64,000 nt of DNA. It comes from Nocardioidaceae bacterium (lineage in GTDB: Bacteria > Actinomycetota > Actinomycetes > Propionibacteriales > Nocardioidaceae). A program made the translations under genes and the position numbers. The notes under the pieces are model-generated. The model was not told where the DNA came from. It saw nothing but the letters and a program-made list of their open reading frames with translations, and did no database searches. Every line of letters starts with the position of its first letter. The first letter of the stretch is position 1. This document shows, piece after piece, positions 1 through 64,000 of this stretch. Location of the stretch: assembly GCA_030447865.1 (NCBI GenBank), contig JAUJOD010000002.1, positions 124,001 through 188,000 of the forward strand. Reading direction: 5' to 3'.

Positions 1-1216
1 CTCCTTGCTGTCGGGTCACCGCGGTGATCATCTCGTGCAGGCGGTCTGCCATCGCGACCGCGAACCGCTCGTCGTTGACGTCGAGGTCAAGCTCGTGCAC
101 CTCGACGTCGCCCAAGGTCTCCGACAACCCGGAGAACAGGGCCTCATCGGCTGCCGGGTCGTGGAACGGCTGTCCTTCGACGGCGATCATCGACACGCCG
201 CCCCGCGGCACGAACAGCACCGTCGGTCCCGACGCCCCGGACAGCTTGCGCCCCACCTCGCGACCGAGCTCGCGGCACTCCTCCGGTGTCGTGCGCATCA
301 GCGTCACCGTCGGGTTGTGCACGTAGAGGTTGCGCCCTTCGAACTGCGACGGCACCGTCTCGCGCGGTCCGAAGTTCACCATGTCGAGGGCGCCCAGCGA
401 GACCACCTGCGGCACGCCAGCACCACCTGCCGCCTCAAGGCGCTCCGGTCCCGCCGACAGCACTCCGCCGACCAGCTCGTCGGCCAGCTCCGTGGTGGTC
501 ACGTCGAGCACGCCGGCCAGGAAGCCGCCGGTCACCAAGGCCTCCATGGACTGGCCGCCCGTGCCGGTGGCGTGGAAGACGAGCACCTCGTAGCCGAGCT
601 CCTCGAGCCGCTCACGCGCGCGGGTGACTCCTGGCGTCGTCACACCGAACATCGATGCGCCGACAAGCGGCTTGTGCTCCATCGGCGGCACCGACGACGA
701 GACCATGCCAGCGATGGCTCCCGCCGCGTTGGTGAGGATCTGGGCCGAGATCGAGTTGATCCCCGCGATGTCGACCACCGAGTACATCATCGTGACGTCG
801 ACGGCGCCGACATAAGGCCGGGTGTCGCCAGAGGCCAGCGTCGAAACCATCAACTTCGGTACGCCGACCGGCAACGCGCGCATGGCCGTCGTCACGATCG
901 ACGACCCGCCCGATCCACCGATTCCGAGCACACCGTGCAGCCGGCCCTCGTCATGAAGCGTTTGCAGCAACGCAGCAGCGCCTCGACCCATCGCTGCGGT
1001 GGCTGCTCCGCGGTCGCCGGCGTAGGCCAGCGCAGCTGCGTCCTCACCAGCGGCTCGAGCGACCTCCTCGCGGGAGATGTCGGGGTCGATCTGCGGCGCG
1101 TACACCCCGACGTCGATGAGCAGCACGTCGACACCGTGCTCCCGCACGCGGTCGCGCAGGAAGGCGTACTCGTGCCCCTTCGTGTCGAGGGTTCCGGCTA
1201 GGACGACCGTTGGCAT
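1..1216 (-). CDS. UPF0261 (Tm-1-like ATP-binding) protein, copy 1, runs off left edge
   Basis: The reading frame is open from an ATG at 1216-1214 to base 1 with no stop, giving at least 405 codons, close to full family length, so only the last few residues are probably missing. The start reads MPTVVLAGTLDTKGHEYAFL, with the family's N-terminal LDTKG motif, and a glycine-rich GIGGSGGSSIVT lies near residue 105. The stop of the upstream kinase overlaps this start (TGATG), so translation is probably coupled. It is a paralogue of the protein at 15276-16511. The family's biochemical role is not established; in fungi it is fused to a PF09370 TIM barrel, and such a protein lies two genes upstream here. 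Confidence 0.88.
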   Translation of the reverse strand, partial: MPTVVLAGTLDTKGHEYAFLRDRVREHGVDVLLIDVGVYAPQIDPDISREEVARAAGEDAAALAYAGDRGAATAAMGRGAAALLQTLHDEGRLHGVLGIGGSGGSSIVTTAMRALPVGVPKLMVSTLASGDTRPYVGAVDVTMMYSVVDIAGINSISAQILTNAAGAIAGMVSSSVPPMEHKPLVGASMFGVTTPGVTRARERLEELGYEVLVFHATGTGGQSMEALVTGGFLAGVLDVTTTELADELVGGVLSAGPERLEAAGGAGVPQVVSLGALDMVNFGPRETVPSQFEGRNLYVHNPTVTLMRTTPEECRELGREVGRKLSGASGPTVLFVPRGGVSMIAVEGQPFHDPAADEALFSGLSETLGDVEVHELDLDVNDERFAVAMADRLHEMITAVTRQQG

Positions 1217-2661
1217 CACACGCTCCTCGCTGCATCACAGTAGACGGCCCGCAGACCTGCACCGTCGACCTGGGGATCCGGTTCCACCGAGACGCCGGCG
1301 TCGAGCCGCCACGCCGTCGCCATGTCCCGCGGTCCGCGCCCGGAGTGCACTGCGGCGGCCTGCACACAGGCGCCCGTGGCCACCAGCTCGGCGTCGGTGT
1401 GGACGGTGATGGGCTCGCCCCACAGGTCAGCGGTGATCTGCCGGTACGCCGCCGAGCGTGCGCCGCCGCCGACCAGGCGGAGCGAGCCGTCCATCTCGAC
1501 GCCGGCACTCCGCAGCGCGTCGACGCCCGACAAGAGCCCGTTGACCACGCCAGAAAAGGCTGCCCTGGCCAGGTCTTCGCGCGTCGTATCGTTGCGCAGT
1601 CCGCGCCACACCCCCGTCGCCTGCGGTCGATCGGGGGTGCGCTCCCCGTCGAAGTAGGGGATGAGGGTGAGGTCCGCCCGGGGCTGCGCCGTAAGCGCCA
1701 TCTCGGTCAGCCGTCTCACGTCCACGTCGAGCCACCGGGCAACGGTCTCGGTCACCTTCGTCGCGTTCAAGGTGGCAACAAGCGGCAGGAAGCCGTCTGC
1801 CGCATCGGCGAAGCCGGCCACGGCGCCCGTCACGTCGCTCGTCGGCGACGTGGCCACCGTGAACGCCGTACCCGACGTCCCCAGCGACAGGGTGACTTCC
1901 CGCGGCGCCATGGCCAGGCCCAGCGCCGCCGCCATGTTGTCTCCCGTGCCCGGCCCCACGACGACGTGGTCACGGAGGCCAAGCTCGACCGCAACGTCGC
2001 CGAGCACAGTGCCGGCCGGCTGTGTCGGTCCCAGCACCGTGGGCAGCTTCGGTAGCCACGACCCCGGGTCGTCGATGACAAGTCCCAGCAGGTCGGCGCG
2101 GTAGCTGCCGTCCACCGGCGACCACCAGCCGGTGCCCGAGGCGTCCCCGCGGTCGGTCACGTGCTCACCGGTCAGCCGCCAGGTCAGCCAGTCGTGCGGC
2201 AGCATCACGCGGTCGACGAGGGCCAGGTGCTCCGGCTCCTTGTCCGCCAGCCACGCCAGCTTCGTGATCGTGAAGCTGGCGACCGGCACCAGCCCGCAGC
2301 GAGCGGCCCACTCACCGGCTCCCAGCCGTTCGCGCAGCGCCGCCGCCTGAGCCGCGGAGGTCGTGTCGTTCCAGAGCTTGGCTGGACGAATCGTCGTGCC
2401 GGCCTTGTCGACCACGACAAGACCGTGCTGCTGGCCGGCGACGGACACGGCGACGACGCGGTCGAGGTGAGCACGCACCTGCGCAAAGGCCTCGACCAGC
2501 GCCGACCACCAGGAGTCAGGGTCCTGCTCCGACACCGGTGGCGACGTCGGCGGATGCGGGGAGCGCCCCGTCGCGACCAACGCGCCAGTCTCCAGTTCCC
2601 GCACCTCGACCTTGGTGGACTGTGTCGAGGAGTCGACGCCGACGACCAGCGGGGCTTTCAC
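1216..2661 (-). CDS. xylB: Xylulokinase-type FGGY carbohydrate kinase
   Basis: A 481-residue FGGY-family sugar kinase, the usual length for xylulokinases. It has the N-terminal phosphate-binding segment GVDSSTQSTKVEV (residues 8-20), the mid-protein GTSGTAFTV loop and the C-terminal ATP-binding LVGGGARSAAYRQI. It should phosphorylate the ketose made by the co-transcribed isomerase, classically D-xylulose to xylulose 5-phosphate. The start is GTG at 2661, 16 nt after the stop of the TIM-barrel gene, and its stop overlaps the next start by one base. FGGY specificity cannot be read reliably from motifs, and the neighbouring genes suggest that the substrate may not be plain xylulose. Confidence 0.88.
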   Translation of the reverse strand: MKAPLVVGVDSSTQSTKVEVRELETGALVATGRSPHPPTSPPVSEQDPDSWWSALVEAFAQVRAHLDRVVAVSVAGQQHGLVVVDKAGTTIRPAKLWNDTTSAAQAAALRERLGAGEWAARCGLVPVASFTITKLAWLADKEPEHLALVDRVMLPHDWLTWRLTGEHVTDRGDASGTGWWSPVDGSYRADLLGLVIDDPGSWLPKLPTVLGPTQPAGTVLGDVAVELGLRDHVVVGPGTGDNMAAALGLAMAPREVTLSLGTSGTAFTVATSPTSDVTGAVAGFADAADGFLPLVATLNATKVTETVARWLDVDVRRLTEMALTAQPRADLTLIPYFDGERTPDRPQATGVWRGLRNDTTREDLARAAFSGVVNGLLSGVDALRSAGVEMDGSLRLVGGGARSAAYRQITADLWGEPITVHTDAELVATGACVQAAAVHSGRGPRDMATAWRLDAGVSVEPDPQVDGAGLRAVYCDAARSV

Positions 2662-2677
2662 GCGACGGCCCCGGTCC

Positions 2678-3505
2678 TCAGAAGGTCACGGCCTTGAACG
2701 CCTCGGTCTGGGCCTTCAGCGCCTGCTCGGTGGGCAACCGCTCCATACTCGAGGCGCCGTAGAAGCCGTGGACGTCCTTGGCGTGCTGGAGCACGTAGCT
2801 GGCGTCTGCGGGCTCGGCGATTGGGCCGCCGTGGCACAGCACGAGCACATCGGACCGAGCCGCACGCGCCGCCGCGCCCCACCGGTCGACGCGAGCCACG
2901 CAGTCGTCCAGCGTCAGAGCCGTCTCCGCGCCGATGCTTCCGCCGGTGGTCAGGCCCATGTGGCATACGACGATGTCGGCACCCGCCTCCGCCATGGCCG
3001 CGGCGTCGTCCTCGCTGAAAACGTACGGCGTGGTGAGCAGGTCCAGCTCTCTGGCCTGCCGGATCATCGACACCTCGAGCGCGTACCCCATGCCCGTCTC
3101 CTCCAGGTTCTGCCGGAAGACACCGTCGAACAACCCAACCGTTGGAAAGTTCTGAACTCCGGAGAACCCCATCCGCTTGAGGTCTGCCAGGAACACGTGC
3201 GGCAGATAGAAGGGATCTGTGCCGTTGACGCCGGCCAGCACGGGAGTGTGCCGAACCACCGGCAGCACCTCGCGGGCCATGTCCACCACGATGTCGTTGG
3301 CGTTACCGTAGGCGAGGAGGCCCGCAAGGGACCCACGACCAGCCATCCGGTAGCGACCGGAGTTGTAGATGACGATGAGGTCGATGCCGCCGGCCTCTTC
3401 CCACTTGGCCGACAGCCCGGTGCCGGCGCCGCCACCGACGATGGGCTCTCTGCGCGCGGCCATGTCCTGAAAGGAGGCGACGAGCTCGCCGCGGCTGCGG
3501 GTCAT
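2678..3505 (-). CDS. PF09370-type TIM-barrel protein (annotated PEP hydrolase/TIM-barrel signal transduction family)
   Basis: A 275-residue protein with family hallmarks: [20 protein letters not shown] (residues 24-43), [45 protein letters not shown] and [10 protein letters not shown]. The ATG at 3505 overlaps the xylose isomerase stop by 4 nt (ATGA), which fixes the start; longer upstream ORF versions only read antisense through xylA. Database names such as phosphoenolpyruvate hydrolase are weakly founded, and the real reaction is unknown to me. Two genes downstream lies a UPF0261 protein, the partner to which this domain is fused in fungi, so the two probably act on the same metabolite. Confidence 0.85.
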
Positions 3506-4833
3506 CGGGTGGACCACATGATCCGGTTGACCTCGTTCTCCAGCAGCTCCTGGCGCCCGGAGACCGGCGCCGGGTCCAGGTCTGCCTGGGTCGCCTCGTC
3601 GGCGAGCGAAGCGAGGTCGGACTCGGAGGTCAGGATGCGCCGACCGAGCTCGCCGTCCCACCCGGCGTAGCGCTGGCTGCGGGCTCGGTCGAGGACACCG
3701 TCGTCGAGCAGCGCCTGGGCGACCAGCAGAGCGTGCGCGAGCGTGTCGATGCCGCCGATGTGGCCGTGAAACAAGTCCGTCCGGTCGAGGCTCTGGCGGC
3801 GTAGCTTGGTGTCGAAGTTGAACCCGCCGGTGGTGAAGCCCCCCGATGACAAGATCTCGAAGAGCACGAGGGCGAGCTCCTCGACCGAGTTGGGGAACTG
3901 GTCGGTGTCCCACCCGTTCTGCGCGTCGCCGCGGTTGGCATCGATGCTGCCGAAGATCCCGTGGTCAACGGCGTACGCGACCTCGTGGTGGAACGAGTGC
4001 CCCGCCAGCGTCGCGTGGTTGCCCTCGATGTTCACCTTGAATTCACCGGTCAGCCCGTAACGGTCGAGGAAGCCGTGCACCGTCGCACAGTCGTAGTCGT
4101 ACTGATGCTTGGTTGGCTCCTGCGGCTTGGGCTCGATCAGCAGCGTGCCGCCGAAGCCGATCGTCCTCTTGTGCTCGACCACGAGGTGGAGGAAGCGCGC
4201 GAGCTGGTCGGCCTCCTGGCGCATCCGCGTGTTCAGCAGTGTCTCGTAGCCCTCCCGGCCACCCCAGAGGACGTAGTTCTCACCGCCTAGCCGATGGGTG
4301 GCTTCCAGGGCGTCGCGGACCTGAGCCGCTGCGTGCGCGAAGACTTCCGGATCGGGGTTGGTGGCGGCGCCGGCGGCGTACCGAGGATGCGAGAACAGGT
4401 TGGCCGTGCCCCACAGCAGGCGGACACCGGTGTCGGACATCTTCTCGGCGGCTCGGTCGACGAGCCGGTCCAGGTTGGATTTCGACGCCTTGAGCGTGTC
4501 CCCCGGCGGCGCCATGTCGGTGTCGTGAAAGCAGTAGAAGGGCGTGCCGAGCTTCGCGAAGAACTCGAACGCCGCATCCTGCTTGGCGAATGCTGCCTCC
4601 ATCGGGTCGGCGCGGGCATCCAGCCACGGCCGGTCGAACGTTCCGGTCCCGAAGACGTCGCTCCCCGGCCAGTTGAAGCTGTGCCAGTAGCAGACGGCGA
4701 TGCGCAGGTGGTCCTCCATACGCTTGCCGCCGACCAGCCGGTCGGGGTCGTACACCCGGTAGGCAAGTCCGTCGGATGCAGAACCGCCGGCTGGGTGGAC
4801 CGGTTCCGGAACATCCGGGAAGAAGTCGCTCAT
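3502..4833 (-). CDS. xylA: Xylose isomerase, class II (long) type
   Basis: A 443-residue aldose-ketose isomerase. It carries the signatures FCFHDTD-like [10 protein letters not shown] (catalytic His and Asp, residues ~99-108), [50 protein letters not shown] and [20 protein letters not shown], which supply the two divalent metal sites. Its length and N-terminal extension match the E. coli-like class II enzymes rather than the ~390-residue class I enzymes common in Streptomyces. It sits in an operon with an xylB-type kinase, so xylose to xylulose is the default reading. However, the enzymes are promiscuous, and other operon members point to a less common aldose. Confidence 0.93.
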
Positions 4834-4866
4834 GTGGTCGTCTCGCTCCTCATGGACATCTTTGGA

Positions 4867-4914
4867 CCTGTCAGGCTGTGCGAACGGTCTCTGCGCTCGG
4901 CGCGCCCTGACAGG
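4867..4914 (-). repeat. 9-bp inverted repeat in the intercistronic gap upstream of xylA
   Basis: CCTGTCAGG at 4867-4875 is perfectly complementary to CCTGACAGG at 4906-4914, with 30 nt between. It occupies most of the 93-nt gap between the isomerase-fold gene and xylA, the widest gap in the operon. In the mRNA it would form a stem-loop without a U tract, so an mRNA processing or stability element is likelier than an intrinsic terminator. Confidence 0.5.
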
Positions 4915-4926
4915 GCGGAGCAGGTG

Positions 4927-6171
4927 TCAGCTGCGGAATGCCTCTCGGCCGACGCCCTGGACTGGGATCCCCTGTGCCGCCAGGACCTCGTGCTGCAGGG
5001 CGTACATCGCCGCCGCGGCACGGTCGATGTGCCGGGTGAAGTCGATCGACCCGGCCAGGATCGGCTGGAGCAGGTCCTTGTTTTGCACGCGCGCCTTCGG
5101 ATACTCGTGCTCGACGATGAGCGGCATGCTTGCCACGTCGACGTCGAGCAGCTCGCGGGCTGCCAGCTGGTGGTCGAGCCAGTCGACCGTGCGGTTCTGC
5201 AGGTAGGCGAGCGGGTCGTGCCGCGCGGTGCCGGGCAGCTCGTGTTCGCACAGCACCGTCTGCTTCTTCCACGCGTTCGCCAGGTCTGCGGGGTTCGAGG
5301 AGATCTCGTCGCCGTCCCAGTCGCCGCGCTGCACCGTCTGACCGCCGTACCCCCAGGCCGACACGCCTCTGGCGTCGACGACCTGGCCCTTCACGTGCAT
5401 GCCAGCGATGATGAAGCCGTAGCCCTCGTCGGCGAGGTACTGGAACATCGACCGCGTGTCCTGGCCCATCAGGATCGAGTGCGACGGGTCGTAGTGGATG
5501 CGGAACTGGTCGCCGACGCCGTTCCGCTCGCAGATCTGGTGCAGCGCGATCCACATCGCCGGCGTGTAGGCGAGATTGTTGTGGAAATTGTCGCCGGGCG
5601 TCCACCCGGGCATCGGGCACTGCTCGACCCGGTAGGAGAGGCCGCGGTCCTTGGCCGCCTGCAGAAGCGGCACGAACCCCTCCTCGAAGTCGATCAGGTT
5701 CTGGTCCATCGAACGCGACTGGTTGCGCCCGACGAAGCCCGTCACGGCCGAGACCCCCAACAACACCGCCGTGTCCATGACCCGCAGCATGAAGTCGTGC
5801 TTCTTGCGGCGGATCGCGGGATCCTCATGCAGCATGTCGTCGAAGTAGGCGACGTCGGCGATGTCGACACCCGTCTCGTCAACCGCGGCCAGCACGCGCT
5901 TGGCGCGCTGCTCGTCGAACGGGTCACGCAGGTCCAAGGTGTTGGCGACAGGGTCGAGCATCGCTTCGGCAGGCACGTCGGCGAGCGAGGGATGCAGGGC
6001 GGCCGACAGCTCGATGCAGTCGGCGCCAAGCTCCTTGGCGAACGCCAGCCACTCCTCCACGGCCAGGTCGGGGTCGGGATCGCGCTGCTCGCGCGGCGTC
6101 AGCTCCTGCAGGGCGGCGGTGAGCACGCCCACCGGCATATAGGTCGGTTCGTACGGCGATGGTGTGGTCAC
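4927..6171 (-). CDS. Sugar phosphate isomerase/epimerase-like TIM-barrel protein (AP endonuclease 2 fold)
   Basis: A 414-residue member of the PF01261 superfamily, longer than the usual 260-300. Likely metal ligands are in [30 protein letters not shown] and VEHEYP, the E/D/H/E order typical of this fold. The start is GTG at 6171, chosen because a strong AAGGAG lies at 6186-6181. It follows the Gfo/Idh/MocA gene by 30 nt in the same operon, and these two families often cooperate in oxidising and epimerising inositols or sugars. No specific reaction can be assigned from sequence. The gap to xylA is 93 nt and contains an inverted repeat. Confidence 0.82.
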
Positions 6172-6201
6172 AATGCTCTTCTCCTTGGTCAGTGAGTCCG
6201 G

Positions 6202-7389
6202 TCAGATGTCGGCGACGTCGACCGGCGAACGGTTTCGGGCCGACTCGATTGCGGCGTGGAGCACGCGTTGGGTTTGGAGGGCGTCGGCGAAGTCCGGCAG
6301 CGCGAACGGCGGTTGGCGCCCGCCGATGTCGGTGAGGATGTCGCTGGCCTGGTTGATGAAGCTGTGCTCATAGCCAAGGCCGTGGCTGTCCGGCCACCAA
6401 GCCTCGACGTAGGGGTGACCGCTGCCCGCGCGGGTGACGTCGACCGTGGTCCACCCTTGCACGGCGGGGTCGTTGTCAAGGCTGTAGACGTGCAGCTCGT
6501 TCATGCGCTCGAAGTCGAAGCGGAGGGCACCGCGTTCGCCGTGGATCTCGAAGCGGTTCGCGTTGTGGTAGCCGGTCGCCAGCCGAGTCGCTTCAAAGCT
6601 GGCGAGCGCACCGCCGCTCATCCTGGCCAAGAACAGCACCGCGTCGTCCACCGTGCTGCGCCCTTTGGCGCCCGCGGTGGCCGCCCCCGCCCCCGCAATC
6701 TCGCCGCCGGATGTCCCGGCCAGGATCTCCCTCTCCTCGATGAAGGTGTGCTCGACGGCGCCCTCGACCGTAACGATCTCCTCGCCCGTCACGAAGCAGA
6801 CCGCGTCAATGATGTGGGCGTTGAGATCACCATGCGCGCCTGAGCCGGCGACGTCACCCTGAAAGCGCCACAGCAGCGGGGTCTCCGGGCCGCCCCAGCT
6901 CTGCAGGTAGGCAGCCCGGACATGGTAGATCCGGCCGAGCGCTCCGGCGGCGACCAGGCGATGCGCCAGGGCAACCGCGGGAACCCGTCGGTAGTTGAAC
7001 CACACGAAGGTCTTGCCCGCTGCCGCCTGCGCCGCCTCAGCCATGCGCTGGGCATCCTCGAGCGTGCCGGCCAGCGGCTTCTCACAGGCAACGTGCTTGC
7101 CGGCCTCCAGGGCCGCTATCGCCTGCTCGGCATGTACGTCGTTGGGGGTTCCGATGTCGACCAGTCCGATGTCGTCGGACGAGACCACCGCCTGCCAGTC
7201 GGTGGACGAATGCTGCCACCCCCATCGGCGCGCGAACTGGTCGACCTCGCCGGCGTTGCGCGCCACGACTGTGTGCATCACCGGCACCGGATCGACGTCG
7301 AAGAACCGACCGACCTTGAGCCAGGCGTTCGAGTGGGCCCGTCCCATGAACTTCGAGCCGAAAAGTGCCACGTTGAGGGAGCCGGTCAT
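6202..7389 (-). CDS. Gfo/Idh/MocA family NAD(P)-dependent oxidoreductase
   Basis: A 395-residue dehydrogenase with an N-terminal Rossmann fold (NVALFGSKFMGRAHSNAW, residues 5-22; the usual second glycine of GxGxxG is replaced, giving GSKFMG) and the family's CEKPLAG motif near residue 100, which contributes the catalytic lysine. The C-terminal half holds the substrate domain with GAHGDLNAHIID. The gene overlaps the stop of the upstream LivF-like ATPase by 4 nt (ATGA) and belongs to the importer/isomerase operon. The expected role is oxidation of a sugar or polyol hydroxyl; the substrate is not predictable. An insertion rich in Gly/Ala (GEIAGAGAATAGAKG) near residue 230 is probably a surface loop. 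Confidence 0.9.
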   Translation of the reverse strand: MTGSLNVALFGSKFMGRAHSNAWLKVGRFFDVDPVPVMHTVVARNAGEVDQFARRWGWQHSSTDWQAVVSSDDIGLVDIGTPNDVHAEQAIAALEAGKHVACEKPLAGTLEDAQRMAEAAQAAAGKTFVWFNYRRVPAVALAHRLVAAGALGRIYHVRAAYLQSWGGPETPLLWRFQGDVAGSGAHGDLNAHIIDAVCFVTGEEIVTVEGAVEHTFIEEREILAGTSGGEIAGAGAATAGAKGRSTVDDAVLFLARMSGGALASFEATRLATGYHNANRFEIHGERGALRFDFERMNELHVYSLDNDPAVQGWTTVDVTRAGSGHPYVEAWWPDSHGLGYEHSFINQASDILTDIGGRQPPFALPDFADALQTQRVLHAAIESARNRSPVDVADI

Positions 7390-8150
7390 GAAACCCTGCC
7401 TTTCGCCGGTGATCCGGCAGCGTGCTCGCCGGTCTCGACGGCGCTACCGACGCCGAGGTACCGAGTCTGGAGATCCGGGTTGGCGAGCAGCTCAGCCGCT
7501 GTCGACTCGGCCTGGATGCGACCCGAGACCATCAAGAGCTGGCGCTCCGCCATGGCCGTGGCCGCCCGCAGCTTCTGCTCGACCACGAGAACGGCAGTGC
7601 CTTCGGAGACGAGGTGGTGCACTGCCTCGACGAGTACGTCGACGATTGTCGGTGCGAGACCCTCCGACGGTTCGTCCATGAGCACCAGCGAACCGTTGAG
7701 GAGCAGCGCGCGGCCCACGGCAAGCATCTGCTGCTCGCCTCCCGAGAGGTCCCCTCCGCTGCTTCCCTTGCGCTCGGCCAGCCGGGGAAACAGCTCATAG
7801 ACTGCCTTGGGCGTCCACCGTTTCCCTTTCGTCCCCTTGGCCAGCATGGCCAGGTGCTCGTCGACGGTCAGTGACGGAAACAGCCGGCGCCCTTGCGGCA
7901 CGTAGGAGATGCCGCTGCGGGCGATCTGCTCGGGTGACGTGCCGTCGATTCGCCGGCCGTCGAGATGTACCTCGCCAGCGGAGCGACGTACGAGTCCCAT
8001 GAGGGTCGCGCACAGCGTGGTCTTGCCCATGCCGTTTCGGCCGAGGATGCCAACGGCTTCCACGCCCATCGCGAAGCTGACACCATCGAGGACCTGCGAC
8101 TCGCCGTAGCCTGACGAGAGGTCACGTACCTCGAGCAGCGTGCCTGTCAT
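7386..8150 (-). CDS. Liv-type ABC transporter ATP-binding protein (LivF-like)
   Basis: A 254-residue ABC ATPase: Walker A GRNGMGKTT (residues ~36-44), signature LSGGEQQ, Walker B SLVLMDEPSEGL and the switch region VVEQK. Best match in type is LivF, the second ATPase of branched-chain amino-acid/amide importers (HAAT family). The start ATG overlaps the LivG-like stop by 4 nt and its own stop overlaps the oxidoreductase start by 4 nt, so stoichiometric coupled expression is likely. It would dimerise with the LivG-like subunit on the inner face of the membrane to energise import. Confidence 0.92.
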   Translation of the reverse strand: MTGTLLEVRDLSSGYGESQVLDGVSFAMGVEAVGILGRNGMGKTTLCATLMGLVRRSAGEVHLDGRRIDGTSPEQIARSGISYVPQGRRLFPSLTVDEHLAMLAKGTKGKRWTPKAVYELFPRLAERKGSSGGDLSGGEQQMLAVGRALLLNGSLVLMDEPSEGLAPTIVDVLVEAVHHLVSEGTAVLVVEQKLRAATAMAERQLLMVSGRIQAESTAAELLANPDLQTRYLGVGSAVETGEHAAGSPAKGRVS

Positions 8151-8947
8151 GTCAGCGCCTCACTGCCGAGGTAGATCTCATGGACCAAGGCGTTGGCCTG
8201 GATTTCTTCCGGTGTGCCGGACGCGACGATCTTGCCGTCGGACATCACCACGATCCGGCGGGCCACCTTGAAGGCGACGTCCATGTCGTGCTCGATGAGC
8301 AGCAGCGTCGAGTCCGCCGCCAGCTCGTCAAGCAGGCCGGTCAGGCGTTCCCGCTCACCGCGCGACAGTCCCGACGCCGGCTCGTCCAGGAGCAGTACGT
8401 CGGGCTCGGTGACGATCGCCATGCCGATCTCGAGCTGGCGCTTCTGACCGTGACTGAGGTCAGCGACTCTGGTGTCGAGCCGGTCGTACAGCCAGACCGA
8501 CTCCGCTGCGGCGGCTGCTCGGTCGCGCCACGAGTGGTCTCCGCTTCTCGGGAGCAGCGCCCGCTGGCGCCCGTGCCGCCCGACAACCGCGAGATAGAGG
8601 TTGTCTCCCACGGCCAGGCCCGGGAACGAGCGGGCCTTCTGATAGGTCCTGCCCACGCCGAGACGCGGCCGGTGGCGGGACGGTAGGTGCGTGCAGTCGA
8701 CGCCCTTGAGGACGACCGACCCCTCCGTCGGGACGAGGTCGCCGGCAACCACGTTGAACAACGTGGTCTTGCCCGCACCGTTCGGGCCAAGGATCGCCAG
8801 TCGCTCGCCCTGGGCGACGTCGAGATCGACGCCGCCCAGGGCCAGCAGGCCACCGAACGCCACTACGACCGAGCGCAGCTCGACGACGGGGTCGCCGGAG
8901 GTGGCTCCGGTGGTGGTGTCCGGTCGCATGGTGCGTTCCTCAGTCAC
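8147..8947 (-). CDS. Liv-type ABC transporter ATP-binding protein (LivG-like)
   Basis: A 266-residue ABC ATPase with Walker A GPNGAGKTT, Q-loop region VGRTYQKARSFPGLAV, signature LSHGQ, Walker B VLLLDEPASGL and the H-loop LIEHDMDV, the pattern of LivG. The GTG start at 8947 is preceded by an AGGA-containing ribosome site spanning the stop of the binding-protein gene, which lies only 3 nt upstream; an in-frame ATG at 8929 is a weaker alternative. It pairs with the LivF-like gene downstream. Liv-type ATPases serve importers of amino acids, amides and urea, so their fusion to a sugar operon is noteworthy. Confidence 0.92.
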   Translation of the reverse strand: MTEERTMRPDTTTGATSGDPVVELRSVVVAFGGLLALGGVDLDVAQGERLAILGPNGAGKTTLFNVVAGDLVPTEGSVVLKGVDCTHLPSRHRPRLGVGRTYQKARSFPGLAVGDNLYLAVVGRHGRQRALLPRSGDHSWRDRAAAAAESVWLYDRLDTRVADLSHGQKRQLEIGMAIVTEPDVLLLDEPASGLSRGERERLTGLLDELAADSTLLLIEHDMDVAFKVARRIVVMSDGKIVASGTPEEIQANALVHEIYLGSEALT

Positions 8948-8950
8948 CGG

Positions 8951-10405
8951 TCATTCCTGCGGCACACCGTTCTCCACTGGAATCTCGTTGCCGACCCAGG
9001 GCAGATCCGCCGTCTCACAGGGCGGGAAGTCCCGGCTCGGAGGAGGAGTGTCGGTGCTGAACGTGCCGCCGAAGCTCTGGTCGACCTTGGGGACGATCGC
9101 GACAGCCTTCTGCACGATCTTGCCGTCCTCCTCAACCAGCTGGGACAAGCCGACGTCGACGATGCCGCTGCGGTTCTCGTCGAGGCTGATCTCGCCGTAC
9201 GGAAGGTCCAGCGTCAGGTTCGCGAGCGCCTCCTGCAGGGGCTCTGGCGACGGGTCGCCACCGGTCGCCTCCAGACCCCGGATGAGCGCGACACCGGCCG
9301 AGTAGTAGCCGTACATGAAGCCGAAGCCGGCGGCGGTCGACGGAGGGCCGGGCTCGCCACCGGTCAGACCGGTCTTGAGCGTGTCCCACGTCTCGTCGGC
9401 GCTGGCCAGGTACTCCTCGATCTCCGGTGTCTTGATGTCACCGGGCAGGACGGCGAAGCCGCCGACGTACGCGCCGGCGATGTCGGTGCCCAACGCCGAG
9501 GCGAGGCCAGGGTTGAAGAACAGGTTGCCGGCGTGCTGGTCACCGGTGAGGTCGCCCTTGGCGTTCACGAACGCCTCGAGTGCAGCCTGCGTTCCCGTCC
9601 CGCCGACCACCCAGAAGTAGCCGTCGACCTCGTCGGGGTCCGGTAGCTGAGCGATGTAGGAGGAGTAGTCGGTCGTGCCCAGCGGCGGGAACACCCGGTG
9701 CGTAACCTCGCCACCCACACCACAGAAGTCCGCGATGAAACCTGCCGCGGAGGTGTGGCCGAAGCTGTAGTCGTCGGCGATGACGGCGACGGTGTCCCAG
9801 CCCTCCTTGTTGTGCAGGATGTCGCCCATCCCGGCGTTCCACATGGCACCGTCGCCGTGGAAGCGGAAGTAGTTAGGCGCCTGCACCTGCAGCGTCGGCT
9901 CCTGCGAGCCGGCGATGCCGGACAACACGGTGATCTCCGGGTGTGCCTTCGCGTACTCGGCGACCGCGATGCCCTCGTCACCCGACAGCGGCCCGATGAT
10001 GACGTTGGCACCCTCCTGCTCGACCAGCTGGCTGATCTCATCCCTGATCGTGTCGGGGGTGTCGTCGCCACAGCCGATGCCAACAAGCTCGATCGGGGTG
10101 CCGTTGACCTCCGCCCCCGTCCAACCGTCGAGCGCTGTCGTCTTGGAGCTCACCGTCGCGCCGGCGAAGTTCGCCATGGCGAGCGCTACCCCGGCAACGG
10201 TGTCCTCGTGGAAACCGCCGAACGGCCCTTCACACTCGCCGAGAATGCCGAGTTTGACGGGCCCACCCTCGGTGGCAGGGTCGACGCCAGAACCACCGTC
10301 ACCTGTGCCGTCGCCGCCGCCCTCGCTGCACCCGGAGGACAGCAGGGCGATAACCGATAGCAAGGCGGCCGGGACCAACCGCCTCTTACGCAATCGCCTG
10401 TTCAT
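8951..10405 (-). CDS. ABC transporter substrate-binding lipoprotein (periplasmic-binding-protein 6 / LivK type)
   Basis: A 484-residue secreted binding protein. Residues 1-26 are a lipoprotein signal with a charged N-terminus (MNRRLRKRR), a hydrophobic stretch and the lipobox LLSSGC, so the mature protein is membrane-anchored at Cys. The mature part starts with a Gly/Asp/Ser-rich linker, then the type I binding fold (VKLGILGECEGPFGG). A ribosome site AAAGGAA precedes the ATG. It is about 80-100 residues longer than classical LivK. It should capture the ligand and deliver it to the two permeases encoded upstream. The ligand is not predictable, but the catabolic neighbours suggest a carbohydrate-derived molecule. 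Confidence 0.9.
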   Translation of the reverse strand: MNRRLRKRRLVPAALLSVIALLSSGCSEGGGDGTGDGGSGVDPATEGGPVKLGILGECEGPFGGFHEDTVAGVALAMANFAGATVSSKTTALDGWTGAEVNGTPIELVGIGCGDDTPDTIRDEISQLVEQEGANVIIGPLSGDEGIAVAEYAKAHPEITVLSGIAGSQEPTLQVQAPNYFRFHGDGAMWNAGMGDILHNKEGWDTVAVIADDYSFGHTSAAGFIADFCGVGGEVTHRVFPPLGTTDYSSYIAQLPDPDEVDGYFWVVGGTGTQAALEAFVNAKGDLTGDQHAGNLFFNPGLASALGTDIAGAYVGGFAVLPGDIKTPEIEEYLASADETWDTLKTGLTGGEPGPPSTAAGFGFMYGYYSAGVALIRGLEATGGDPSPEPLQEALANLTLDLPYGEISLDENRSGIVDVGLSQLVEEDGKIVQKAVAIVPKVDQSFGGTFSTDTPPPSRDFPPCETADLPWVGNEIPVENGVPQE

Positions 10406-10475
10406 TCGGGAGTTCCTTTCGTTGTCAGCGGCGCGTCGGTCGCTCCGCGTACTTGCCTGGCTGGCATCAACCGGA

Positions 10476-11540
10476 TCACGGCTCTCGTCCTGAGCCGGTC
10501 TGGACGGGTGTGGGAGATGTCGTCGGCAGCTCGATCGAGTGCTCGCTCGGCGATGCGCCGCCGCGGCCGCGGCGCACTCGTTCGAGAATGCCGACGAGCC
10601 CTTCGGGCGACAACACCATGATCAGCAGCACCATCAGGCCGATGACGGTGTTGAAACGGTCAGGCGTAAGTCCGATCCGGTCGATCAGCGGGATCGAGTC
10701 GGTATAGGTGTCGAGGAGCACGTACACCAGCGCGCCCAACCAGGCGCCCTCGAAGTATGAGATCCCGCCGATGACCGCGATGATCAAGACGATGAGAGTC
10801 GGGCCGATGGAGATCGACGCCGGGTCGATCTGCCCTCGCCACCACACATTGAGCAACCCCGCTACGCCCGCGACGAACCCGCCCAGCGTGAACGCAAGTG
10901 TGCGGTGCAGGGGCACGTTGAAGCCGAGTGAGCTCATTCGCACCGGGTCGTCGCGCACGCCCTGTAGGGCAAGCCCGAAGTTGGTGCGGCCGATGGCGCG
11001 GAACGCCAGATAGGCCAGGGCGGAGAGCACCACGGCCGCGTAGTACAGGTTCACCCGATCGGTGAACGGCTCGGGAGCGACGATGCTGGTGACGCCGCCG
11101 GGGCCCGAGACCGTGACCACCTGGGCGAAGAAGGTGTAGCCGATGACGCCGTACACCAGCGTCAGCATCAAGAAGTAGATGCCGGTCGTGCGGCTTGCCA
11201 GCGCGCCGAGCAGGAAGGCCACCGCCGTGGTGACGGCCAGTGCGAAGAGAACAGCCACCCATGGCGGCCACCCGAGGTTCAACCCCCGCGCACCGGACTC
11301 GAGCGCCGCATTGCCGAACATGAAACCCGCAATGCCCGCGAACAGCAGCTGGGCCAGCGAGATCATCCCCCCATGCGAGGTAAGGAAGACGATCGTGACC
11401 GCGATCAGGCCGTAGATCAGCGCTTGCGTCAGAACGAACGTGACGAAGAAGCCGGAGTTGATCGCGGGCAGCGCCAGCAGCAGCACGACGAGGACAGCGA
11501 GGGCCGCGTTCGCCGGGGTGAGCAGCCTGCGTGCGGTCAT
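10476..11540 (-). CDS. Liv-type ABC transporter permease (LivM-like)
   Basis: A 354-residue integral membrane protein with about nine hydrophobic segments, including NAALAVLVVLLLALPAINSG near the N-terminus and VLIIAVIGGISYFEGAWLGA near residue 270, typical of LivM. The ATG at 11540 overlaps the LivH-like stop (ATGA). The last 30 residues are polar (charged stretch ERVRRGRGG, then Ser/Thr/Pro-rich). It should form the heteromeric channel with the LivH-like protein. The stop is separated from the binding-protein gene by 70 nt that hold only its ribosome site. Confidence 0.91.
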   Translation of the reverse strand: MTARRLLTPANAALAVLVVLLLALPAINSGFFVTFVLTQALIYGLIAVTIVFLTSHGGMISLAQLLFAGIAGFMFGNAALESGARGLNLGWPPWVAVLFALAVTTAVAFLLGALASRTTGIYFLMLTLVYGVIGYTFFAQVVTVSGPGGVTSIVAPEPFTDRVNLYYAAVVLSALAYLAFRAIGRTNFGLALQGVRDDPVRMSSLGFNVPLHRTLAFTLGGFVAGVAGLLNVWWRGQIDPASISIGPTLIVLIIAVIGGISYFEGAWLGALVYVLLDTYTDSIPLIDRIGLTPDRFNTVIGLMVLLIMVLSPEGLVGILERVRRGRGGASPSEHSIELPTTSPTPVQTGSGREP

Positions 11541-12553
11541 GCCGGCCGGCCGAACAGGCCGTAGGGCCGGACCGCGAGAACCAGCGCCAGGAGGACGAAC
11601 GAGAAGATCACGGCGTAGAAGGTGTACTGCGTCGGGAGGTAAACCGGTGCGAACGCCGACACGAGGCCGTAGAGCAGGGAGCCTGCCACGGCGCCCTTGA
11701 TCGAACCCAGCCCGCCGATGATCACAACGACGAGTGAGTTGAGCAGCCAGGCGCCGTCGGAGCCGGTGGCGGCCCCCGCGAAGGAGGCTCCCATCACGCC
11801 ACCGACCCCGGCCAGGAAGGCGCCGACGAAGAAGGTGACGGCGAAGATGAGTGTGACGTTGATGCCGAGTGCGCGCACCATCGGCTCATCGTCGACACCT
11901 GCCCGGATGACCATGCCCATCCGGGTCTTCGTCAGCCACAGCCACAGGGCGACACCAACCACCACCGCGACCGCGAGCATGAACAACCGGCTCGTCGCGT
12001 ACCGCTGGCCGAAGATCTCGATGAAGTGCGAAACGGCACCCGGCCACACCATCGTTTTCGCCAGGCCGCCGAACTGTCGCAGCATCTGGTCGGCCAGGAC
12101 GACGGAGATGGCGATCGTGATCAGCGCCTGCCGCAGCTCCTGGCCCTGGTTCCAGCGGAGGAAGACCTGCTGCAGCAACACACCGAGCAGCGCCGCGAGC
12201 GCTGCGGCGACGATGAGCGGCACGATCCACGACATCAGGGTGACGTCCTCGGGCGCGATGTTGGTGGTCTTGCCGACCATCTTCTGCTGAAGGGCGATGG
12301 CGGTGAAGCCGGCGAGGAGGAACAGCGAGCCGTGCGCCATGTTGACGGTGCGCATCAGGCCGAAGATCAGCGTGAAGCCGGAGGCGACGACGAAGAGCAA
12401 GCCGGCGAAGGTGACCCCGTCCAACAGCGTGACTGCGAACTCCCCGGGATCCCTCACCGCCGGCTGAGCCGTCGTGCCGCGAGCCAAGAAGAGCACCCAC
12501 ACCAAGGCGGCCAGCGAGATGACAGGGACCACAAGTGCCCCGAACCGACGCAT
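11537..12553 (-). CDS. Liv-type ABC transporter permease (LivH-like), first gene of the operon
   Basis: A 338-residue permease beginning MRRFGALVVPVISLAALVWV, with the LivH hallmark GLMRTVNMAHGSLFLLAGF near residue 75 and a conserved VGGVMGASFAGAATGSDGAW stretch. Reading continues upstream to 12709, but that extension is hydrophilic, Arg-rich and unlike the family, so I place the start at the ATG at 12553, immediately before the first transmembrane helix. It is the promoter-proximal gene of the minus-strand catabolic operon, divergent from the FAD-oxidase operon. Confidence 0.88.
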   Translation of the reverse strand: MRRFGALVVPVISLAALVWVLFLARGTTAQPAVRDPGEFAVTLLDGVTFAGLLFVVASGFTLIFGLMRTVNMAHGSLFLLAGFTAIALQQKMVGKTTNIAPEDVTLMSWIVPLIVAAALAALLGVLLQQVFLRWNQGQELRQALITIAISVVLADQMLRQFGGLAKTMVWPGAVSHFIEIFGQRYATSRLFMLAVAVVVGVALWLWLTKTRMGMVIRAGVDDEPMVRALGINVTLIFAVTFFVGAFLAGVGGVMGASFAGAATGSDGAWLLNSLVVVIIGGLGSIKGAVAGSLLYGLVSAFAPVYLPTQYTFYAVIFSFVLLALVLAVRPYGLFGRPA

Positions 12554-12672
12554 GATGTCTCGGCGGGCGGACTGCACTGCGGTGCCGACCACGCCTACCG
12601 CCTCTCCGGTCGAGATCGGGTCCGAACGTCCCCGCCAGCCATGGTGACGCGCGCCACAACGTAGCGAATCCA

Positions 12673-12689
12673 ACCCTGCATTGCAAGGT
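12673..12689. promoter_or_regulatory. 17-bp near-palindrome between the divergent operons (candidate operator)
   Basis: ACCCTGCATTGCAAGGT matches its own reverse complement at 14 of 16 non-central positions (core TGCA-T-TGCA). It lies 120 bp upstream of the livH-like start and just upstream of the TTGACA box for the opposite operon, so one bound regulator could control both. The GntR/FCD protein encoded at 17425 is the obvious candidate ligand-responsive binder, but that link is inference. Confidence 0.5.
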
Positions 12690-12698
12690 GTATCCACG

Positions 12699-12728
12699 TT
12701 GACATTCAACCCTAAGCGGCCCTAGCGT
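12699..12728 (+). promoter_or_regulatory. Sigma-70-like promoter for the FAD-oxidase/epimerase/Lut operon
   Basis: TTGACA at 12699-12704 and TAGCGT at 12723-12728 are separated by 18 bp. Transcription would begin near 12735, about 95 nt ahead of the preferred GTG start at 12829. The candidate operator at 12673-12689 ends 10 bp upstream of the -35 box. Confidence 0.45.
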
Positions 12729-12828
12729 AGGCGCCTGAACAACCCGTGGGACTGCTGTCATGCACGGGTCTTCGCAACTGTGTTCGCTCCCGGGTGGATT
12801 GCGGGACCAAGGCGAGAGGCGGCGCAGC

Positions 12829-14313
12829 GTGACTCCTCCCTTGGCAAGCACCGGCGCCAGCGCGGCGCGGCCGTATCTTTGGGGGCAGGTGGCGCGCGAC
12901 CTGAGCGCTGTCGTCGGCCCCGACAACGTGAACACCGAACCCGCCGCACTCGCTGCTCAGGCTGCCGACTGGTCGTGGATGTCGCAGTTCCTTCGCTACC
13001 GCGACCTGCCGCTTCCGGTTGCTGACGTCGTCGTTTGGCCCGAGAGCACAGAACAGGTCGAAGGCGTCGTGCGAATCGCGTCGGAGTACCAGGCCCCGGT
13101 GGTGCCTCGAGGAGGCGGCTCGGGCACACAAGGAGGAACCTTCGCGCTCTACGGCGGCATCGCGGTCGACCTGACCCGGATGGACCGGATCGTTGAGATC
13201 GACGAGTCCAGTCTGACCGTGACGGTGCAGGCGGGGATCGACGGCTCTCGGCTGGAGAAGGAGCTCAACGGGCTCGGGCTGACGCTCCCCCACTATCCCG
13301 GATCGCATTTTTTTGGCGCGACAATCGGCGGGTCGCTCGCCGCCCGCGGCTCAGGTGTCGTGTCGACCAAGTACGGCAAGGCGGAGCAGCTTGCTCTGCA
13401 GGTGGAGGCGGTGGTGCCGCCAGGACGCCGCATCTCCACCCTGCCCGTGCCCAACCACGCCGCGGGACCTGACCTGCTGCAAACGCTCATCGGGTCAGAA
13501 GGCACGCTGGGCATCATCACCGAGGCAACCATGCGACTGGAGCCGCTGCCCGAGGGCAGGCGCTTCCTCTCCTTCCAGTTCGCCTCTGTATCGGCGGGCC
13601 TCGAGACGGCTCGCTTGATCATGACCCAGCGCATCCTGCCTGCCGCCATGCGGCTGTACGACGAGGCCGACAGCGCTCGGCTCACCTCGATGCTGGGCCT
13701 CGACACCGCAGGAGTGCTGCTCATCCTCGTCCTGGACGGCGACGAGGCGTCGATGGCGCTCGAGGAGGAGCGGATCCACGCGATCCGCGCCGTCAACGAT
13801 GGTGTCGACATAGGGCGCCGACCGGCGCAAACCTGGTGGGACGGCAAGTACGAGCCGTTCGCAAAGCACAACGCGCCAGCGCCGCCGATGGTGTTCGGTA
13901 CCACCGACACGTGTGCCCGGTTCGCCGCGCTGCCCGGCTTGTACGAGGCAAAGAAGCGGACGATCGAGGACGGATTCGCCGAGTACGGCGCCCGCTACAC
14001 CGCGCACTTCTCGCACTGGTTCCCGTGGGGCGGGATGATCTATGACCGGTTCTACGTCGACGAGGCACCCGACGACCCTGATGAGGCGCTGGCCCTGCAC
14101 GACCGGCTGTGGAACGCCGCGGTCGGCACTTCGCTGGAGCACGGCGGGGTCATCAACGAGCACCACGGCGTCGGCCTGAAGCTGGGCCGGTTCATGCGCC
14201 CGCAGTACGGCGCGGCGTTCGACCTGATGCTCGCCCTGAAGAACGCCTGGGATCCCGACGGGATCATGAACCCGGGGAAGCTGGGCTTCGGCGCGCCCCG
14301 ATCAATTCGCTAA
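12829..14313 (+). CDS. FAD-binding oxidase (vanillyl-alcohol-oxidase fold; GlcD/alkyl-DHAP synthase-like)
   Basis: A 494-residue flavoprotein with an FAD_binding_4 domain and an FAD-linked oxidase C-terminal domain. Visible motifs are PRGGGSGTQGG, HYPGSHFFGATIGGSLAARG and GSEGTLGIITEATMRLEPLP, all FAD-contacting, then NEHHGVGLKLGRF and the terminal MNPGKLGFG. An ORF reaches back to ATG 12760, but that start lacks a ribosome site; GTG 12829 follows GAGAGG with a 9-nt spacer, so I prefer it. It heads the plus-strand operon and probably oxidises a 2-hydroxy acid or similar substrate derived from the imported compound. Electron transfer could go to the LutABC-type complex further down. Confidence 0.85.
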   Translation: MTPPLASTGASAARPYLWGQVARDLSAVVGPDNVNTEPAALAAQAADWSWMSQFLRYRDLPLPVADVVVWPESTEQVEGVVRIASEYQAPVVPRGGGSGTQGGTFALYGGIAVDLTRMDRIVEIDESSLTVTVQAGIDGSRLEKELNGLGLTLPHYPGSHFFGATIGGSLAARGSGVVSTKYGKAEQLALQVEAVVPPGRRISTLPVPNHAAGPDLLQTLIGSEGTLGIITEATMRLEPLPEGRRFLSFQFASVSAGLETARLIMTQRILPAAMRLYDEADSARLTSMLGLDTAGVLLILVLDGDEASMALEEERIHAIRAVNDGVDIGRRPAQTWWDGKYEPFAKHNAPAPPMVFGTTDTCARFAALPGLYEAKKRTIEDGFAEYGARYTAHFSHWFPWGGMIYDRFYVDEAPDDPDEALALHDRLWNAAVGTSLEHGGVINEHHGVGLKLGRFMRPQYGAAFDLMLALKNAWDPDGIMNPGKLGFGAPRSIR

Positions 14314-14336
14314 CCGCTACGAGCAAGGAGCAACAC

Positions 14337-15221
14337 ATGCACCTGTCAATGCACAACTGGATGCGGGCGGAGCCGCTGGAGGTCACCCTTGCCCGGCTGG
14401 CCAAGTATGGCTACGAGAGCATCGAGATCAGCGGCGAACCAGAGCAGTACAAGCCCGATGAGGTGCAACCGCTGCTCGAGAAGTACAACCTGCGTTGTTG
14501 GGGCTCGGTGACGTTGATGCTGGGCGACCGCAACCTGGTCTCGGGCAGCGAAGACCAGCGGAAGGCGTCGGTGCAGTACACGAAGGACTGCATCGATCTG
14601 GTCTCTGCGCTGAACGGCACCGAGATGACGATCGTGCCGGCGACGGTCGGCAAGATCACTCCCGACGGCAAGCCCGAGCAGGAATGGGAGTGGGCTGTGG
14701 CTGGCCTCAAGGAGATCTACGCGCACGCGCAGCCACTAGGAATCCGCCTCGCCATCGAGCCGCTCAACCGATTCGAGACCTACTTCATCAACCGCGGCGC
14801 CCAAGCTAGGGCTCTGGCCGAGGCGGTCGGCGACGAGTGCGGCGTGTGCCTGGACGCGTTCCACATCAACATCGAGGAGCAGGATCTCTACCAGACCATC
14901 GCCGACTGCGGGCCGCGCCTCGCTGACTTCCATGTGGCAGACAACAACCGCATGCCGGCGGGCATGGGGCACTACGACTGGAAGAGAGTTGTCGACAGCC
15001 TCAAAGCGGTCGGGTACGACGGTGCGCTGACGGCAGAGTTCGTCGCACCGGTCGACCGCACACCCGCGAACCCATTCCCGAACGCCTTGGAGACTCAGCC
15101 AGTCGACATCAGCGATGAGCAGATGAAGTTCATCGAGGATCACGGCTCGAGCACACTCAGCGAGGAGTTCTACGACTGGCTGACGCAGCAAAACGCCGAG
15201 CACCTCTTGCCGCTGATCTAG
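14337..15221 (+). CDS. Ketose 3-epimerase / sugar phosphate isomerase-like TIM barrel
   Basis: A 294-residue AP-endonuclease-2-fold protein resembling D-tagatose/D-psicose 3-epimerases. The metal-binding glutamate/aspartate/histidine/glutamate set is visible in AIEPLNRFETYFIN, VCLDAFHINIEE, DFHVADNNRMPAGMGH and GALTAEFVAP. The ATG at 14337 follows a strong AAGGAG at 14325-14330, so longer readings into the preceding gene are wrong. It lies 23 nt after the FAD-oxidase stop. The C-terminus (residues 255-294) carries an extra helical tail. It would interconvert ketose epimers, feeding the kinase or oxidase of this locus. Confidence 0.87.
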   Translation: MHLSMHNWMRAEPLEVTLARLAKYGYESIEISGEPEQYKPDEVQPLLEKYNLRCWGSVTLMLGDRNLVSGSEDQRKASVQYTKDCIDLVSALNGTEMTIVPATVGKITPDGKPEQEWEWAVAGLKEIYAHAQPLGIRLAIEPLNRFETYFINRGAQARALAEAVGDECGVCLDAFHINIEEQDLYQTIADCGPRLADFHVADNNRMPAGMGHYDWKRVVDSLKAVGYDGALTAEFVAPVDRTPANPFPNALETQPVDISDEQMKFIEDHGSSTLSEEFYDWLTQQNAEHLLPLI

Positions 15222-15275
15222 GAGTAGTGCGGGGAGACCCCGGTCGGCCTCACTGGGTGACGCCCCCTCATCATC

Positions 15276-16511
15276 ATGAAATCGACAATCGCGGTGTTGG
15301 CGACGCTTGACACCAAGGGCCCCGAAGCGGCCTATCTCCGGGACGGTCTGCGTGACCGGGGACTTGACGCGCTGGTGATCGACTGCGGCATTCTCGACCC
15401 GCCGATCGACATCACCCCGGATGTGTCAAGCGACGACGTGGCGCGGCACTCCGGCGCCTCGATCGTCGACCTCCGTACGTCGGGCACCCGCGGGCGCGCG
15501 GTCGCGATGATGCGGACGATGCTGGCGGACTACGTCGAGCACCTCTACGCCGACGGCAAAATTGCGGGAGCGATCGGGATCGGCGGCGCCGAAGGCGCCG
15601 TCATGACCGCCAGTGCTCTCATGCGCCTGCCCATCGGCGTACCTAAGGTCGTCGTCTCCCCCATCGCCTCTGGCCGTCACGAGTTCGGTCCGCTCGTCGG
15701 AACTCGAGACATGATGGTCGTGCACTCGGTCGTCGACATCCTGGGGCTCAACTCGATCTCCCGGGCCATCTTCGACAACGTAACCGCCGCAGTCGCCGGC
15801 ATGGTCGAGCATGGATCTCGTAACGCCTCCGACCGGTCCGGCGCGGATCGCACCGTCGCCGTCACGATGCTTGGCAACACCACCCGCGCCGTCATGGCGC
15901 TGCGGGACGAGCTCGCTAGCGCCGGCTTCACCGCGATGGTGTTCCACTCCAACGGCGTCGGAGGGCCGGCGATGGAGGAGCTCGCTGCTGAAGGCTACTT
16001 CCGCGGGGTCATCGACTTCACGACCAACGAGGTCACTGACCCACTCGTCGGCGGGATCCATGACGGTGGCCCCGACCGGCTGCGGGTCGTCGGGGCGCTG
16101 GGGCTGCCACAGGTGGTGGTCCCGGGGTGCATCGACTTCGCCGTCTTCGAGCCGTCGCAGATCCCCCCATCCCTGGCCGGCCGCCCCAGCTATGACCACA
16201 ACCCCGAGTTTCGGCTCGTCCGGACCTCGCCGGAGGACATGCTCACCATCGCGGACCTGTTCGCCGACCGGCTGAGCGCTGCGAAGGGACCGGTTCGGCT
16301 GGCCGTTCCCACCGGAGGGCTGTCGATCCCGAACGTGCCCGACGGGCCGTTCTGGGACCCTGAGGCAGACGCCGGCTTCCGCGACCGGTTGGCCGAAAAG
16401 CTGCGTCAAGACATCCCGATCAGCATCTTCGAACACCACGTGAACGACCCGGAGTTCGGCCGCTTGGTGGCCAGACTCTTTCTCGACCTGATCCAGGAGG
16501 CTCCGGCATGA
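15276..16511 (+). CDS. UPF0261 (Tm-1-like ATP-binding) protein, copy 2
   Basis: A 411-residue full-length member: MKSTIAVLATLDTKGPEAAY at the N-terminus, AGAIGIGGAEGAVMTASALM near residue 95, VVHSVVDILGLNSISRAI, GVGGPAMEELAAEGYF, VVVPGCIDFAVFEP and FEHHVNDPEFGRLVARLFLD near the C-terminus. It aligns by eye along its whole length with copy 1 at the left edge, which belongs to the opposite operon, so the two are diverged paralogues rather than a recent duplication. It overlaps the creatininase start by 4 nt. The family has an N-terminal nucleotide-binding-like fold; its reaction is not established. Confidence 0.9.
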   Translation: MKSTIAVLATLDTKGPEAAYLRDGLRDRGLDALVIDCGILDPPIDITPDVSSDDVARHSGASIVDLRTSGTRGRAVAMMRTMLADYVEHLYADGKIAGAIGIGGAEGAVMTASALMRLPIGVPKVVVSPIASGRHEFGPLVGTRDMMVVHSVVDILGLNSISRAIFDNVTAAVAGMVEHGSRNASDRSGADRTVAVTMLGNTTRAVMALRDELASAGFTAMVFHSNGVGGPAMEELAAEGYFRGVIDFTTNEVTDPLVGGIHDGGPDRLRVVGALGLPQVVVPGCIDFAVFEPSQIPPSLAGRPSYDHNPEFRLVRTSPEDMLTIADLFADRLSAAKGPVRLAVPTGGLSIPNVPDGPFWDPEADAGFRDRLAEKLRQDIPISIFEHHVNDPEFGRLVARLFLDLIQEAPA

Positions 16512-17425
16512 CGTCCAGCATCGTCCGCAACGTCCCCCATCTCACCAGTGGCGACGAGCAGTTCCGAGCGAAGTTCCGGTCGTGGGCGCTCGCCGACCTC
16601 TCCTACGTCGACATCCGTGAGTACCTAGAGACGAAAGATCTCGTGCTGGTGCCCATGGCCAGCACGGAGCAGCACGGCCCGCATCTGCCGCTCTACACGG
16701 ACACGATCACTGCGGTCGAGGTGAGCGCTCGGATCTCCGAGCACATCGGCGTGCTCCACACACCACCGCTGTGGGCGGGGTACTCCCCGCAGCACATGCA
16801 CGAGCCGGGTCAGGGACGAGGCACCATCACCTTGCGCTCCAGCACCTTGCTCAACCTGATGTACGACGTTGCCCGCAGCCTGATTCACCACGGCTTCGAC
16901 CGCATCATCTTCGTCAATGGGCACGGCTCCAACACCAAGGTGGTCGACCCCGTCCTACGCCGGCTGAGGTACGAGACGGGTGCCATGATCGGCTTCGTCA
17001 AGCCCTACATGGAGCGCTATACGGGAATCCTGGAAGGGCTGATGGAGAACCCACCGGAGGAGACCCCGGGATGGCATTCCAGCGAGCTGGAGACCTCGCA
17101 GGACATGGCGTGGAACGCCGATCTCGTGCGCATGGAACGCGCCGAGGACACCCGGGCGCGGATCCCCGACTTCCTCCCGGACTCCTTCCGTAAGTCCGAC
17201 GGCGCTCCCGACGTCGAGTTCGAGGGCTACCAGTACTTCAGCTTCCCCATGGACCACCACGAGTTCATCGACAGTGGCACCATCGGCAACCCGCTGCGCG
17301 CGACGAAGGAGAAGGGTGAGGAAGCCTTCCGTCGCTACTCCGAGCACGTCGCCCGCGGCGTACTGGAGCTCATGGACGTCCCGGTCAAGGTGCACGACCG
17401 GGAGTTCGTGGACCGGGTGATGTGA
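16508..17425 (+). CDS. Creatininase-family amidohydrolase
   Basis: A 305-residue protein with the metal-binding signature STEQHGPHLPLYTDT (Glu, His and Asp ligands, residues 52-66) and IIFVNGHGSNTKV further on, followed by ETSQDMAWNADLV. The fold includes creatinine amidohydrolase, formamide hydrolase of riboflavin synthesis and MftE, a peptidase. The usual creatininase is about 250-260 residues, so there is extra N- and C-terminal sequence. Start and stop both overlap neighbours, so it is part of one message. In this context hydrolysis of an amide or lactam in the degradative route is plausible, and creatinine itself is unlikely. Confidence 0.87.
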   Translation: MTSSIVRNVPHLTSGDEQFRAKFRSWALADLSYVDIREYLETKDLVLVPMASTEQHGPHLPLYTDTITAVEVSARISEHIGVLHTPPLWAGYSPQHMHEPGQGRGTITLRSSTLLNLMYDVARSLIHHGFDRIIFVNGHGSNTKVVDPVLRRLRYETGAMIGFVKPYMERYTGILEGLMENPPEETPGWHSSELETSQDMAWNADLVRMERAEDTRARIPDFLPDSFRKSDGAPDVEFEGYQYFSFPMDHHEFIDSGTIGNPLRATKEKGEEAFRRYSEHVARGVLELMDVPVKVHDREFVDRVM

Positions 17426-18171
17426 TGGTCGGTGACGTGGAAAGCAACGGTCAGCCCGCCTCGATGGTGGACGACGTCTACTCATCGCTGCTGCTGGCCA
17501 TCGTCGAGGCTCGTCTCGGAGCTGGTACGCCGCTGTCGCAGAACAAGCTGGCGTCTCGCCTGGGAGTGAGCCGCACGCCCGTGCGGGAGGCGTTGCTGCG
17601 CCTCGAGCGAGACGGTCTCGTGCAACGGCTGCCGGAGTCGGGTTTCGCGGTCGCCACGATCACTTCAGATGAAGTGCACGAGGCGTGTGACCTGTTAGAC
17701 GTCCTGGACACCTACGTCTACCGACGCGCAGCCCAGAACTTGTCGAGGGCTGACCTGGGCGACCTCCTCGAGCTGGCGTCAAATCTGGTGGACAGTGCGG
17801 AGTCCGGCGATGCCGACGCCTGGCGAGACGCCGATCAGCGCTACCACGCTGTGGTGATGGAGGCGGCGAGGAACCGCTTCGTTGCCCAGTCCCTGCAGCA
17901 GACGCGACGCCGCGTTCAGCGGTTCTGGCTACAGAAGCCGCACTTCGACGGACGCCTACGGATCTGCTCTCAAGACCACGTCACGCTCGCTCAGGCGATG
18001 CTCGACGACGACGCGGAGTTGCTGGCGCAGACCGTGCACGCCCACATCGAGCGACTGCGGATCAATGTGCTCGACCGATTGGAGAGTGCGGGGTCATTGC
18101 TGCCGGTCGCAGACCCGCTCGCCGTCGTTGCTCGGCAGCAGACGCCGGGCGAGACCGCCGACGGGTACTGA
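17425..18171 (+). CDS. GntR-family transcriptional regulator, FCD (FadR-like) subfamily
   Basis: A 248-residue regulator: N-terminal winged helix-turn-helix (LSQNKLASRLGVSRTPVREA, then LLRLERDGLVQR), and an all-helical FCD ligand domain with the metal/ligand residues in DADQRYHAVVMEAARN and HIERLRINVL. The ATG at 17425 overlaps the creatininase stop by one base (TGATG); a GTG three bases earlier is an equal alternative. Located inside the operon it probably controls, it likely responds to a carboxylated intermediate, as FCD proteins commonly bind organic or sugar acids. A candidate operator lies at 12673-12689. Confidence 0.92.
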   Translation: MVGDVESNGQPASMVDDVYSSLLLAIVEARLGAGTPLSQNKLASRLGVSRTPVREALLRLERDGLVQRLPESGFAVATITSDEVHEACDLLDVLDTYVYRRAAQNLSRADLGDLLELASNLVDSAESGDADAWRDADQRYHAVVMEAARNRFVAQSLQQTRRRVQRFWLQKPHFDGRLRICSQDHVTLAQAMLDDDAELLAQTVHAHIERLRINVLDRLESAGSLLPVADPLAVVARQQTPGETADGY

Positions 18172-18175
18172 TCGG

Positions 18176-18928
18176 GTGCCCCGGCGCCCCCGAGTGGCGT
18201 TGTTTGTCACGTGCCTCGTCGACACCCTGTTCCCGGACGTCGGAAGAGCCACCGTCGCCGTGCTCGAGCGGCTCGGCTGCGAGGTGGTCTTCCCGGTGGA
18301 GCAAACCTGCTGCGGACAGGCGCACATCAACACCGGCTACCACCGTGACGCCGTGGGACTTGTCCAAAAGTTCGTCACCACGTTCGAGGATTTCGAGGCG
18401 ATCGTGGCGCCGTCTGGCTCGTGCATCGGCTCGATCCGCCACCAGCACTCCATGATCGCGGAGAAGGCCGGCGATGGGGAACTCGCGGCTCGCGCCCGGG
18501 CCGTCGGAGCCCGCGCGTTCGAGCTTTCGGAGTACCTCGTAGACCAACTAGGCATTACCGACGTGGGAGCCGCGTACCCGCATACCGTGGCCTACCACCC
18601 CACCTGCCACTCACTGCGAGCGCTTGGCGTCGGCGCCAAGCCGCTCACGCTGCTGCGCTCGGTCCGCGGCCTGCAGCTGATCGAGCTGCCGAACGGCGAT
18701 CAGTGCTGTGGGTTCGGCGGGACGTTCGCGGTGAAGAGCGCCGACACCTCGGTCGCCATGCTGACCGACAAGATGGCCGACGTCCTCTCGACCGGGGCGG
18801 AGGTCTGCGCCGCCTCGGACAGCTCCTGCCTCATGCACATCGGCGGTGGCCTCTCCCGGCTGCAGGCGGGCGTGCGGACAGTGCACCTGGCCGAGATCCT
18901 GGCCGCCACCGAGGACGCCGCGCCGTGA
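18176..18928 (+). CDS. lutA: LutA-like (Fe-S) oxidase subunit with two CCG domains
   Basis: A 250-residue protein of the LutA/YkgE type. It has two cysteine-rich CCG modules (pfam02754): CCGQAHINTGYH with upstream CLVDTLFPD, and QCCGFGGTFAVK with CHSLRALG. These bind iron-sulfur or modified [4Fe-4S] centres. The GTG start at 18176 lies 4 nt after the GntR stop; longer ORF readings run through the regulator in a wrong frame. It overlaps lutB by 4 nt. In LutABC the complex oxidises L-lactate to pyruvate; here the operon context suggests another 2-hydroxy acid may be the substrate. Confidence 0.88.
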   Translation: MPRRPRVALFVTCLVDTLFPDVGRATVAVLERLGCEVVFPVEQTCCGQAHINTGYHRDAVGLVQKFVTTFEDFEAIVAPSGSCIGSIRHQHSMIAEKAGDGELAARARAVGARAFELSEYLVDQLGITDVGAAYPHTVAYHPTCHSLRALGVGAKPLTLLRSVRGLQLIELPNGDQCCGFGGTFAVKSADTSVAMLTDKMADVLSTGAEVCAASDSSCLMHIGGGLSRLQAGVRTVHLAEILAATEDAAP

Positions 18929-20427
18929 GCGATGCGCCGGCGCCGACAGCACCGATCCACGCCCCAGCCGGTGTCGGGATGCTCCGCGGCGCCCGAACCT
19001 TTCCCGAAGCAGCCCGTCAGGCGCTGGGAGACCCTCAGCTTCGGCACAACCTCGGACACGCGACCGCGACAATTCGCGAGAAGCGTGCGAACGTCGTGGC
19101 CGAGGTTGCCGACTGGGCGGAGCTGCGGAATGCCGGCCAGGCCATCAAGTCTGCGACGATGGCGACGCTCGACGAGCAGCTCGTCCGACTGGAACATCAG
19201 GTGACCGCTGCCGGCGGCGTCGTGCACTGGGCCAGCGATGCCGACAGCGCCAACGAGATCGTCGCCCGGCTGGTCCGCGAAACCGGCTCCCGCGAGGTCG
19301 TCAAAGTGAAGTCGATGGCCACCCAGGAGATCGGGCTGAACAACGCGCTTGCCCAAGCCGGCATCGACGCCTACGAAACTGATCTTGCGGAGCTCATCGT
19401 CCAGCTCGGCGATGACCTCCCATCGCACATCCTCGTACCGGCCATTCATCGCAACCGCGCCGAGATCCGCAACCTGTTCCTGCGCGCCATCCCCGGCATC
19501 GATCCCGGGCTCACCGACAATCCGAGCGCGCTCGCTGCGGCTGCCCGGCGCCACCTTCGCCAGCGGTTTCTGTCTGCCAAGGTCGCGGTTTCTGGAGCCA
19601 ACTTCGCGGTGGCCGAGACAGGCACCCTGTGCGTCGTGGAGTCCGAGGGCAACGGGCGAATGTGCCTCACGCTGCCTGACACGCTCATCACGGTGATGGG
19701 CATCGAGAAGGTGGTCCCATCCTGGCGAGATCTGGAGGTGTTCCTGCAACTCCTGCCGCGCTCGTCAACCGGCGAGCGGATGAACCCTTACACGTCGCTG
19801 TGGACGGGGGTCCACCGCGGAGACGGTCCGCGGGCGGTCCATCTGGTCCTGCTCGACAATGGGCGTACGTCGGTGCTTGCTGACCAGGTCGGCCGCGACG
19901 CATTGAACTGCATCCGCTGCTCGGCATGTCTGAACGTCTGCCCCGTCTACCAGCGCACGGGTGGGCACGCCTACGGCTCGGTCTACCCAGGACCGATTGG
20001 GGCTATCTTGTCCCCGCAGCTGACCGGGATCGAGCACAACGCCTCGCTGCCTTACGCCTCGACGTTGTGCGGCGCCTGCTACGACGTCTGTCCGGTCAAG
20101 ATCGACATCCCGTCGATCCTGGTGCACCTTCGAGCGCAGGACGTCGAGGTGAAGCGCGCGCGCCGCGACGTGCCGACGCCCGAGGCCATCGCGATGGCCG
20201 CGGCAGCGTGGACGATGACGGACGACCGCCGGTGGAGCCGGGCACAGCGGTCCAGCCGCCTCGCCCGGCTCGTGGGGCGCCGGCGAAACAAGGCACGAGG
20301 ATTGATCCGCTCGCTGCCCGGCCCGTTGGCGGCGTGGACAGTGGCACGTGACGCACCCCGACCACCCGCGGAGACCTTTCGGGAGTGGTGGGCGCGGGAG
20401 CGAGGCCGTGACGGGCAGCGTCGATGA
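18925..20427 (+). CDS. lutB: LutB-like ferredoxin-type iron-sulfur oxidase subunit
   Basis: A 500-residue protein with an N-terminal LUD domain (SMATQEIGLNNALAQAGID; VAETGTLCVVESEGNGRM) and two ferredoxin-type [4Fe-4S] clusters: CIRCSACLNVCPVY near residue 332 and CGACYDVCPV near residue 390. The C-terminal DUF3390-like tail ends in a basic helix and WARERGRDG. The GTG at 18925 shares bases with the lutA stop, which sets the start. It is the electron-carrying core of a LutABC-type complex at the cytoplasmic face of the membrane. Confidence 0.9.
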   Translation: MSDAPAPTAPIHAPAGVGMLRGARTFPEAARQALGDPQLRHNLGHATATIREKRANVVAEVADWAELRNAGQAIKSATMATLDEQLVRLEHQVTAAGGVVHWASDADSANEIVARLVRETGSREVVKVKSMATQEIGLNNALAQAGIDAYETDLAELIVQLGDDLPSHILVPAIHRNRAEIRNLFLRAIPGIDPGLTDNPSALAAAARRHLRQRFLSAKVAVSGANFAVAETGTLCVVESEGNGRMCLTLPDTLITVMGIEKVVPSWRDLEVFLQLLPRSSTGERMNPYTSLWTGVHRGDGPRAVHLVLLDNGRTSVLADQVGRDALNCIRCSACLNVCPVYQRTGGHAYGSVYPGPIGAILSPQLTGIEHNASLPYASTLCGACYDVCPVKIDIPSILVHLRAQDVEVKRARRDVPTPEAIAMAAAAWTMTDDRRWSRAQRSSRLARLVGRRRNKARGLIRSLPGPLAAWTVARDAPRPPAETFREWWARERGRDGQRR

Positions 20428-21095
20428 CCGCACGCGAGGCGACGCTGGCCCGCATCCGCGCCGCTATCGGCGACGCCCCTGCCGTCCCTGCCATTCCGCG
20501 CAACTACCGAGTCCGCGGCGACCTGGAGGCGGGCGCTGCGGCGGATCTCTTCGCGCAGCGGGTGGCCGAGTACCGCGCCGCAGTCCATCACACTGACCCG
20601 GACGGCATTCCCGCGCTGATCGCGACGATCCTCGCGAGCGCCGGCGACACGCGTGCCGTCGTACCGACCGGTCTGCCGGCCGATTGGCTCAGCGAGGTGC
20701 CTAGCAGCGTCTCGGTGTGCACCGACGATGGCGGCATGACGACGGAGCACCTCGATGCCGTTGACGTCGTTGTGACCGGATGCGCCGTGGCGATCGCCGA
20801 GACGGGGACCGTTGTCCTTGACGCCGCACCTGACCAAGGCAGGCGGATCATCACGCTTCTCCCCGACCATCACATCTGTGTCGTCTCAGTCGATCGCATC
20901 GTGGTGACGGTGCCGGAAGGGCTGCACCGACTCGATCCCACTCGCCCCCTGACGATGATCAGCGGACCGTCGGCAACCAGCGACATCGAGCTGACCCGGG
21001 TCGAGGGCGTGCACGGGCCCCGCAACCTGGACGTGATCATCGCGACGGCGGGCCGAACCGCCCTTGTGCGGGACCGGTCGTGGCTGGTGCCGTGA
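20424..21095 (+). CDS. lutC: LutC-like LUD-domain protein
   Basis: A 223-residue LUD-domain protein, the third LutABC subunit. Conserved features are VTGCAVAIAETGTVVLDAAP and LLPDHHICVVSVDRIV, then the ISGPSATSDIELTRVEGVHG segment near the C-terminus. The ATG overlaps the lutB stop by 4 nt. This is the last gene of the plus-strand operon; its stop lies only 10 nt from the stop of the convergent glcF-like gene, with no room for a separate intrinsic terminator. Confidence 0.9.
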   Translation: MTAREATLARIRAAIGDAPAVPAIPRNYRVRGDLEAGAAADLFAQRVAEYRAAVHHTDPDGIPALIATILASAGDTRAVVPTGLPADWLSEVPSSVSVCTDDGGMTTEHLDAVDVVVTGCAVAIAETGTVVLDAAPDQGRRIITLLPDHHICVVSVDRIVVTVPEGLHRLDPTRPLTMISGPSATSDIELTRVEGVHGPRNLDVIIATAGRTALVRDRSWLVP

Positions 21096-21105
21096 CCGCA
21101 AGGCG

Positions 21106-22755
21106 TTAGCGCGGATGTGCGGCGGGGCGCGCAAGCGTGGTGCCCGGGCCTTCCAGGGCAGTCGCGAGCAGTTGCTGCACCGGCACACCGCGGATCGACG
21201 CGTCGAGCACCTGCACCGTGTGGGCGACCGGAATCCGCTCGCCGCTGCGGGCGAGTGCGCTCGCGACTTGCATCCAGCACCCGGGGTTGGCGGTCACCAT
21301 GATGTCGGCACCGGTTGCGAGCACTGCCCGCGCCTTGCGTTCGCCGAGCTCGCGGGCCGGCTCTGGGTTGAGGAGGTTGTAAGTCCCGGCGCTGCCGCAG
21401 CAGATCTCCGCCTCCACGAGCTCCTTGAGCTCGATACCGGCGATACCGCGCAGCAGCCGGCGCGGCTGGTCGCGGACACCCTGCGCGTGGGCGAGATGGC
21501 AGGCGTCCTGGTAGGCCACCTTCATCGGCAGCGGGTGGCGTGCTGCGACAGGTCCGAGCTCGTCGAGCAGCTCGGTGACGTCGCGGACCTTGGCGGCCAG
21601 CTGCTCGGCCCGCTCCGGCCAACCTGGCTCGTCGCGCAACTGGTGGCCGTACTCCTTCAGGTTGGAGCCGCAGCCGGCGGCGTTGACGACGACGGTGTCG
21701 ACGCCAGCTGTCTCGAAGGTGCCGATGACCCGCTTGGCGAAGGCGATCGCCTCCTCCTCGCGCCCACCGTGTGCGGAGAGAGCACCGCAGCAGCCCTGAT
21801 TCCTCGGGACGATGACCTCACATCGCTCCGCAGCCAGCACTCGCACTGTCGCGGCGTTGACGTCGGGAAAGAACGCGCCCTGGACGCAGCCGCTCAGCAG
21901 CCCGACGGTCCGGCGCTTCCTGCCCTGCGCCGGCGTCCGCTCAGCGAGCTTCTCGACCTTGCCGAGCCTGGGAGCCAGCGACTCCATCGCCCGAAGTCCG
22001 GCAGGGAGCTTGTCGAGCAGGCCGACCCGCGAGAAGGCCCGGCTGAGGCCACTGGCTTGATAGGCGCGCAGCGGCCCGCGCAGCGCCCGGAGCCGGTTGG
22101 GGTAGGGGAACAACCGGTAGATGGCCGCGCGCATCAGCCGCTCGGCGCGCGGCCGCTCGACCCGCCGCTCGAGCTGCGAGCGGGTGGACTCGATCAGCTT
22201 GTCGTACTGGACGCCCGACGGGCAGGCAGTCACGCACGCCATGCAGCCCAAGCACTGGTCGAGGTGGCGGATCGCCGCAGGCTCGAGGGGGTCGCCCTCC
22301 AGGCCCTGCTGCATCAGGTTGATCCGCCCGCGGGGGCTGTCCATCTCCTGCCCCCACAGCACGTACGTCGGGCAGCTGGGAAGGCAGAAACCGCAGTGCA
22401 CGCAGTCGGCCACCAGCGCGGCGTCCGGCGGGTGGTGGTCATCGAAGGCGGGCAGCAGTGGCTTGCCGATGCCCGGCAGGCCGAGCGGTACCGTACCCGT
22501 CCCGGCAGCAGCACCCACCGTGGCCGCTCCGGCGCTGGCCGCCACCGGGCCGCCCTGGCCGAGGTCGAGCGGGCGCCGTGCGCCGACGACCTCGGCAGCC
22601 GCTTGGTCGGTCGAGCGCCGGGCGCCGGTGGCAGCGCCAGCGGCGAGGTCGTCGGCTGATCCCTCCACCGGGACGGTGCCTCGGGACGCCCCAGGGGCGC
22701 CGGTCGGGGGCGCGTCCGCGGCTGCCGGGTGGTTGGGCTCGGGAGGTGCCGACAT
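21106..22755 (-). CDS. glcF: Glycolate oxidase iron-sulfur subunit (GlcF-like) with Ala/Pro-rich N-terminal extension
   Basis: A 549-residue protein. Residues 1-110 are low-complexity (Ala, Gly, Pro, Thr), absent from typical ~400-residue GlcF. The conserved part begins at CVHCGFCLPSCPTY, then CLGCMACVTACPSGV (two [4Fe-4S] clusters) and two CCG modules (NQGCCGALSAHGG; AEICCGSAGTYNL). ATG at 22755 abuts the glcE-like stop (TAAATG), so the extension is in frame with a well-placed start. It passes electrons from the GlcD/GlcE flavoproteins to the membrane quinone pool. The extension could be a tether, or the true start could be internal. Confidence 0.88.
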   Translation of the reverse strand: MSAPPEPNHPAAADAPPTGAPGASRGTVPVEGSADDLAAGAATGARRSTDQAAAEVVGARRPLDLGQGGPVAASAGAATVGAAAGTGTVPLGLPGIGKPLLPAFDDHHPPDAALVADCVHCGFCLPSCPTYVLWGQEMDSPRGRINLMQQGLEGDPLEPAAIRHLDQCLGCMACVTACPSGVQYDKLIESTRSQLERRVERPRAERLMRAAIYRLFPYPNRLRALRGPLRAYQASGLSRAFSRVGLLDKLPAGLRAMESLAPRLGKVEKLAERTPAQGRKRRTVGLLSGCVQGAFFPDVNAATVRVLAAERCEVIVPRNQGCCGALSAHGGREEEAIAFAKRVIGTFETAGVDTVVVNAAGCGSNLKEYGHQLRDEPGWPERAEQLAAKVRDVTELLDELGPVAARHPLPMKVAYQDACHLAHAQGVRDQPRRLLRGIAGIELKELVEAEICCGSAGTYNLLNPEPARELGERKARAVLATGADIMVTANPGCWMQVASALARSGERIPVAHTVQVLDASIRGVPVQQLLATALEGPGTTLARPAAHPR

Positions 22756-23940
22756 TTACATCCCTCCGACGAAGCGCCCCGGCGCGAGGCGGCCGTCCGG
22801 GTCGAAGCTGTGCTTGACGCGCCGCATGAGGCCGAGCGCGTTTCCGGCGGGTCCCCAGTGGTCCAGTTCGCGCCGAAGATCTGTCGGGGCGGAGAGCACG
22901 ACGGCCGTGCCGTCGTGCGGCGCCAGTGCGGTGCGGATCGCGGGCAGCAGATTGGCGTTCTCGGCGGCCAGTGCGGCGTACGCAACGCCGGTGCAGGCGG
23001 ACGCCGTAACCCCCGTGCCAGCAGGCAGGGCTTGCAGTACGGCGGGCAGTGCTGCCGGCGCGAACGCCAACCGCAGCACGATGTCGCCGTCGCCGCCGGG
23101 ACGCTGACCGAACTCGACCGGCAGGTCGTCGCCTTGACGGCCTCCGCCTAGCAGGGCGATTGTCGCGTCGGCCTGCGCGCGCACCGACTCGGGAATGGCT
23201 TCGAAGACCACGACAAGGACGGCGGAGCCGCCGGTGGTGGCGTGGACCTCCACCGCCGCGGGGGTAAGGGTCGAGCGGGCCAACGTCAAAGCGAGCGGAC
23301 CGGCGTCCAGTGGGTCGGCCAGGTCGAGGACGACGACGCGCCGCGTGGCCGGGAGGGGATGCAGCCGCCAGCTGGTCGAAACCACGATGCCGAGACTGCC
23401 GTGGGCGCCGGTGTAGAGCTTGCCGAGGTCGTAGCCGGCAACGTTCTTGACGACCTTCCCGCCCGCAGCGGCGACGGTCCCGTCGGCGAGCACGACAGTG
23501 ATGCCGATCAGCAGGTCGCGCACGGTGCCGTAGCGCAGCCGACGTGGTCCGGAGGCGTTCGCGCTGACGACGCCGCCGAGGGTTGCGCCCGGCTCGGAAG
23601 GGTCGAGCGCCAGCCACTGGCCAGCTGCGCGCAGTCGTTGCTGCAGCGCCGACAGCCGCATCCCGGCCTCCGCGACGACAACCAAGTCCCCCGCCGTGTG
23701 TTCCACGAGGCGGTCCAGGCCGGTGGTGTCGATGAGTACGTCGACGGAAGCCGGCGGCGGCGCCCACCCTGTCTTCGTACGGCCGCCGGTGGCCAGCACG
23801 CTGCGGCCCTCGCGCTGGGTCTCGCGCAGCACTTCGGCGACCTCCTGGACGCTGGCGGGGCGGACCACCTCGCCCGGTACGACGCCCGCAACGGCATCCT
23901 CGGCGGTCCCTGGGCGCCGCTCGACGCTGGTGACCACCAC
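22756..23940 (-). CDS. glcE: Glycolate oxidase FAD-binding subunit (GlcE-like)
   Basis: A 394-residue flavoprotein of the FAD_binding_4 family, lacking the long C-terminal oxidase domain, as expected for GlcE. Motifs: VLATGGRTKTGWAPPP, DPSEPGATLGGVVSANASGP, GGKVVKNVAGYDLGKLYTG and the ending FDPDGRLAPGRFVGGM. The GTG at 23940 lies 2 nt after the glcD stop; the longer ORF from 24189 reads antisense-like Arg-rich sequence through glcD and is rejected. With GlcD and GlcF it forms glycolate dehydrogenase. Confidence 0.87.
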   Translation of the reverse strand: MVVTSVERRPGTAEDAVAGVVPGEVVRPASVQEVAEVLRETQREGRSVLATGGRTKTGWAPPPASVDVLIDTTGLDRLVEHTAGDLVVVAEAGMRLSALQQRLRAAGQWLALDPSEPGATLGGVVSANASGPRRLRYGTVRDLLIGITVVLADGTVAAAGGKVVKNVAGYDLGKLYTGAHGSLGIVVSTSWRLHPLPATRRVVVLDLADPLDAGPLALTLARSTLTPAAVEVHATTGGSAVLVVVFEAIPESVRAQADATIALLGGGRQGDDLPVEFGQRPGGDGDIVLRLAFAPAALPAVLQALPAGTGVTASACTGVAYAALAAENANLLPAIRTALAPHDGTAVVLSAPTDLRRELDHWGPAGNALGLMRRVKHSFDPDGRLAPGRFVGGM

Positions 23941-23942
23941 TG

Positions 23943-25436
23943 CTAGAACACCTCGCCCAGGCCGGCCGCCTGAAGAGGATGCTCGCCGGTCCGCGGCCCC
24001 GGACGCTCCCCGCACAGGCGGGGCGTGGGGAAGATCTTGCCCGGATTTGCGACGCCGTCGGGGTCGAAGGCACAGCGAACGCGCTGCATGGTGTCGAGGT
24101 CGTCCGACGTGAACTGCACCGCCATCTTCATCCGCTTCTCGGCGCCGACGCCGTGCTCGCCGGTGATGGAGCCGCCCAAGGAGACGCACAGTTCCAGGAT
24201 CTCGCTTGCAAGTTCCTCGGCGTCGTGAGCCTGGCCGTCCACCGCGTCGTCGTACAGCACGAGCGGGTGCAGGTTGCCGTCACCGGCGTGGAAGACGTTC
24301 GCCACGCGGAGCCCGACGGCGGCCGCCATCCGGCCGATCTCTGTCAGCACCTGAGGCAGCTGCGTACGCGGGATGACGCCGTCCTGGACGAAGTACGCGG
24401 GGCTGATGCGACCCACGGCGGCGAACGCCGACTTGCGTCCCTTCCACATCAGCGCGCGCTCGGCGTCGCTTTGCGCGATCCGTGTCTCGAACGCTGACCG
24501 GGCCAGGGCGATCTGCTCGACCTGGGCGAACTGCGCGTCGACCTCAACTTCGGGACCGTCGAGCTCGATCACCAAGACAGCGACCGCCCCCGCCGGGTAG
24601 CCGCAGTGCACAGCCGCCTCGGCCGCTTCGATGGCCAGCGCGTCCATCATCTCGATCGCGGCCGGCAGGATGCCCGCGGCGATGATGTCGCCCACCGTCC
24701 CGGCGGCGTCCTCGACGCTGCGGAAGCCGACCAGCATGGTCTGCACAGCTTCCGGCGCCCGCACCAGGCGCAGCGTCAGCGACGTGGCCACACCGAGGGT
24801 GCCCTCGCTGCCGATGAACGTCCCGAGCAGGTCGTAGCCGGGGTGTTCTGGCGCCGTACCGCCGAGATTGACCACCGATCCGTCCGGCAGCACCACCTCC
24901 GCACCGACGACGTGGTTGACGGTGAAGCCGTACTTCAGGCAGTGAGCGCCGCCGGCGTTCTCGGCCACGTTGCCACCGATGGTGCAGACCTGCTGGGAGG
25001 ACGGGTCAGGGGCGTACGCCAGGTTGTGTGGGCTGGCGTCTCGGGTGACCCACAAGTTGATGACTCCGGGTTCGACCACCACGCGGGCGTTGTCAGGATC
25101 GACCGGGCCGATCGCACGCAGCCGCGACAGCACCAACAACACACCCTCCGACACCGGCAGCGCACCCCCGGACAGGCCGGTGCCGGAGCCGCGGGCCACG
25201 AAGGGCACCCCTGCCTCGGCGCACAGCCGCACCGTGTCGATCACGTGCTGCCGGCTCTCGGCCAACACGACCACCCCTGGGGTGACCCGGAAGTTGGTCA
25301 GGCCGTCGCACTCGTACGTGCGCAGTTGCGCCGGGTCGGTAAGCACCCGCTCGACGCCGACCGCTTCCCGCAAGCGCCTGGTGAGGGCGGCGGTGCGGCC
25401 CGCGGCGGGCGTCGGGGCGGTCAGTCGCGCGGTCAC
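23943..25436 (-). CDS. glcD: Glycolate oxidase subunit GlcD (FAD-linked oxidase)
   Basis: A 497-residue FAD_binding_4 plus FAD-oxidase_C protein. Hallmarks are [19 protein letters not shown] (FAD pyrophosphate site), [55 protein letters not shown] and [12 protein letters not shown] with the terminal [16 protein letters not shown]. The GTG at 25436 overlaps the malate synthase stop by 4 nt. It should catalyse glycolate to glyoxylate, whose product is consumed by the upstream malate synthase. The last 25 residues after the PGK motif are an unconserved tail. Confidence 0.92.
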
Positions 25437-27043
25437 TCAGCCAGCCGCTCGTATGCGGGGACGGTGAGGAACTCGACGAAGTCATCAGCGAGGGCGACCT
25501 CTTCGAACAGCTTGTGCGCCTCGTCGTACCTTCCCGCGCGGAGGGCCTCCTCCCCCACCGACGCACGGATCTTCTCGAGCTCCTCCTCCGCCACGGAGCG
25601 GATCCACCCCGGCGTGACCGGGATACCCTCCGCCGTCGAGACGCCGCCTCGAACCCACTGCCAGATCTGCGAGCGGCTGATCTCCGCGGTGGCGGCGTCC
25701 TCCATCAGGTTGAAGATGGCCACGGCGCCGGCCCCGCGCAGCCAAGACTCGAGGTACTGGATGCCGACGCTGACGTTGTTGCGCACACCTGCCTCGGTGA
25801 CCTGACCCGGCGTCTCCTTGGCGGCAAGCAGCTGAGCACGTGTCACGTGTACGTCGTCGCGCGCGCGGTCGAGCTGGTGCGGTTTGTCGCCTAGCTTGGC
25901 GTCGAAGACCTCCAGAGCAACAGGCACCAGATCGGGGTGGGCGACCCAGGAGCCGTCGAAGCCGTCGTCGGCCTCCCGTTGCTTGTCCGCGCGCACTGCC
26001 GCCAGGGCCGCGTCATTGACCTCGGCGTCCTTGCGGTTGGGGATGAACGCCGCCATACCGCCGATGGCGTGAGCCCCACGTGCGTGGCAGGTCTTCACGA
26101 GCAGCTCGGTGTAGGCACGCATGAACGGGACGGTCATCTTCACGTCCGCCCGGTCGGGCAGCTGGAACTCCGCTCCCCGCGTCCGGAACTTCTTGATCAT
26201 CGAGAAGATGTAGTCCCACCGGCCGGCGTTCAGGCCGGCCGAGTGCCCGCGCAGCTCGTACAGGATCTCGTCCATCTCGAATGCGGCAAGGATCGTCTCG
26301 ATGAGGCAGGTCGCCCTGATCGTTCCGGTTGGGATGCCGAGCGCTTCCTGGGCGTAGCAGAAGACGTCGTTCCACAGTCGCGCCTCGAGGTGGCTCTCCA
26401 GCTTCGGAAGGTAGAAATACGGCCCGAAGCCTTTCTCGATCGCGATCTTCGCGCTGGTCGTCATGTACATGCAGAAGTCGAACAGGCTGCCGGAGACCGG
26501 CTCGCGGTCGACGAGAACGTGGCGCTCCGGCAGATGCCAGCCGCGGGCGCGCACCACCAGGGTGGCGACCTTGTCGACGAGGACGTAAGCCTTGCCCTGC
26601 GGCGACGTGAAGCCGATCTGACGAAGCCAGGCATCACGCAGGTTGAGCTGGCCCGTCACCATGTTCGAGAACGTCGGAGTGTTGCTGTCCTCGAAGTCAG
26701 CCATGAAGACCTTCGCGCCGCTATTGAGCGCGTTGATGACCATCTTCCGATCGGTGGGCCCGGTGATCTCCACCCGGCGGTCGATCAGACCAGGCGCGGG
26801 CGGCGCCACCTGCCAGTCACTCTGACGCACCTGCTCGGTTTCGGGCAGGAAGTCGGGCAGGGCGCCGTGCGCAATCTCGGCATCGCGGACCGCTCGCTGT
26901 TGCAGCAGTTCCTTGCGCCTCGAGCCGAACTCCCGCTGGAGCCGCGCCAGCAGGCCAAGCGACTCCTGGGTGAGGATCTCCTCGTAGCCGTCCAGCCATT
27001 CCCCGCGGATCTCGACGCCGCTGACCTGCGGGGCGCTGCTCAC
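25433..27043 (-). CDS. aceB: Malate synthase A
   Basis: A 536-residue malate synthase of the A type (about 530-540 residues). Key segments are [78 protein letters not shown] and [17 protein letters not shown], which include the Mg-binding Glu/Asp and the catalytic Asp region. It condenses glyoxylate with acetyl-CoA to malate. As first gene of a unit followed by coupled glcD-E-F, it completes a glycolate-to-malate route without isocitrate lyase in view. Confidence 0.96.
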
Positions 27044-27428
27044 TGGCGCTCTCCTCCAGTCGGGACGGGTGCGGCTGCTGCCATTGTGCCGTCAGCCGGG
27101 ACAGCCTCGCCAGCGCCGGACCTAGGACCCTTCGTCAGCACACGTCGCAGTGCGGTCGCACAGCAGCGAGTGGAATGTTCCGAGGAACTGTCACGGGAAG
27201 TCGCTACGGTTTGGCTTTCGGTCGAAGAGACGGGTGTCCGAGACGGCCCGCTGTGACAAGCGGGTTCAATCAGTTGGTGGTCCGCCGTGGACTTATCAAA
27301 TCGGGAGAAAGACGTTTCAGGCGGGTCATGAATCGCGATTGAATTTTTTGGGAAATGCCTTGTGGATAAGGGTTTCCAGGGCGCCTGACACTCCCAAAAT
27401 TGTCGGTGGGAACATCTAGTCTCTGGGT
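27044..27428. other. 385-bp intergenic region between aceB and the divergent DUF222 gene
   Basis: No protein-coding frame here looks real. The aceB-proximal part is GC-rich; from about 27280 the sequence turns AT-richer than its surroundings (runs such as GAATTTTTTGGGAAA), suggesting promoter DNA. Near the DUF222 start, TTGTCGGTGGG (27400) and TCTAGT (27415-27420) sit just ahead of the ATG at 27429, with no ribosome site, so that gene may be leaderless. Confidence 0.4.
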
Positions 27429-28781
27429 ATGAGTGAAGCTCTCGACCTGCCAATGATCAGCCCTGTTATGCCGGTGTTGGCGGCGGTGGCGAGCCAGCTT
27501 GACGAACTGCGCGCGGCAGAGCTGTGGCGCCACGACGACGCCGAGAGCGTGGCCGCGTTGGACGCGGCGTACGCGATCATCGCAAAGTCGCAGGCGGTGG
27601 CGATGCGACTGGTCGCCGACGCCGCCCGACGCAACGTCGCCCTCGACGCGGGTGCGCCGTCGATGCAGGCATGGTTGAAGACCAGGTACCGGCTGCGGCC
27701 ATCCGAAGCGAAGCGCGACCTCGAGCTCGCCGAGCTGCTCGCCCGCAGTGAGCAGGATCCATGTCGTATGGACGCCGATGATCAGGCGCCACGTGAGGGA
27801 TCTGCGGTCGCTGCCGGTCTGTGGTCGGGGGCCGTGCACCTGGACCAGGCCCGGGTGATCGGCCACGCTCTCGAAGAGCTCCCTGCCGATGCATCAGTGG
27901 ACAACCGGGTGCTCGCGGAGCAGATCCTGGTCGATCAGGCGGCAGACCATGATCCAGCCACGTTGACCCGTCTCGGGCACCGGATCCTCGAAGCCGTCGA
28001 TCCCGAGGCCGCCGACCGGCACCTGGCGACGGTACTCGAACGTGAGGCACGTGACGCCGAACGGCTCCGGTCGGCGACGCGCTTCAGCGACGGACACGGC
28101 AACGTCTTCTACAAGCTCCGGGTCCCGGTCGCTGACGACGCATACCTGTGGCCCGTGCTCGACACGTTGGCCGCTCCTGTCCCGGAAGCCGACGGAGTCC
28201 GCGACGAGCGGGCGCCGCAGCAGCGGTTGGCTGATGCGTTCGTCGAGGCGTTCCGGCGGGTGTCCCTTGACGGCGGGCTGCCACAAGCCGGCGGCGACCG
28301 GCCACGGGCGCTCATCAGCATGGAGCTCAACCAGCTCAAGAGCGGCCTCGGCGCTGGGGCGCTGGTCGATACCGGCGACCAACTCGCACCGTCCGCGGTC
28401 AGGAGACTGTGCTGCGACGCCGAGCTCATCCCGATGGTCCTCGGCACCGCCGGTTCGGTTCTCGACCTGGGCAGGTCTGCCCGCTGCTTCACCGGGTCAG
28501 TTCGGCTCGCTGTCATCGCCCGAGACCAGGGCTGTATCCACCCGGGCTGCGACCGACCGCCGCGGTGGTGCGACGTACATCACGTGATTCCCTGGTGGCG
28601 AGGCGGCAGAACCAACCTCGGCAACGGTGTCCTACTCTGCGGCTACCACCACAAGCTCCACGAACGAGCCGAGTGGCAGATCCGATTCGCCGCTGACGGC
28701 ATTCCCGAATGCATCCCACCGTCCTGGGTCGGTGCCGACGGTAGACCGATCCGACATACTGGCTATCTCACACGTCTCTAG
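27429..28781 (+). CDS. DUF222 / HNH endonuclease-domain protein (13E12 repeat family)
   Basis: A 450-residue actinobacterial family protein: N-terminal helical DUF222 region (residues ~10-330) and a C-terminal HNH nuclease-like domain with CIHPGCDRPPRWCDVHHVIPWW, GGRTNLGNGVLLCGYHH. The two Cys pairs and the His-His/Asn/His set are intact, so the nuclease site is probably functional. The family is multicopy in many actinobacteria (REP13E12 in mycobacteria) and is suspected to be mobile, but no flanking repeats are visible here. Its role is unknown. Confidence 0.9.
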   Translation: MSEALDLPMISPVMPVLAAVASQLDELRAAELWRHDDAESVAALDAAYAIIAKSQAVAMRLVADAARRNVALDAGAPSMQAWLKTRYRLRPSEAKRDLELAELLARSEQDPCRMDADDQAPREGSAVAAGLWSGAVHLDQARVIGHALEELPADASVDNRVLAEQILVDQAADHDPATLTRLGHRILEAVDPEAADRHLATVLEREARDAERLRSATRFSDGHGNVFYKLRVPVADDAYLWPVLDTLAAPVPEADGVRDERAPQQRLADAFVEAFRRVSLDGGLPQAGGDRPRALISMELNQLKSGLGAGALVDTGDQLAPSAVRRLCCDAELIPMVLGTAGSVLDLGRSARCFTGSVRLAVIARDQGCIHPGCDRPPRWCDVHHVIPWWRGGRTNLGNGVLLCGYHHKLHERAEWQIRFAADGIPECIPPSWVGADGRPIRHTGYLTRL

Positions 28782-28951
28782 CCTGATGCCCGAAGCCCTG
28801 AGTCGGTGATCGCGCGTGCCCACGCCTCATGTGACCAAGCCCGCGAGCACCGCTGTATCCGCTCCTTCACTGCCACATTGGGAAGCCGTGTCGAGTGAAC
28901 ATTGTTGAACTTAGCACGCCAGCCAGACACGCCAGCCAGAAAGGACATCGA

Positions 28952-29257
28952 ATGAAGGCCACCATCGACGGCACGGTCGTTGCCGACGCGTCAGACTCAG
29001 ACCTCATCACCATCGAGGGCAACTACTACTTCCCGCCCGCGTCCATCGCCGCAGACGCGCTCAGCGACAGTGAGACGCCGTACACCTGCCCGTGGAAGGG
29101 CGTCGCGCAGTACCACGACGTCTCAGTGGGCGGTTCGACGTACCACGACGCGGCATGGAGCTACCCCGACCCGTACCCTGCCTCGTTCGACCGGGTGGGC
29201 AGCAACTACGCCGGTTACGTCGCCTTCGACAAGAACCAGGTTACGGTTGCCGAGTAG
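28952..29257 (+). CDS. DUF427 domain protein
   Basis: A 101-residue DUF427 protein: MKATIDGTVVADASDSDLIT, then EGNYYFPPASI, TPYTCPWKGVAQYHDV and AAWSYPDPYPA, the family's conserved core. ATG 28952 is chosen because AAAGGA lies at 28940-28945; the longer frame from 28895 adds an unrelated Ser/His-rich stretch. The family has a small beta-barrel fold and no established reaction. It stands alone, with a convergent GNAT gene downstream. Confidence 0.9.
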   Translation: MKATIDGTVVADASDSDLITIEGNYYFPPASIAADALSDSETPYTCPWKGVAQYHDVSVGGSTYHDAAWSYPDPYPASFDRVGSNYAGYVAFDKNQVTVAE

Positions 29258-29292
29258 ATGACGAGCGGGCTCGAGGTCGTCTCGAGCTCGCG

Positions 29293-29589
29293 CTAGCGCG
29301 GCTTCGATCCGTAGAGCAGGTCGGCAAACTCGCGGTGACGGTTGATCCAGCCTTTGATGAACGGGCAGATGGGGAGGACCGATAGTCCGCTACGCCGGGC
29401 GGAGTCGAGCCCGCCCCGAGCTAGCGCGCTGCCGACACCTTTTCCTTCGTAAGCCGGATCCACTTCGGTGTGGGTGAACACGATCACGCCCTCGTGGGTG
29501 AGCAGATAGTCAGCAACGCCGGCTCGCTTCCCCTCAATGGTGGCCACGAACTGCTGCTCGTCAGGGACGTCTGAGACGTTGATGTCCAC
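29293..29589 (-). CDS. Small GCN5-related N-acyltransferase (Acetyltransf_CG type)
   Basis: A 98-residue minimal GNAT of the PF14542 type. It has VADYLLTHEGVIVFTHTEV, then YEGKGVGSALARGGLDSARR, the acyl-CoA pyrophosphate-binding loop, and the family's ILPICPFIKGWINRH-like ending (VLPICPFIKGWINRHREF). Its substrate is unknown. It precedes the HtrA-like gene's end by 17 nt on the same strand, so the protease gene upstream may be co-transcribed with it. Confidence 0.88.
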   Translation of the reverse strand: MDINVSDVPDEQQFVATIEGKRAGVADYLLTHEGVIVFTHTEVDPAYEGKGVGSALARGGLDSARRSGLSVLPICPFIKGWINRHREFADLLYGSKPR

Positions 29590-29606
29590 GATGGCTCCTC
29601 GGGTGG

Positions 29607-30575
29607 CTAACCGGTCAGCTCGGTCGGGGTGGCGATCACGTCCACCATGGCACCTTGCCGCATGACGGTGATGGGGAGCGGCTTGCCGATCGCCTCGTCG
29701 AACAGGAGCCGCTGCAGGCTTTGGGCGTCGGCGACGGGCGCTCGTCCGGCGGTGAGCACCAGATCTCCGGCTTTCAATCCGGCTTGTGCGGCGGGAGAGC
29801 CTTCGACGACGTCGACGACTCGCAAGGCCAGCCGCTGTCCCATGCGTGTGCTCAGGTGGTCCGGGAGCGGGCTCGGTGTACTGACCAGTCCGAGGTAGGC
29901 GCGTCGTACCCGGCCGTCTTTGATCAGCGACATGATGATCTTGCGCGTGGTGGTGTTAATCGGCACGGCCAGGCCGAGCCCGACGCCGGCCACTGCGGTG
30001 TTGATTCCTACGACGCGACCGTGACTATCAGCCAACGCGCCACCTGAGTTGCCTGGGTTGAGTGCGGCGTCGGTCTGGATGACATCCTCGATGACGCGGC
30101 CAGCCTTACCGGCGCGCGTCGGCAGCGACCTACCGAGGCCGCTGACCACCCCGGCCGTCACCGAGCCAGCGAGCCCGAGCGGGGTGCCGACCGCGACGAC
30201 CAGCTGGCCGACCCGCAGTGTGTCGGCGTCACCTAGCGTCGCCATGGGTGCTGACAAATCGGATCGCGCGCGTACGACGGCGAGATCGGAGAGCGGGTCC
30301 GATCCGACGACGTCGATGCCTGCCTCACTACCGTCGGCGAAAGCTGCCATGCCACCCAGCGCTTCGCCGACCACATGGGCATTGGTCAGCAAGAACCCAT
30401 CGTCAGTGAACAGGACAGCCGATCCGGCGCCCGTCACCGGCTGCCCCCGACGCTGACCGCCGACCACCAGTCCGGCCACATGGGCGGTGACCGTCTGTGC
30501 GACCGATGTGACGATTCTGGAGTAAGCGTCGAGCGCCTCGGCGCCAACGTCTGCGCCCATGTGTGCAGCGGTCAT
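29607..30575 (-). CDS. HtrA/DegP-like trypsin-fold serine protease with PDZ domain, no signal peptide
   Basis: A 322-residue S1C protease. The catalytic triad is intact: His67 in LLTNAHVVG, Asp97 in DPLSDLAVV, Ser177 in LNPGNSGGAL. A single PDZ domain follows at ~residues 225-320 (GSPAAQAGLKAGDLVL). ATG 30575 is preceded by GAGGAG at an 8-nt distance, which decides the start over the longer frame to 30725. Actinobacterial HtrAs usually carry a transmembrane anchor or signal; neither is present here nor in the longer frame, so the product is predicted to be cytoplasmic. Confidence 0.9.
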   Translation of the reverse strand: MTAAHMGADVGAEALDAYSRIVTSVAQTVTAHVAGLVVGGQRRGQPVTGAGSAVLFTDDGFLLTNAHVVGEALGGMAAFADGSEAGIDVVGSDPLSDLAVVRARSDLSAPMATLGDADTLRVGQLVVAVGTPLGLAGSVTAGVVSGLGRSLPTRAGKAGRVIEDVIQTDAALNPGNSGGALADSHGRVVGINTAVAGVGLGLAVPINTTTRKIIMSLIKDGRVRRAYLGLVSTPSPLPDHLSTRMGQRLALRVVDVVEGSPAAQAGLKAGDLVLTAGRAPVADAQSLQRLLFDEAIGKPLPITVMRQGAMVDVIATPTELTG

Positions 30576-30779
30576 GTCAGCGCTCCTCACTAGCCACTCG
30601 GGGTAGTGGTACAACGAGTCGCACCGATGAATGATTCCGCTGCGGATCACCACCGCGGCGTCAGGCTCGGGACGGCCGTGATTCGGAGTACCCATCCGGG
30701 CCCGGTAGGACATTGATGGGGTCACCGCGGCGGAGCCGTGCAGCTGCTCGACGTCACGGTCTCGCGCGACCGGTCCCCC

Positions 30780-31517
30780 TCACCACGGCAGCGGCTCGCC
30801 GTCGCGGAACAGGCCACCGCTCGGTCCGTCATCGGGGAGAGTGGCGGCCCAGACGACAGAGGCGGCGCCGTCGGCGATGGGGCGGGCGCCCATGTCCTCG
30901 GCGCCGGGCCACGTCGCGGTGAGGCCGGGGCAGACGGCGTTGATCAGGATCCTTGTGTCGGACAACTCGGCGGCGAGCGTACTGGTGAGACCGTTCTGCG
31001 CGGCCTTGCTGATCCCATAGCTGGCGGCGGCGCCGCCGCGGCGCGTGAGCCCGAACTGTTGGTCGCCGTGTGACCCCGCCCCGCTGGAGACGTTAACGAT
31101 CCGCGGGTGACGGCTCTCACGTAACAGCGGCAAAAGGGCCTGGCTCACGCGCCACGGCCCGAACAGGTTGGTATCGACTACGGCTCGCGCGGCCGCCAGG
31201 TCGGCGGCGCTCGCCATCTCGGTCCAGTCGACGTACGCGGCGGCGTTGTTGACCATGATGTCGAGACGCCCTGGATCGCCGTTGATCGCTTCAGCCGCCG
31301 AAGCGACGCTCGCGTCGTCACCCACGTCGAGTCCGACCGACAGCGCGCGGACGTCGCCCGCATCGGTCAGCTCCTTGGCAGCGGCCATCGCCCGTTGCGG
31401 ATCGCGGGCGCTGATCAAGACGGTCGCTCCCTGCTCGGCTAGCTGTCGGGCGACATCGTGTCCGATCCCCCGCGACGCACCGGTCATCAACGCCACCTTC
31501 CCGTCAAGTTGCACCAT
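30780..31517 (-). CDS. Short-chain dehydrogenase/reductase
   Basis: A 245-residue classical SDR: cofactor loop TGASRGIG (residues 12-19), NNAAAY, catalytic Ser in NVSSGAGSHGD and the YGISKAA Tyr-x3-Lys pair. It is divergent from the TetR-like gene at 31573 with a 55-bp spacer that carries two inverted repeats, so it is likely the regulator's target. The substrate is unknown; an arrangement of this type often deals with small electrophiles or xenobiotics. The ending is truncated compared with SDRs that have a longer substrate loop. Confidence 0.92.
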   Translation of the reverse strand: MVQLDGKVALMTGASRGIGHDVARQLAEQGATVLISARDPQRAMAAAKELTDAGDVRALSVGLDVGDDASVASAAEAINGDPGRLDIMVNNAAAYVDWTEMASAADLAAARAVVDTNLFGPWRVSQALLPLLRESRHPRIVNVSSGAGSHGDQQFGLTRRGGAAASYGISKAAQNGLTSTLAAELSDTRILINAVCPGLTATWPGAEDMGARPIADGAASVVWAATLPDDGPSGGLFRDGEPLPW

Positions 31518-31538
31518 CGGACACTCCTCTCAATGTAG

Positions 31539-31570
31539 CGGACCGTTCCGTCTCACGGGGTACACTGTAC
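31539..31570. promoter_or_regulatory. Two inverted repeats between SDR and TetR genes (candidate operators)
   Basis: CGGACCGTTCCG (31539-31550) is palindromic at 10 of 12 positions, and GTACACTGTAC (31560-31570) is a perfect GTACA-N-TGTAC repeat that overlaps a TACACT -10-like box only 2 bp before the TetR ATG at 31573. The position suggests autorepression and a leaderless tetR transcript. Confidence 0.45.
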
Positions 31571-31572
31571 GC

Positions 31573-32166
31573 ATGGTGGAGGCAGCGCGCCGTACGACCC
31601 CGCTTTCCCGCGCGGAGCGCGAGCGGCGCGTGCTCGACGCCGCACAGGAGCTGTTCTACGCACGCGGCGTACATGAGGTGGGCATGGACGAGCTGGTGCG
31701 CGAGACCGGGCTGGGCAAGGCCACCGTCTACCGCCTGTTCCCGACCAAGGACGCGCTGGTAGGCGCCTACCTGCGCCGCCTCGAGGCGCAGATCCTTGGG
31801 CTGATCGACGCAGACATCGCCCACCATCGCGACAACCCGGCGGCGGCGGTGCGGGCCATCTTCGCCGCTGTCGCTGAGGATCTCGCGCGCCCGACGTTCC
31901 GAGGCTGCGCCTTCAACAATGCAAGCATCGAGTTCAACGATCCCGCCCATCCCGCCCGCGCTGCTGCCCGCGACTACCGGGCAGCGCTCTACCAGCGGCT
32001 CCAGGCTCTCGCCGAGCAGCTGCGCCCCGGCAGCGGCGCCGTGCTCGGAGCTCAGCTCGCCGTGGTACTCGACGGCATGTACACCAACGCCGCACACCTC
32101 GGCGCCGATGGGCCTGCGGCGGCCGTGCCGGAGCTTGTCGACTCGCTGCTCGACGCCCATGTCTGA
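31573..32166 (+). CDS. TetR-family transcriptional regulator
   Basis: A 197-residue regulator with an N-terminal helix-turn-helix (LDAAQELFYARGVHEVGMDE, then LGKATVYRLFPTKDALVGAY, residues ~20-65) and a ligand domain containing GCAFNNASIEF, a motif seen in TetR proteins with the C-terminal TetR_C-type fold. ATG 31573 sits 2 bp after the GTACA-N-TGTAC repeat. It overlaps the YdeI-like gene by 8 nt and is divergent from the SDR gene, its probable target. Confidence 0.92.
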   Translation: MVEAARRTTPLSRAERERRVLDAAQELFYARGVHEVGMDELVRETGLGKATVYRLFPTKDALVGAYLRRLEAQILGLIDADIAHHRDNPAAAVRAIFAAVAEDLARPTFRGCAFNNASIEFNDPAHPARAAARDYRAALYQRLQALAEQLRPGSGAVLGAQLAVVLDGMYTNAAHLGADGPAAAVPELVDSLLDAHV

Positions 32167-32752
32167 CCGCTACGAACGCGTCACCGTGCGCTCGCGTGCC
32201 GATTGGCGCGCCTGGCTGGACGCCAACCACGGCAACTCCCCCGGCGTTTGGCTCGTCACCTTCAAGAAGGGCAAAGGCCCCCACGTCCCGTACGACGACA
32301 TCGTGCAGGAGGCACTGGCATTCGGCTGGGTCGACAGCCAGCCGCGCAAACTCGACGACAAGCGCTCCCAGCTGCTCGTCACTCCCCGGAAGTCGGGCAG
32401 CCGCTGGTCGAAGGCCAACAAGGAGCGCATCGCCCAACTGACCCAGGCCGACCTGATGACGGCCGCCGGCACAGCTGCGGTCAGCCGGGCCAAGACCGAC
32501 GGGTCATGGACAGCGCTCGACGCGGTCGAGGCGCTCGAGGAGCCGGACGACCTCCGCTCTGAGCTAGATGCCAACCCGGACGCGCGCCGCTACTGGGACT
32601 CCTTCCCACCATCAACGCGGCGGGGAATCCTTGAGTGGATCCTCGCCGCGAAACGCGAGGAGACGCGCGCCAAGCGCATTCGGGAAACCGTCGAGCAAGC
32701 CAGCGAGAACGTCCGCGCCAACCAGTGGCGCCAACCCAAGGGCCGGGCATAA
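32159..32752 (+). CDS. YdeI/OmpD-associated-like protein
   Basis: A 197-residue protein of the bacteriocin-protection YdeI/OmpD-associated family: RADWRAWLDANHGNSPGVWL, then VPYDDIVQEALAFGWVDSQP, RWSKANKERIAQL, and a C-terminal AKREETRAKRIRETVE helix. The ATG lies inside the end of the TetR gene (8-nt overlap), so expression is coupled to that regulator. The family's function is unresolved; E. coli YdeI was linked to stress and antimicrobial-peptide tolerance. Confidence 0.88.
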   Translation: MSDRYERVTVRSRADWRAWLDANHGNSPGVWLVTFKKGKGPHVPYDDIVQEALAFGWVDSQPRKLDDKRSQLLVTPRKSGSRWSKANKERIAQLTQADLMTAAGTAAVSRAKTDGSWTALDAVEALEEPDDLRSELDANPDARRYWDSFPPSTRRGILEWILAAKREETRAKRIRETVEQASENVRANQWRQPKGRA

Positions 32753-32909
32753 CCCACGCTGAGTCGACCACGTCCGTCGCAAAGCCGTCAGGGTCGGTCC
32801 CGCCAGGCGGCAGGGAAGCCATCGTCGCGACGCCCGTCCCGGACACAGATGCTCAGCGAGTTGGGCACCGGAAGGAGATTGTCCGGAGCTGGTTCTAGCC
32901 TGGACGTGC

Positions 32910-32993
32910 ATGGCCGAGTTCCAAGACAAGGCCGCACCGATGCACGCTTCGAGCATGCGAATCTTGAGGGCGCCGTCTTCAACGAGGACGTCG
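32910..32993 (+). pseudogene. Decayed N-terminus of a pentapeptide-repeat protein
   Basis: An ATG at 32910 begins MAEFQD, and after a one-base frame change the same strand reads GRTDARFEHANLEGAVFNED, a clear pentapeptide-repeat (A[D/N]LXX-type) stretch like those that open actinobacterial pentapeptide/DinB-type proteins. No frame continues past about 33000. A TTGTCC/TCTAGC promoter-like pair lies just upstream at 32879-32899. This looks like a truncated, frameshifted relic next to the Imm-5-like gene. Confidence 0.5.
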
Positions 32994-33050
32994 GGGGCAG
33001 CGGGTCGGCCCCGGGTGCCATCGCTCGCACTTGGCGCCTAGGACGCGCGC

Positions 33051-33566
33051 TCAGCAGTCAAATACCGACCAGCAGATGTCATTCCTCAATCTCTGGTCAT
33101 CAAGTACGAGCTCGTGAATCGCCTCCGGTAGTTGATCACGCTGCCATTGGCACTCGAGCCGACCTGCAGCTTCGCTCTCGCCTGCTGGTGCAGCAGCACG
33201 GGCGGCCTTGATCGCGTAGGCGGCCGCGCCAAGCTCGTGCGCGGCAACATGGGCGACGGCTCCGGCTTGGCCAGCGGCGTATGCGGCGTGCCGTGCAGGC
33301 CCCCGCAGGTCTCTGGCCGCGCCCATCGCGTGACCTCCCGCTGCTCGGGCTTCCATCATCTTGACCTCGCCCCGCACCCAGGCGCGGGCATGCTCGATCG
33401 CCTGACGCGGTCGTGGGTCGTGAGGTTGAGCCGACTCGAAGAGGTCCAAGACGTGCTCTGCGCACGTGGCGGCCCAGAGAGCAAGGAGGTGGTGATCCGA
33501 ATCCGTCAGCATCCCACCACGGCGGATCGTTACGAAGCGAGGGTCCCGCACTTTGGAGAGGATCAC
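33051..33566 (-). CDS. Putative immunity protein (Imm-5-like domain)
   Basis: A 171-residue helical protein: DSDHHLLALWAATCAEHVLD, FESAQPHDPRPRQAIEHARA, WVRGEVKMMEARAAGG, AAYAAGQAGAVAHVAAHELG and WQRDQLPEAIHELVLDDQ. This Ala-rich order matches the family annotated as putative immunity protein (Imm-5-like). The start is GTG 33566, 8 nt after AAGGAG; the longer frame to 33737 lacks similarity. No toxin gene with polymorphic-toxin features is adjacent, so it may be an orphan immunity gene or a housekeeping relative. Confidence in the family is good, in the role low. Confidence 0.78.
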   Translation of the reverse strand: MILSKVRDPRFVTIRRGGMLTDSDHHLLALWAATCAEHVLDLFESAQPHDPRPRQAIEHARAWVRGEVKMMEARAAGGHAMGAARDLRGPARHAAYAAGQAGAVAHVAAHELGAAAYAIKAARAAAPAGESEAAGRLECQWQRDQLPEAIHELVLDDQRLRNDICWSVFDC

Positions 33567-33606
33567 GGTTGACGCTCCTTCGCCGCGTGTGCCCGCGAAC
33601 ACCACC

Positions 33607-33783
33607 TTATGGTTGGGTGCTTCTTGACAACGGCGGAGGCCAGTCGCGTGCCATGTCGACGAAGCGGCAGTAGTGGCCCTGGTGAGCGGAATGATCCCAC
33701 ACCCGGTCACGTGGTGGCGCTGAGGCGCTCGGCTCAAACGACAAGATGCACAACGAGTGCGCGGCCAGGTCCGCGAAGCGCAT
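33607..33783 (-). CDS. Small hypothetical ORF between the LLM oxidoreductase and the Imm-5-like gene
   Basis: An ATG at 33783 opens a 58-residue frame (MRFADLAAHSLCILSFEPSA at the N-terminus, VWDHSAHQGHYCRFVDMARD in the middle). Composition is protein-like, unlike the Arg/Ser-rich frames on other strands, but I recognise no family and the ribosome site is weak. It could be a degraded gene fragment as easily as a real small protein. Confidence 0.25.
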   Translation of the reverse strand: MRFADLAAHSLCILSFEPSASAPPRDRVWDHSAHQGHYCRFVDMARDWPPPLSRSTQP

Positions 33784-33813
33784 TTTCACGGCCTTGCGCG
33801 GTGGTCATCGCCG

Positions 33814-34863
33814 TCAGTCCGCAAGGCCGGTGGCGGCGAACGCCTCGACAACCTGCCGCAGCGTCTGAGTTCTTGCCGCGAGATCTTCCCCGAACAGGGC
33901 CACGTTGAGCGTGGTCACCCCCGCCGCGGCAAACGCGTGCAGGCGCTCCACGATGCGGCCAGGTGGACCCAGCAGCGACGTCGAGTCGATGAACTCCAGT
34001 GGTACGGCGGCCGCTGCCGCCCGGTAGTTGCGGTCGAGGAAGAGGTCCTGCACCTGCTTGGCGCCGGCTTCGAAACCCATCCGGCAGGCCAGCTGGTTGT
34101 AGGAGTTCTGCTCGCGGCTGCCCATCCCGCCCAGGTACAAGGCGGCGTAGGAACGAATCGGTTCGGCGCACTTCTCGAGATCGTCTCCGACGACCGTCGG
34201 CACGCTGGCCGCCACATCGAAGGCCGTCGAGGAGCGGCCAGCCCGTGCCCGACCGGCGGCGATGCTGGCGAGCGCCTCGTCGGCGTACCCGGGAGAGAAG
34301 AAGATGGCGAGCCAGCCGTCGGCTATCTCTCCGGCGAGCTCCAGATTCTTCGGGCCGATGGCCGCGAGGTAGATGGGGATCGCGCTGCGGACCGGGTGCA
34401 GGATCAGCTTCAGTGCCTTGCCGGGACCGTCGGGCAGCGGCAACGGGAAGAACTCGCCGTCATGACGCACGGTCTCGCGGCGCAGCGCCTGACGGACCAC
34501 GTCGACGTACTCGCGGGTGCGCTGCAGTGGTTTGTCGAAGCGGACGCCATGCCAGCCTTCCGACACCTGCGGGCCCGAGACGCCGAGGCCGAGCCGGAAC
34601 CGTCCCCCACTGAGCAGGTCGATGGTGGCCGCCGTCATCGCGGTCATGGCGGGGGTCCGGGCTGGGATCTGCATAACGGCTGCTCCCACGTCGATCCGCT
34701 GCGTCCGGGCGGCGACGTAGCTGAGCATGCTCGGAGCGTCCGAGCCGTACGCCTCCGCCGCCCACGCCACGCTGTAACCGAGCCCGTCAGCCTCGCGGGC
34801 GAGCTCGACGTGGTCCTGCACGCGGCTCCCGACGACGTACCCCATGCTCAGGCCGAGTCTCAC
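33814..34863 (-). CDS. LLM-class (luciferase-like, probably F420-dependent) oxidoreductase
   Basis: A 349-residue luciferase-like TIM barrel: VRLGLSMGYVVGSRVQDHVE at the start (GTG 34863), LGYSVAWAAEAYGSDAPSML, IDLLSGGRFRLGLGVSGPQV, YLAAIGPKNLELAGEIADGW and the ending typical of TIGR03559-like F420 oxidoreductases. Such enzymes transfer hydride between coenzyme F420 and a substrate, consistent with an actinomycete host. The substrate is unknown, and it is transcribed alone. Confidence 0.9.
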   Translation of the reverse strand: MRLGLSMGYVVGSRVQDHVELAREADGLGYSVAWAAEAYGSDAPSMLSYVAARTQRIDVGAAVMQIPARTPAMTAMTAATIDLLSGGRFRLGLGVSGPQVSEGWHGVRFDKPLQRTREYVDVVRQALRRETVRHDGEFFPLPLPDGPGKALKLILHPVRSAIPIYLAAIGPKNLELAGEIADGWLAIFFSPGYADEALASIAAGRARAGRSSTAFDVAASVPTVVGDDLEKCAEPIRSYAALYLGGMGSREQNSYNQLACRMGFEAGAKQVQDLFLDRNYRAAAAAVPLEFIDSTSLLGPPGRIVERLHAFAAAGVTTLNVALFGEDLAARTQTLRQVVEAFAATGLAD

Positions 34864-34933
34864 GGCGCCGACAGTATCGGCCGTGGCGGCGAGACCCTGC
34901 CCGGCTGGGGTGAAGCCGGGATTACCTAAGCCA

Positions 34934-35539
34934 TCAGAAGTCGACCCGCATCACGACACGTCGCGGTGTCGGATGGCTGACCTCGGTGAAGCCGGCGCCG
35001 GCGAACACGCCTTTGGTGCCGACGTGGAGCTCGTCCGGGATCACGTCGTTCGTGGCCATGGGGTAACCCTCGATGGCGCGGGCGCCGCGCTCGCGGGCGA
35101 AGTCCACCGCGGCGCGAGCGAGTGCCCGGCTGACGCCGCGCTTTCGGAAGCCCGCGCGGGTGTAGAAGCAGGTCACGGCCCAGACGCTGTCGTCGGCCTT
35201 GTCCTCCGCGCGACCCACCCACGGGACGCGGAAAACGCGCAGCAGGCCCGCGTAGGCGGTCCGCGGCTCGACCGCGCACCAGCCGACGGGCTCGCTGTCG
35301 AGGTATGCGACGAGACCGCTGGTCGTGCCCGACTCTGGATGGCCGGAGTCGGTTTGTTGGCGCAGCTGGTCCGCGCGTTCTTCGGCGGGAAACGAGGCAA
35401 AGGACTCCCGTGGCCGCAGCTTGAACCGCTGGCACTGACACCTGGACGCCAGGCCGCGCGTGCCGAAGACCCTCTGCAGGTCTTCCCAGCTCGCCTCGTT
35501 GGCGGGTACGACGGAGATCGCTGGTTCCGGTGCCGTCAT
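34934..35539 (-). CDS. GNAT-family N-acetyltransferase
   Basis: A 201-residue GNAT beginning MTAPEPAISVVPANEASWED at ATG 35539; the ORF upstream to 35770 reads antisense to the aldo/keto reductase start and is rejected. Motif A region: VTCFYTRAGFRKRGVSRALARAAVDFARE. A CQCQRFK motif near residue 37 is typical of an actinobacterial GNAT subgroup. The end reads GVFAGAGFTEVSHPTPRRVV. The acyl acceptor is unknown. It is divergent from the aldo/keto reductase. Confidence 0.88.
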   Translation of the reverse strand: MTAPEPAISVVPANEASWEDLQRVFGTRGLASRCQCQRFKLRPRESFASFPAEERADQLRQQTDSGHPESGTTSGLVAYLDSEPVGWCAVEPRTAYAGLLRVFRVPWVGRAEDKADDSVWAVTCFYTRAGFRKRGVSRALARAAVDFARERGARAIEGYPMATNDVIPDELHVGTKGVFAGAGFTEVSHPTPRRVVMRVDF

Positions 35540-35680
35540 GGGCACGATTCTGCAGGTCGAGCCGGCCCACCGTCCCGCCGGGCACCGGGCGGTGTCAGCT
35601 TTCATCCGAGCCGCACGTTTCCCGAGCCGTCCGGGAAGCGACAGGGTTTGACCAGTCGGGTCTGCACTAGGGTCGGCGCC

Positions 35681-36649
35681 ATGAAGCGCCGCTTTCTGGG
35701 CACCACCGGTCTGAAGGTGTCCCGGCTCGGTCTTGGCACGCTGACGTGGGGCACCGACACCGATGCGCACGAGGCCCAGGCGCAGCTGCGCGCTTTCGTC
35801 GACGCGGGCGGCACGCTGCTTGACACGGCGGCCGGGTACGGCAACGGGGCCAGTGAGTCACTGATCGGCAAGTTCCTGGGTTCGGTCGTCGACCGCGACG
35901 ACGTGGTGCTGGCCACGAAGGCCGGCATCACCCGTCCGCGGGGTGAGCGGGTGGTCGACGTCTCGCGCGGAGCGTTGCTGCGCAATCTCGACACGTCGCT
36001 GGAGCGGTTGGGGGTCGACTACGTCGACCTGTGGCAGGTGCACACCTGGTCTGACGACGTACCGCTCCCCGAGACGCTGACAGCGGTCGACGCGGCAGTG
36101 GCGTCTGGACGGGCACGCTACGTCGGGATCTCCAACTACTCCGGCTGGCAGACGGCGATGGCCGCCGCTCATCAACTCGCCGCGGCCGGTCGAACGCGGC
36201 TGGCCTCCACGCAGGTCGAGTACTCCCTGGTGCAGCGCGGCATCGAACGCGAGGTAGCACCTGCGGCTGAAGCGCTCGGGCTCGGCATCTTGCCCTGGTC
36301 CCCTCTCGGCCGCGGCGTGCTGACCGGCAAGTACCGCACGGGTACGCCTGCCGACTCGCGAGCGGCGTCATCGACGTTCGAGCGGTACGTCGGCGTCCAT
36401 CTGAACCCGACGGCTGCTCAGGTCGTCGAGGCCGTCTGTCGAGCTGCCGAAGGTTTGGAGCTCTCCCCGGTGCAGGTGGCGCTGGCGTGGGTGCGGGACC
36501 AGCCAGGTGTCACCGCTCCGATCGTGGGGGCTCGCACCGCCGCGCAGTTGGAGGAGTCGCTGAGCGTGGAGGGCGTGACGCTGCCGGACGAGATCGTGGA
36601 CGCCCTTGACGACGTCTCGGCGCCGGAGTTCGGCTACCCCGAGCTCTAG
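35681..36649 (+). CDS. Aldo/keto reductase
   Basis: A 322-residue NADPH-dependent AKR. Catalytic tetrad residues are placeable: Asp and Tyr in FVDAGGTLLDTAAGYGNGAS, Lys in VVLATKAGI, His in VDLWQVHTW. NADP-binding segments include WSPLGRGVLTGKYR and PIVGARTAAQLEESL. ATG 35681 begins MKRRFLGTTGLKVSRLGLGT, the standard family opening. It converges on the GH15 gene with a 6-nt gap. Confidence 0.94.
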   Translation: MKRRFLGTTGLKVSRLGLGTLTWGTDTDAHEAQAQLRAFVDAGGTLLDTAAGYGNGASESLIGKFLGSVVDRDDVVLATKAGITRPRGERVVDVSRGALLRNLDTSLERLGVDYVDLWQVHTWSDDVPLPETLTAVDAAVASGRARYVGISNYSGWQTAMAAAHQLAAAGRTRLASTQVEYSLVQRGIEREVAPAAEALGLGILPWSPLGRGVLTGKYRTGTPADSRAASSTFERYVGVHLNPTAAQVVEAVCRAAEGLELSPVQVALAWVRDQPGVTAPIVGARTAAQLEESLSVEGVTLPDEIVDALDDVSAPEFGYPEL

Positions 36650-36655
36650 GCTCCC

Positions 36656-38458
36656 CTAGCCGGCGGTCTGGCCCGGCGCCGTCTTCTCGCCTCGGTCGAG
36701 GTGGAAGGCGGCGCCGACCAGCGCGAGGTGTGAGAACGCCTGCGGAAAGTTGCCGACCATCCTGCGCTCGACCGGGTCGTACTCCTCCGACAACAGGCCA
36801 ACGTCATTCGTGAGCCCGACCAACCGGTCCATCAGTGCCCGGGCGTCGTCAAACCGGCCAGCGAAGGCGTACGCCGACACCAGCCAGAACGAGCAGGCCA
36901 GGAACGGGTGCTCGTCGCCCGGCAGCCCATCGACACCGGCCGCGGTGCGGTAGCGCAGCACCAGGCCGTCGCGGAGCAGGTCCTGTTCGACGGCGCGGAT
37001 GGTGCCCAGAAAGCGCGGATCGTCGCCGGGGAGAAAGCCGACGGCGGGGATCAGCAGCAAGGAGGCGTCGACCTCGCTGGTGTCGTAGTGCTGCACGAAC
37101 GTCTGCCGCTCGGCGTCGTACCCCTGCTGGAGGATCTCGTCGCGCACCTTGTCGCGGATCTCTCGCCACCTGTCAACCGAGCCCTCGAGCCCGTGGTCCT
37201 CGACTGCGCTGATTGCCCGGTCGAACGCGACCCACACCATGATGCGTGAGTGGGTGAAGTGGCGTTGCGGTCCCCTGATCTCCCACAGCCCGTTGTCGGG
37301 CTCGTCCCAGTGCTCGGCCAGCTCGTCGACCAAGGCGCGCTGCAGCGCCCACGAGTCGTGGGTCTCCTCGAGCCCCGCCCGCCTGCCGAGCTCCATCGCC
37401 GCCATCACCTCGCCCAGTACGTCGGTCTGCCGCTGGCAGACGGCGCCGTTGCCGATCCGGACCGGCCGCGAGTCGGCGTAGCCCGGCAAGTGGTCGAGTT
37501 CGCGCTCGGGCAGGTCGCGGGCGCCGTCGACGGCGTACATGATCTGCAGGTCCTTGGGGTCACCGGCGATGGCGCGCAGCAGCCAGTCGCGCCAGAGCAA
37601 CGTCTCCTCCTCATAGCCTGCGGTGAGCAGCGCCTCCAGCGTGAGCGAGGCGTCGCGGAGCCAGCAGAACCGGTAGTCCCAATTGCGGCTGCCGCCGAAC
37701 TCCTCGGGCAACGAGGTCGTTGGCGCTGCGGCGATGCCACCGGTGCCACCGTGGGTGAGCAGCCGCAGCACGAGCAGTGACCGCACCAACGCGTCCCGGT
37801 ACGGCCCGGTGTGGGTGCACCGGCCTGCCCACTCCTCGGTCGCGCGCACGGTTTCGTGCAGGTGCCGGTCCCTGTCGAGCATGGGAGGGATCGGTTGGTG
37901 CGACTTGAACCACGTCGTCGAAAACGTCAGTTCGTCGCCCTCGTGTACGTCGAACTCCTCGCAGTGGATGCCCTCGTTGGCCTGCGGCAGCCGAGGCCCG
38001 CGAAGCACGAGCATGTCGGGTCCGGCGATGGCGGAGATCAGCTCACGACCCTCGGAGTCGTGGCGCCGCGACACCCAGGGCCGGATCTTGCCGTAGCTCA
38101 ACCGGACGATCCACTCGTGCCGCACCCGGACGGTTCCAGCGACGCCCTCCACCCGCCGTACGACATCAGCGCGGTCGTCGGCCAGCGGCATCCAGTCGGT
38201 GACCCGGATAGTCCCGTCGGCAGTGCGATGGGTGGTCTCCAGGACGAACGTGTCACCGACGTACCGCCGGGTGGTCGTCGCGCCGGCAACCGGCGCCAGC
38301 AGCCAGCGCCCGTTGGCCGGCGTACCGAGCAAAGCGGCGAAGCAGGCCGGTGAGTCGTATCGGGGCAGGCACAGCCAGTCGACCGAACCGTTTAGACCCA
38401 CCAGAGCCGCGGTGCCCAGGTCGCCCAGCACCGCGTAGTCCTCGATCAGAAGCGCCAT
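36656..38458 (-). CDS. Glycoside hydrolase family 15 protein (trehalase/glucoamylase type)
   Basis: A 600-residue (alpha/alpha)6-barrel hydrolase with the N-terminal DUF5911-like domain (MALLIEDYAVLGDLGTAALV; DWLCLPRYDSPACFAALLG). Catalytic-domain landmarks are FGGSRNWDYRFCWLRDASLT and EIRGPQRHFTHSRIMVWVAF. Actinobacterial members act as acid trehalases or glucoamylases in the cytosol, and no signal peptide is present. ATG 38458 is preferred over the ORF start at 38593, since the family opens at MALLIEDY. Confidence 0.92.
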   Translation of the reverse strand: MALLIEDYAVLGDLGTAALVGLNGSVDWLCLPRYDSPACFAALLGTPANGRWLLAPVAGATTTRRYVGDTFVLETTHRTADGTIRVTDWMPLADDRADVVRRVEGVAGTVRVRHEWIVRLSYGKIRPWVSRRHDSEGRELISAIAGPDMLVLRGPRLPQANEGIHCEEFDVHEGDELTFSTTWFKSHQPIPPMLDRDRHLHETVRATEEWAGRCTHTGPYRDALVRSLLVLRLLTHGGTGGIAAAPTTSLPEEFGGSRNWDYRFCWLRDASLTLEALLTAGYEEETLLWRDWLLRAIAGDPKDLQIMYAVDGARDLPERELDHLPGYADSRPVRIGNGAVCQRQTDVLGEVMAAMELGRRAGLEETHDSWALQRALVDELAEHWDEPDNGLWEIRGPQRHFTHSRIMVWVAFDRAISAVEDHGLEGSVDRWREIRDKVRDEILQQGYDAERQTFVQHYDTSEVDASLLLIPAVGFLPGDDPRFLGTIRAVEQDLLRDGLVLRYRTAAGVDGLPGDEHPFLACSFWLVSAYAFAGRFDDARALMDRLVGLTNDVGLLSEEYDPVERRMVGNFPQAFSHLALVGAAFHLDRGEKTAPGQTAG

Positions 38459-38515
38459 GTTGTGAGCGTATGCCCACTGACACAGGCACCGACCACGTGC
38501 CACGATAGAAGCGGT

Positions 38516-38722
38516 ATGGAGTACGAATTCCAGCGGTTCCAGCTGCCTCGGACACTGTCTCGCTCGGCCGTGCGTCGGCTGTTGACCGACCACGCAGAGT
38601 ACGGCGGGTGGGAGCTCGCCCGGTTGCGGCTCTATCCCGACGGCACCCGCAAGGTAGAGCTGCGGCGGCGGATCATCCGAGTGCGGTCGACCTTGGCGCG
38701 CGAGACCCTCCCCTACGTCTGA
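38516..38722 (+). CDS. DUF5703 family small protein
   Basis: A 68-residue basic protein: MEYEFQRFQLPRTLSRSAVR, then LLTDHAEYGGWELARLRLYP, DGTRKVELRRRIIRVR. This order is characteristic of DUF5703, a short conserved actinobacterial family of unknown function often found near M20 peptidases, as it is here. It is divergent from GH15 and convergent with the peptidase. Confidence 0.88.
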   Translation: MEYEFQRFQLPRTLSRSAVRRLLTDHAEYGGWELARLRLYPDGTRKVELRRRIIRVRSTLARETLPYV

Positions 38723-38756
38723 GCTCGCGGACGCCCAAGCTGGGCGCCGTACACCG

Positions 38757-40061
38757 TCACGCGCGGTCGAGGAACTCGTCGAAGACCCGCGCGCTGAACT
38801 CCAAGGCGTCCACGGGCACGCGTTCGTCGACGCCGTGGAACAGCGCGGTGAAGTCGAGGTCGGCGGGGAGCCGCAACGGCGAGAAGCCGAAGCAGCGGAT
38901 GCCGAGCTTGCTCCACGCCTTGGCGTCGGTGCCGCCCGACATGAGGAACGGCAGCACGGTGGCGTCGGCGTCCTCGGTGCGGATCGCGTCGACCATCGCG
39001 TCGACGAGAGGGCCGTCGAACGGCGTCTCGAGCGCCTTGTCGTGGACGAGCAGCTCGTAGCTCACGTTGTCGGGCAGCAGGCTGCGCAGCGTCGCGAAGA
39101 ACTCATCCTCGTACCCGGGCAGAAAGCGGCCGTCGATACCGGCTGTTGCCTCGCCGGGGATCACGTTGTGCTTGTAACCGGAGTCCAGCAGCGTCGGGTT
39201 GGCTGTGTTGCGCACGACGGCTGCCAACATGCGGGCAGCCGGACCAAAGTGCTCGATGAGCGCGTCGACGTTGTCTTCGACGCTGTCGTGACCGGTGAGC
39301 GCCGCAACTTCCTCGAGCAGCGCGCCCATCGCGGGAGTGAGGCGGATCGGCCACTGATGATGCCCGATCGCGCTCACCGCCTCGGCGATGGCGGTGACAG
39401 CGTTGTCAGGGTTCCGCATCGACCCGTGACCCGCCGTGCCGTGCGCACGCAGCCGGAGCCACGCGAGGCCCTTCTCGGCGGTCTCGACGAGGTATAGCCG
39501 TTTGCCGTTGACGGTCGTCGAGAAGCCGCCGACCTCGCCGATCGCCTCGGTGCAGCCCTCGAACCAGTCCGCCCGCTGGTCAACGAGCGGGTGGGCACCC
39601 TGGATGCTGCCGGCCTCCTCGTCGGCAGTGAACGCCAACGTGATCGGGCGCTTGGGGGGTACGCCGGCGCGGGCGCGAGCGCGAACCACCGAGAGGATCG
39701 CCGCGTCGAAGTCCTTCATGTCGACAGCTCCGCGTCCCCAGACGTAGTCGTCGAGCACATCCCCTGAGAACGGGTCGACCTTCCAGTCGGCTTTGGCGGC
39801 CGGTACGACGTCGAGGTGGCCGTGGACGAGCAACCGGTCGGTGGCCGACGGGTCGCCCCAGTGCGCGACGACCGACGTACGCCCTCGACTCGGCTCGAAG
39901 ATCACCGGCTCGATGCCTACGTCGGTCAGAAGTGCAGCCACGTGCTCAGCCGCGACCCGCTCCCCCGGGCCGCTGTCGTCGCCGAAGTTCGAGGTGTCTA
40001 TCCGGATCAAGTCGCGGCAGATCGAAACGACCTCCGCGTCGGCTTGGTAGGGCTTGCTCAT
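38757..40061 (-). CDS. M20/M25/M40-family metallopeptidase (dipeptidase/deacylase type)
   Basis: A 434-residue metallohydrolase: LLVHGHLDVVPA (His and Asp metal ligands), WGRGAVDMKDFDAAIL (bridging Asp), FTADEEAGSIQGAHP (general-base Glu and metal Glu), and a C-terminal FSPLRLPADLDFTALFHGVD containing the last His ligand. The dimerisation domain is intermediate (AHGTAGHGSMRNPDNAV). ATG 40061 gives MSKPYQADAEVV. A signal peptide is absent, so a cytoplasmic peptidase or N-acyl-amino-acid hydrolase is likely. The family is common beside DUF5703 in actinobacteria. Confidence 0.92.
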   Translation of the reverse strand: MSKPYQADAEVVSICRDLIRIDTSNFGDDSGPGERVAAEHVAALLTDVGIEPVIFEPSRGRTSVVAHWGDPSATDRLLVHGHLDVVPAAKADWKVDPFSGDVLDDYVWGRGAVDMKDFDAAILSVVRARARAGVPPKRPITLAFTADEEAGSIQGAHPLVDQRADWFEGCTEAIGEVGGFSTTVNGKRLYLVETAEKGLAWLRLRAHGTAGHGSMRNPDNAVTAIAEAVSAIGHHQWPIRLTPAMGALLEEVAALTGHDSVEDNVDALIEHFGPAARMLAAVVRNTANPTLLDSGYKHNVIPGEATAGIDGRFLPGYEDEFFATLRSLLPDNVSYELLVHDKALETPFDGPLVDAMVDAIRTEDADATVLPFLMSGGTDAKAWSKLGIRCFGFSPLRLPADLDFTALFHGVDERVPVDALEFSARVFDEFLDRA

Positions 40062-40148
40062 GCGCCCATCTTGCACCCCGGACGCGGCGGCCGAGCGGCG
40101 CCCGTTTGGTATCGTGGTCCGTCGCTCGCCGAGGTCGCGGGCACCCAG

Positions 40149-40233
40149 GTCCGGGTGGCGGAATAGGTAGACGCGCTAGCTTGAGGTGCTAGTGCCCCAA
40201 AAGGGCATGGGGGTTCAAGTCCCCCCTCGGACA
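40149..40233 (+). tRNA. tRNA-Leu (anticodon GAG)
   Basis: An 85-nt class II tRNA. The acceptor stem pairs 40149-40155 with 40226-40232, the anticodon arm CTAGC/GCTAG flanks the loop TTGAGGT (anticodon GAG at 40183-40185), there is a long variable arm (TGCCCC..GGGCA), and the T arm GGGGG-TTCAAGT-CCCCC is at 40209-40225. The discriminator is A at 40233 and CCA is not encoded. It reads CUC/CUU codons. Confidence 0.96.
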
Positions 40234-40239
40234 CCGGGA

Positions 40240-40266
40240 AACCGCAGGTCAGACAGAGCTGCGGTT
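40240..40266 (+). terminator. Stem-loop just after tRNA-Leu (probable terminator)
   Basis: AACCGCAG (40240-40247) pairs perfectly with CTGCGGTT (40259-40266) around an 11-nt loop, 7 nt after the tRNA 3' end. It is followed by CATTGTCT rather than a strong T run, so it is an imperfect intrinsic terminator typical of high-GC bacteria. Confidence 0.55.
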
Positions 40267-40467
40267 CATTGTCTCAGAGGCTCTTGCTAACGGGTGGTGA
40301 AGCGCGCCGTGACTCTCTCCGCTGCGTCGTCGTGCAGCTCCGGCGTGACATGGCTGGAGAGCTACAGCCAAAAAGGCGCTTGATTTCCTCGCGTGAGAGA
40401 GAGCAGCAACTGCTGCGCCGTCATGGCAAACTTGCGTAACGAATAAACTCCATCGTGTGAGGTCACA

Positions 40468-41142
40468 GTGTCGTCTGCATCGCCAGGCTACGAACCAACA
40501 CCACCGTCAACGTCAGCTCGGAAGATTCCGTGGTGGCGGAAGGGCTGGGTTGTCGGTCTGATCGCTTTGCTGGTCGGGGTCGCGATCGGGTCAGCAGGCT
40601 CAAATGACACCGGCAATGAGCCACTGGCCGCCGATGTACCGGAGGCGACCACCACGGCTACCGCGACAGTCACGGAGACCGCGCCGGGGGCTAGTGAAAC
40701 GGTGACAGAGCCAGCATCGCCACCAATTACGAAGCGAGTCACTCAGACAGTCACTAAGACCGCGCCAGCCCCACCACCTGTTACAGAGACCGTGCAGTCG
40801 ACGCCCGAGCCGGAGCCGGAGCCGGACCCGGAGCCCGACCCGGAGCCCGACCTGACTTCTGGTCGGGAGAACGCTATTGAGACGGCTGAGAATTACCTCG
40901 ACTTTGGGGCGTTCTCGCGCTCTGGCCTCATCGAGCAGTTGAAGTTCGAGGGCTTCTCGACCGAGGACGCCACCTTCGCCGTTGACAGCCTGAACATTGA
41001 TTTCAACGAGCAGGCAGCCAAGGCAGCGAAGAATTACCTCGACTTCTCCTCCTTCTCGCGCTCTGGCCTCATCGAGCAGCTGATCTTCGAGGGCTACACC
41101 CGCGAGCAGGCCGAGTACGGCGTGGACACGACAGGGCTCTGA
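40468..41142 (+). CDS. Membrane-anchored Ltp-repeat protein (host cell surface-exposed lipoprotein family)
   Basis: A 224-residue protein: cytoplasmic N-terminus, one membrane helix (WVVGLIALLVGVAIGSAG, residues ~27-44), an extracellular Thr/Val/Glu-rich spacer and an acidic Pro-Glu/Asp run (EPEPEPDPEPDPEPD), then two tandem Ltp repeats (pfam07553), each containing NYLDF..FSRSGLIEQL and a following FEG motif. The repeats share a 27-bp identical stretch (40912-40938 and 41053-41079), indicating recent internal duplication. Phage Ltp proteins of this family block superinfection, but here there is no lipobox Cys. The start is GTG 40468. Confidence 0.85.
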   Translation: MSSASPGYEPTPPSTSARKIPWWRKGWVVGLIALLVGVAIGSAGSNDTGNEPLAADVPEATTTATATVTETAPGASETVTEPASPPITKRVTQTVTKTAPAPPPVTETVQSTPEPEPEPDPEPDPEPDLTSGRENAIETAENYLDFGAFSRSGLIEQLKFEGFSTEDATFAVDSLNIDFNEQAAKAAKNYLDFSSFSRSGLIEQLIFEGYTREQAEYGVDTTGL

Positions 41143-41242
41143 TCCGGGCGCGTGGCTCAACGTTGCGCATCATCGCACGTAGCCGCTGGCATGAGGGCGC
41201 GTCCTACCAGTCGGAGCGGTAGCCACCTGGCAGCGTGTCCTC

Positions 41243-41977
41243 ATGCCGGAGGCACGCCGTGAGCGATGGGAGAACGCGGCTGAGTGGCCGCTGACTGTTA
41301 CGGCGGTACTGTTCCTGGTCGCCTATGGCTGGCCCATACGCGACCCTGACCTAGCCGCGCCGTGGCCCGCTGTCTGCCGCGTCGTCACCTGGGCGGCGTG
41401 GGCGGCGTTCCTGCTCGACTACCTAGCCCGGCTGGCACTCAGCGACCAGCGGTGGCGGTTTGTGTGGCAGCACCCCGTAGACCTGGCCGTCGTCGCCCTG
41501 CCGCTACTGCGACCGTTGCGACTGCTCCGGCTCGTGGCGCTGCTCGGCATGCTGAACCGGCGCGCCAGCGGGTCGCTGCGAGGACGGGTAGTGGTGTACG
41601 CCGTCGGGGCAGCTTCGCTAGTGCTACTGGTCGCTGCGCTCGCGGTGCTCGATGCCGAGCGCGGTCGACCGGGCGCAAACATCGGGAACTTTGGCGATGC
41701 GTTGTGGTGGGCGCTAACGACCGTGACGACGGTCGGCTACGGCGACCACTTCCCGGTGACCGCTACTGGACGTTTCGTGGCTGGCGGACTGATGGTCGCC
41801 GGTATCGCACTGCTCGGCGTTGTCACTGCCACGTTCGCTTCGTGGCTGATTGAACGGGTGGCCCAGGTCGAGGAGGCTAGCCAGGCAGCGACACGCCGCG
41901 ATGTTGAGACGCTTGCCCGTGAAGTTGCTGCGCTGCGCGCACAGTTGCCGCGCCCGCCTAACGGTCGGCAGGGGTGA
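41243..41977 (+). CDS. Voltage-gated-type potassium channel subunit
   Basis: A 244-residue channel with the selectivity filter TVTTVGYGDHFPVT near residue 163 after a pore helix (FGDALWWALTTV), flanked by hydrophobic helices. An S4-like basic helix is visible at RPLRLLRLVALLGMLNRR (residues ~89-106), which is consistent with voltage sensing. The C-terminus forms a short coiled coil (RVAQVEEASQAATRRDVETL). It is a Kv/KvAP-like prokaryotic channel. ATG 41243 opens MPEARRERWENAAEWPL. It is a single gene 100 bp after the Ltp gene. Confidence 0.9.
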   Translation: MPEARRERWENAAEWPLTVTAVLFLVAYGWPIRDPDLAAPWPAVCRVVTWAAWAAFLLDYLARLALSDQRWRFVWQHPVDLAVVALPLLRPLRLLRLVALLGMLNRRASGSLRGRVVVYAVGAASLVLLVAALAVLDAERGRPGANIGNFGDALWWALTTVTTVGYGDHFPVTATGRFVAGGLMVAGIALLGVVTATFASWLIERVAQVEEASQAATRRDVETLAREVAALRAQLPRPPNGRQG

Positions 41978-42248
41978 TCCGCTCAGCGCCGACCCATTCG
42001 ACGTGCTGCATCCCAACCCCACGCTGTATCGGACGTACGCCAGCCTGGCCTGGATCGAGAAGAAGCAGCGCTGAGACGGAGGCGTCTCTGCGCGGGAACG
42101 TCTGGAGGCCGCCCAACGGGCAACCCATGGACTCGACGACTTGCAGGCACCAGCCCAGCGCTTGACGAGATACTGCCATCAGGCGGCGGCGTGACATCGC
42201 TAGCGAAATTTGCGTGCCGCGCGCGAGGGCTTCAGGGACACTCGCTGC
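41978..42248. other. Intergenic region with a possible 3' gene remnant
   Basis: At 41988-42074 one frame reads ADPFDVLHPNPTLYRTYASL followed by AWIEKKQR and a stop. This has natural protein composition but no start or upstream homology in frame, and runs out of the channel gene's end. It may be the tail of a lost gene. Nothing else is recognisable up to the methyltransferase start. Confidence 0.25.
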
Positions 42249-43082
42249 ATGTCAGAACGTGACCGGGCTGCCATGCGGGACTTCTACGACGACTACGGTC
42301 ATCGGGAATGGCTCCGATTGGAGCAAGACCTGCGAGGCCGTGTCAGCTTTGAGGTGCATCGCCGGTTTCTGGCAGCGGTCGTAGAACCTGGTATGCGAGT
42401 GCTGGAAGTGGGAGCTGGTCCTGGGCGCTTCACGGACGAGCTCGCGAGGCTGGGTGCCCGGGTCGTGGTAACGGACTTTTCGCCGGTCCAGCTGGAACTC
42501 AATCGCAGCCGGATGTCGGGCACCGCTGCCGAGCAAGCCGTCGAGACCCGTGAACTTCTCGACGTGTGCGACACCAGTCGCTACCGGGACGGCGAGTTCG
42601 ATGCAGTTCTGGCGTTCGGCGGCCCACTGTCCTACGCCTTCGAGCACGCGGAAGCCGCTCTGGCTGGCCTGTTTCGAGTCACCAAGCCTGGCGGGCCGAT
42701 ACTTGCCTCCGTGATGTCCCTACTCGGCTCGTGGCGGTACTTCCTACCCGGAGTCGTGGCCGACACCGAACGGGTGGGCGATGACGCCAACGACGCGGTC
42801 CTGCGCACTGGAGATCTGCGCCACTTCGGCAACGCCCACGTCTGCCGCATGTTCCGATCACGTGATGTCGCTGAGATGGTGCGCAACTGCGGTGCTGGCG
42901 TCGTCGCCATGAGCGCGAGCAACTGGACATCCCTCGCTGACGAGGAGGCGTTGTCGAAGCTTGAAGCCAATCGGGAGCGCTGGCAGCGCTACCTAGATCA
43001 AGAAGTCGCTGCCTGCGCCGAACCTGGCGCTCTCGACGGTGGCACGCACCTGATGTTCGCCGCGCGCCTCCCCCAGACGTAG
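42249..43082 (+). CDS. Class I SAM-dependent methyltransferase
   Basis: A 277-residue methyltransferase. The SAM-binding motif I MRVLEVGAGPGRFTDELARL lies at ~residues 48-67, motif II VVVTDFSPVQLELNR follows, and motif IV is DAVLAFGGPLSYAFEHAEAA. ATG 42249 begins MSERDRAAMRDFYDDYGHRE. Related proteins methylate small molecules or antibiotics; substrate specificity cannot be inferred. It stands alone, in a sparsely coded stretch. Confidence 0.9.
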   Translation: MSERDRAAMRDFYDDYGHREWLRLEQDLRGRVSFEVHRRFLAAVVEPGMRVLEVGAGPGRFTDELARLGARVVVTDFSPVQLELNRSRMSGTAAEQAVETRELLDVCDTSRYRDGEFDAVLAFGGPLSYAFEHAEAALAGLFRVTKPGGPILASVMSLLGSWRYFLPGVVADTERVGDDANDAVLRTGDLRHFGNAHVCRMFRSRDVAEMVRNCGAGVVAMSASNWTSLADEEALSKLEANRERWQRYLDQEVAACAEPGALDGGTHLMFAARLPQT

Positions 43083-43345
43083 AAGCCACTGCGCTACAGG
43101 ATCGGCGTGTAGCGAACAGGACGCTCATCTGAGAAGGTATCGATCACGGCAACGCCGGACCCGTGGGACGGGCCGCCCGGAGGCACGTCGGCCATCAAGG
43201 ACCCTAACCATCCGCATGCGGTGACGACGGCCGTGATCCGCTGACTGACATCAGCGCCGGGTCGGGCCAAGCCGTGCGCCGTTGGTCTACCGGGCCGCTT
43301 CGAGACGACCTGCAGAGATGTCTTCGGACACCCGCAATGCGGAGT

Positions 43346-43993
43346 TCAGGAAGTTGCCTGAAAGGTCTGTCGACAGGCCTCGACACCGCTGAGCGCGACG
43401 TCGTCGCGCCGGCGAGGTAGCCATTGTTCTCTGGTGATGCGCCACCGCTGAATCAGCGCGGGCTCTCCACGCCGGGTGTCCCAGTCCGTTCCGTTCCGTT
43501 CATAACCGAGCGTCTCGGAGACGCGGTTCGACCCGGCGTTGTCCAGGAAGGCGTCACTGGCGGCTTCGGCGGCGCCGAACCCGTCGAAGGACAGGTGAAG
43601 TGCTGCCTCCCGCATCTCGCGCCCGAGTCCGCGGCCGCGAAAGTCGGCGGCCAGCCAGGAGAAGGTGGTGACGGTGCCGTAGGTGTCGAAGTCGGAACCG
43701 ATGATGTCCTGAATGCCAACGGCTTGCCCATCGATGAGAACCACCAGGTTGAGTCGCCAGAAGTCAGAGGCGACGCGTCCGCGGCCTCGCCAGATCGCTT
43801 GCAGCCACTTCTGAACCCGCGTGTCCGGGTCACTTTCGTACAAGGACATCGGGTCATCGAAGGGTGGAGGATCAGCGTCGGCCTGGCCCGCTCGGACGAG
43901 GGGCACCAGTTCTTCCAGTAGATCATCGGTCGCCCCTCGCAGCTCGATCCGCGGGGTGGTCACAGTGACGTTCAGAGGGGCGTAGGGATGCAC
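43346..43993 (-). CDS. GNAT-family N-acetyltransferase
   Basis: A 215-residue GNAT: IELRGATDDLLEELVPLVRA at the start of the fold, then FSWLAADFRGRGLGREMREAALHLSF (acetyl-CoA loop), DAFLDNAGSNRVSETLGYER and WRITREQWLPRR. I place the start at GTG 43993 (MHPYAPLNV by homology); an in-frame ATG at 44029 adds 12 residues. Neither has an evident ribosome site. The substrate is unknown. The opposite-strand methyltransferase ends 263 bp away. Confidence 0.85.
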   Translation of the reverse strand: MHPYAPLNVTVTTPRIELRGATDDLLEELVPLVRAGQADADPPPFDDPMSLYESDPDTRVQKWLQAIWRGRGRVASDFWRLNLVVLIDGQAVGIQDIIGSDFDTYGTVTTFSWLAADFRGRGLGREMREAALHLSFDGFGAAEAASDAFLDNAGSNRVSETLGYERNGTDWDTRRGEPALIQRWRITREQWLPRRRDDVALSGVEACRQTFQATS

Positions 43994-44116
43994 ATCCAGA
44001 GAGTAGAGGGCGACTTGAGCGGGGGGCACATTGTTTTCGCCCTCGGCAATGTCCTGAGTGGACTACCTGCGCGCTCGACTCTCGGTGTGTGCGGATGGAC
44101 GTCTTGTGAGGGATCC

Positions 44117-46123
44117 TCATGTGAGACGGGAACGCTGCCCCCACATCGTGGCCGACAAGGCCGCTTGGGATGCGTCGTGCGGTCGACGAGTTCGTACCGG
44201 CGGCCGCCCCCGCACCGGCTGGTAGCCGTCGAACCGTTGCTCGAGCACCCCCTCGCCACCGGTGAGGTCCGGCAGCTGTCGCTGGAGCTCGTGCAGCCGA
44301 GCTGCGACGAGCCGCGCTTCGAGCCGGGTCAGGTCCCCTCCGGCAGTTTGGGCCAACAGCTCCGCACCCCACCTGGTGATTACCCGCTGTACGGCGGCGG
44401 CGTCATCGGTCGGAACCTCCAGCAGCACCTTCAGCACGGGCTCACACACCAAGGTGCGCGCGCGACCGAGTGCCTGCTGCAGCACGATCGGCGTGAGCTT
44501 GCGGTAGTCATACGAGGTGCTGGTCGGTCCACGCCTCGAGGGTGGCCCGTCCGCGACGGAGTAGGCGCACTCGGTCAGCGTCACCACACAGTCGGTGACC
44601 TGCCAGCCGTACCGGCCGTGCTCGAGTGCCCGCCGCACGTGCTTCTCGATCGCTCCGGCGAAACCCTCGACGCTCTTGAACAAGTACAGCGGCATGTCCC
44701 GCGCCGGCGCCGCGGTGAGGAACGTCAGCCCGGTGCCGGGCTCACCGGGTGCGACACGCAGCCCGATCGTCGCGTGATACGGATTCGCGTCAGTGTTGAG
44801 CCGAAGGACCGCATCTGCGACGCCGCGGGGCCGCTCGACATGAAGCACGCTCGCGTCGGCGAACTCGACCTCGATCCCGTATTCCTCGGCCAGGGTCGCG
44901 GCGAGCACCTCTTGCTGCACTCGGCCGTACAACGACACCGTGGGGAGTCCGTCGGCGCCGGTGCGCACGCCGATCAACGGGTCCTGGTCGGCCAGCTGAG
45001 CCAGCGCCGCGCGCAGGGCGGGGCCCTGCGCGGGGCGTATGGCGGTCACCGACGCCTCCAGGGTTGGCGGGGCGAAGTGGTGCTCGCCGACGCAAGCCGC
45101 GTCGCCGAAGCCGTCACCCACCCGGACATCGGTTAGGCCGCTCAACCGGCCGATCTGCCCAGCACCGACCGTCTCGGCCTGGACCCACCGGCCACGGTCG
45201 AACAGCTGCACTCCGGTGACCTTGCCGGCGCGGCCTGCACCGAGCTCCAGGTGAGTCCGCACTTCCACCGAGCCGCGCAACATTCGGACGTAGGCGATCT
45301 TGTCCCCCGCGGCGCCGCGCTCGACCTTGAACACCCGGCCCGAGGCGGCCCCGCCGCCCTGGTCGGGGGCAGTGGCGGGCAAGAAGGCGGCGATCCCGGC
45401 CATCAACTCGGGAACCCCCGCCCCGGTCGTGGCCGACCCGGCGTACACCGGGTGCAGCAGGCCGTCTCGGACCTGGGCCACGAGGCGGCGGCGCAACACA
45501 GCCGCAGAACATTGGCGTCCCTCGACATAGGCCTCCAGCAGCGCGTCGTCGTGCTCGGCGAGCGCCGCCGTCTCGCGCTCGCTGAACGCGGCGTCGTCGG
45601 GACGGTACGCCGTGAAACCGGCCGCCCGGGTTCCCGCAGCAACTACCTGACCCATCGGCAGCACCGCGGGAGTGAGCCGGCGCCGTACCGCGGCCAGCAC
45701 GGCATCGACGTCGGCGCCGGTCCGGTCTACCTTGTTGACGAACAACAGAGTGGGGACCCCGAGCCGCTGCAGTGCCCGCATCAGGATGCGGGTCTGGGGT
45801 TGGACGCCCTCGACCGCGGAGAGTAGCAGGACGGCGCCGTCGAGCACCCCGAGCACCCGCTCGACCTCCGCGACGAAGTCCGGGTGCCCCGGTGTGTCGA
45901 TGACGTTGACATTCATGCCGGCCAACGGGAACGCAACCACGGCCGCCTTGATGGTGATGCCGCGCTGGCGCTCCAGCGTCAGGGTGTCCGTCTGGGTGGT
46001 CCCGCGATCCACCGAGCCGACCTCGTCGATGACTCCCGCGGCGTGCAGGAGCCGCTCGGTCAGTGTGGTCTTGCCGGCGTCAACATGCGCCAGAATCCCG
46101 AGATTGAGTGAACGTGTGAACAC
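44117..46123 (-). CDS. Translation-factor GTPase of the ribosomal-protection (TetM/OtrA-like) family
   Basis: A 668-residue EF-G-like GTPase. G-domain motifs are LAHVDAGKTTLTERLL (P-loop), QRQRGITIKAA-like switch (ERQRGITIKAAVV), DTPGHPDFVAEVERVL and LFVNKVDRTGADVDAV. Domain order then follows the tetracycline ribosomal-protection proteins (domain II, III, a loop-bearing domain IV with TECAYSVADGPPSRRGPTST, V). GTG 46123 follows AGAGGA. Such proteins dislodge tetracycline from the ribosome; whether this divergent member gives resistance is unproven. It ends near a GNAT and no drug-synthesis genes are close by. Confidence 0.88.
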   Translation of the reverse strand: MFTRSLNLGILAHVDAGKTTLTERLLHAAGVIDEVGSVDRGTTQTDTLTLERQRGITIKAAVVAFPLAGMNVNVIDTPGHPDFVAEVERVLGVLDGAVLLLSAVEGVQPQTRILMRALQRLGVPTLLFVNKVDRTGADVDAVLAAVRRRLTPAVLPMGQVVAAGTRAAGFTAYRPDDAAFSERETAALAEHDDALLEAYVEGRQCSAAVLRRRLVAQVRDGLLHPVYAGSATTGAGVPELMAGIAAFLPATAPDQGGGAASGRVFKVERGAAGDKIAYVRMLRGSVEVRTHLELGAGRAGKVTGVQLFDRGRWVQAETVGAGQIGRLSGLTDVRVGDGFGDAACVGEHHFAPPTLEASVTAIRPAQGPALRAALAQLADQDPLIGVRTGADGLPTVSLYGRVQQEVLAATLAEEYGIEVEFADASVLHVERPRGVADAVLRLNTDANPYHATIGLRVAPGEPGTGLTFLTAAPARDMPLYLFKSVEGFAGAIEKHVRRALEHGRYGWQVTDCVVTLTECAYSVADGPPSRRGPTSTSYDYRKLTPIVLQQALGRARTLVCEPVLKVLLEVPTDDAAAVQRVITRWGAELLAQTAGGDLTRLEARLVAARLHELQRQLPDLTGGEGVLEQRFDGYQPVRGRPPVRTRRPHDASQAALSATMWGQRSRLT

Positions 46124-46380
46124 GCGCCATCCTCTTCGAGTGGTGGAAACAGATCTCGACGGACGTGCGTGCTGCTCGCATCTGCTTCTCCCTCTCGAGG
46201 CGGGTTGTCTCTGCTCACGCTAGAAGAGTTCCGCCACGGCGACCACTACTTTTCGCCGGCGGGCGACCGGCTGCGCCTGATCCGAGGTCCAGGGTCGAAG
46301 GCGACGCCCACAGCAGCACAACCGGGTTCAACGGCTACCTTGTGGGTCGCTTGCTGGAGTGTGCGTCCCTCCAGCAGTCT

Positions 46381-46402
46381 GTTACCCTGGTCCCTAGGTA
46401 AC
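46381..46402. promoter_or_regulatory. GTTACC-N10-GGTAAC inverted repeat upstream of the RHH-like gene (candidate operator)
   Basis: The two perfect 6-bp arms are at 46381-46386 and 46397-46402, and inner bases extend the symmetry partially (8 of 10 in each half). The element lies 17 bp before the GTG start at 46419, just ahead of the GAGAGGAG ribosome site, so a protein bound here would block expression. The RHH-like product of that gene is an obvious candidate autorepressor. Confidence 0.5.
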
Positions 46403-46418
46403 AAGAGAGGAGTCTGGA

Positions 46419-46727
46419 GTGGAACGGATCGTAGAGCGCGTGCAACTCGGCGTGCGGATGGAGAAACGTATGGTTCAGGTGCTGAAGGGTCTGGCCGAGT
46501 TCGAGGACATCAGCCTCGGGGAACTGATGGAGAAGATTGTGCTGCACTCCTTCGACCCCGTGCCGGGCGACGAGGGCGAGTCCTGTGCCAGCCCGCACAG
46601 TCGGCGAGAGCTGGAGGCAATCGCCCGGCTGCGAGAGGTATTCGGCATGGACTACGAGGTGCACGCCACCCGCAATTTCGTACAGCAAGCGAACGGTTCA
46701 GAGGCAGAGCTGGGCGAGCACGACTAG
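46419..46727 (+). CDS. Ribbon-helix-helix-like small protein
   Basis: A 102-residue protein beginning MERIVERVQLGVRMEKRMVQ with an RHH-like pattern (a beta strand VQLGVRM, then helices VQVLKGLAEFEDISLGELME and KIVLHSFD). A charged tail ends in ELGEHD. GTG 46419 follows GAGAGGAG with good spacing. It is likely a DNA-binding autoregulator: an inverted repeat GTTACC-N10-GGTAAC lies just upstream. The Tet-like gene is divergent, 295 bp away. The family has no firm name from reading alone. Confidence 0.7.
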   Translation: MERIVERVQLGVRMEKRMVQVLKGLAEFEDISLGELMEKIVLHSFDPVPGDEGESCASPHSRRELEAIARLREVFGMDYEVHATRNFVQQANGSEAELGEHD

Positions 46728-46995
46728 AGCTTGTGCCGACGGGATGAGGTTGCCACCGCAGCCACCTCTGCGGCGGACGCCAATGAACTGGCAGCCCTGC
46801 TTACCGAAGCCGGGTTCGGGCACCTCCCAACGAAGTGCTCGAACTCGACCCGCCGGCCGGGTGGGTCCTCAGGAGCGTAGTCGGTCGCGCCCGCCCGTCG
46901 CGCGGCCGCGACTCTATCGACACCTTGGTTTGGTGCCCCAGGTCGCACCGCCTCGAGGGTACGGTGGTGCGCGAGGGGAGAGTGTTAAGGCGACG

Positions 46996-47847
46996 ATGCA
47001 GGCGTCAGAGGCCTCGCGTGCAGTGGCTGCGGCCATGTCGACCGCCTCATCACTTCACCTGACAGTCGACGACGCGATCGTTCTTCATGACTCGAACAAG
47101 CTCACTCTGCGTCTGTTGCCTTGTGATGTCCTGGCCCGAGTGGCACCCGCAACCCACCAGATCGCACAGTTCGAAATCGACCTTGCTCGACGGCTCACCG
47201 AATCCGAGAGCCCGGTGGCTGCTCTCGAGCCCCGAGTGGAGCCACGCGTCTACGCGCGTGATGGCTTCGTAATCACCCTGTGGACGTACTACGAACCTGT
47301 GACAACTCGAGAGGTCTCACCAGCCGACTACGCCACTGCGCTTGAGCGGCTGCATGCCGGCACGCGCAAGCTCGATGTCCCTACGCCGCACTTCACGGAT
47401 CGAGTCGAGCAAGCTCAACAACTCGTGGCAAGCCGCGACCACACTCCGGCACTCGCCGACGCGGACCGGGAGCTCCTCTGCAACACGTTAAGACGCCTAA
47501 GACGAGTGATCGGCGACCGGGGCGGCGCCGAGCAAATACTGCACGGTGAGCCGCACCCAGGCAACCTGCTCACCACGAAGAACGGGCTGCTCTTCATCGA
47601 CCTCGAGACGTGCTGCCGTGGGCCCGTCGAATTCGACCTCGCCCATGCGCCCGAAGAAGTCCGCGAGCACTATCCGGGGCTCGATCAAGACTTGCTGCGC
47701 GAGTGCCGGATCCTCGTGCTGGCGATGATCACTACGTGGCGCTGGGACCGAGGCGACCAACTCCCAAACGGGCGCCAGCTGGGCACAGAGTGGCTCAGCC
47801 AGATCCGAGCAGCGCTCGATCGCGACGGGCTGGATAGCAAGGGCTGA
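46996..47847 (+). CDS. Aminoglycoside phosphotransferase-like (APH/choline kinase fold) protein
   Basis: A 283-residue kinase-fold protein: LHDSNKLTLRLLPCDVLARV (Lys-like region), ALERLHAG, then the Brenner-type loop ILHGEPHPGNLLTTKNGLLF and IDLETCCRGPVEFDLAH. The catalytic HGDxHxxN motif reads HGEPHPGN, with Glu for Asp, but the metal-binding Asp of FIDLE is intact. ATG 46996 gives MQASEASRAVAAAMST. It could modify a small molecule or be catalytically weak. Its placement near the Tet-like gene does not prove a resistance role. Confidence 0.82.
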   Translation: MQASEASRAVAAAMSTASSLHLTVDDAIVLHDSNKLTLRLLPCDVLARVAPATHQIAQFEIDLARRLTESESPVAALEPRVEPRVYARDGFVITLWTYYEPVTTREVSPADYATALERLHAGTRKLDVPTPHFTDRVEQAQQLVASRDHTPALADADRELLCNTLRRLRRVIGDRGGAEQILHGEPHPGNLLTTKNGLLFIDLETCCRGPVEFDLAHAPEEVREHYPGLDQDLLRECRILVLAMITTWRWDRGDQLPNGRQLGTEWLSQIRAALDRDGLDSKG

Positions 47848-47970
47848 TCGCGGGCTGTCAAGGTCGTAGCCGGCTGGCCACGATGACGCTGAGACGGTGT
47901 TCGATTCGGTCGATTGCGATGAACTCAAGAAAGGTCGTGTGGTCGACGACCCAGCCCGCGTCCGGGCCAC

Positions 47971-48237
47971 GTCCGTCCGGATGCTGGGGAGGCTGACCTC
48001 GGCTACATGTTCCTGCCGGAAGCGTGGGGATGCGGGTTCGCCGCCGAGGATGCGAGGCGGTAGTCGATTGGTTCGCCGGCGAGCTTCCCAGCGAGCCGGT
48101 GGTGCTCTGCACCCAGACCGCCAACGACCGCTCGATACGTCTCGCGGCGAAGCTGGTTCACCGAGGTGCAGCGGTTCGAGGAGTACGGCGCCGAGCCGTG
48201 GTTCGGCGTGTGGTCCTCGATCACGCCGTCCGGTTGA
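47971..48237 (+). pseudogene. Frameshifted GNAT acetyltransferase pseudogene
   Basis: Three frames on the plus strand together spell the end of a GNAT. GEADLGYMFLPEAWGCGFAA is readable at ~47986-48045. After a frame change EAVVDWFAGELPSEPVVLCT and QTANDRSIRLAAKL follow (48056-48154). After a second change, FTEVQRFEEYGAEPWFGVW and SSITPSG precede a TGA at 48235-48237. Each piece matches the family's consecutive motifs, so at least two small indels have disabled it. The N-terminal half is not recognisable. Confidence 0.7.
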
Positions 48238-48391
48238 GCTCACCCTCGACGGCACGAGCTGCACCGGGATCGCCCGCGCTGATCTGTTCAGGCGCCTACC
48301 GAAAGTTGCCTCCGGCACTCGGGAAGCGAACACATGCTGCGACGGCCAACCGGCTCGCGGGTGGGTGGTTCTTGCTTCGCTGGTGGCGGAT

Positions 48392-48420
48392 TTTTCATTC
48401 GGGGCGATTGTGCTTAGGGT
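48392..48420 (+). promoter_or_regulatory. Weak sigma-70-like promoter upstream of the c-di-AMP riboswitch
   Basis: TTTTCA at 48392-48397 and TAGGGT at 48415-48420 are 17 bp apart, and transcription would begin near 48427, about 40 nt ahead of the aptamer. The local sequence is AT-richer than its surroundings. The call rests on spacing alone. Confidence 0.3.
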
Positions 48421-48462
48421 GTGTGCTCACCGCGGCCGTTCGCCCGGTACCACAACTGCATA

Positions 48463-48685
48463 ACCAGGTGCGGCAACGCCGAGTCCTGCCCGCCGCCGCC
48501 TGGTCCACATCCTCTACTAACACTCGGGCAGGAGTGGGGGACCCATTTCCTTCGCGGTATCAGCCTTCTAGGACGGCTGAAGCCGCTCGGGGTGAAGTCA
48601 CCTAGGCCGACAACATCGGCTCACCCGGTGACAGAGCACCTTTCAGCTCTAACCCGACAGCTCACTCCACAGGCGTGGAAAGGGA
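48463..48685 (+). promoter_or_regulatory. c-di-AMP (ydaO-yuaA) riboswitch
   Basis: The leader of the Rpf-like gene contains the conserved ydaO blocks in order: GCAACGCCGAGTCCTGCC (48473-48490), GGGCAGGAGTGGGGGACCCA (48526-48545), GGGGTGAAGTCACC (48589-48602) and, at the 3' end, AACCCGACAGCTCACTCC plus AGGCGTGGAAAGG (48651-48683). The aptamer ends about 10 nt before the ATG. In Streptomyces and mycobacteria this aptamer precedes rpf-type cell-wall hydrolase genes and turns them off when c-di-AMP is high. Confidence 0.9.
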
Positions 48686-48693
48686 ACTTCGCC

Positions 48694-49074
48694 ATGCCTT
48701 TGGTTCTTCGCGTTCGACACGCGGCACAGCAGTCACTCTTCGTCACCGTCCTCGTCGTGGCCCTCTTAGCCGCGATGGCCGGCCCGGTGCAGGCCCACTC
48801 CGGCGCGACTCGCTGGGATTGTCTTGCGCACTACGAGTCGACACACCGGTGGCACATCAACACCGGCAACGGCTACTACGGGGGCCTCCAGTTCTCGCTC
48901 TCGACGTGGAAGTACTACGGCGGCCCGAGCTACTCCGGAAACTCGTACCCACATCTCGCCAGCAAGGCGGAGCAGATCGTCATAGCCAAGCGCACGGCCT
49001 TCAAGGGCTGGGCGGGCCGTGCTCCGCAGGGCGGATCGTCTGCCTGGCCCAACACCTGGTACAAGTGCAACTGA
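48694..49074 (+). CDS. Secreted Rpf-like transglycosylase (resuscitation-promoting-factor type)
   Basis: A 126-residue exported protein. Residues 1-34 are a signal peptide (LFVTVLVVALLAAMAGPVQA, cleavage probably after VQA). The lysozyme-like Rpf domain follows: WDCLAHYEST with catalytic Glu48, INTGNGYYGGLQFSLSTWKY, and LASKAEQIVIAKRTAF. Cys43 and the Cys next to the C-terminal Asn may form a disulfide. It cleaves peptidoglycan glycan strands during growth resumption. It has no LysM or other binding domain, so it is a minimal form. Its transcript carries the c-di-AMP riboswitch described above. Confidence 0.92.
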   Translation: MPLVLRVRHAAQQSLFVTVLVVALLAAMAGPVQAHSGATRWDCLAHYESTHRWHINTGNGYYGGLQFSLSTWKYYGGPSYSGNSYPHLASKAEQIVIAKRTAFKGWAGRAPQGGSSAWPNTWYKCN

Positions 49075-49127
49075 GTCTGGCTGAGTCTGACTGAGGGTTT
49101 CCAGGGCAGGCCCGATGAGGAGTCGAG

Positions 49128-49556
49128 ATGACCCACCGCGCCGACAGGCCGCGCTTCCACTTGGCGGTGCCAGTCGACGACCTCGGCGCGGCGAGGGTCT
49201 TCTACGGGGAGTTGATCGGCTGCAACCAGGGCCGCAGCTCTGACTCCTGGGTCGACTGGGACCTACGCGGTCATCAGCTCGTCACCCATCTGGCGCCGCG
49301 CCGGCCGCGAGCGGTGCACAACCCGGTCGACGGGCACGACGTGCCCGTCCCACACTTCGGCCTCATTCTCAGCATTGTCGACTTCCACGAACTTGCTGGT
49401 CGACTGAGGGCGGCCGGGACCACGTTCGTGATCGAGCCGTACCTGCGCTTCGATGGCCAGCCGGGTGAGCAGTGGACGATGTTCCTGTATGACCCGGCGG
49501 GCAACGCGTTGGAGTTCAAGGCTTTCGCCGACGACGCGCAGGTGTTCGCGGTATAG
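49128..49556 (+). CDS. VOC-family (glyoxalase/dioxygenase fold) protein
   Basis: A 142-residue VOC protein: RFHLAVPVDDLGAARVFYGE at the start, VPHFGLILSIVDFHELAGRL in the middle and FLYDPAGNALEFKAFAD near the end, with His and Glu in metal-ligand positions. The ATG follows GAGGAG. Function is unknown; the VOC fold covers glyoxalases, dioxygenases and antibiotic-binding proteins. Single gene, convergent with bioY. Confidence 0.9.
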   Translation: MTHRADRPRFHLAVPVDDLGAARVFYGELIGCNQGRSSDSWVDWDLRGHQLVTHLAPRRPRAVHNPVDGHDVPVPHFGLILSIVDFHELAGRLRAAGTTFVIEPYLRFDGQPGEQWTMFLYDPAGNALEFKAFADDAQVFAV

Positions 49557-49600
49557 CTCGCGGGCGAACCGATCGAGGGACGTACGCGGTCCCAGCCGGG

Positions 49601-50203
49601 TCAGCGTTCCTGCTGGCTGCTGTCCACCAACCGCCAGGTGGCCGGCAGCAATGCGGCGGCGAGCGCCACCTTTAGCGCGTCTCCCAGCAGGAACGGCGTC
49701 AGGCCAAGCGCTACTGCCTTTGTCAGCGACACGTCCAGCGCTGCCGCGAGCCAAGGAACGCCGACCAGGTAGATCACCAGGTTCCCGAGCACCATCAGGG
49801 CGCATGTTCGCACTGGATTGCGCGTCCGACCGGAACCGCGTGCGGCCAGCCAGCCGACGACAGCCGCAGCCACCACGAACCCGACCACGTAGCCGAAAGA
49901 CGGAGCAGCGACGCCACTGGCGCCCTCAGCGAACCAGGGCACGCCAGCCGCACCCGCGACCAAGTACAGCAGCATCGACGGCAGCGCCCGCTGCCAGCCA
50001 ACGGACAGCCCGACGAGGAGTACGGCGAACGTCTGGCCGGTCACCGGCACGGGCGTGAAGGGAAGAGGAAAGGCGAACTGCGCGGCCAAGCCGACGAAAG
50101 CGGCGCCACCGACGACCAACCCCGCATCCCGGGCCAGCCCACCGGGCAGCACGTCGGCCAAGATCATCGGTCGAGTTGTCGAGGAGAACGTAGGACTGCT
50201 CAT
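49601..50203 (-). CDS. bioY: Biotin transporter BioY (S component)
   Basis: A 200-residue membrane protein with six hydrophobic segments and the BioY signature FTPVPVTGQTFAVLLVGLSV (residues 49-68), followed by YLVAGAAGVPWFAEGASGV and PSFGYVVGFVVAA. No energising bioM/bioN genes adjoin it, so it probably shares an ECF module elsewhere or works alone, as has been proposed for solitary BioY. The start is the ATG at 50203. Confidence 0.94.
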   Translation of the reverse strand: MSSPTFSSTTRPMILADVLPGGLARDAGLVVGGAAFVGLAAQFAFPLPFTPVPVTGQTFAVLLVGLSVGWQRALPSMLLYLVAGAAGVPWFAEGASGVAAPSFGYVVGFVVAAAVVGWLAARGSGRTRNPVRTCALMVLGNLVIYLVGVPWLAAALDVSLTKAVALGLTPFLLGDALKVALAAALLPATWRLVDSSQQER

Positions 50204-50264
50204 GGCGATGGCATTCTTCCATGACGGCGTGGATGGCTAGCGAGGTGTGACCACGACCAGCCGG

Positions 50265-50846
50265 TCAACCGTTCGACGTGGCCAGCCAGCCTCGCCGCAG
50301 GGTGCGGAAAGTGATCGAGTAACGCGTAGCCGCGACGGCGGGGATGCTGTGCTGCCACTGGGTGCGAACTGGTCCAGTCAAGACGTACGCCGACCGCGGT
50401 TCGAGGCGTTGCTCGAAGACCCGCCGTTGTGAGCCGGCCCCGTGCTGGAACCGCAACCCACACGCCGACGCCAGCGACACGCCCACCACGTCGCCGAAAG
50501 CCGGCGCGTCCCGATGCCACCCGATGGTGGCGCCGGACGGGTATCGGGTGACCAGCGCCTCGACCAGTGCTCCGACGGGAACTCCCAACAGGTCAGCGCA
50601 CTTGACGTGCACCCCGCTCAGCCAGACAGGAACCGGCTCGCCGGGAGTGACGGTGGCCGATTCGAAGGCGTAGTTGACGCCGTAGTGCCGAACGACTCGT
50701 CGAGCGACCTGCCCGTGCATCCGAACCTCGCCATACTCGAGACTCGTTAGGCGATCGAGCAGATCGCCCTCCTCGTCAACATCAAGCAGGTCAGGGAGAT
50801 ATCGCAGACCTTCCGGTCGCTCGACGATGCCGCGCATCTGCCCCAT
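50265..50846 (-). CDS. alkB: AlkB-type 2-oxoglutarate/Fe(II) dioxygenase
   Basis: A 193-residue oxygenase with the Fe-binding triad H111-x-D113 (IGWHRDAPAFGD) and H166 (WQHSIPAV), plus the 2-oxoglutarate-binding RYSITFR (Arg175, Arg181). The N-terminal nucleotide-recognition lid (RYLPDLLDVDEEGDLLDRL) is present. It is shorter than E. coli AlkB (216). It demethylates alkylated bases in DNA or RNA. Single gene, 62 nt from bioY on the same strand. Confidence 0.9.
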   Translation of the reverse strand: MGQMRGIVERPEGLRYLPDLLDVDEEGDLLDRLTSLEYGEVRMHGQVARRVVRHYGVNYAFESATVTPGEPVPVWLSGVHVKCADLLGVPVGALVEALVTRYPSGATIGWHRDAPAFGDVVGVSLASACGLRFQHGAGSQRRVFEQRLEPRSAYVLTGPVRTQWQHSIPAVAATRYSITFRTLRRGWLATSNG

Positions 50847-50940
50847 GCCTGCAGACTAGTGAGGCGCGAGTTTGCTGGCGGGTGCGTCGGGTAAGTTCAA
50901 AGGCACAGCGCGCTGCGCTGCTGACAGGAAGGAAACACTC

Positions 50941-51081
50941 ATGGGAATCATGGCAAACCTGGCCAAGCTCGGCATCGCCAAGAAGGCCTACGAAGAGATC
51001 CGCAAGCCCGAGAACCAGGCAAAGATCAAGAGCGCGGTTTCCAAGGCCAAGGACCGCCGCAAGGGAACCGGTACCGCCTGA
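50941..51081 (+). CDS. Small basic hypothetical protein
   Basis: A 46-residue product, MGIMANLAKLGIAKKAYEEI then RKPENQAKIKSAVSKAKD, ending RRKGTGTA. ATG 50941 follows GGAAGGAAA at proper spacing. Amphipathic and Lys-rich, it is likely helical. I recognise no named family, but the clean ribosome site and codon composition support a real gene. Confidence 0.65.
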   Translation: MGIMANLAKLGIAKKAYEEIRKPENQAKIKSAVSKAKDRRKGTGTA

Positions 51082-51099
51082 TCTAGCGTCTGCGTCGCT

Positions 51100-52173
51100 T
51101 CAGTTCGCGGGCTGGACGACTGAGGCGGGGTGCGCGCGGTGTACCGGCCAACCACGCCTGTGGTTGCCGGTCGCCAGCGCGCCTATCCACGCCGCAGCAG
51201 CTCCGAGAACGACACCGCCGAGCGCGTCGACAGCGTAGTGCCAGCCCAGATACACGGTTGACACGACGGTCAGGGCCAAGAAGACCCACAGCCCCCGTCT
51301 CACCCACCGGTGCACACCGAGCAGCTCGGCGATGAGGCACGCCGTCACCGTAATGGCGACGTGCAGCGAGGCGAACGCCGCAATGGTCTGGACCGCGTTG
51401 GTTGCGAACGGGTCGCGTAGCACCTCCAGTCTGTCTGTCCACATCGAACCCTGCAGGCGCGAGACGTCGGTGATCGGAAGGCTGTCGAACAGTTGCGGAC
51501 GTGCATAGATTGGTCCAACCGAAGGCACGGCGAAGTATGTCGCCACCCCCAGCACCCAGTCGACAGCCACGGCCGTCACGTACCACGCTCCCCCTGAGAC
51601 GTTGCGCGACCACACCAGTGCCGCCGCCAACGACGCCGGAACGAACCCGATCCAGACGATGTAGACAGCCGACATCACATGCGCTGCCCAGCCGGTGCCC
51701 AGTACGTCGTGCAGCACCGCCGCGGGGTCGTGTCCGAGCATCAGGGTCCGGTCCAACCGCGCGAGCTCCGCGTCCATCAACCCCTGGTGGACGAACGGCA
51801 CGAAGCTCTTCAGGTTGCGGAAGGCGACGTAGGTGAGGTACCAGCTGCCCAACCCGAGCAGCGCAAACCTCACATGGGCCAGCGGCCAACGCTCCTTGGT
51901 CACCGCGAGGAACACGGACCCGAACTCGCTGAGCCGGCGAGCACGGCGTACCGCTCGAGGCACGACGTCGGTAAGGAAGGCGAGCAACAGAATCGCCGGC
52001 AACCGAACGTACGTCGGTCCGACGGCCACATCGTCGGGGTCACGAAGCGGCAGGTCGAACACCGCAGCGACAATCGCGGCGGTGATCGCCAGCCCCACCG
52101 CGAGCACCGTTGCGAAGCCGAACTTCTCCCTCCACACGACGGGGAAGCGTATCCCAGCCCGGCTCGACGACAC
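51100..52173 (-). CDS. PAP2-superfamily membrane phosphatase / inositolphosphotransferase-like protein
   Basis: A 357-residue membrane protein of the PAP2_3/Aur1 type: seven or so helices, HAVGPIY-like region PSVGPIYARPQLF, FASLHVAITVTACLI (His of the phosphatase motif) and STVYLGWHYAVDALGGVVLG (the His/Asp pair of the last motif). The start is uncertain: GTG 52173 is the first plausible in-frame start before the hydrophobic part; the frame extends to 52701 in Arg/Ser-rich nonsense. It may transfer or hydrolyse a phospholipid head group at the membrane. Confidence 0.82.
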   Translation of the reverse strand: MSSSRAGIRFPVVWREKFGFATVLAVGLAITAAIVAAVFDLPLRDPDDVAVGPTYVRLPAILLLAFLTDVVPRAVRRARRLSEFGSVFLAVTKERWPLAHVRFALLGLGSWYLTYVAFRNLKSFVPFVHQGLMDAELARLDRTLMLGHDPAAVLHDVLGTGWAAHVMSAVYIVWIGFVPASLAAALVWSRNVSGGAWYVTAVAVDWVLGVATYFAVPSVGPIYARPQLFDSLPITDVSRLQGSMWTDRLEVLRDPFATNAVQTIAAFASLHVAITVTACLIAELLGVHRWVRRGLWVFLALTVVSTVYLGWHYAVDALGGVVLGAAAAWIGALATGNHRRGWPVHRAHPASVVQPAN

Positions 52174-52255
52174 GTCGTACGCGCTGGTCGCCCCTACTCG
52201 TCGTACCGTTGGGCAGCTGCTGTTCGGCCACTGACCGCACAGCTCGGGAGGAGCG

Positions 52256-53011
52256 CTACTGCTCCTGGACCGACACATCCACAATGCTGATCGGCTGCGC
52301 TGGTTGGCCGTCGGGCGCGCCTCCGCGCACCCCCTCCTTGGCGATCGCATCCACGATCTCCATGCCGTCGGTGACCCGCCCGAAGATGGAGTAGCCGCCG
52401 CCTTCTGTCGGCAACGTCGTGTTCTTGTAGACGATGAAGAACTGGCTGCCGTTGCTGTTCGGGTCCTGGGTCCGGGCCATGGCGAGGGTGCCGACGGGGA
52501 AGCGGCCATTGGCCGGAGCGTTCTCGACGCCGAAGCCATAACCAGGTCCTCCGGTGCCGGAGCCGGTCGGGTCTCCACACTGCAGCACGAAAATGCCTGC
52601 GGTGGTGAGGCGGTGACACGGGCTGCCCGCCCAAAAGTCCTCCCGCGCCAAGAACAGGAACGACGCGACGGTCTGCGGCGCCTTGTCGCCGAACAGCTCA
52701 AGGGTGATGTCGCCGCAGTTCGTCTCCAGCGTGGCCGTCCAGACGGCTGCTTCGGCCAGTGCGGGGTCGGGTGCCGCGTTGTACGTCTGCGGCGGTTGCG
52801 ATGCTGCCGGGGGCGGCGCGGTGCAGCTCACCGGACCTACTTGAGTATTGGGGAGATCTGGCTCGTCGCTCTCGCCACCACCGTTGTCGCGCCGCGCCAG
52901 ATACACGATCGCGGCGATGCAGAGCAGCACGATGATCGCGACCAGCAGCGGCGTGCCCGGCGCGGATCGCTCGGTCGGCGAGCGGGGCCCGTCTTGGGGT
53001 GACTGCGACAT
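52256..53011 (-). CDS. Membrane-anchored peptidyl-prolyl cis-trans isomerase (cyclophilin type)
   Basis: A 251-residue protein. One N-terminal transmembrane segment (LLVAIIVLLCIAAIVYLAR, ~residues 22-40), a Pro/Ala linker and an extracytoplasmic cyclophilin domain: VASFLFLAREDFWAGSPCHR, GTGGPGYGFGVENAP, VGTLAMARTQDPNSNGSQFF and IFGRVTDGMEIVDAI. Catalytic Arg/Phe positions are conserved in HRL and SQFF. ATG 53011 gives MSQSPQDGPRSP. It assists folding of exported proteins. The gap to the gamma-glutamyltransferase is 10 nt. Confidence 0.92.
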   Translation of the reverse strand: MSQSPQDGPRSPTERSAPGTPLLVAIIVLLCIAAIVYLARRDNGGGESDEPDLPNTQVGPVSCTAPPPAASQPPQTYNAAPDPALAEAAVWTATLETNCGDITLELFGDKAPQTVASFLFLAREDFWAGSPCHRLTTAGIFVLQCGDPTGSGTGGPGYGFGVENAPANGRFPVGTLAMARTQDPNSNGSQFFIVYKNTTLPTEGGGYSIFGRVTDGMEIVDAIAKEGVRGGAPDGQPAQPISIVDVSVQEQ

Positions 53012-53021
53012 GGCGACAACC

Positions 53022-54443
53022 CTAGGAGATGCGCGCCGGCAACGTCCGGGTGTCACCGCCACGGCGCGGATCGGCACCGGGGCCGCTTCGGTCGACCACC
53101 GCGACGCCGCCGAAGTAGGTGTCGAGAGCCGGCCACTCCACGACCTCGCCACCGGCTCGCAGCGCGGTCAAGACATCGGGTGAAAAGCCTGGCTCGACAT
53201 GCACTCGGTGCGGCACAGGGTTCAGCCGTGGCGCCTCCACCGCCGCTTGGACCGGCATCCTGTGTACGACGAGGTTCACCAGCACCTGCAGCAGCGCCGA
53301 CCTGATCCGGCTGCCGCCGGCTGCACCGGCCACGATCGCCGGCCCGTCGGCGGCCATGGCGATGAGCGGCGACATCATCGAGCTCATCCGGTCGCCCGGC
53401 ACCAGCTCGTGCCGCAGCAGCTCACTCTCCCCCAGCATCGAGTTGAGGTGGATGCCGTAGTCAGACAGCCACACACCGGAGGCAAGCCCGAGGCTGGTCG
53501 TCACCGCGCACGCGTTGCCGGCCGGATCGCACACCGCGACGCTGGTCGTGTCGCCGCGCCGCGGGGGCGCACGCAGCGCCTCGACGATCAGCACCGCCAT
53601 CTCCACCGGGTCGGAGCTGAGCTGGAGACGATCGAGGGTGCTGAGCAGGTCGTCGAGGTCGTCTCCGCGCGCCAGCACCTCCAGGTCGGCGAGCGCAGCC
53701 CGCCGCGGCTTCGTCTCGAGCACCCGGTAGGCCGCAAGATCCGTGGCACTGAGGTCACCCTGCTCACCGACCGCTGCCACCATCGCCTGGGCGACCGGTC
53801 CGGTGTAGAACGCTTCGGGTCCCGCAGCGGATAGCAACTCCAAGGCCCCGTCCAACCCGGGATGGAAGATCCGCGAGCCACCGGGCAGCAGCGTCCCACC
53901 CCTGGCGTAGGCCCGCATCCCGTCGCCGATCAGCATCGCGGGAGCGACGACCGCAAGCACCTTGGCGTGCGGCGGCGCAAGCGCGACACCCTGCCTGGCG
54001 TGCACGATCGCGGGCTCGACCAGGTCGGTCCAGGGCAGCCGACCCCAGCGTTCATGCAACGCGGCGACGCCCGCAGGTACGCCGGGAACGGCAACGGTCG
54101 CCGGCCCCACGGCGTACGGGACCAGCTGTCCGCCGAAGTCGATGGAGATCTGCTGCGCTGTGGCTGACCGCTTGCCACCGAGGCCAGGGATCGCTGCGAA
54201 GAAGTCAAGGCAGGTCGTTGTCTTCGTGGCCGCGTCAAAGTAGGTGGCGAACCCGCCACCGGCGAGACCGGTGAACACCGTCTCGGCCACGCACGCGGTC
54301 AGCACCATTGCCACGGCCGCGTCAGCCGCCGTGCCGCCCTGACGAAGGGTTTCCGCGCCTACCTCGGCCGTCACCGAGTTCCCGGCGGCAATCGACACGG
54401 GCAGGACGGAACGAGCGGCCGGCGGGGTGGATGCGGTCGCCAT
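53022..54443 (-). CDS. Gamma-glutamyltransferase family protein
   Basis: A 473-residue Ntn-hydrolase, shorter than the usual 530-580. The autocatalytic Thr is T299 in RGDTTSVAVCDPAGNACAVT; the downstream LASGVWLSDYGIHLNSMLGE and PGDRMSSMMSPLIA correspond to the substrate-binding small subunit, and GGGFATYFDA is the N-terminal Gly-rich motif. No signal peptide is evident, so unlike most bacterial GGTs it is probably intracellular. It transfers or hydrolyses gamma-glutamyl bonds. Precedes the cyclophilin gene by 10 nt on the same strand. Confidence 0.9.
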   Translation of the reverse strand: MATASTPPAARSVLPVSIAAGNSVTAEVGAETLRQGGTAADAAVAMVLTACVAETVFTGLAGGGFATYFDAATKTTTCLDFFAAIPGLGGKRSATAQQISIDFGGQLVPYAVGPATVAVPGVPAGVAALHERWGRLPWTDLVEPAIVHARQGVALAPPHAKVLAVVAPAMLIGDGMRAYARGGTLLPGGSRIFHPGLDGALELLSAAGPEAFYTGPVAQAMVAAVGEQGDLSATDLAAYRVLETKPRRAALADLEVLARGDDLDDLLSTLDRLQLSSDPVEMAVLIVEALRAPPRRGDTTSVAVCDPAGNACAVTTSLGLASGVWLSDYGIHLNSMLGESELLRHELVPGDRMSSMMSPLIAMAADGPAIVAGAAGGSRIRSALLQVLVNLVVHRMPVQAAVEAPRLNPVPHRVHVEPGFSPDVLTALRAGGEVVEWPALDTYFGGVAVVDRSGPGADPRRGGDTRTLPARIS

Positions 54444-54509
54444 GGCTGCGACCTTACTTGCCCCACTTGCCCCAATCCTGGATGCCGGTCTGCGGTAGCG
54501 TCACAGCAC

Positions 54510-55073
54510 GTGAGCGAGCTTCCTGCCGGCGGAGCGCCGAGGGCGATGACGCGCTGGGGTGACCCGGTGTTGCACCGCTCCTGTCGACGGGTCACCGACT
54601 TCGGTGCCTCACTCACCGCGTTGGTGGCCGACATGGTGGCGACGATGCGCGCGGCTGAGGGGGTCGGGTTGGCTGCCAACCAGGTCGGCGTCGACCTGCA
54701 GGTGTTCGTCTTCGACTGCTCCGACGACGACGGGGTGCAACACAGCGGCGTGGTGTGCAACCCGACACTGGAGGTCCCTGGCGGTCGTGACCGGGTGCTC
54801 GACGAGTCCGACGAGGGCTGCCTGTCGCTGCCAGGTGCCTTCGTGTCGTGCGCCCGCCCCGACGTCGCCGCCGTAACGGGGGTTGGCATCACGGGCCAGC
54901 CGGTCACCTTCTCCGGCAGCGGTCTGGTTGCCCGGTGCCTGCAGCACGAGTTCGACCACCTGCAGGGCGTCGTGTTTGGTGACCGGCTGTCAGCGCGACT
55001 GCGAAAGCGCCTGTACCGGGAGGCGAGCAAGGTCGCCGAGGACTTCCCGCCCGGCTGGCCAGCGACACGGTAG
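54510..55073 (+). CDS. def: Peptide deformylase
   Basis: A 187-residue metallohydrolase with all three signatures: [21 protein letters not shown] and [11 protein letters not shown], which supply the Cys, two His and catalytic Glu. It removes the formyl group from nascent proteins. GTG 54510 is the family-consistent start. It is convergent with the SpoU gene (11 nt apart) and divergent from the gamma-glutamyltransferase gene. Confidence 0.96.
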
Positions 55074-55084
55074 CCATGGAACCT

Positions 55085-55891
55085 CTACCGGGTGGCGTAG
55101 AAGGCGATGGCGGCCGCTGCTGCGACGTTGAGCGAGTCGACCCCGTTGGCCATCGGGATCGCCGCTCGCAGGTCCGCACTTGCCAACCATCGACCGGACA
55201 ACCCCGCACCCTCGGAGCCGACGACGAGGCACAGCTTCGCTCCGGCGAGGCGGCCAACCAGCTCGTCGAGGGGTACGGCGTCCGGTGCGGGTGTCAGCGC
55301 CACGGTCGTGAACCCGGTGTCCGCGAGGGCCGGGAGGGCGTCGTACCACGTCGGCAGCCGCGTCCACGGCACCTCGAAGACCGCGCCCATCGCCACCTTG
55401 ATCGACCGCCGGTACAGCGGGTCGGCGCACCGCGGCGACAACAGCACCGCGTCGACACCGAGTGCGGCGGCACTGCGGAAGATCGCGCCGACGTTGGTGG
55501 AGTCGACGATGTCTTCGAGTACGACGATGCGACCCGCCCCCGCAATTACCTCCTCGACCCCACGTGGTGGCGGCCTGTGTATGGCGGCCAACGCGCCGCG
55601 GTGCACGTGGAAGCCGGTCACCTGCTGGGCTACCGCCTCGTCGACGACGTAGCACGGCGCCTCCGCCGCCCGCTCGAGCTCGTCGCGCAGACCTGCGAGC
55701 CACCGCCTGGCCATCAGGAACGACCGCACGGAGTAGCCGGCCGCCACTGCCCGACGTACGACCTTCTCGCCCTCTGCGACGAAGAAGCCGTGCTCGGCCT
55801 CGAGCGACGTGCGCAGCTCGACGTCACGCAGCGCCACGTAGTCGGCGAGCCGCTCGTCGTGAGGGTCGTCGACCTCGATCAGGCGCGCCAT
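55085..55891 (-). CDS. TrmH/SpoU-family RNA 2'-O-methyltransferase
   Basis: A 268-residue SPOUT methyltransferase. The N-terminal substrate domain has [20 protein letters not shown]; the catalytic part has [56 protein letters not shown] and [18 protein letters not shown], the three motifs of the knotted SAM site. ATG 55891 is the first start consistent with the family; the frame to 56491 reads antisense to the YbhB gene. It probably modifies rRNA or tRNA. Confidence 0.93.
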
Positions 55892-55987
55892 GTCGACAGT
55901 ATGAGCGCCGCGAAGCGGCCTTGCTTCGGCGTTACCCGTCAGGGCCGGACGCTTGACGGTGAGTGGCGCTGCGCCAAGATGGAGCCC

Positions 55988-56515
55988 ATGAGCCTTGACC
56001 GACCAATTGCCGAGGATCCCTACCAGAAACTGCCGGCGGTGCCGACCTTCGACGTGTCGAGCCCCGACGTCAGCGATGGCGCCACCTTGTCCGAGGCGCA
56101 GGTCGCCGACGGTGGAAACACCTCGCCGGCGTTGTCGTGGAGCGGCTTCCCTGATCAGACGAAGGGCTTCGTGGTGACGTGTTTCGACCCAGACGCGCCC
56201 ACGCCATCCGGCTTCTGGCACTGGGTGGTTGTCGACGTCCCCGCCGACGTGACCGAGCTTGCGGCCGGAGCCGGGGAGTCGGACGAGTCGCTGCCGGGCG
56301 GCGCGTTCCACGTCCGCAACGACGGCGGTGCGCCCGCCTACTACGGCGCGGCGCCTCCCGAGGGCGACCACACCCACCGGTACTACTTTGTCGTCCACGC
56401 AGTCGGCGAAGAGAAGCTCGGAGTCGACGCCGACGCCACACCAGCCGTCGTATCGTTCAACCTGGCGTTCAAGACGCTCGCAAGAGCCCAACTGGTCGGC
56501 ACCTACCAGCGTTGA
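55988..56515 (+). CDS. YbhB/YbcL-family Raf kinase inhibitor-like (PEBP) protein
   Basis: A 175-residue phosphatidylethanolamine-binding-protein fold: [40 protein letters not shown] (DPDAP and the His of the ligand pocket) and [20 protein letters not shown] (GxxPP and HRY). ATG 55988; an ATG 9 nt earlier is equally usable. The bacterial family's ligand is unknown. Its stop overlaps the CPT-like gene start by 4 nt. Confidence 0.93.
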
Positions 56516-57150
56516 CCGACGTAGGTGAGGAGCTCGCTACGCCGCCTGGGCAGATCGTCATCCTGAACGGGACGCCGCGCGCCGGAAAGACGAGCATCGC
56601 GCATGCTATCCAAGACATGGCTCCGGGGTTGTGGCTGAATCTTGGACTTGAGATGTTCAAGTCCGCGACGCCGCAGCCCTACCAACCCGGAATCGGTCTG
56701 CGACCTGGTGGTGAACGGCCCGACCTGGAACCTTGGGTCGAGACTTTGTACCTCGCGATGTACGACTCGATTGCCGCGCACAGCCGGCGCGGCATCAACG
56801 TGGTCGCCGACACGACTCACCACGATCACTACTCGGCGCCGCGTCGGGTCCTGGGCAAGTGCGCGCGACTCGTGAAGGAACTTCCGGTCCTGGTCGTTGG
56901 CGTGCGCTGCCCGCTCGATGTCATCATGCAACGACGGCTCGCGACCTGGGGACAGGGTTACAACGACGACGGGTCCGTCCCCGAGCCGATCCTTCGCTGG
57001 CAACAGGACGCACATGTGCCCGGCATCTACGACGTGGAGATAGACACCTCGGTGACCACCCCCGAGGCAGCGGCACGCCTGATCCAAGGCCGTCTGGCGG
57101 AGGAGCGACCCGCCCTAGCGATCAAGCAACTTGCCGCGCTGCGTGGCTAG
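56512..57150 (+). CDS. Chloramphenicol phosphotransferase-like P-loop kinase
   Basis: A 212-residue P-loop protein of the CPT family: Walker [16 protein letters not shown] near residue 19, [16 protein letters not shown], a DTTHHDHYS acceptor-site motif near residue 104 and [19 protein letters not shown]. The most plausible start is TTG 56512, inside the YbhB stop (TTGA). Streptomyces CPT phosphorylates chloramphenicol; most relatives have unknown substrates. It is coupled to a YbhB-type gene. Confidence 0.82.
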
Positions 57151-57243
57151 TGAGACCTCCAGGGTTTCACAGTGAGCGACGCCCGGCGTCGAACTGCCGA
57201 ACTGGTTAGCGCGCGTCCCCCTGATCGGGCACACTAGCCTGTT

Positions 57244-58056
57244 GTGCGTTCGACGGTTTCGCTCTGGTTCGCCGTCGCACATCGAAGCTTCCGGCGGTAC
57301 TCGACGTACCGCGCGGCGACGTTCGCCGGCATCTTCACCAACTCTGTGTTCGGGCTCATCATCTCGTTCACCTACATCGCCGTGTGGAAGCAGAACCCGA
57401 CCGCCGGGGGGTACGACGTCGCCGACGCCGTGACCTACGCCTGGCTGGGTCAGGCCATGATCATGACCGTCGCGGTGTGGAGCGGCGGCGCCACCGACGA
57501 CCTCGCCGCCCGCATCAAGACAGGCGACGTCGCGATCGACCTCTACCGCCCCGTCAGCCTGCTCGGTTGGTATCTCGCCAGCGACCTCGGCCGGGCCGGT
57601 TACCACCTGCTGACCCGGGGGCTGGCGCCCATGATCTTCGGGGCACTGGTGTTCGACCTGCACTATCCGGCCAACGCCCTCGTCTGGGTGCACTTCGCGG
57701 TGTCCGTCGTGCTGGCGGTCACCGTCAGCTTTGGGGTTCGGATGCTGGTGTCCGCGAGCGCGTTCTGGCTGCTCGACGACACCGGCGTCAAGCATCTCGC
57801 AGCAGTCTTCGCGATGTTCTTCTCCGGCCTGGCCGTTCCGCTCGTCCTCTTCCCCGGCTGGACCAGCGACGTGGCGCAGGCGCTCCCCTGGGCGTCGTAC
57901 CTGCAGGTGCCGGCCGACATCTGGCTGGGCAAGGACCAAGGGGCCGACGTCCTCGCAGCGGTCGGCTTCCAGGTGCTGTGGACCGTCGTGCTGCTGCTGG
58001 CGTGCCACCTTGTGCTGGCGCGGGCGAACCGCAAGGTCGTGGTGCAGGGTGGTTGA
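57244..58056 (+). CDS. ABC-2 type exporter permease, first subunit (DUF990 family)
   Basis: A 270-residue permease with six hydrophobic segments; conserved pieces include RRYSTYRAATFAGIFTNSVF, GDVAIDLYRPVSLLGWYLAS and VPLVLFPGWTSDVAQALPWA. GTG 57244 opens MRSTVSLWFAVAHRS; it lacks a ribosome site and may be leaderless. It overlaps the second permease by 8 nt. DUF990 permease pairs form an exporter with the downstream ATPase; the cargo is unknown. Confidence 0.9.
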   Translation: MRSTVSLWFAVAHRSFRRYSTYRAATFAGIFTNSVFGLIISFTYIAVWKQNPTAGGYDVADAVTYAWLGQAMIMTVAVWSGGATDDLAARIKTGDVAIDLYRPVSLLGWYLASDLGRAGYHLLTRGLAPMIFGALVFDLHYPANALVWVHFAVSVVLAVTVSFGVRMLVSASAFWLLDDTGVKHLAAVFAMFFSGLAVPLVLFPGWTSDVAQALPWASYLQVPADIWLGKDQGADVLAAVGFQVLWTVVLLLACHLVLARANRKVVVQGG

Positions 58057-58864
58057 CCGGGTCGCCGCCAACGTCTGCGGCTACGCGCTGCTGGCCTGGA
58101 TGTGGATCCGGGTCTCGATGAGCTACCGCACGTCGTTCGCGCTGCTGACTCTCGGCCAGTTCCTCATTACCGGGCTCGACTTCGTCGCGATCCTGGTGAT
58201 GTTCTCCAACGTCGACGCGCTCGGCGGCTTCTCGCTGACCGAGATCGCCTTCCTGTACGGCGGCTCCGCGCTCTGCCTGGGACTGGCCGATCTGCTGCTG
58301 GGCAACATCGAGCGGCTGGGCCAGCGCATCCGGCTCGGCACGGTCGACCAGATGATGGTGCGGCCGCTGTCGTTGTATGTGCAGGTGTGCGCTGACGAGT
58401 TCGCGCTGCGCCGGCTCGGGCGGATCGCCCAGGGCGGACTGGTGTTCGGCTGGTCGATCTACGCCCTCGACCTCGACTGGACCGCGGCTCGGGTCGCGAT
58501 GGTGCCCTACCTGCTGGTGTTCGGCACCGTGATCTTCCTCGCCATCTTCACGATCGGCGCCGCGGTGCAGTTCTGGACGGCAGAGTCGTCCGAGCTCGCC
58601 AACGCGTTCACCTACGGCGGCAGCACGCTCGCCCAGTTCCCCTTGACGATCTACCCCACCGAGGCGATCAAGGCCCTCACCTTCGTCGTTCCGATCGCGT
58701 TCGTGAACTGGTACCCGAGCCTGTTCATCCTCGACAAGCCCGACCCGCTGCACCTGCCCACCGCCACGCAGTTCGCCGCCCCAGTGGCCGCCGCGCTGCT
58801 CAGCTTCGTTGCCGCCGCCGTCTGGCGCACCGGGGTGCGTCGCTACCGGTCGACGGGGAGCTGA
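58049..58864 (+). CDS. ABC-2 type exporter permease, second subunit (DUF990 family)
   Basis: A 271-residue permease: WIRVSMSYRTSFALLTLGQF, ITGLDFVAILVMFSNVDALG, then LGTVDQMMVRPLSLYVQVCA and PTEAIKALTFVVPIAFVNWY, the DUF990 pattern seen also in the first subunit. The GTG 58049 overlaps the upstream stop by 8 nt; the longer frame from 57731 is a wrong frame through the first permease. The two permeases likely heterodimerise with the ATPase. Confidence 0.9.
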   Translation: MVDRVAANVCGYALLAWMWIRVSMSYRTSFALLTLGQFLITGLDFVAILVMFSNVDALGGFSLTEIAFLYGGSALCLGLADLLLGNIERLGQRIRLGTVDQMMVRPLSLYVQVCADEFALRRLGRIAQGGLVFGWSIYALDLDWTAARVAMVPYLLVFGTVIFLAIFTIGAAVQFWTAESSELANAFTYGGSTLAQFPLTIYPTEAIKALTFVVPIAFVNWYPSLFILDKPDPLHLPTATQFAAPVAAALLSFVAAAVWRTGVRRYRSTGS

Positions 58865-58871
58865 CCTCGCG

Positions 58872-59837
58872 ATGTCGGTGATCGAGGTCCGCGACGTCGA
58901 CCGGTCGTTCGTGGTCCGCCACAGGAGCGGTCGGCTCCGGCGTACGTCGACAATCGTGCGGGCGGTTCGTGACCTCAGCTTTAGCGTCGAGGCCGGCGAG
59001 ATGGTCGGCTACATCGGTCCCAACGGGGCCGGCAAGTCCACCACGATCAAGATGCTGACCGGCATCCTGGTGCCGACGGCCGGCTCGTTACGCGTCGCCG
59101 GCCACACGCCGTACGCCGAGCGGGCAGCGCTGGCGCAGCGCATCGGGGTCGTCTTCGGCCAGCGCACGACGCTGTGGTGGGACCTGCCGCTGCGTGACTC
59201 GTACGACCTGCTGCGGCGCATCTACCGCATCCCCGCTGACCGCTACCGCGAGAACCTCGCCACGTTCACCGACCTGCTCGACCTCGGCCCGCTGCTCGAG
59301 ACCCCGGTCCGCCAGCTGTCGCTGGGGCAGCGGATGCGCGGCGACATCGCGGCTGCCCTGCTGCACGACCCCGACGTCGTCTACCTCGACGAGCCAACGA
59401 TCGGACTCGACGTGGTGAGCAAGTCGAACCTGCGCGACTTCCTGCGCGAGACCAACCGCGAGCGCGGCGTCACGGTCCTGCTCACCACCCACGACCTCGT
59501 CGACATCGAGCGGCTGTGCTCGCGGGTCATGGTGATCGACGCCGGGCGGCTGGTGTTCGACGGCAGTCTGGAAGGGCTGCACGGTCTCGGCGAGGCGCGC
59601 CGCACGCTGGTGGTGGACCTGATGGAGCCAGCCCCGCCGCTCGACGTACCCACCGCGCAGACGCTGCGGGTCGACGGGCCGCGACAGTGGCTGGCCTTCC
59701 CGGCCGAGGCGAGTGCCGCACCTCTCCTCGCCGCCATCGCTGCCACGCACGAGGTCGCCGACCTCGCCATCTTGGAGCCCAACATCGAGGACGTGATCAA
59801 GCGCATCTACTCCACCGGACCGGCACCCTCGGACTAG
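58872..59837 (+). CDS. ABC-2 exporter ATP-binding protein
   Basis: A 321-residue ATPase: Walker A GYIGPNGAGKSTTIKMLTGI, signature LSLGQRMRGDIAAALLHDPD, Walker B VVYLDEPTIGLDVVSK and H-loop LLTTHDLVDIERLCS. The sequence and order match the DUF990-associated ATPases. ATG 58872 lies 7 nt after the second permease stop. It powers an exporter of unknown cargo; two permeases plus this ATPase form a complete module. Confidence 0.94.
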   Translation: MSVIEVRDVDRSFVVRHRSGRLRRTSTIVRAVRDLSFSVEAGEMVGYIGPNGAGKSTTIKMLTGILVPTAGSLRVAGHTPYAERAALAQRIGVVFGQRTTLWWDLPLRDSYDLLRRIYRIPADRYRENLATFTDLLDLGPLLETPVRQLSLGQRMRGDIAAALLHDPDVVYLDEPTIGLDVVSKSNLRDFLRETNRERGVTVLLTTHDLVDIERLCSRVMVIDAGRLVFDGSLEGLHGLGEARRTLVVDLMEPAPPLDVPTAQTLRVDGPRQWLAFPAEASAAPLLAAIAATHEVADLAILEPNIEDVIKRIYSTGPAPSD

Positions 59838-59864
59838 CTCCTGCTCGCCAGGCAGACTGTCCGG

Positions 59865-60827
59865 ATGCACGAGACGGACGTCCTGGGACCGCCGTACACC
59901 CGCGAGACGATCGAGCTGCCCGACGACTACGAGGGGCCGGTCATCGCCACGCTGGTACGTCGACCGCCGCCGGCGGGCGCCGATCGTGGCGCGGTGCTGC
60001 ACCTGCACGGGTACTGCGACTACTTCTTCCAGACCACCACAGCGGAGTTCTTCACCGACCTGGGCTACGACTTCTACGCGCTCGACCTGCGCAAGCACGG
60101 CCGCTCCCTCCTCCCCCACCAGACGCCGAACTTCTGCCTCGACCTGGACGAGTACTTCGCCGAGCTCGACGAGGCGGTCGACCGCATCCGCAACCGGGAC
60201 GGTCACCAACGGCTGGTGATCAGCGGCCACTCAACGGGAGGACTGATCGCCTGCCTGTGGGCTGCGGCTCGGTTGGCGGACGGTGAACCTGTCCCCGATG
60301 CGTTCGTGCTCAACAGCCCGTGGCTCGACCTGCAGGGGTCGTTCCTGCTGCGGACCGCCGGTACGGAGGCGATCAACCGGCTCGGACAGCGGCGACCGTA
60401 CGCGGTGGTGCCGCGCACGGTCAGCAGCGTTTACGGCGAGACGCTGCACGCGGACTTCAACGGCGAGTGGGACTTCGACTGGTCCTGGAAACCGCGCGAG
60501 AGTTATCCCATCCGGGCGGGCTGGTTGCGCGCGATGCGCAAGGGCCATCGGACCGTCCACCGCGGCATCGATGTCGGCGTTCCCGTGCTGACGCTGTGCT
60601 CGACGGCGAGCATGTCCGCCCAGGAATGGAGTGAGGAGGCGGCAAGCAAGGACACCGTGCTCGACGTCAAGCAGATCGCCAAGTGGTCACACCAGCTAAG
60701 CCGAGACGTCACGGTCGTTCGGGTCGAGGGGGCCATCCACGACGTGCTCTGCTCGCGCGAAGACGTCCGCAAGACCGCCTTCACGCACATCCGACGCTGG
60801 CTCGAGTACGCCATGCCATCGCCGTAA
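59865..60827 (+). CDS. Alpha/beta hydrolase (serine aminopeptidase S33-type)
   Basis: A 320-residue hydrolase with the nucleophile elbow GHSTGG (Ser123), oxyanion region LHLHGYCDYFF, and the late His in VRVEGAIHDVLCS. The fold and PDAFVLNSPWLDLQGSFLLR stretch resemble lysophospholipase/S33 hydrolases. ATG 59865 is 27 nt after the exporter ATPase on the same strand, so they may be co-transcribed. The substrate is unknown. Confidence 0.9.
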   Translation: MHETDVLGPPYTRETIELPDDYEGPVIATLVRRPPPAGADRGAVLHLHGYCDYFFQTTTAEFFTDLGYDFYALDLRKHGRSLLPHQTPNFCLDLDEYFAELDEAVDRIRNRDGHQRLVISGHSTGGLIACLWAAARLADGEPVPDAFVLNSPWLDLQGSFLLRTAGTEAINRLGQRRPYAVVPRTVSSVYGETLHADFNGEWDFDWSWKPRESYPIRAGWLRAMRKGHRTVHRGIDVGVPVLTLCSTASMSAQEWSEEAASKDTVLDVKQIAKWSHQLSRDVTVVRVEGAIHDVLCSREDVRKTAFTHIRRWLEYAMPSP

Positions 60828-61067
60828 TAATGCGCCCTCCGACTCGCCTGGCGATATGACGGACTGGAAACCCATGGCCCGCGACTCCGCGACACTTCCG
60901 CGCGACCGAGACGAGCTATCTTCGTTGGACAGCCGGGCATTCTCCGACGGTTCAGGCACACTGGCATGACAGCGTGAACGCGCCGTCCACAATCTCCCCC
61001 GGTGCATTCGCCTTTGGGTGGCTTTCCCGGCATCGGAAAACGAAAACCCACGGGTTGGAGCAACGAT
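60828..61067. other. Noncoding spacer between the alpha/beta hydrolase and the secreted-protein gene
   Basis: A 240-bp stretch between two convergent genes. No frame has recognisable protein composition and I see no tRNA, strong hairpin or repeat. It probably contains the hydrolase transcript's end. Confidence 0.4.
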
Positions 61068-61604
61068 TCACCCTCTAAGCCAGCCCACCTCTTCCAGGTC
61101 TCCTGTGAAGGTCACGCTCTCCCAATACTCACGGTTTCCGCTGGAGAAATCAGACGAGCAAATGGTCACGACCACATCGCCGACACGACGCTGGACGAAT
61201 GGCTGGCCTACATTGGGGCCGCACGGCTCCTGCCTCGCGTCGTCAGTGGGCCGCTGAAAGATCCGAAAGGAGCCGCCCAGCACATCACTGTCGTAGTACG
61301 AGACCCATGAACGTCGGGATGGATGGCGCACCGGGTCCGTCACCACGTTGCTGAGGTTAAATCCCAACCCACCATCCATCTCTTCGGCACCCGCGGGGAG
61401 ACGTGCCGGCACCAGGATGGGGAAACGTTTTGCGCCGTGCCAATTGCTGCGCAGTTCCTCACGGGTGAAGGCACTGTACCGGCCTGGGTCCACATCATCA
61501 TTGCCGTACTCGAAGGACACCGAGCCGGCGGACACGCTCAGTGCGATGGCTGCGATGGCTGCGATGGCAAGCCATCGCCTGGCTGACACGACTCGAATCG
61601 TCAT
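61068..61604 (-). CDS. Secreted protein of unknown function
   Basis: A 178-residue product. MTIRVVSARRWLAIAAIAAI begins an N-terminal signal peptide (hydrophobic to ~SVSAGSVS); the DNA encoding it carries a short direct repeat (tgcgatggc units) that produces the AIAAIAAIA run. The mature part has VPARLPAGAEEMDGGLGFNL and DVVVTICSSDFSSGNREYWE, with a likely Cys pair. ATG 61604 is preferred to the longer frame from 61700. I recognise no family. Its start faces the Asp-rich peptide operon, 225 bp away. Confidence 0.65.
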   Translation of the reverse strand: MTIRVVSARRWLAIAAIAAIALSVSAGSVSFEYGNDDVDPGRYSAFTREELRSNWHGAKRFPILVPARLPAGAEEMDGGLGFNLSNVVTDPVRHPSRRSWVSYYDSDVLGGSFRIFQRPTDDARQEPCGPNVGQPFVQRRVGDVVVTICSSDFSSGNREYWESVTFTGDLEEVGWLRG

Positions 61605-61683
61605 GAGCTGAACCCCATTTCCGACAAGAGGACGCATGAGCCGTGGATGATGACGCCGACACGGCGTCCCTTGAGGTTCAACT

Positions 61684-61701
61684 CTTGCATTGAAGTGCAA
61701 G
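61684..61701. promoter_or_regulatory. Perfect 6-bp inverted repeat upstream of the Asp-rich peptide operon
   Basis: CTTGCA-N6-TGCAAG is a perfect dyad lying between the divergent secreted-protein gene and the peptide operon, 128 bp before the peptide ATG. It may be an operator. No clear -35/-10 pair is visible near the operon start. Confidence 0.35.
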
Positions 61702-61828
61702 CCCGCGCTTCGTGCAGGTTGTCCATGCCCTCGTCGACACCGCGGAGCGGCGGCTCAATCGGGTGAGTACGGTGGCAACTGGCATCGCCCGATGACCGCA
61801 CGTTTCACACGACGCGCAAGGAGCAGCC

Positions 61829-62062
61829 ATGACAAGTCCGCTAGAGCCTCTGAACGACGACGACATCCAGACGACCAGCAGCGATTCCGCGAGCATGCCA
61901 GCCACCTACGCGGACGGCACCGACGGCGACGCGACGGACATGACTGACGGCGACTCATCCGACGGAACCGACGCTGACGGCACGGACGGCACCGACGCTG
62001 ACGGCACTGACGCCGACGGCACCGACGCAGACGCCACCGACGCAGACGCCACCGACGCCTGA
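61829..62062 (+). CDS. Asp/Thr-rich repeat peptide (candidate modified-peptide precursor)
   Basis: A 77-residue acidic peptide. Residues 1-27 (MTSPLEPLNDDDIQTTSSDS...) are leader-like. Residues 28-77 are built almost only of Asp, Thr, Gly and Ala as imperfect D-(G/A)-T-D-(A/G) pentapeptides, ending DATDADATDA. AAGGAG at 61818-61823 is 5 nt before the ATG. The next gene, a JmjC/cupin oxygenase, starts 2 nt after its stop, so production is coupled. There is no signal peptide, Cys or membrane segment. It may be a substrate whose Asp or Thr residues are modified, or a Ca-binding acidic peptide; no family is recognised. Confidence 0.8.
   Translation: MTSPLEPLNDDDIQTTSSDSASMPATYADGTDGDATDMTDGDSSDGTDADGTDGTDADGTDADGTDADATDADATDA
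61910..62059 (+). repeat. 15-bp tandem repeat encoding the D-(G/A)-T-D-(A/G) pentapeptides
   Basis: The repeat covers the C-terminal 50 codons. The clearest units are variants of GACGCTGACGGCACC and GACGCAGACGCCACC, tightening toward the 3' end, with one shortened unit (TDG). Near-identical DNA units imply unequal exchange and length variation between strains. Confidence 0.8.
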
Positions 62063-62064
62063 GC

Positions 62065-63210
62065 TTGGACGCCCTCACCCTGCTGACCGGCGAGGCCCAG
62101 TCGTTCCTCGACACCGACTGGGCGTCCCGTCCGCGCGTCCACAAGGCCGACCCAGACCTCCTGACCGGCTTGCTATCCCTCGACGACGTCGACCGGTTGC
62201 TCACGAGTACGGCGCTGCGGACGCCGGCGCTGCGCATCGCCCGAGACGGCAACGTGCTGCCCAGCTCAGCCTTCACCCGGTCGGCCACGTTGGCCGGCGT
62301 ACCCCTCACCGGCCTCGTCGATGCTCGTAAGGTCATCGAGCTCTTCGACGGTGGTGCGACGCTCGTCCTGCAAGGTCTGCATCGCTACTGGGAACCGCTC
62401 AGCCAGCTCGTTCGAGAGCTCGAGTCCGCGCTCGGCCACCCGTGCCAGGCCAACGCCTACCTCACGCCGCCTGGCTCGCAAGGGTTCGCGCTGCACAGCG
62501 ACACCCACGACGTGTTCGTGTTCCAGACCTACGGCGCGAAGCAGTGGGAGGTCCATGACGCCGACACAGTGCTCGATGTGCTCATGGAACGCGGCACGAG
62601 CATGTACCTCCCGGTCGGCACCCCCCACGCCGCCCGCACCCAGAACACGGCCTCGCTGCACGTCACGGTCGGGATCAACCAGGCGACGTGGCGACAGCTC
62701 ATCCAGCGGGTCGTCACCGACGTACTCGCTGACGATCGGTACGCCGACCGGCTCCCTGCCGGCTACCCCGACGACCCGGACCGACTGGCGAGCGGACTGC
62801 GCGACAGGCTTGCGGAGGTCGCCGACTCGCTAACCAGGCTCGACGTCGACGAGCTGGCCGACCGCGAGAGCAGCCGCTTCCTCACGACTCGCAACCCGAT
62901 GCTCCGTGGGGGCCTCACCGACCGACTCCTAGTCCCGGCACTCGACGACGACACGCTGCTCAGCCGCCGGCTGGGTTCCATCTGTGTCGTCAGGCCCGCC
63001 GGTGACGGTGACGGTGACGGTGACAAGGTGCGGCTGCTGCTCGGCGACCGCGAGCTCACCATGCCTGCCCGGCTCACCGAGGTGCTCGAGCACATCCGGA
63101 TGCGCGACACGCTGCGCCCCCGCGACCTCGCGACCTGGCTGGATCTGCAGAGTCGGCTCGTCCTCGCCCGCCGGCTCGTGCGGGAAGGCTTGCTGCAGGT
63201 GTCTGCTTGA
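62065..63210 (+). CDS. JmjC/cupin-4 2-oxoglutarate-dependent oxygenase
   Basis: A 381-residue protein of the ribosomal-oxygenase-like cupin_4 (PF08007) family. The Fe(II) triad is visible as H144-x-D146 (FALHSDTHDVFVFQTYG) and H188 (YLPVGTPHAAR), and Lys159 in GAKQWEVHD is suited to bind 2-oxoglutarate. A helical dimerisation region and a winged-helix-like C-terminus (DLATWLDLQSRLVLARRLVR) follow. Relatives (YcfD/RoxA, MINA53) hydroxylate Arg or His of ribosomal proteins. Translation starts at TTG 62065, 2 nt after the peptide gene stop, and its stop overlaps the next gene by 4 nt. The adjacent Asp-rich peptide is the natural substrate candidate. Confidence 0.9.
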   Translation: MDALTLLTGEAQSFLDTDWASRPRVHKADPDLLTGLLSLDDVDRLLTSTALRTPALRIARDGNVLPSSAFTRSATLAGVPLTGLVDARKVIELFDGGATLVLQGLHRYWEPLSQLVRELESALGHPCQANAYLTPPGSQGFALHSDTHDVFVFQTYGAKQWEVHDADTVLDVLMERGTSMYLPVGTPHAARTQNTASLHVTVGINQATWRQLIQRVVTDVLADDRYADRLPAGYPDDPDRLASGLRDRLAEVADSLTRLDVDELADRESSRFLTTRNPMLRGGLTDRLLVPALDDDTLLSRRLGSICVVRPAGDGDGDGDKVRLLLGDRELTMPARLTEVLEHIRMRDTLRPRDLATWLDLQSRLVLARRLVREGLLQVSA

Positions 63211-64000
63211 CCCGGTTTCGGTGCGCGACCGCCAGCCTCGACCGGGACGAACCCATTCTCGGCACCGCCTCCACCGTCCGGGCGTTCCTGCTGATCGAGT
63301 TCGCGGGTGCGTGGGGGGGCGACGCCCTCACCGACTCCCGACTGCCCGACGCCGTCAAGGCCCACCTCCGCCAGGAGGCACGCAGCTCTGGCGTCAAGGT
63401 CCTCTTGATCCGGCGACACGGTCGCCAGTCGAGGGCAGGCCTGCGCGTCTTTGCGGCGTACGCTGACCCAGACCGGCCACGCATGGAAACCACCGTTCTC
63501 GACAGCACCCGTGACCTCCTGGGTCTTTCACTCGCGCGGCTTGGCCGCGGTGCGAGCCTGGGAATGACTGGGCATGACGAACCGGTGTTCTTGGCCTGCA
63601 CGCACGGACGCCATGACACGTGCTGCGCCGAGCGAGGGCGCCCGGTGGCGGCGGCCCTGTCCCTGACGCATCCTGAGCTCAGCTGGGAGGTGTCGCACAT
63701 CGGCGGCGACCGCTTCGCGGGCAACGTCTTGGTGCTCCCCGATGGGTTGTACTACGGCCGCGTCTCTCCCGACACCGCGTCGGCTCTGGTCCAGAGCCAC
63801 CTGTCCGGACACCTCACCCTCGACCTGCTACGCGGCCGTTCCGGCTACCCGTTCGCAGCACAGGCGGCGGAGATCTTCCTGCGCCGAGTGACCGGCTTGA
63901 CGGGTTCCCGAGCCCTTCGCCTGGTCTCGCGCGAGCGGCAAGGCGGCCGGTGGGCCGTGCACTTCAGCGACGACGCTGGTCGCGACTGGCTGGTCCGGCT
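63207..64000 (+). CDS. Sucrase/ferredoxin-like (Apd1-type, thioredoxin-fold [2Fe-2S]) protein, runs off right edge
   Basis: At least 264 residues in this window, open to the edge. It belongs to the sucrase/ferredoxin-like family (PF06999). The cluster-binding region reads CTHGRHDTCCAERG: Cys131-x8-Cys140, with Cys139 beside it. After 23 residues comes HIGGDRFAGNVLVLP, where the family consensus is H-x-G-G-H; here the second His is Asp168. TTG 63207 overlaps the oxygenase stop. It could act as an electron carrier that keeps the oxygenase iron reduced or delivers electrons for a further modification. Confidence 0.85.
   Translation, partial: MTRFRCATASLDRDEPILGTASTVRAFLLIEFAGAWGGDALTDSRLPDAVKAHLRQEARSSGVKVLLIRRHGRQSRAGLRVFAAYADPDRPRMETTVLDSTRDLLGLSLARLGRGASLGMTGHDEPVFLACTHGRHDTCCAERGRPVAAALSLTHPELSWEVSHIGGDRFAGNVLVLPDGLYYGRVSPDTASALVQSHLSGHLTLDLLRGRSGYPFAAQAAEIFLRRVTGLTGSRALRLVSRERQGGRWAVHFSDDAGRDWLVR

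Follow-up and report, generated by a model that had tools for sequence, protein, structure and literature searches.

Riboswitches for c-di-AMP are known to lie before rpf and other wall hydrolase genes in actinobacteria (PMC9960051, PMC10117811, PMC9569102 and PMC6009663, each in its available text), and the available text of PMC9960051 leaves open the mode of action of those actinobacterial members that have no canonical terminator. A locus in a 64,000-nucleotide stretch of Nocardioidaceae DNA (here called the window) raises the same question for a small Rpf-type gene: through which element of its leader would c-di-AMP reach the expression of the enzyme? The pairing of riboswitch and rpf is itself already published for actinobacteria, and this locus adds one member. 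Our answer, which we hold to be probable, is that a c-di-AMP riboswitch from an actinobacterial subclass occupies the region and represses the translation of a small secreted muralytic enzyme of the Rpf type. An RF00379 aptamer with helices P1 and P2, a 3' pseudoknot, an additional helix that we name P0 and a Shine-Dalgarno sequence inside a pseudoknot strand are all supported by the sequence and by comparison among loci (Table 1).

The sequence-only reading of this DNA had placed a ydaO-yuaA riboswitch before an Rpf-like gene, and this was borne out. A cmscan search of the 64-kb window with Rfam 15 returned a significant match to RF00379 (c-di-AMP, ydaO/yuaA) over the full length of the model, scoring 50.8 bits where the gathering score is 38 bits (E 7.5e-9), and the next gene carries a PF06737 domain. 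That reading had also put the end of the aptamer about 10 nt before the start codon, in agreement with a last pseudoknot base at 48683 and an ATG at 48694-48696, and the position at which it began, 48463, is the first base of P0. The window has in common with RF00379 the helices P1 and P2, two sequence blocks (GGGGA and AACCCG-CAGCU) and a pseudoknot that joins the last hairpin's loop to the strand following P1. It differs in having a P2 of 9 bp with a 32-nt apical insert where Rfam has a P2 of 3 bp, in the extra helix P0, in a core A in place of U, in the use of a pseudoknot strand as a Shine-Dalgarno sequence and in the lack of a visible terminator. The putative promoter upstream of the aptamer has no match to the sigma-70 consensus.

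Table 1. Coordinates of the features of the riboswitch-Rpf locus (positions in the window)
Feature	Position	Strand	Basis or remark
Putative -10 promoter element TAGGGT (TANNNT)	48415..48420	+	TANNNT at about the same place in orthologs L125-L130, by eye
P0 5' strand ACCAGGTGCGGC (ACCAGGUGCGGC), 5' leader	48463..48474	+	free fold, covariation
P1 5' strand ACGCC	48476..48480	+	locus comparison; A48476-C48480 with G48672-U48676
P2 5' strand TCCTGCCCG	48484..48492	+	covariation; last G can pair in P2 or P0
P0 3' strand GCCGCCGCCTGGT (GCCGCCGCCUGGU), inside P2 apical insert	48492..48504	+	free fold, duplex, covariation
RF00379 c-di-AMP riboswitch match	48505..48689	+	cmscan; Rfam 5' boundary misplaced
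P2 3' strand CGGGCAGGA	48525..48533	+	locus comparison and covariation
Conserved aptamer block GGGGGACCCA	48536..48545	+	aligned to Rfam consensus
Hairpin GAGC-loop-GCTC; loop CCTTTC (48639-48644) is the pseudoknot 5' strand	48634..48649	+	comparison
Conserved core AACCCGACAGCTCAC, A-type	48651..48665	+	Rfam match and locus comparison
P1 3' strand GGCGT	48672..48676	+	pairs with 48476-48480
Pseudoknot 3' strand GAAAGG, the Shine-Dalgarno sequence (AAAGG)	48678..48683	+	10 nt before ATG; covariation
Rpf-type transglycosylase, 126 aa, signal peptide and one PF06737 domain (48808-49008)	48694..49074	+	profile search

Comparison among loci drew on a Nocardioidaceae family sample, a sample from other families of the phylum and a fresh, class-wide sample. 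The family sample yielded 117 cores in 124 loci, and 112 distinct loci once four duplicates and one locus cut by a contig end had been set aside. The fresh sample held 86 loci, 26 of them taken automatically and 60 chosen before their sequences were seen; the 60 were picked by family, new families first, and longer Rfam matches were preferred, these being the ones expected to be of the type, here called A-type, whose core reads CCGACAG (T-type cores read CCGTCAG). Families not sampled before supplied 71 of the 86, and the previously sampled families f3 and f4 the others (six of the 60 and nine of the 26). One fresh locus had no core, and 10 of the other 85 had no locatable 5' element of P1 and P2.

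The 5' end given by Rfam, 48505, is off by about 29 nt, and the true 5' strands of P1 and P2 lie upstream of it. Rfam's own placement of these strands was rejected because its alignment contains non-standard pairs there and the true strands are found further upstream, where the window and related loci carry the consensus CGCCGAGUCC. Both helices of the RF00379 model are present in the window, though not at Rfam's positions. P2 joins U48484-G48492 to C48525-A48533, and its strands change in step from locus to locus: UCCUGCCC/GGGCAGGA in the window, UCCUGUCC/GGACAGGA in L042 and L048, and UCCUACCC/GGGUAGGA in L047. Over 91 distinct loci (13 of the 117 having been left out for want of a locatable P1/P2 5' element) the mean P2 energy was -17.23 kcal/mol against -10.58 for permuted strands (sd 0.33), with 0/5000 permutations as low, a count that, like those that follow, is not a strict probability because the loci are related. 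For P1, pairs in a fixed register were standard in 90.7% of cells over 71 A-type loci.

P0 is absent from the RF00379 consensus. It pairs the 5' leader with a strand in the P2 loop, and the free fold of the region gives it 12 bp and one bulged C in the window; a duplex calculation begun at 48464 recovered 11 of the 12. Among 71 distinct A-type loci the two strands co-vary (-23.35 against -18.69 for permuted strands, sd 0.44, 0/5000), and the adjacent upstream segment in these loci, taken as a control, gave no signal (-18.02 against -17.94). A flanking stem no more than 3 nt from both ends was found in 43 of the 71, where permutation gave a mean of 8.2 and a maximum of 15. When the register was fixed and unfitted, 52.0% of pairs were standard against 42.7% on permutation (sd 1.6), highest at shift 0; the percentage is lower because registers vary among loci. 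The 20 A-type loci outside the Nocardioidaceae scored 19.1 against 15.0 by themselves (0/5000). With the statistics unchanged, 31 fresh A-type loci gave -24.65 against -19.87 (sd 0.67, 0/5000), and 20 of them had the stem near both ends (permuted mean 3.9, maximum 7). Strand pairs elsewhere include CGUCGGACGG/CCGUCCGACG (L334), UCACGCGG/CCGCGUGA (L345) and CAGCUGGAG/CUCCAGCUG (L224). By an ungapped criterion P0 is weak or away from the ends in 28/71 and, among the fresh loci, 11/31 A-type loci; the window falls in this group because of its bulge.

The T-type loci present a different picture. Pairing between leader and insert showed no covariation in 75 of them (-20.12 against -20.85), and only 4/75 had the flanking stem. 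Their control segment, expected to be null, reached -20.01 against -19.17 (75/5000), so small deviations mean little; 44 fresh T-type loci gave a weak signal for leader and insert (-22.08 against -21.14, 175/5000), with the stem near both ends in six of the 44 (permuted mean 2.7, maximum 6). P0 tends to occur together with long P2 inserts, with A as the core base and with a C placed two bases ahead of the last hairpin. We also considered P0 as a site for a protein on the DNA and rejected this, as its strands co-vary instead of being conserved. No description of P0 or of the A-type subclass was found in the available text of PMC9960051, PMC10117811, PMC5393176, PMC9569102, PMC6009663, PMC2864571 and PMC7657543.

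On the likeliest reading of these comparisons, P0 and P2 would together form an H-type pseudoknot serving to brace the aptamer on its 5' side. The third loop measures at least 9 nt in 66 of the 70 loci with a flanking stem, which suits coexistence of P0 and P2 in such a fold; it is negative in the other four, which were discounted post hoc as false matches. The 5' strands of P1 and P2 are exactly what the P0 hairpin encloses; this hairpin is stable alone (-20.2 kcal/mol) and is present in the free fold of the leader, features that would befit an anti-aptamer: in the ligand-free state the hairpin between leader and P2 insert would trap both 5' strands, block P1, leave P1 and the pseudoknot open and turn the gene ON. 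This arrangement is less likely than the bracing pseudoknot, and we regard it as doubtful. Mutually exclusive switch helices usually share strands, whereas in the window P0 has no more than a single base in common with P1 and P2; the third loops have the length that an H-type P0/P2 pseudoknot needs, and switches of the CCGTCAG type mostly do without P0. Another candidate for a general anti-aptamer, pairing of GGCG in the 3' strand of P1 with CGCC just before the ATG, was rejected: it occurs in the window, L035, L037 and L041 and is absent from L036, L038, L039 and L040.

Whatever the part played by P0, the bracing pseudoknot being the reading that we prefer, the 3' end of the aptamer is where the ribosome would be met. 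The CCUUUC loop of the last hairpin pairs with GAAAGG directly after P1, as in the RF00379 pseudoknot. Over the 112 distinct family loci this pairing scored -10.24 kcal/mol against -8.25 on permutation (sd 0.20, 0/10000), and offset controls within the same loci ranged from -6.77 to -7.71. The 69 loci from other families of the phylum gave -10.40 against -7.86 (0/10000), and two single families among them 23/10000 (17 loci) and 0/10000 (15 loci). In the fresh sample 85 of the 86 loci were scored (-10.71 against -9.57, 0/10000), with 17/10000 for the A-type alone and 0/10000 for the T-type alone; the signal was weaker in eight named Rpf loci (121/10000). In the crystallised ydaO RNA (PMC5393176, available text) the loop CUCCUUCG and the 3' strand CGAAGGAG stand, by eye, at the same places as the two strands of the window.

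The 3' strand of this pseudoknot overlaps the Shine-Dalgarno core by at least 3 nt in 37/47 CCGACAG-type and 20/62 CCGTCAG-type loci, as judged by script against the called start (3/112 loci had no callable start and were left out). The called start lies 34-51 nt after the core in 108/109 loci of the family sample and 30-51 nt after it in 53/69 of the phylum sample, with the proviso that the script certainly misplaced some starts (L031, called at 79 nt, and probably those of L113 and L207). The Shine-Dalgarno sequence of the window is weak, its duplex with the anti-Shine-Dalgarno sequence being worth -5.5. A purine-rich pseudoknot 3' strand is found as well in families with, judged by eye, apparent terminators, so its likeness to a Shine-Dalgarno sequence may be a by-product. 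Inspection by eye of the phylum loci without a called start in that range found a stem and T run instead in families f25 and f28, as it did in L207, and terminators of this form seem to follow the same aptamer in L207, L211, L213 and L235; both platforms may thus occur within one phylum.

The terminator platform is a trait of the Firmicutes type and not of the aptamer family. Between aptamer and ATG the window has no terminator-like site and hence no platform of that type, and the 10 nt that separate the last pseudoknot base from the start codon are too few for a terminator. The Streptomyces rpfA riboswitch (St-Onge et al. 2015; St-Onge and Elliot 2017, as cited in PMC10117811 and PMC9960051) shares with the window a c-di-AMP riboswitch before an Rpf gene and OFF logic, and differs in that early transcription termination on c-di-AMP binding is reported for it in PMC10117811; the available text of PMC9960051 adds that it was in vitro, with RNA polymerase from E. 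coli, that these terminated transcripts were observed. Attenuation of this kind, published for S. coelicolor rpfA (PMC10117811), would have the ligand end transcription early in the leader or the first part of the coding region, with occlusion of the Shine-Dalgarno sequence secondary. A terminator-like match at 48799-48817 in the coding region would fit, and two matches were found in 48330-49160 where shuffled sequences gave a mean of 0.5; that at 48799, however, has a weak T tail and lies inside the gene. Together with the short distance to the ATG and the behaviour of C. glutamicum nlpC, this makes attenuation unlikely at the present locus. The nlpC leader is described in PMC9960051 as a c-di-AMP OFF switch under which reporter protein falls while the transcript shows no c-di-AMP-dependent change; the leader itself lowered the transcript level whatever the level of c-di-AMP. 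It shares with our proposal translational OFF control of a wall hydrolase, and its authors suggested as a possibility that CTCC pairs with GGAG of the ribosome-binding site in a pseudoknot (PMC9960051). It differs in the gene controlled, and neither a P0 nor a comparative test was found in the available text of that paper.

We infer that c-di-AMP binds at this locus, and infer likewise the direction and the level of control. The likeliest mechanism would be a translational OFF switch in which a fold stabilised by c-di-AMP hides the ribosome site. At high concentration the ligand would bind the aptamer, so that P1 and the pseudoknot become stable; GAAAGG would be held by the CCUUUC loop, the 30S subunit could not start and little Rpf would be made. 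When c-di-AMP falls the pseudoknot would open and Rpf would be translated. Riboswitches of preQ1 class II and SAM class II also have a ligand-stabilised pseudoknot that contains the Shine-Dalgarno sequence; the placing is alike, and aptamers and ligands are different. Nested folding does not reproduce the aptamer: the free fold reaches -109.9 kcal/mol against -102.6 with P1 and P2 imposed, energies in which pseudoknot and ligand are uncounted, and in the free fold part of the Shine-Dalgarno sequence is already paired with other sequence. No ON state is argued from the nested folds.

An aptamer that departs from the consensus might have lost its ligand. The window has A where the Rfam consensus has U in the core, and its last hairpin is preceded by CA and not UA. 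These two positions tend to change together, CCGUCAG with UA and CCGACAG with CC, CA or CG: the dinucleotide is TA in 66/98 core-T loci and CC, CA or CG in 76/91 core-A loci (a tally that includes duplicates and covers the 190 loci, out of 194, whose hairpin could be located). The joint change possibly reflects a base triple near a ligand pocket. It could also be expected of an aptamer that has degenerated or been re-purposed and has lost its binding of c-di-AMP, a reading that we consider highly improbable: A-type cores occur widely (in 36 of the 85 loci of the fresh class-wide sample), P1 and P2 are conserved in A-type loci and the pseudoknot co-varies, and the same core stands before Streptomyces Rpf genes (L164, L166). 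The leader RNA of Streptomyces rpfA, which may share that core, binds c-di-AMP in vitro (PMC10117811, available text).

The controlled gene had been read as a bare Rpf domain, and in part it is one: there is a single PF06737 (Transglycosylas) domain, matched by residues 39-105 with 78.3 bits against a cut-off of 27, but the N-terminal stretch reads as a signal peptide. Relatives of solved structure by sequence are RpfB, RpfE and RpfC. Residue E48 corresponds in the alignment to the glutamate of CEAGGNW in RpfB and is invariant in 16 aligned Rpf proteins; we take the equivalent glutamate to be the catalytic residue of Rpf. The usual Rpf cysteines, one beside this glutamate and one after WP, are missing, Y47 and T121 standing in their places. 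C43 and C125 are each four residues from a usual position, in opposite directions, and are invariant in eight aligned sequences (the window and seven orthologs, L035-L041); a fair guess from the alignment is that they form a relocated disulfide. The AlphaFold model, with a mean pLDDT of 75.1, is too weak to judge the relocated cysteines. The two NCBIfam equivalogs for Rpf/RpfC, NF046106 and NF046107, stayed below cut-off (76.3 against 180 and 72 against 200 bits). A variant with moved cysteines in place of the usual CE...WPxC pair is also listed for L125-L130. Two Streptomyces Rpf proteins among the named ones also have a riboswitch core (L164, L166); they differ in being longer and in keeping the usual CE cysteine.

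A riboswitch core lies directly upstream in 8/8 of the aligned sequences, so the link of riboswitch and Rpf is conserved among them. The closest named relatives by Rpf are Nocardioidaceae MAGs, and the protein of isolate YX3bin1 is 92% identical. A core was found by script in 8/80 named Rpf loci and in none of the other 72; Rfam, run on 20 of the 80, gave five matches (L125-L129), and L130, which has a core by script, scored below the Rfam gathering score.

The source genome (3.1 Mb in nine contigs) has RF00379 in three places: the window, L002, where the riboswitch precedes an NlpC/P60 gene, and L001 (C3, gene 940-1497, minus strand), where it precedes a protein of 186 aa that matches nothing in Pfam or NCBIfam. 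A close relative of that protein stands behind a riboswitch in a genus relative (L101). In L015, L008, L011, L018 and L029 family riboswitches precede, by eye, apparent glycoside hydrolases and not peptidoglycan hydrolases. The genome also encodes a DAC domain, that of c-di-AMP synthase; a search for the DHH domain (PF01368) gave no match there and was positive in 13 of 14 control genomes, and the c-di-AMP phosphodiesterase may be of another type, for example AtaC. A second Rpf gene (C3:1179860; L274, C3:1178000-1181500) lies within an open frame of 509 residues, and no riboswitch core occurs on the gene's strand in the 3.5 kb around it; it appears as a larger protein with a C-terminal Rpf domain after a proline/alanine-rich stretch. 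Elsewhere in the window, at 44117-46123 on the minus strand, a 668-aa open frame resembles, by eye, an elongation factor G or ribosomal-protection-type GTPase.

Taken singly, the locus is a variation on a well-known riboswitch class. The comparisons also admit a wider reading, which we hold with about even confidence: Actinomycetes may possess a subclass marked by the CCGACAG core, a long P2 with apical insert, a P0/P2 H-type pseudoknot and a pseudoknot strand that is the Shine-Dalgarno sequence, in which the ligand would directly shut off translation of secreted wall hydrolases with no separate platform. If this is true, the published termination model for Streptomyces rpfA would be incomplete. 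It would offer a testable answer, namely that the pseudoknot of the aptamer itself masks the site at which ribosomes start on the genes of muralytic enzymes, and in vitro constructs of these RNAs should include both the corrected 5' boundary and P0. That c-di-AMP gates cell wall remodelling here, as had been proposed from the sequence, would follow by analogy to C. glutamicum nlpC and Streptomyces rpfA; Rpf is linked to resuscitation from dormancy, so a connection between c-di-AMP and Rpf translation would be of general interest.
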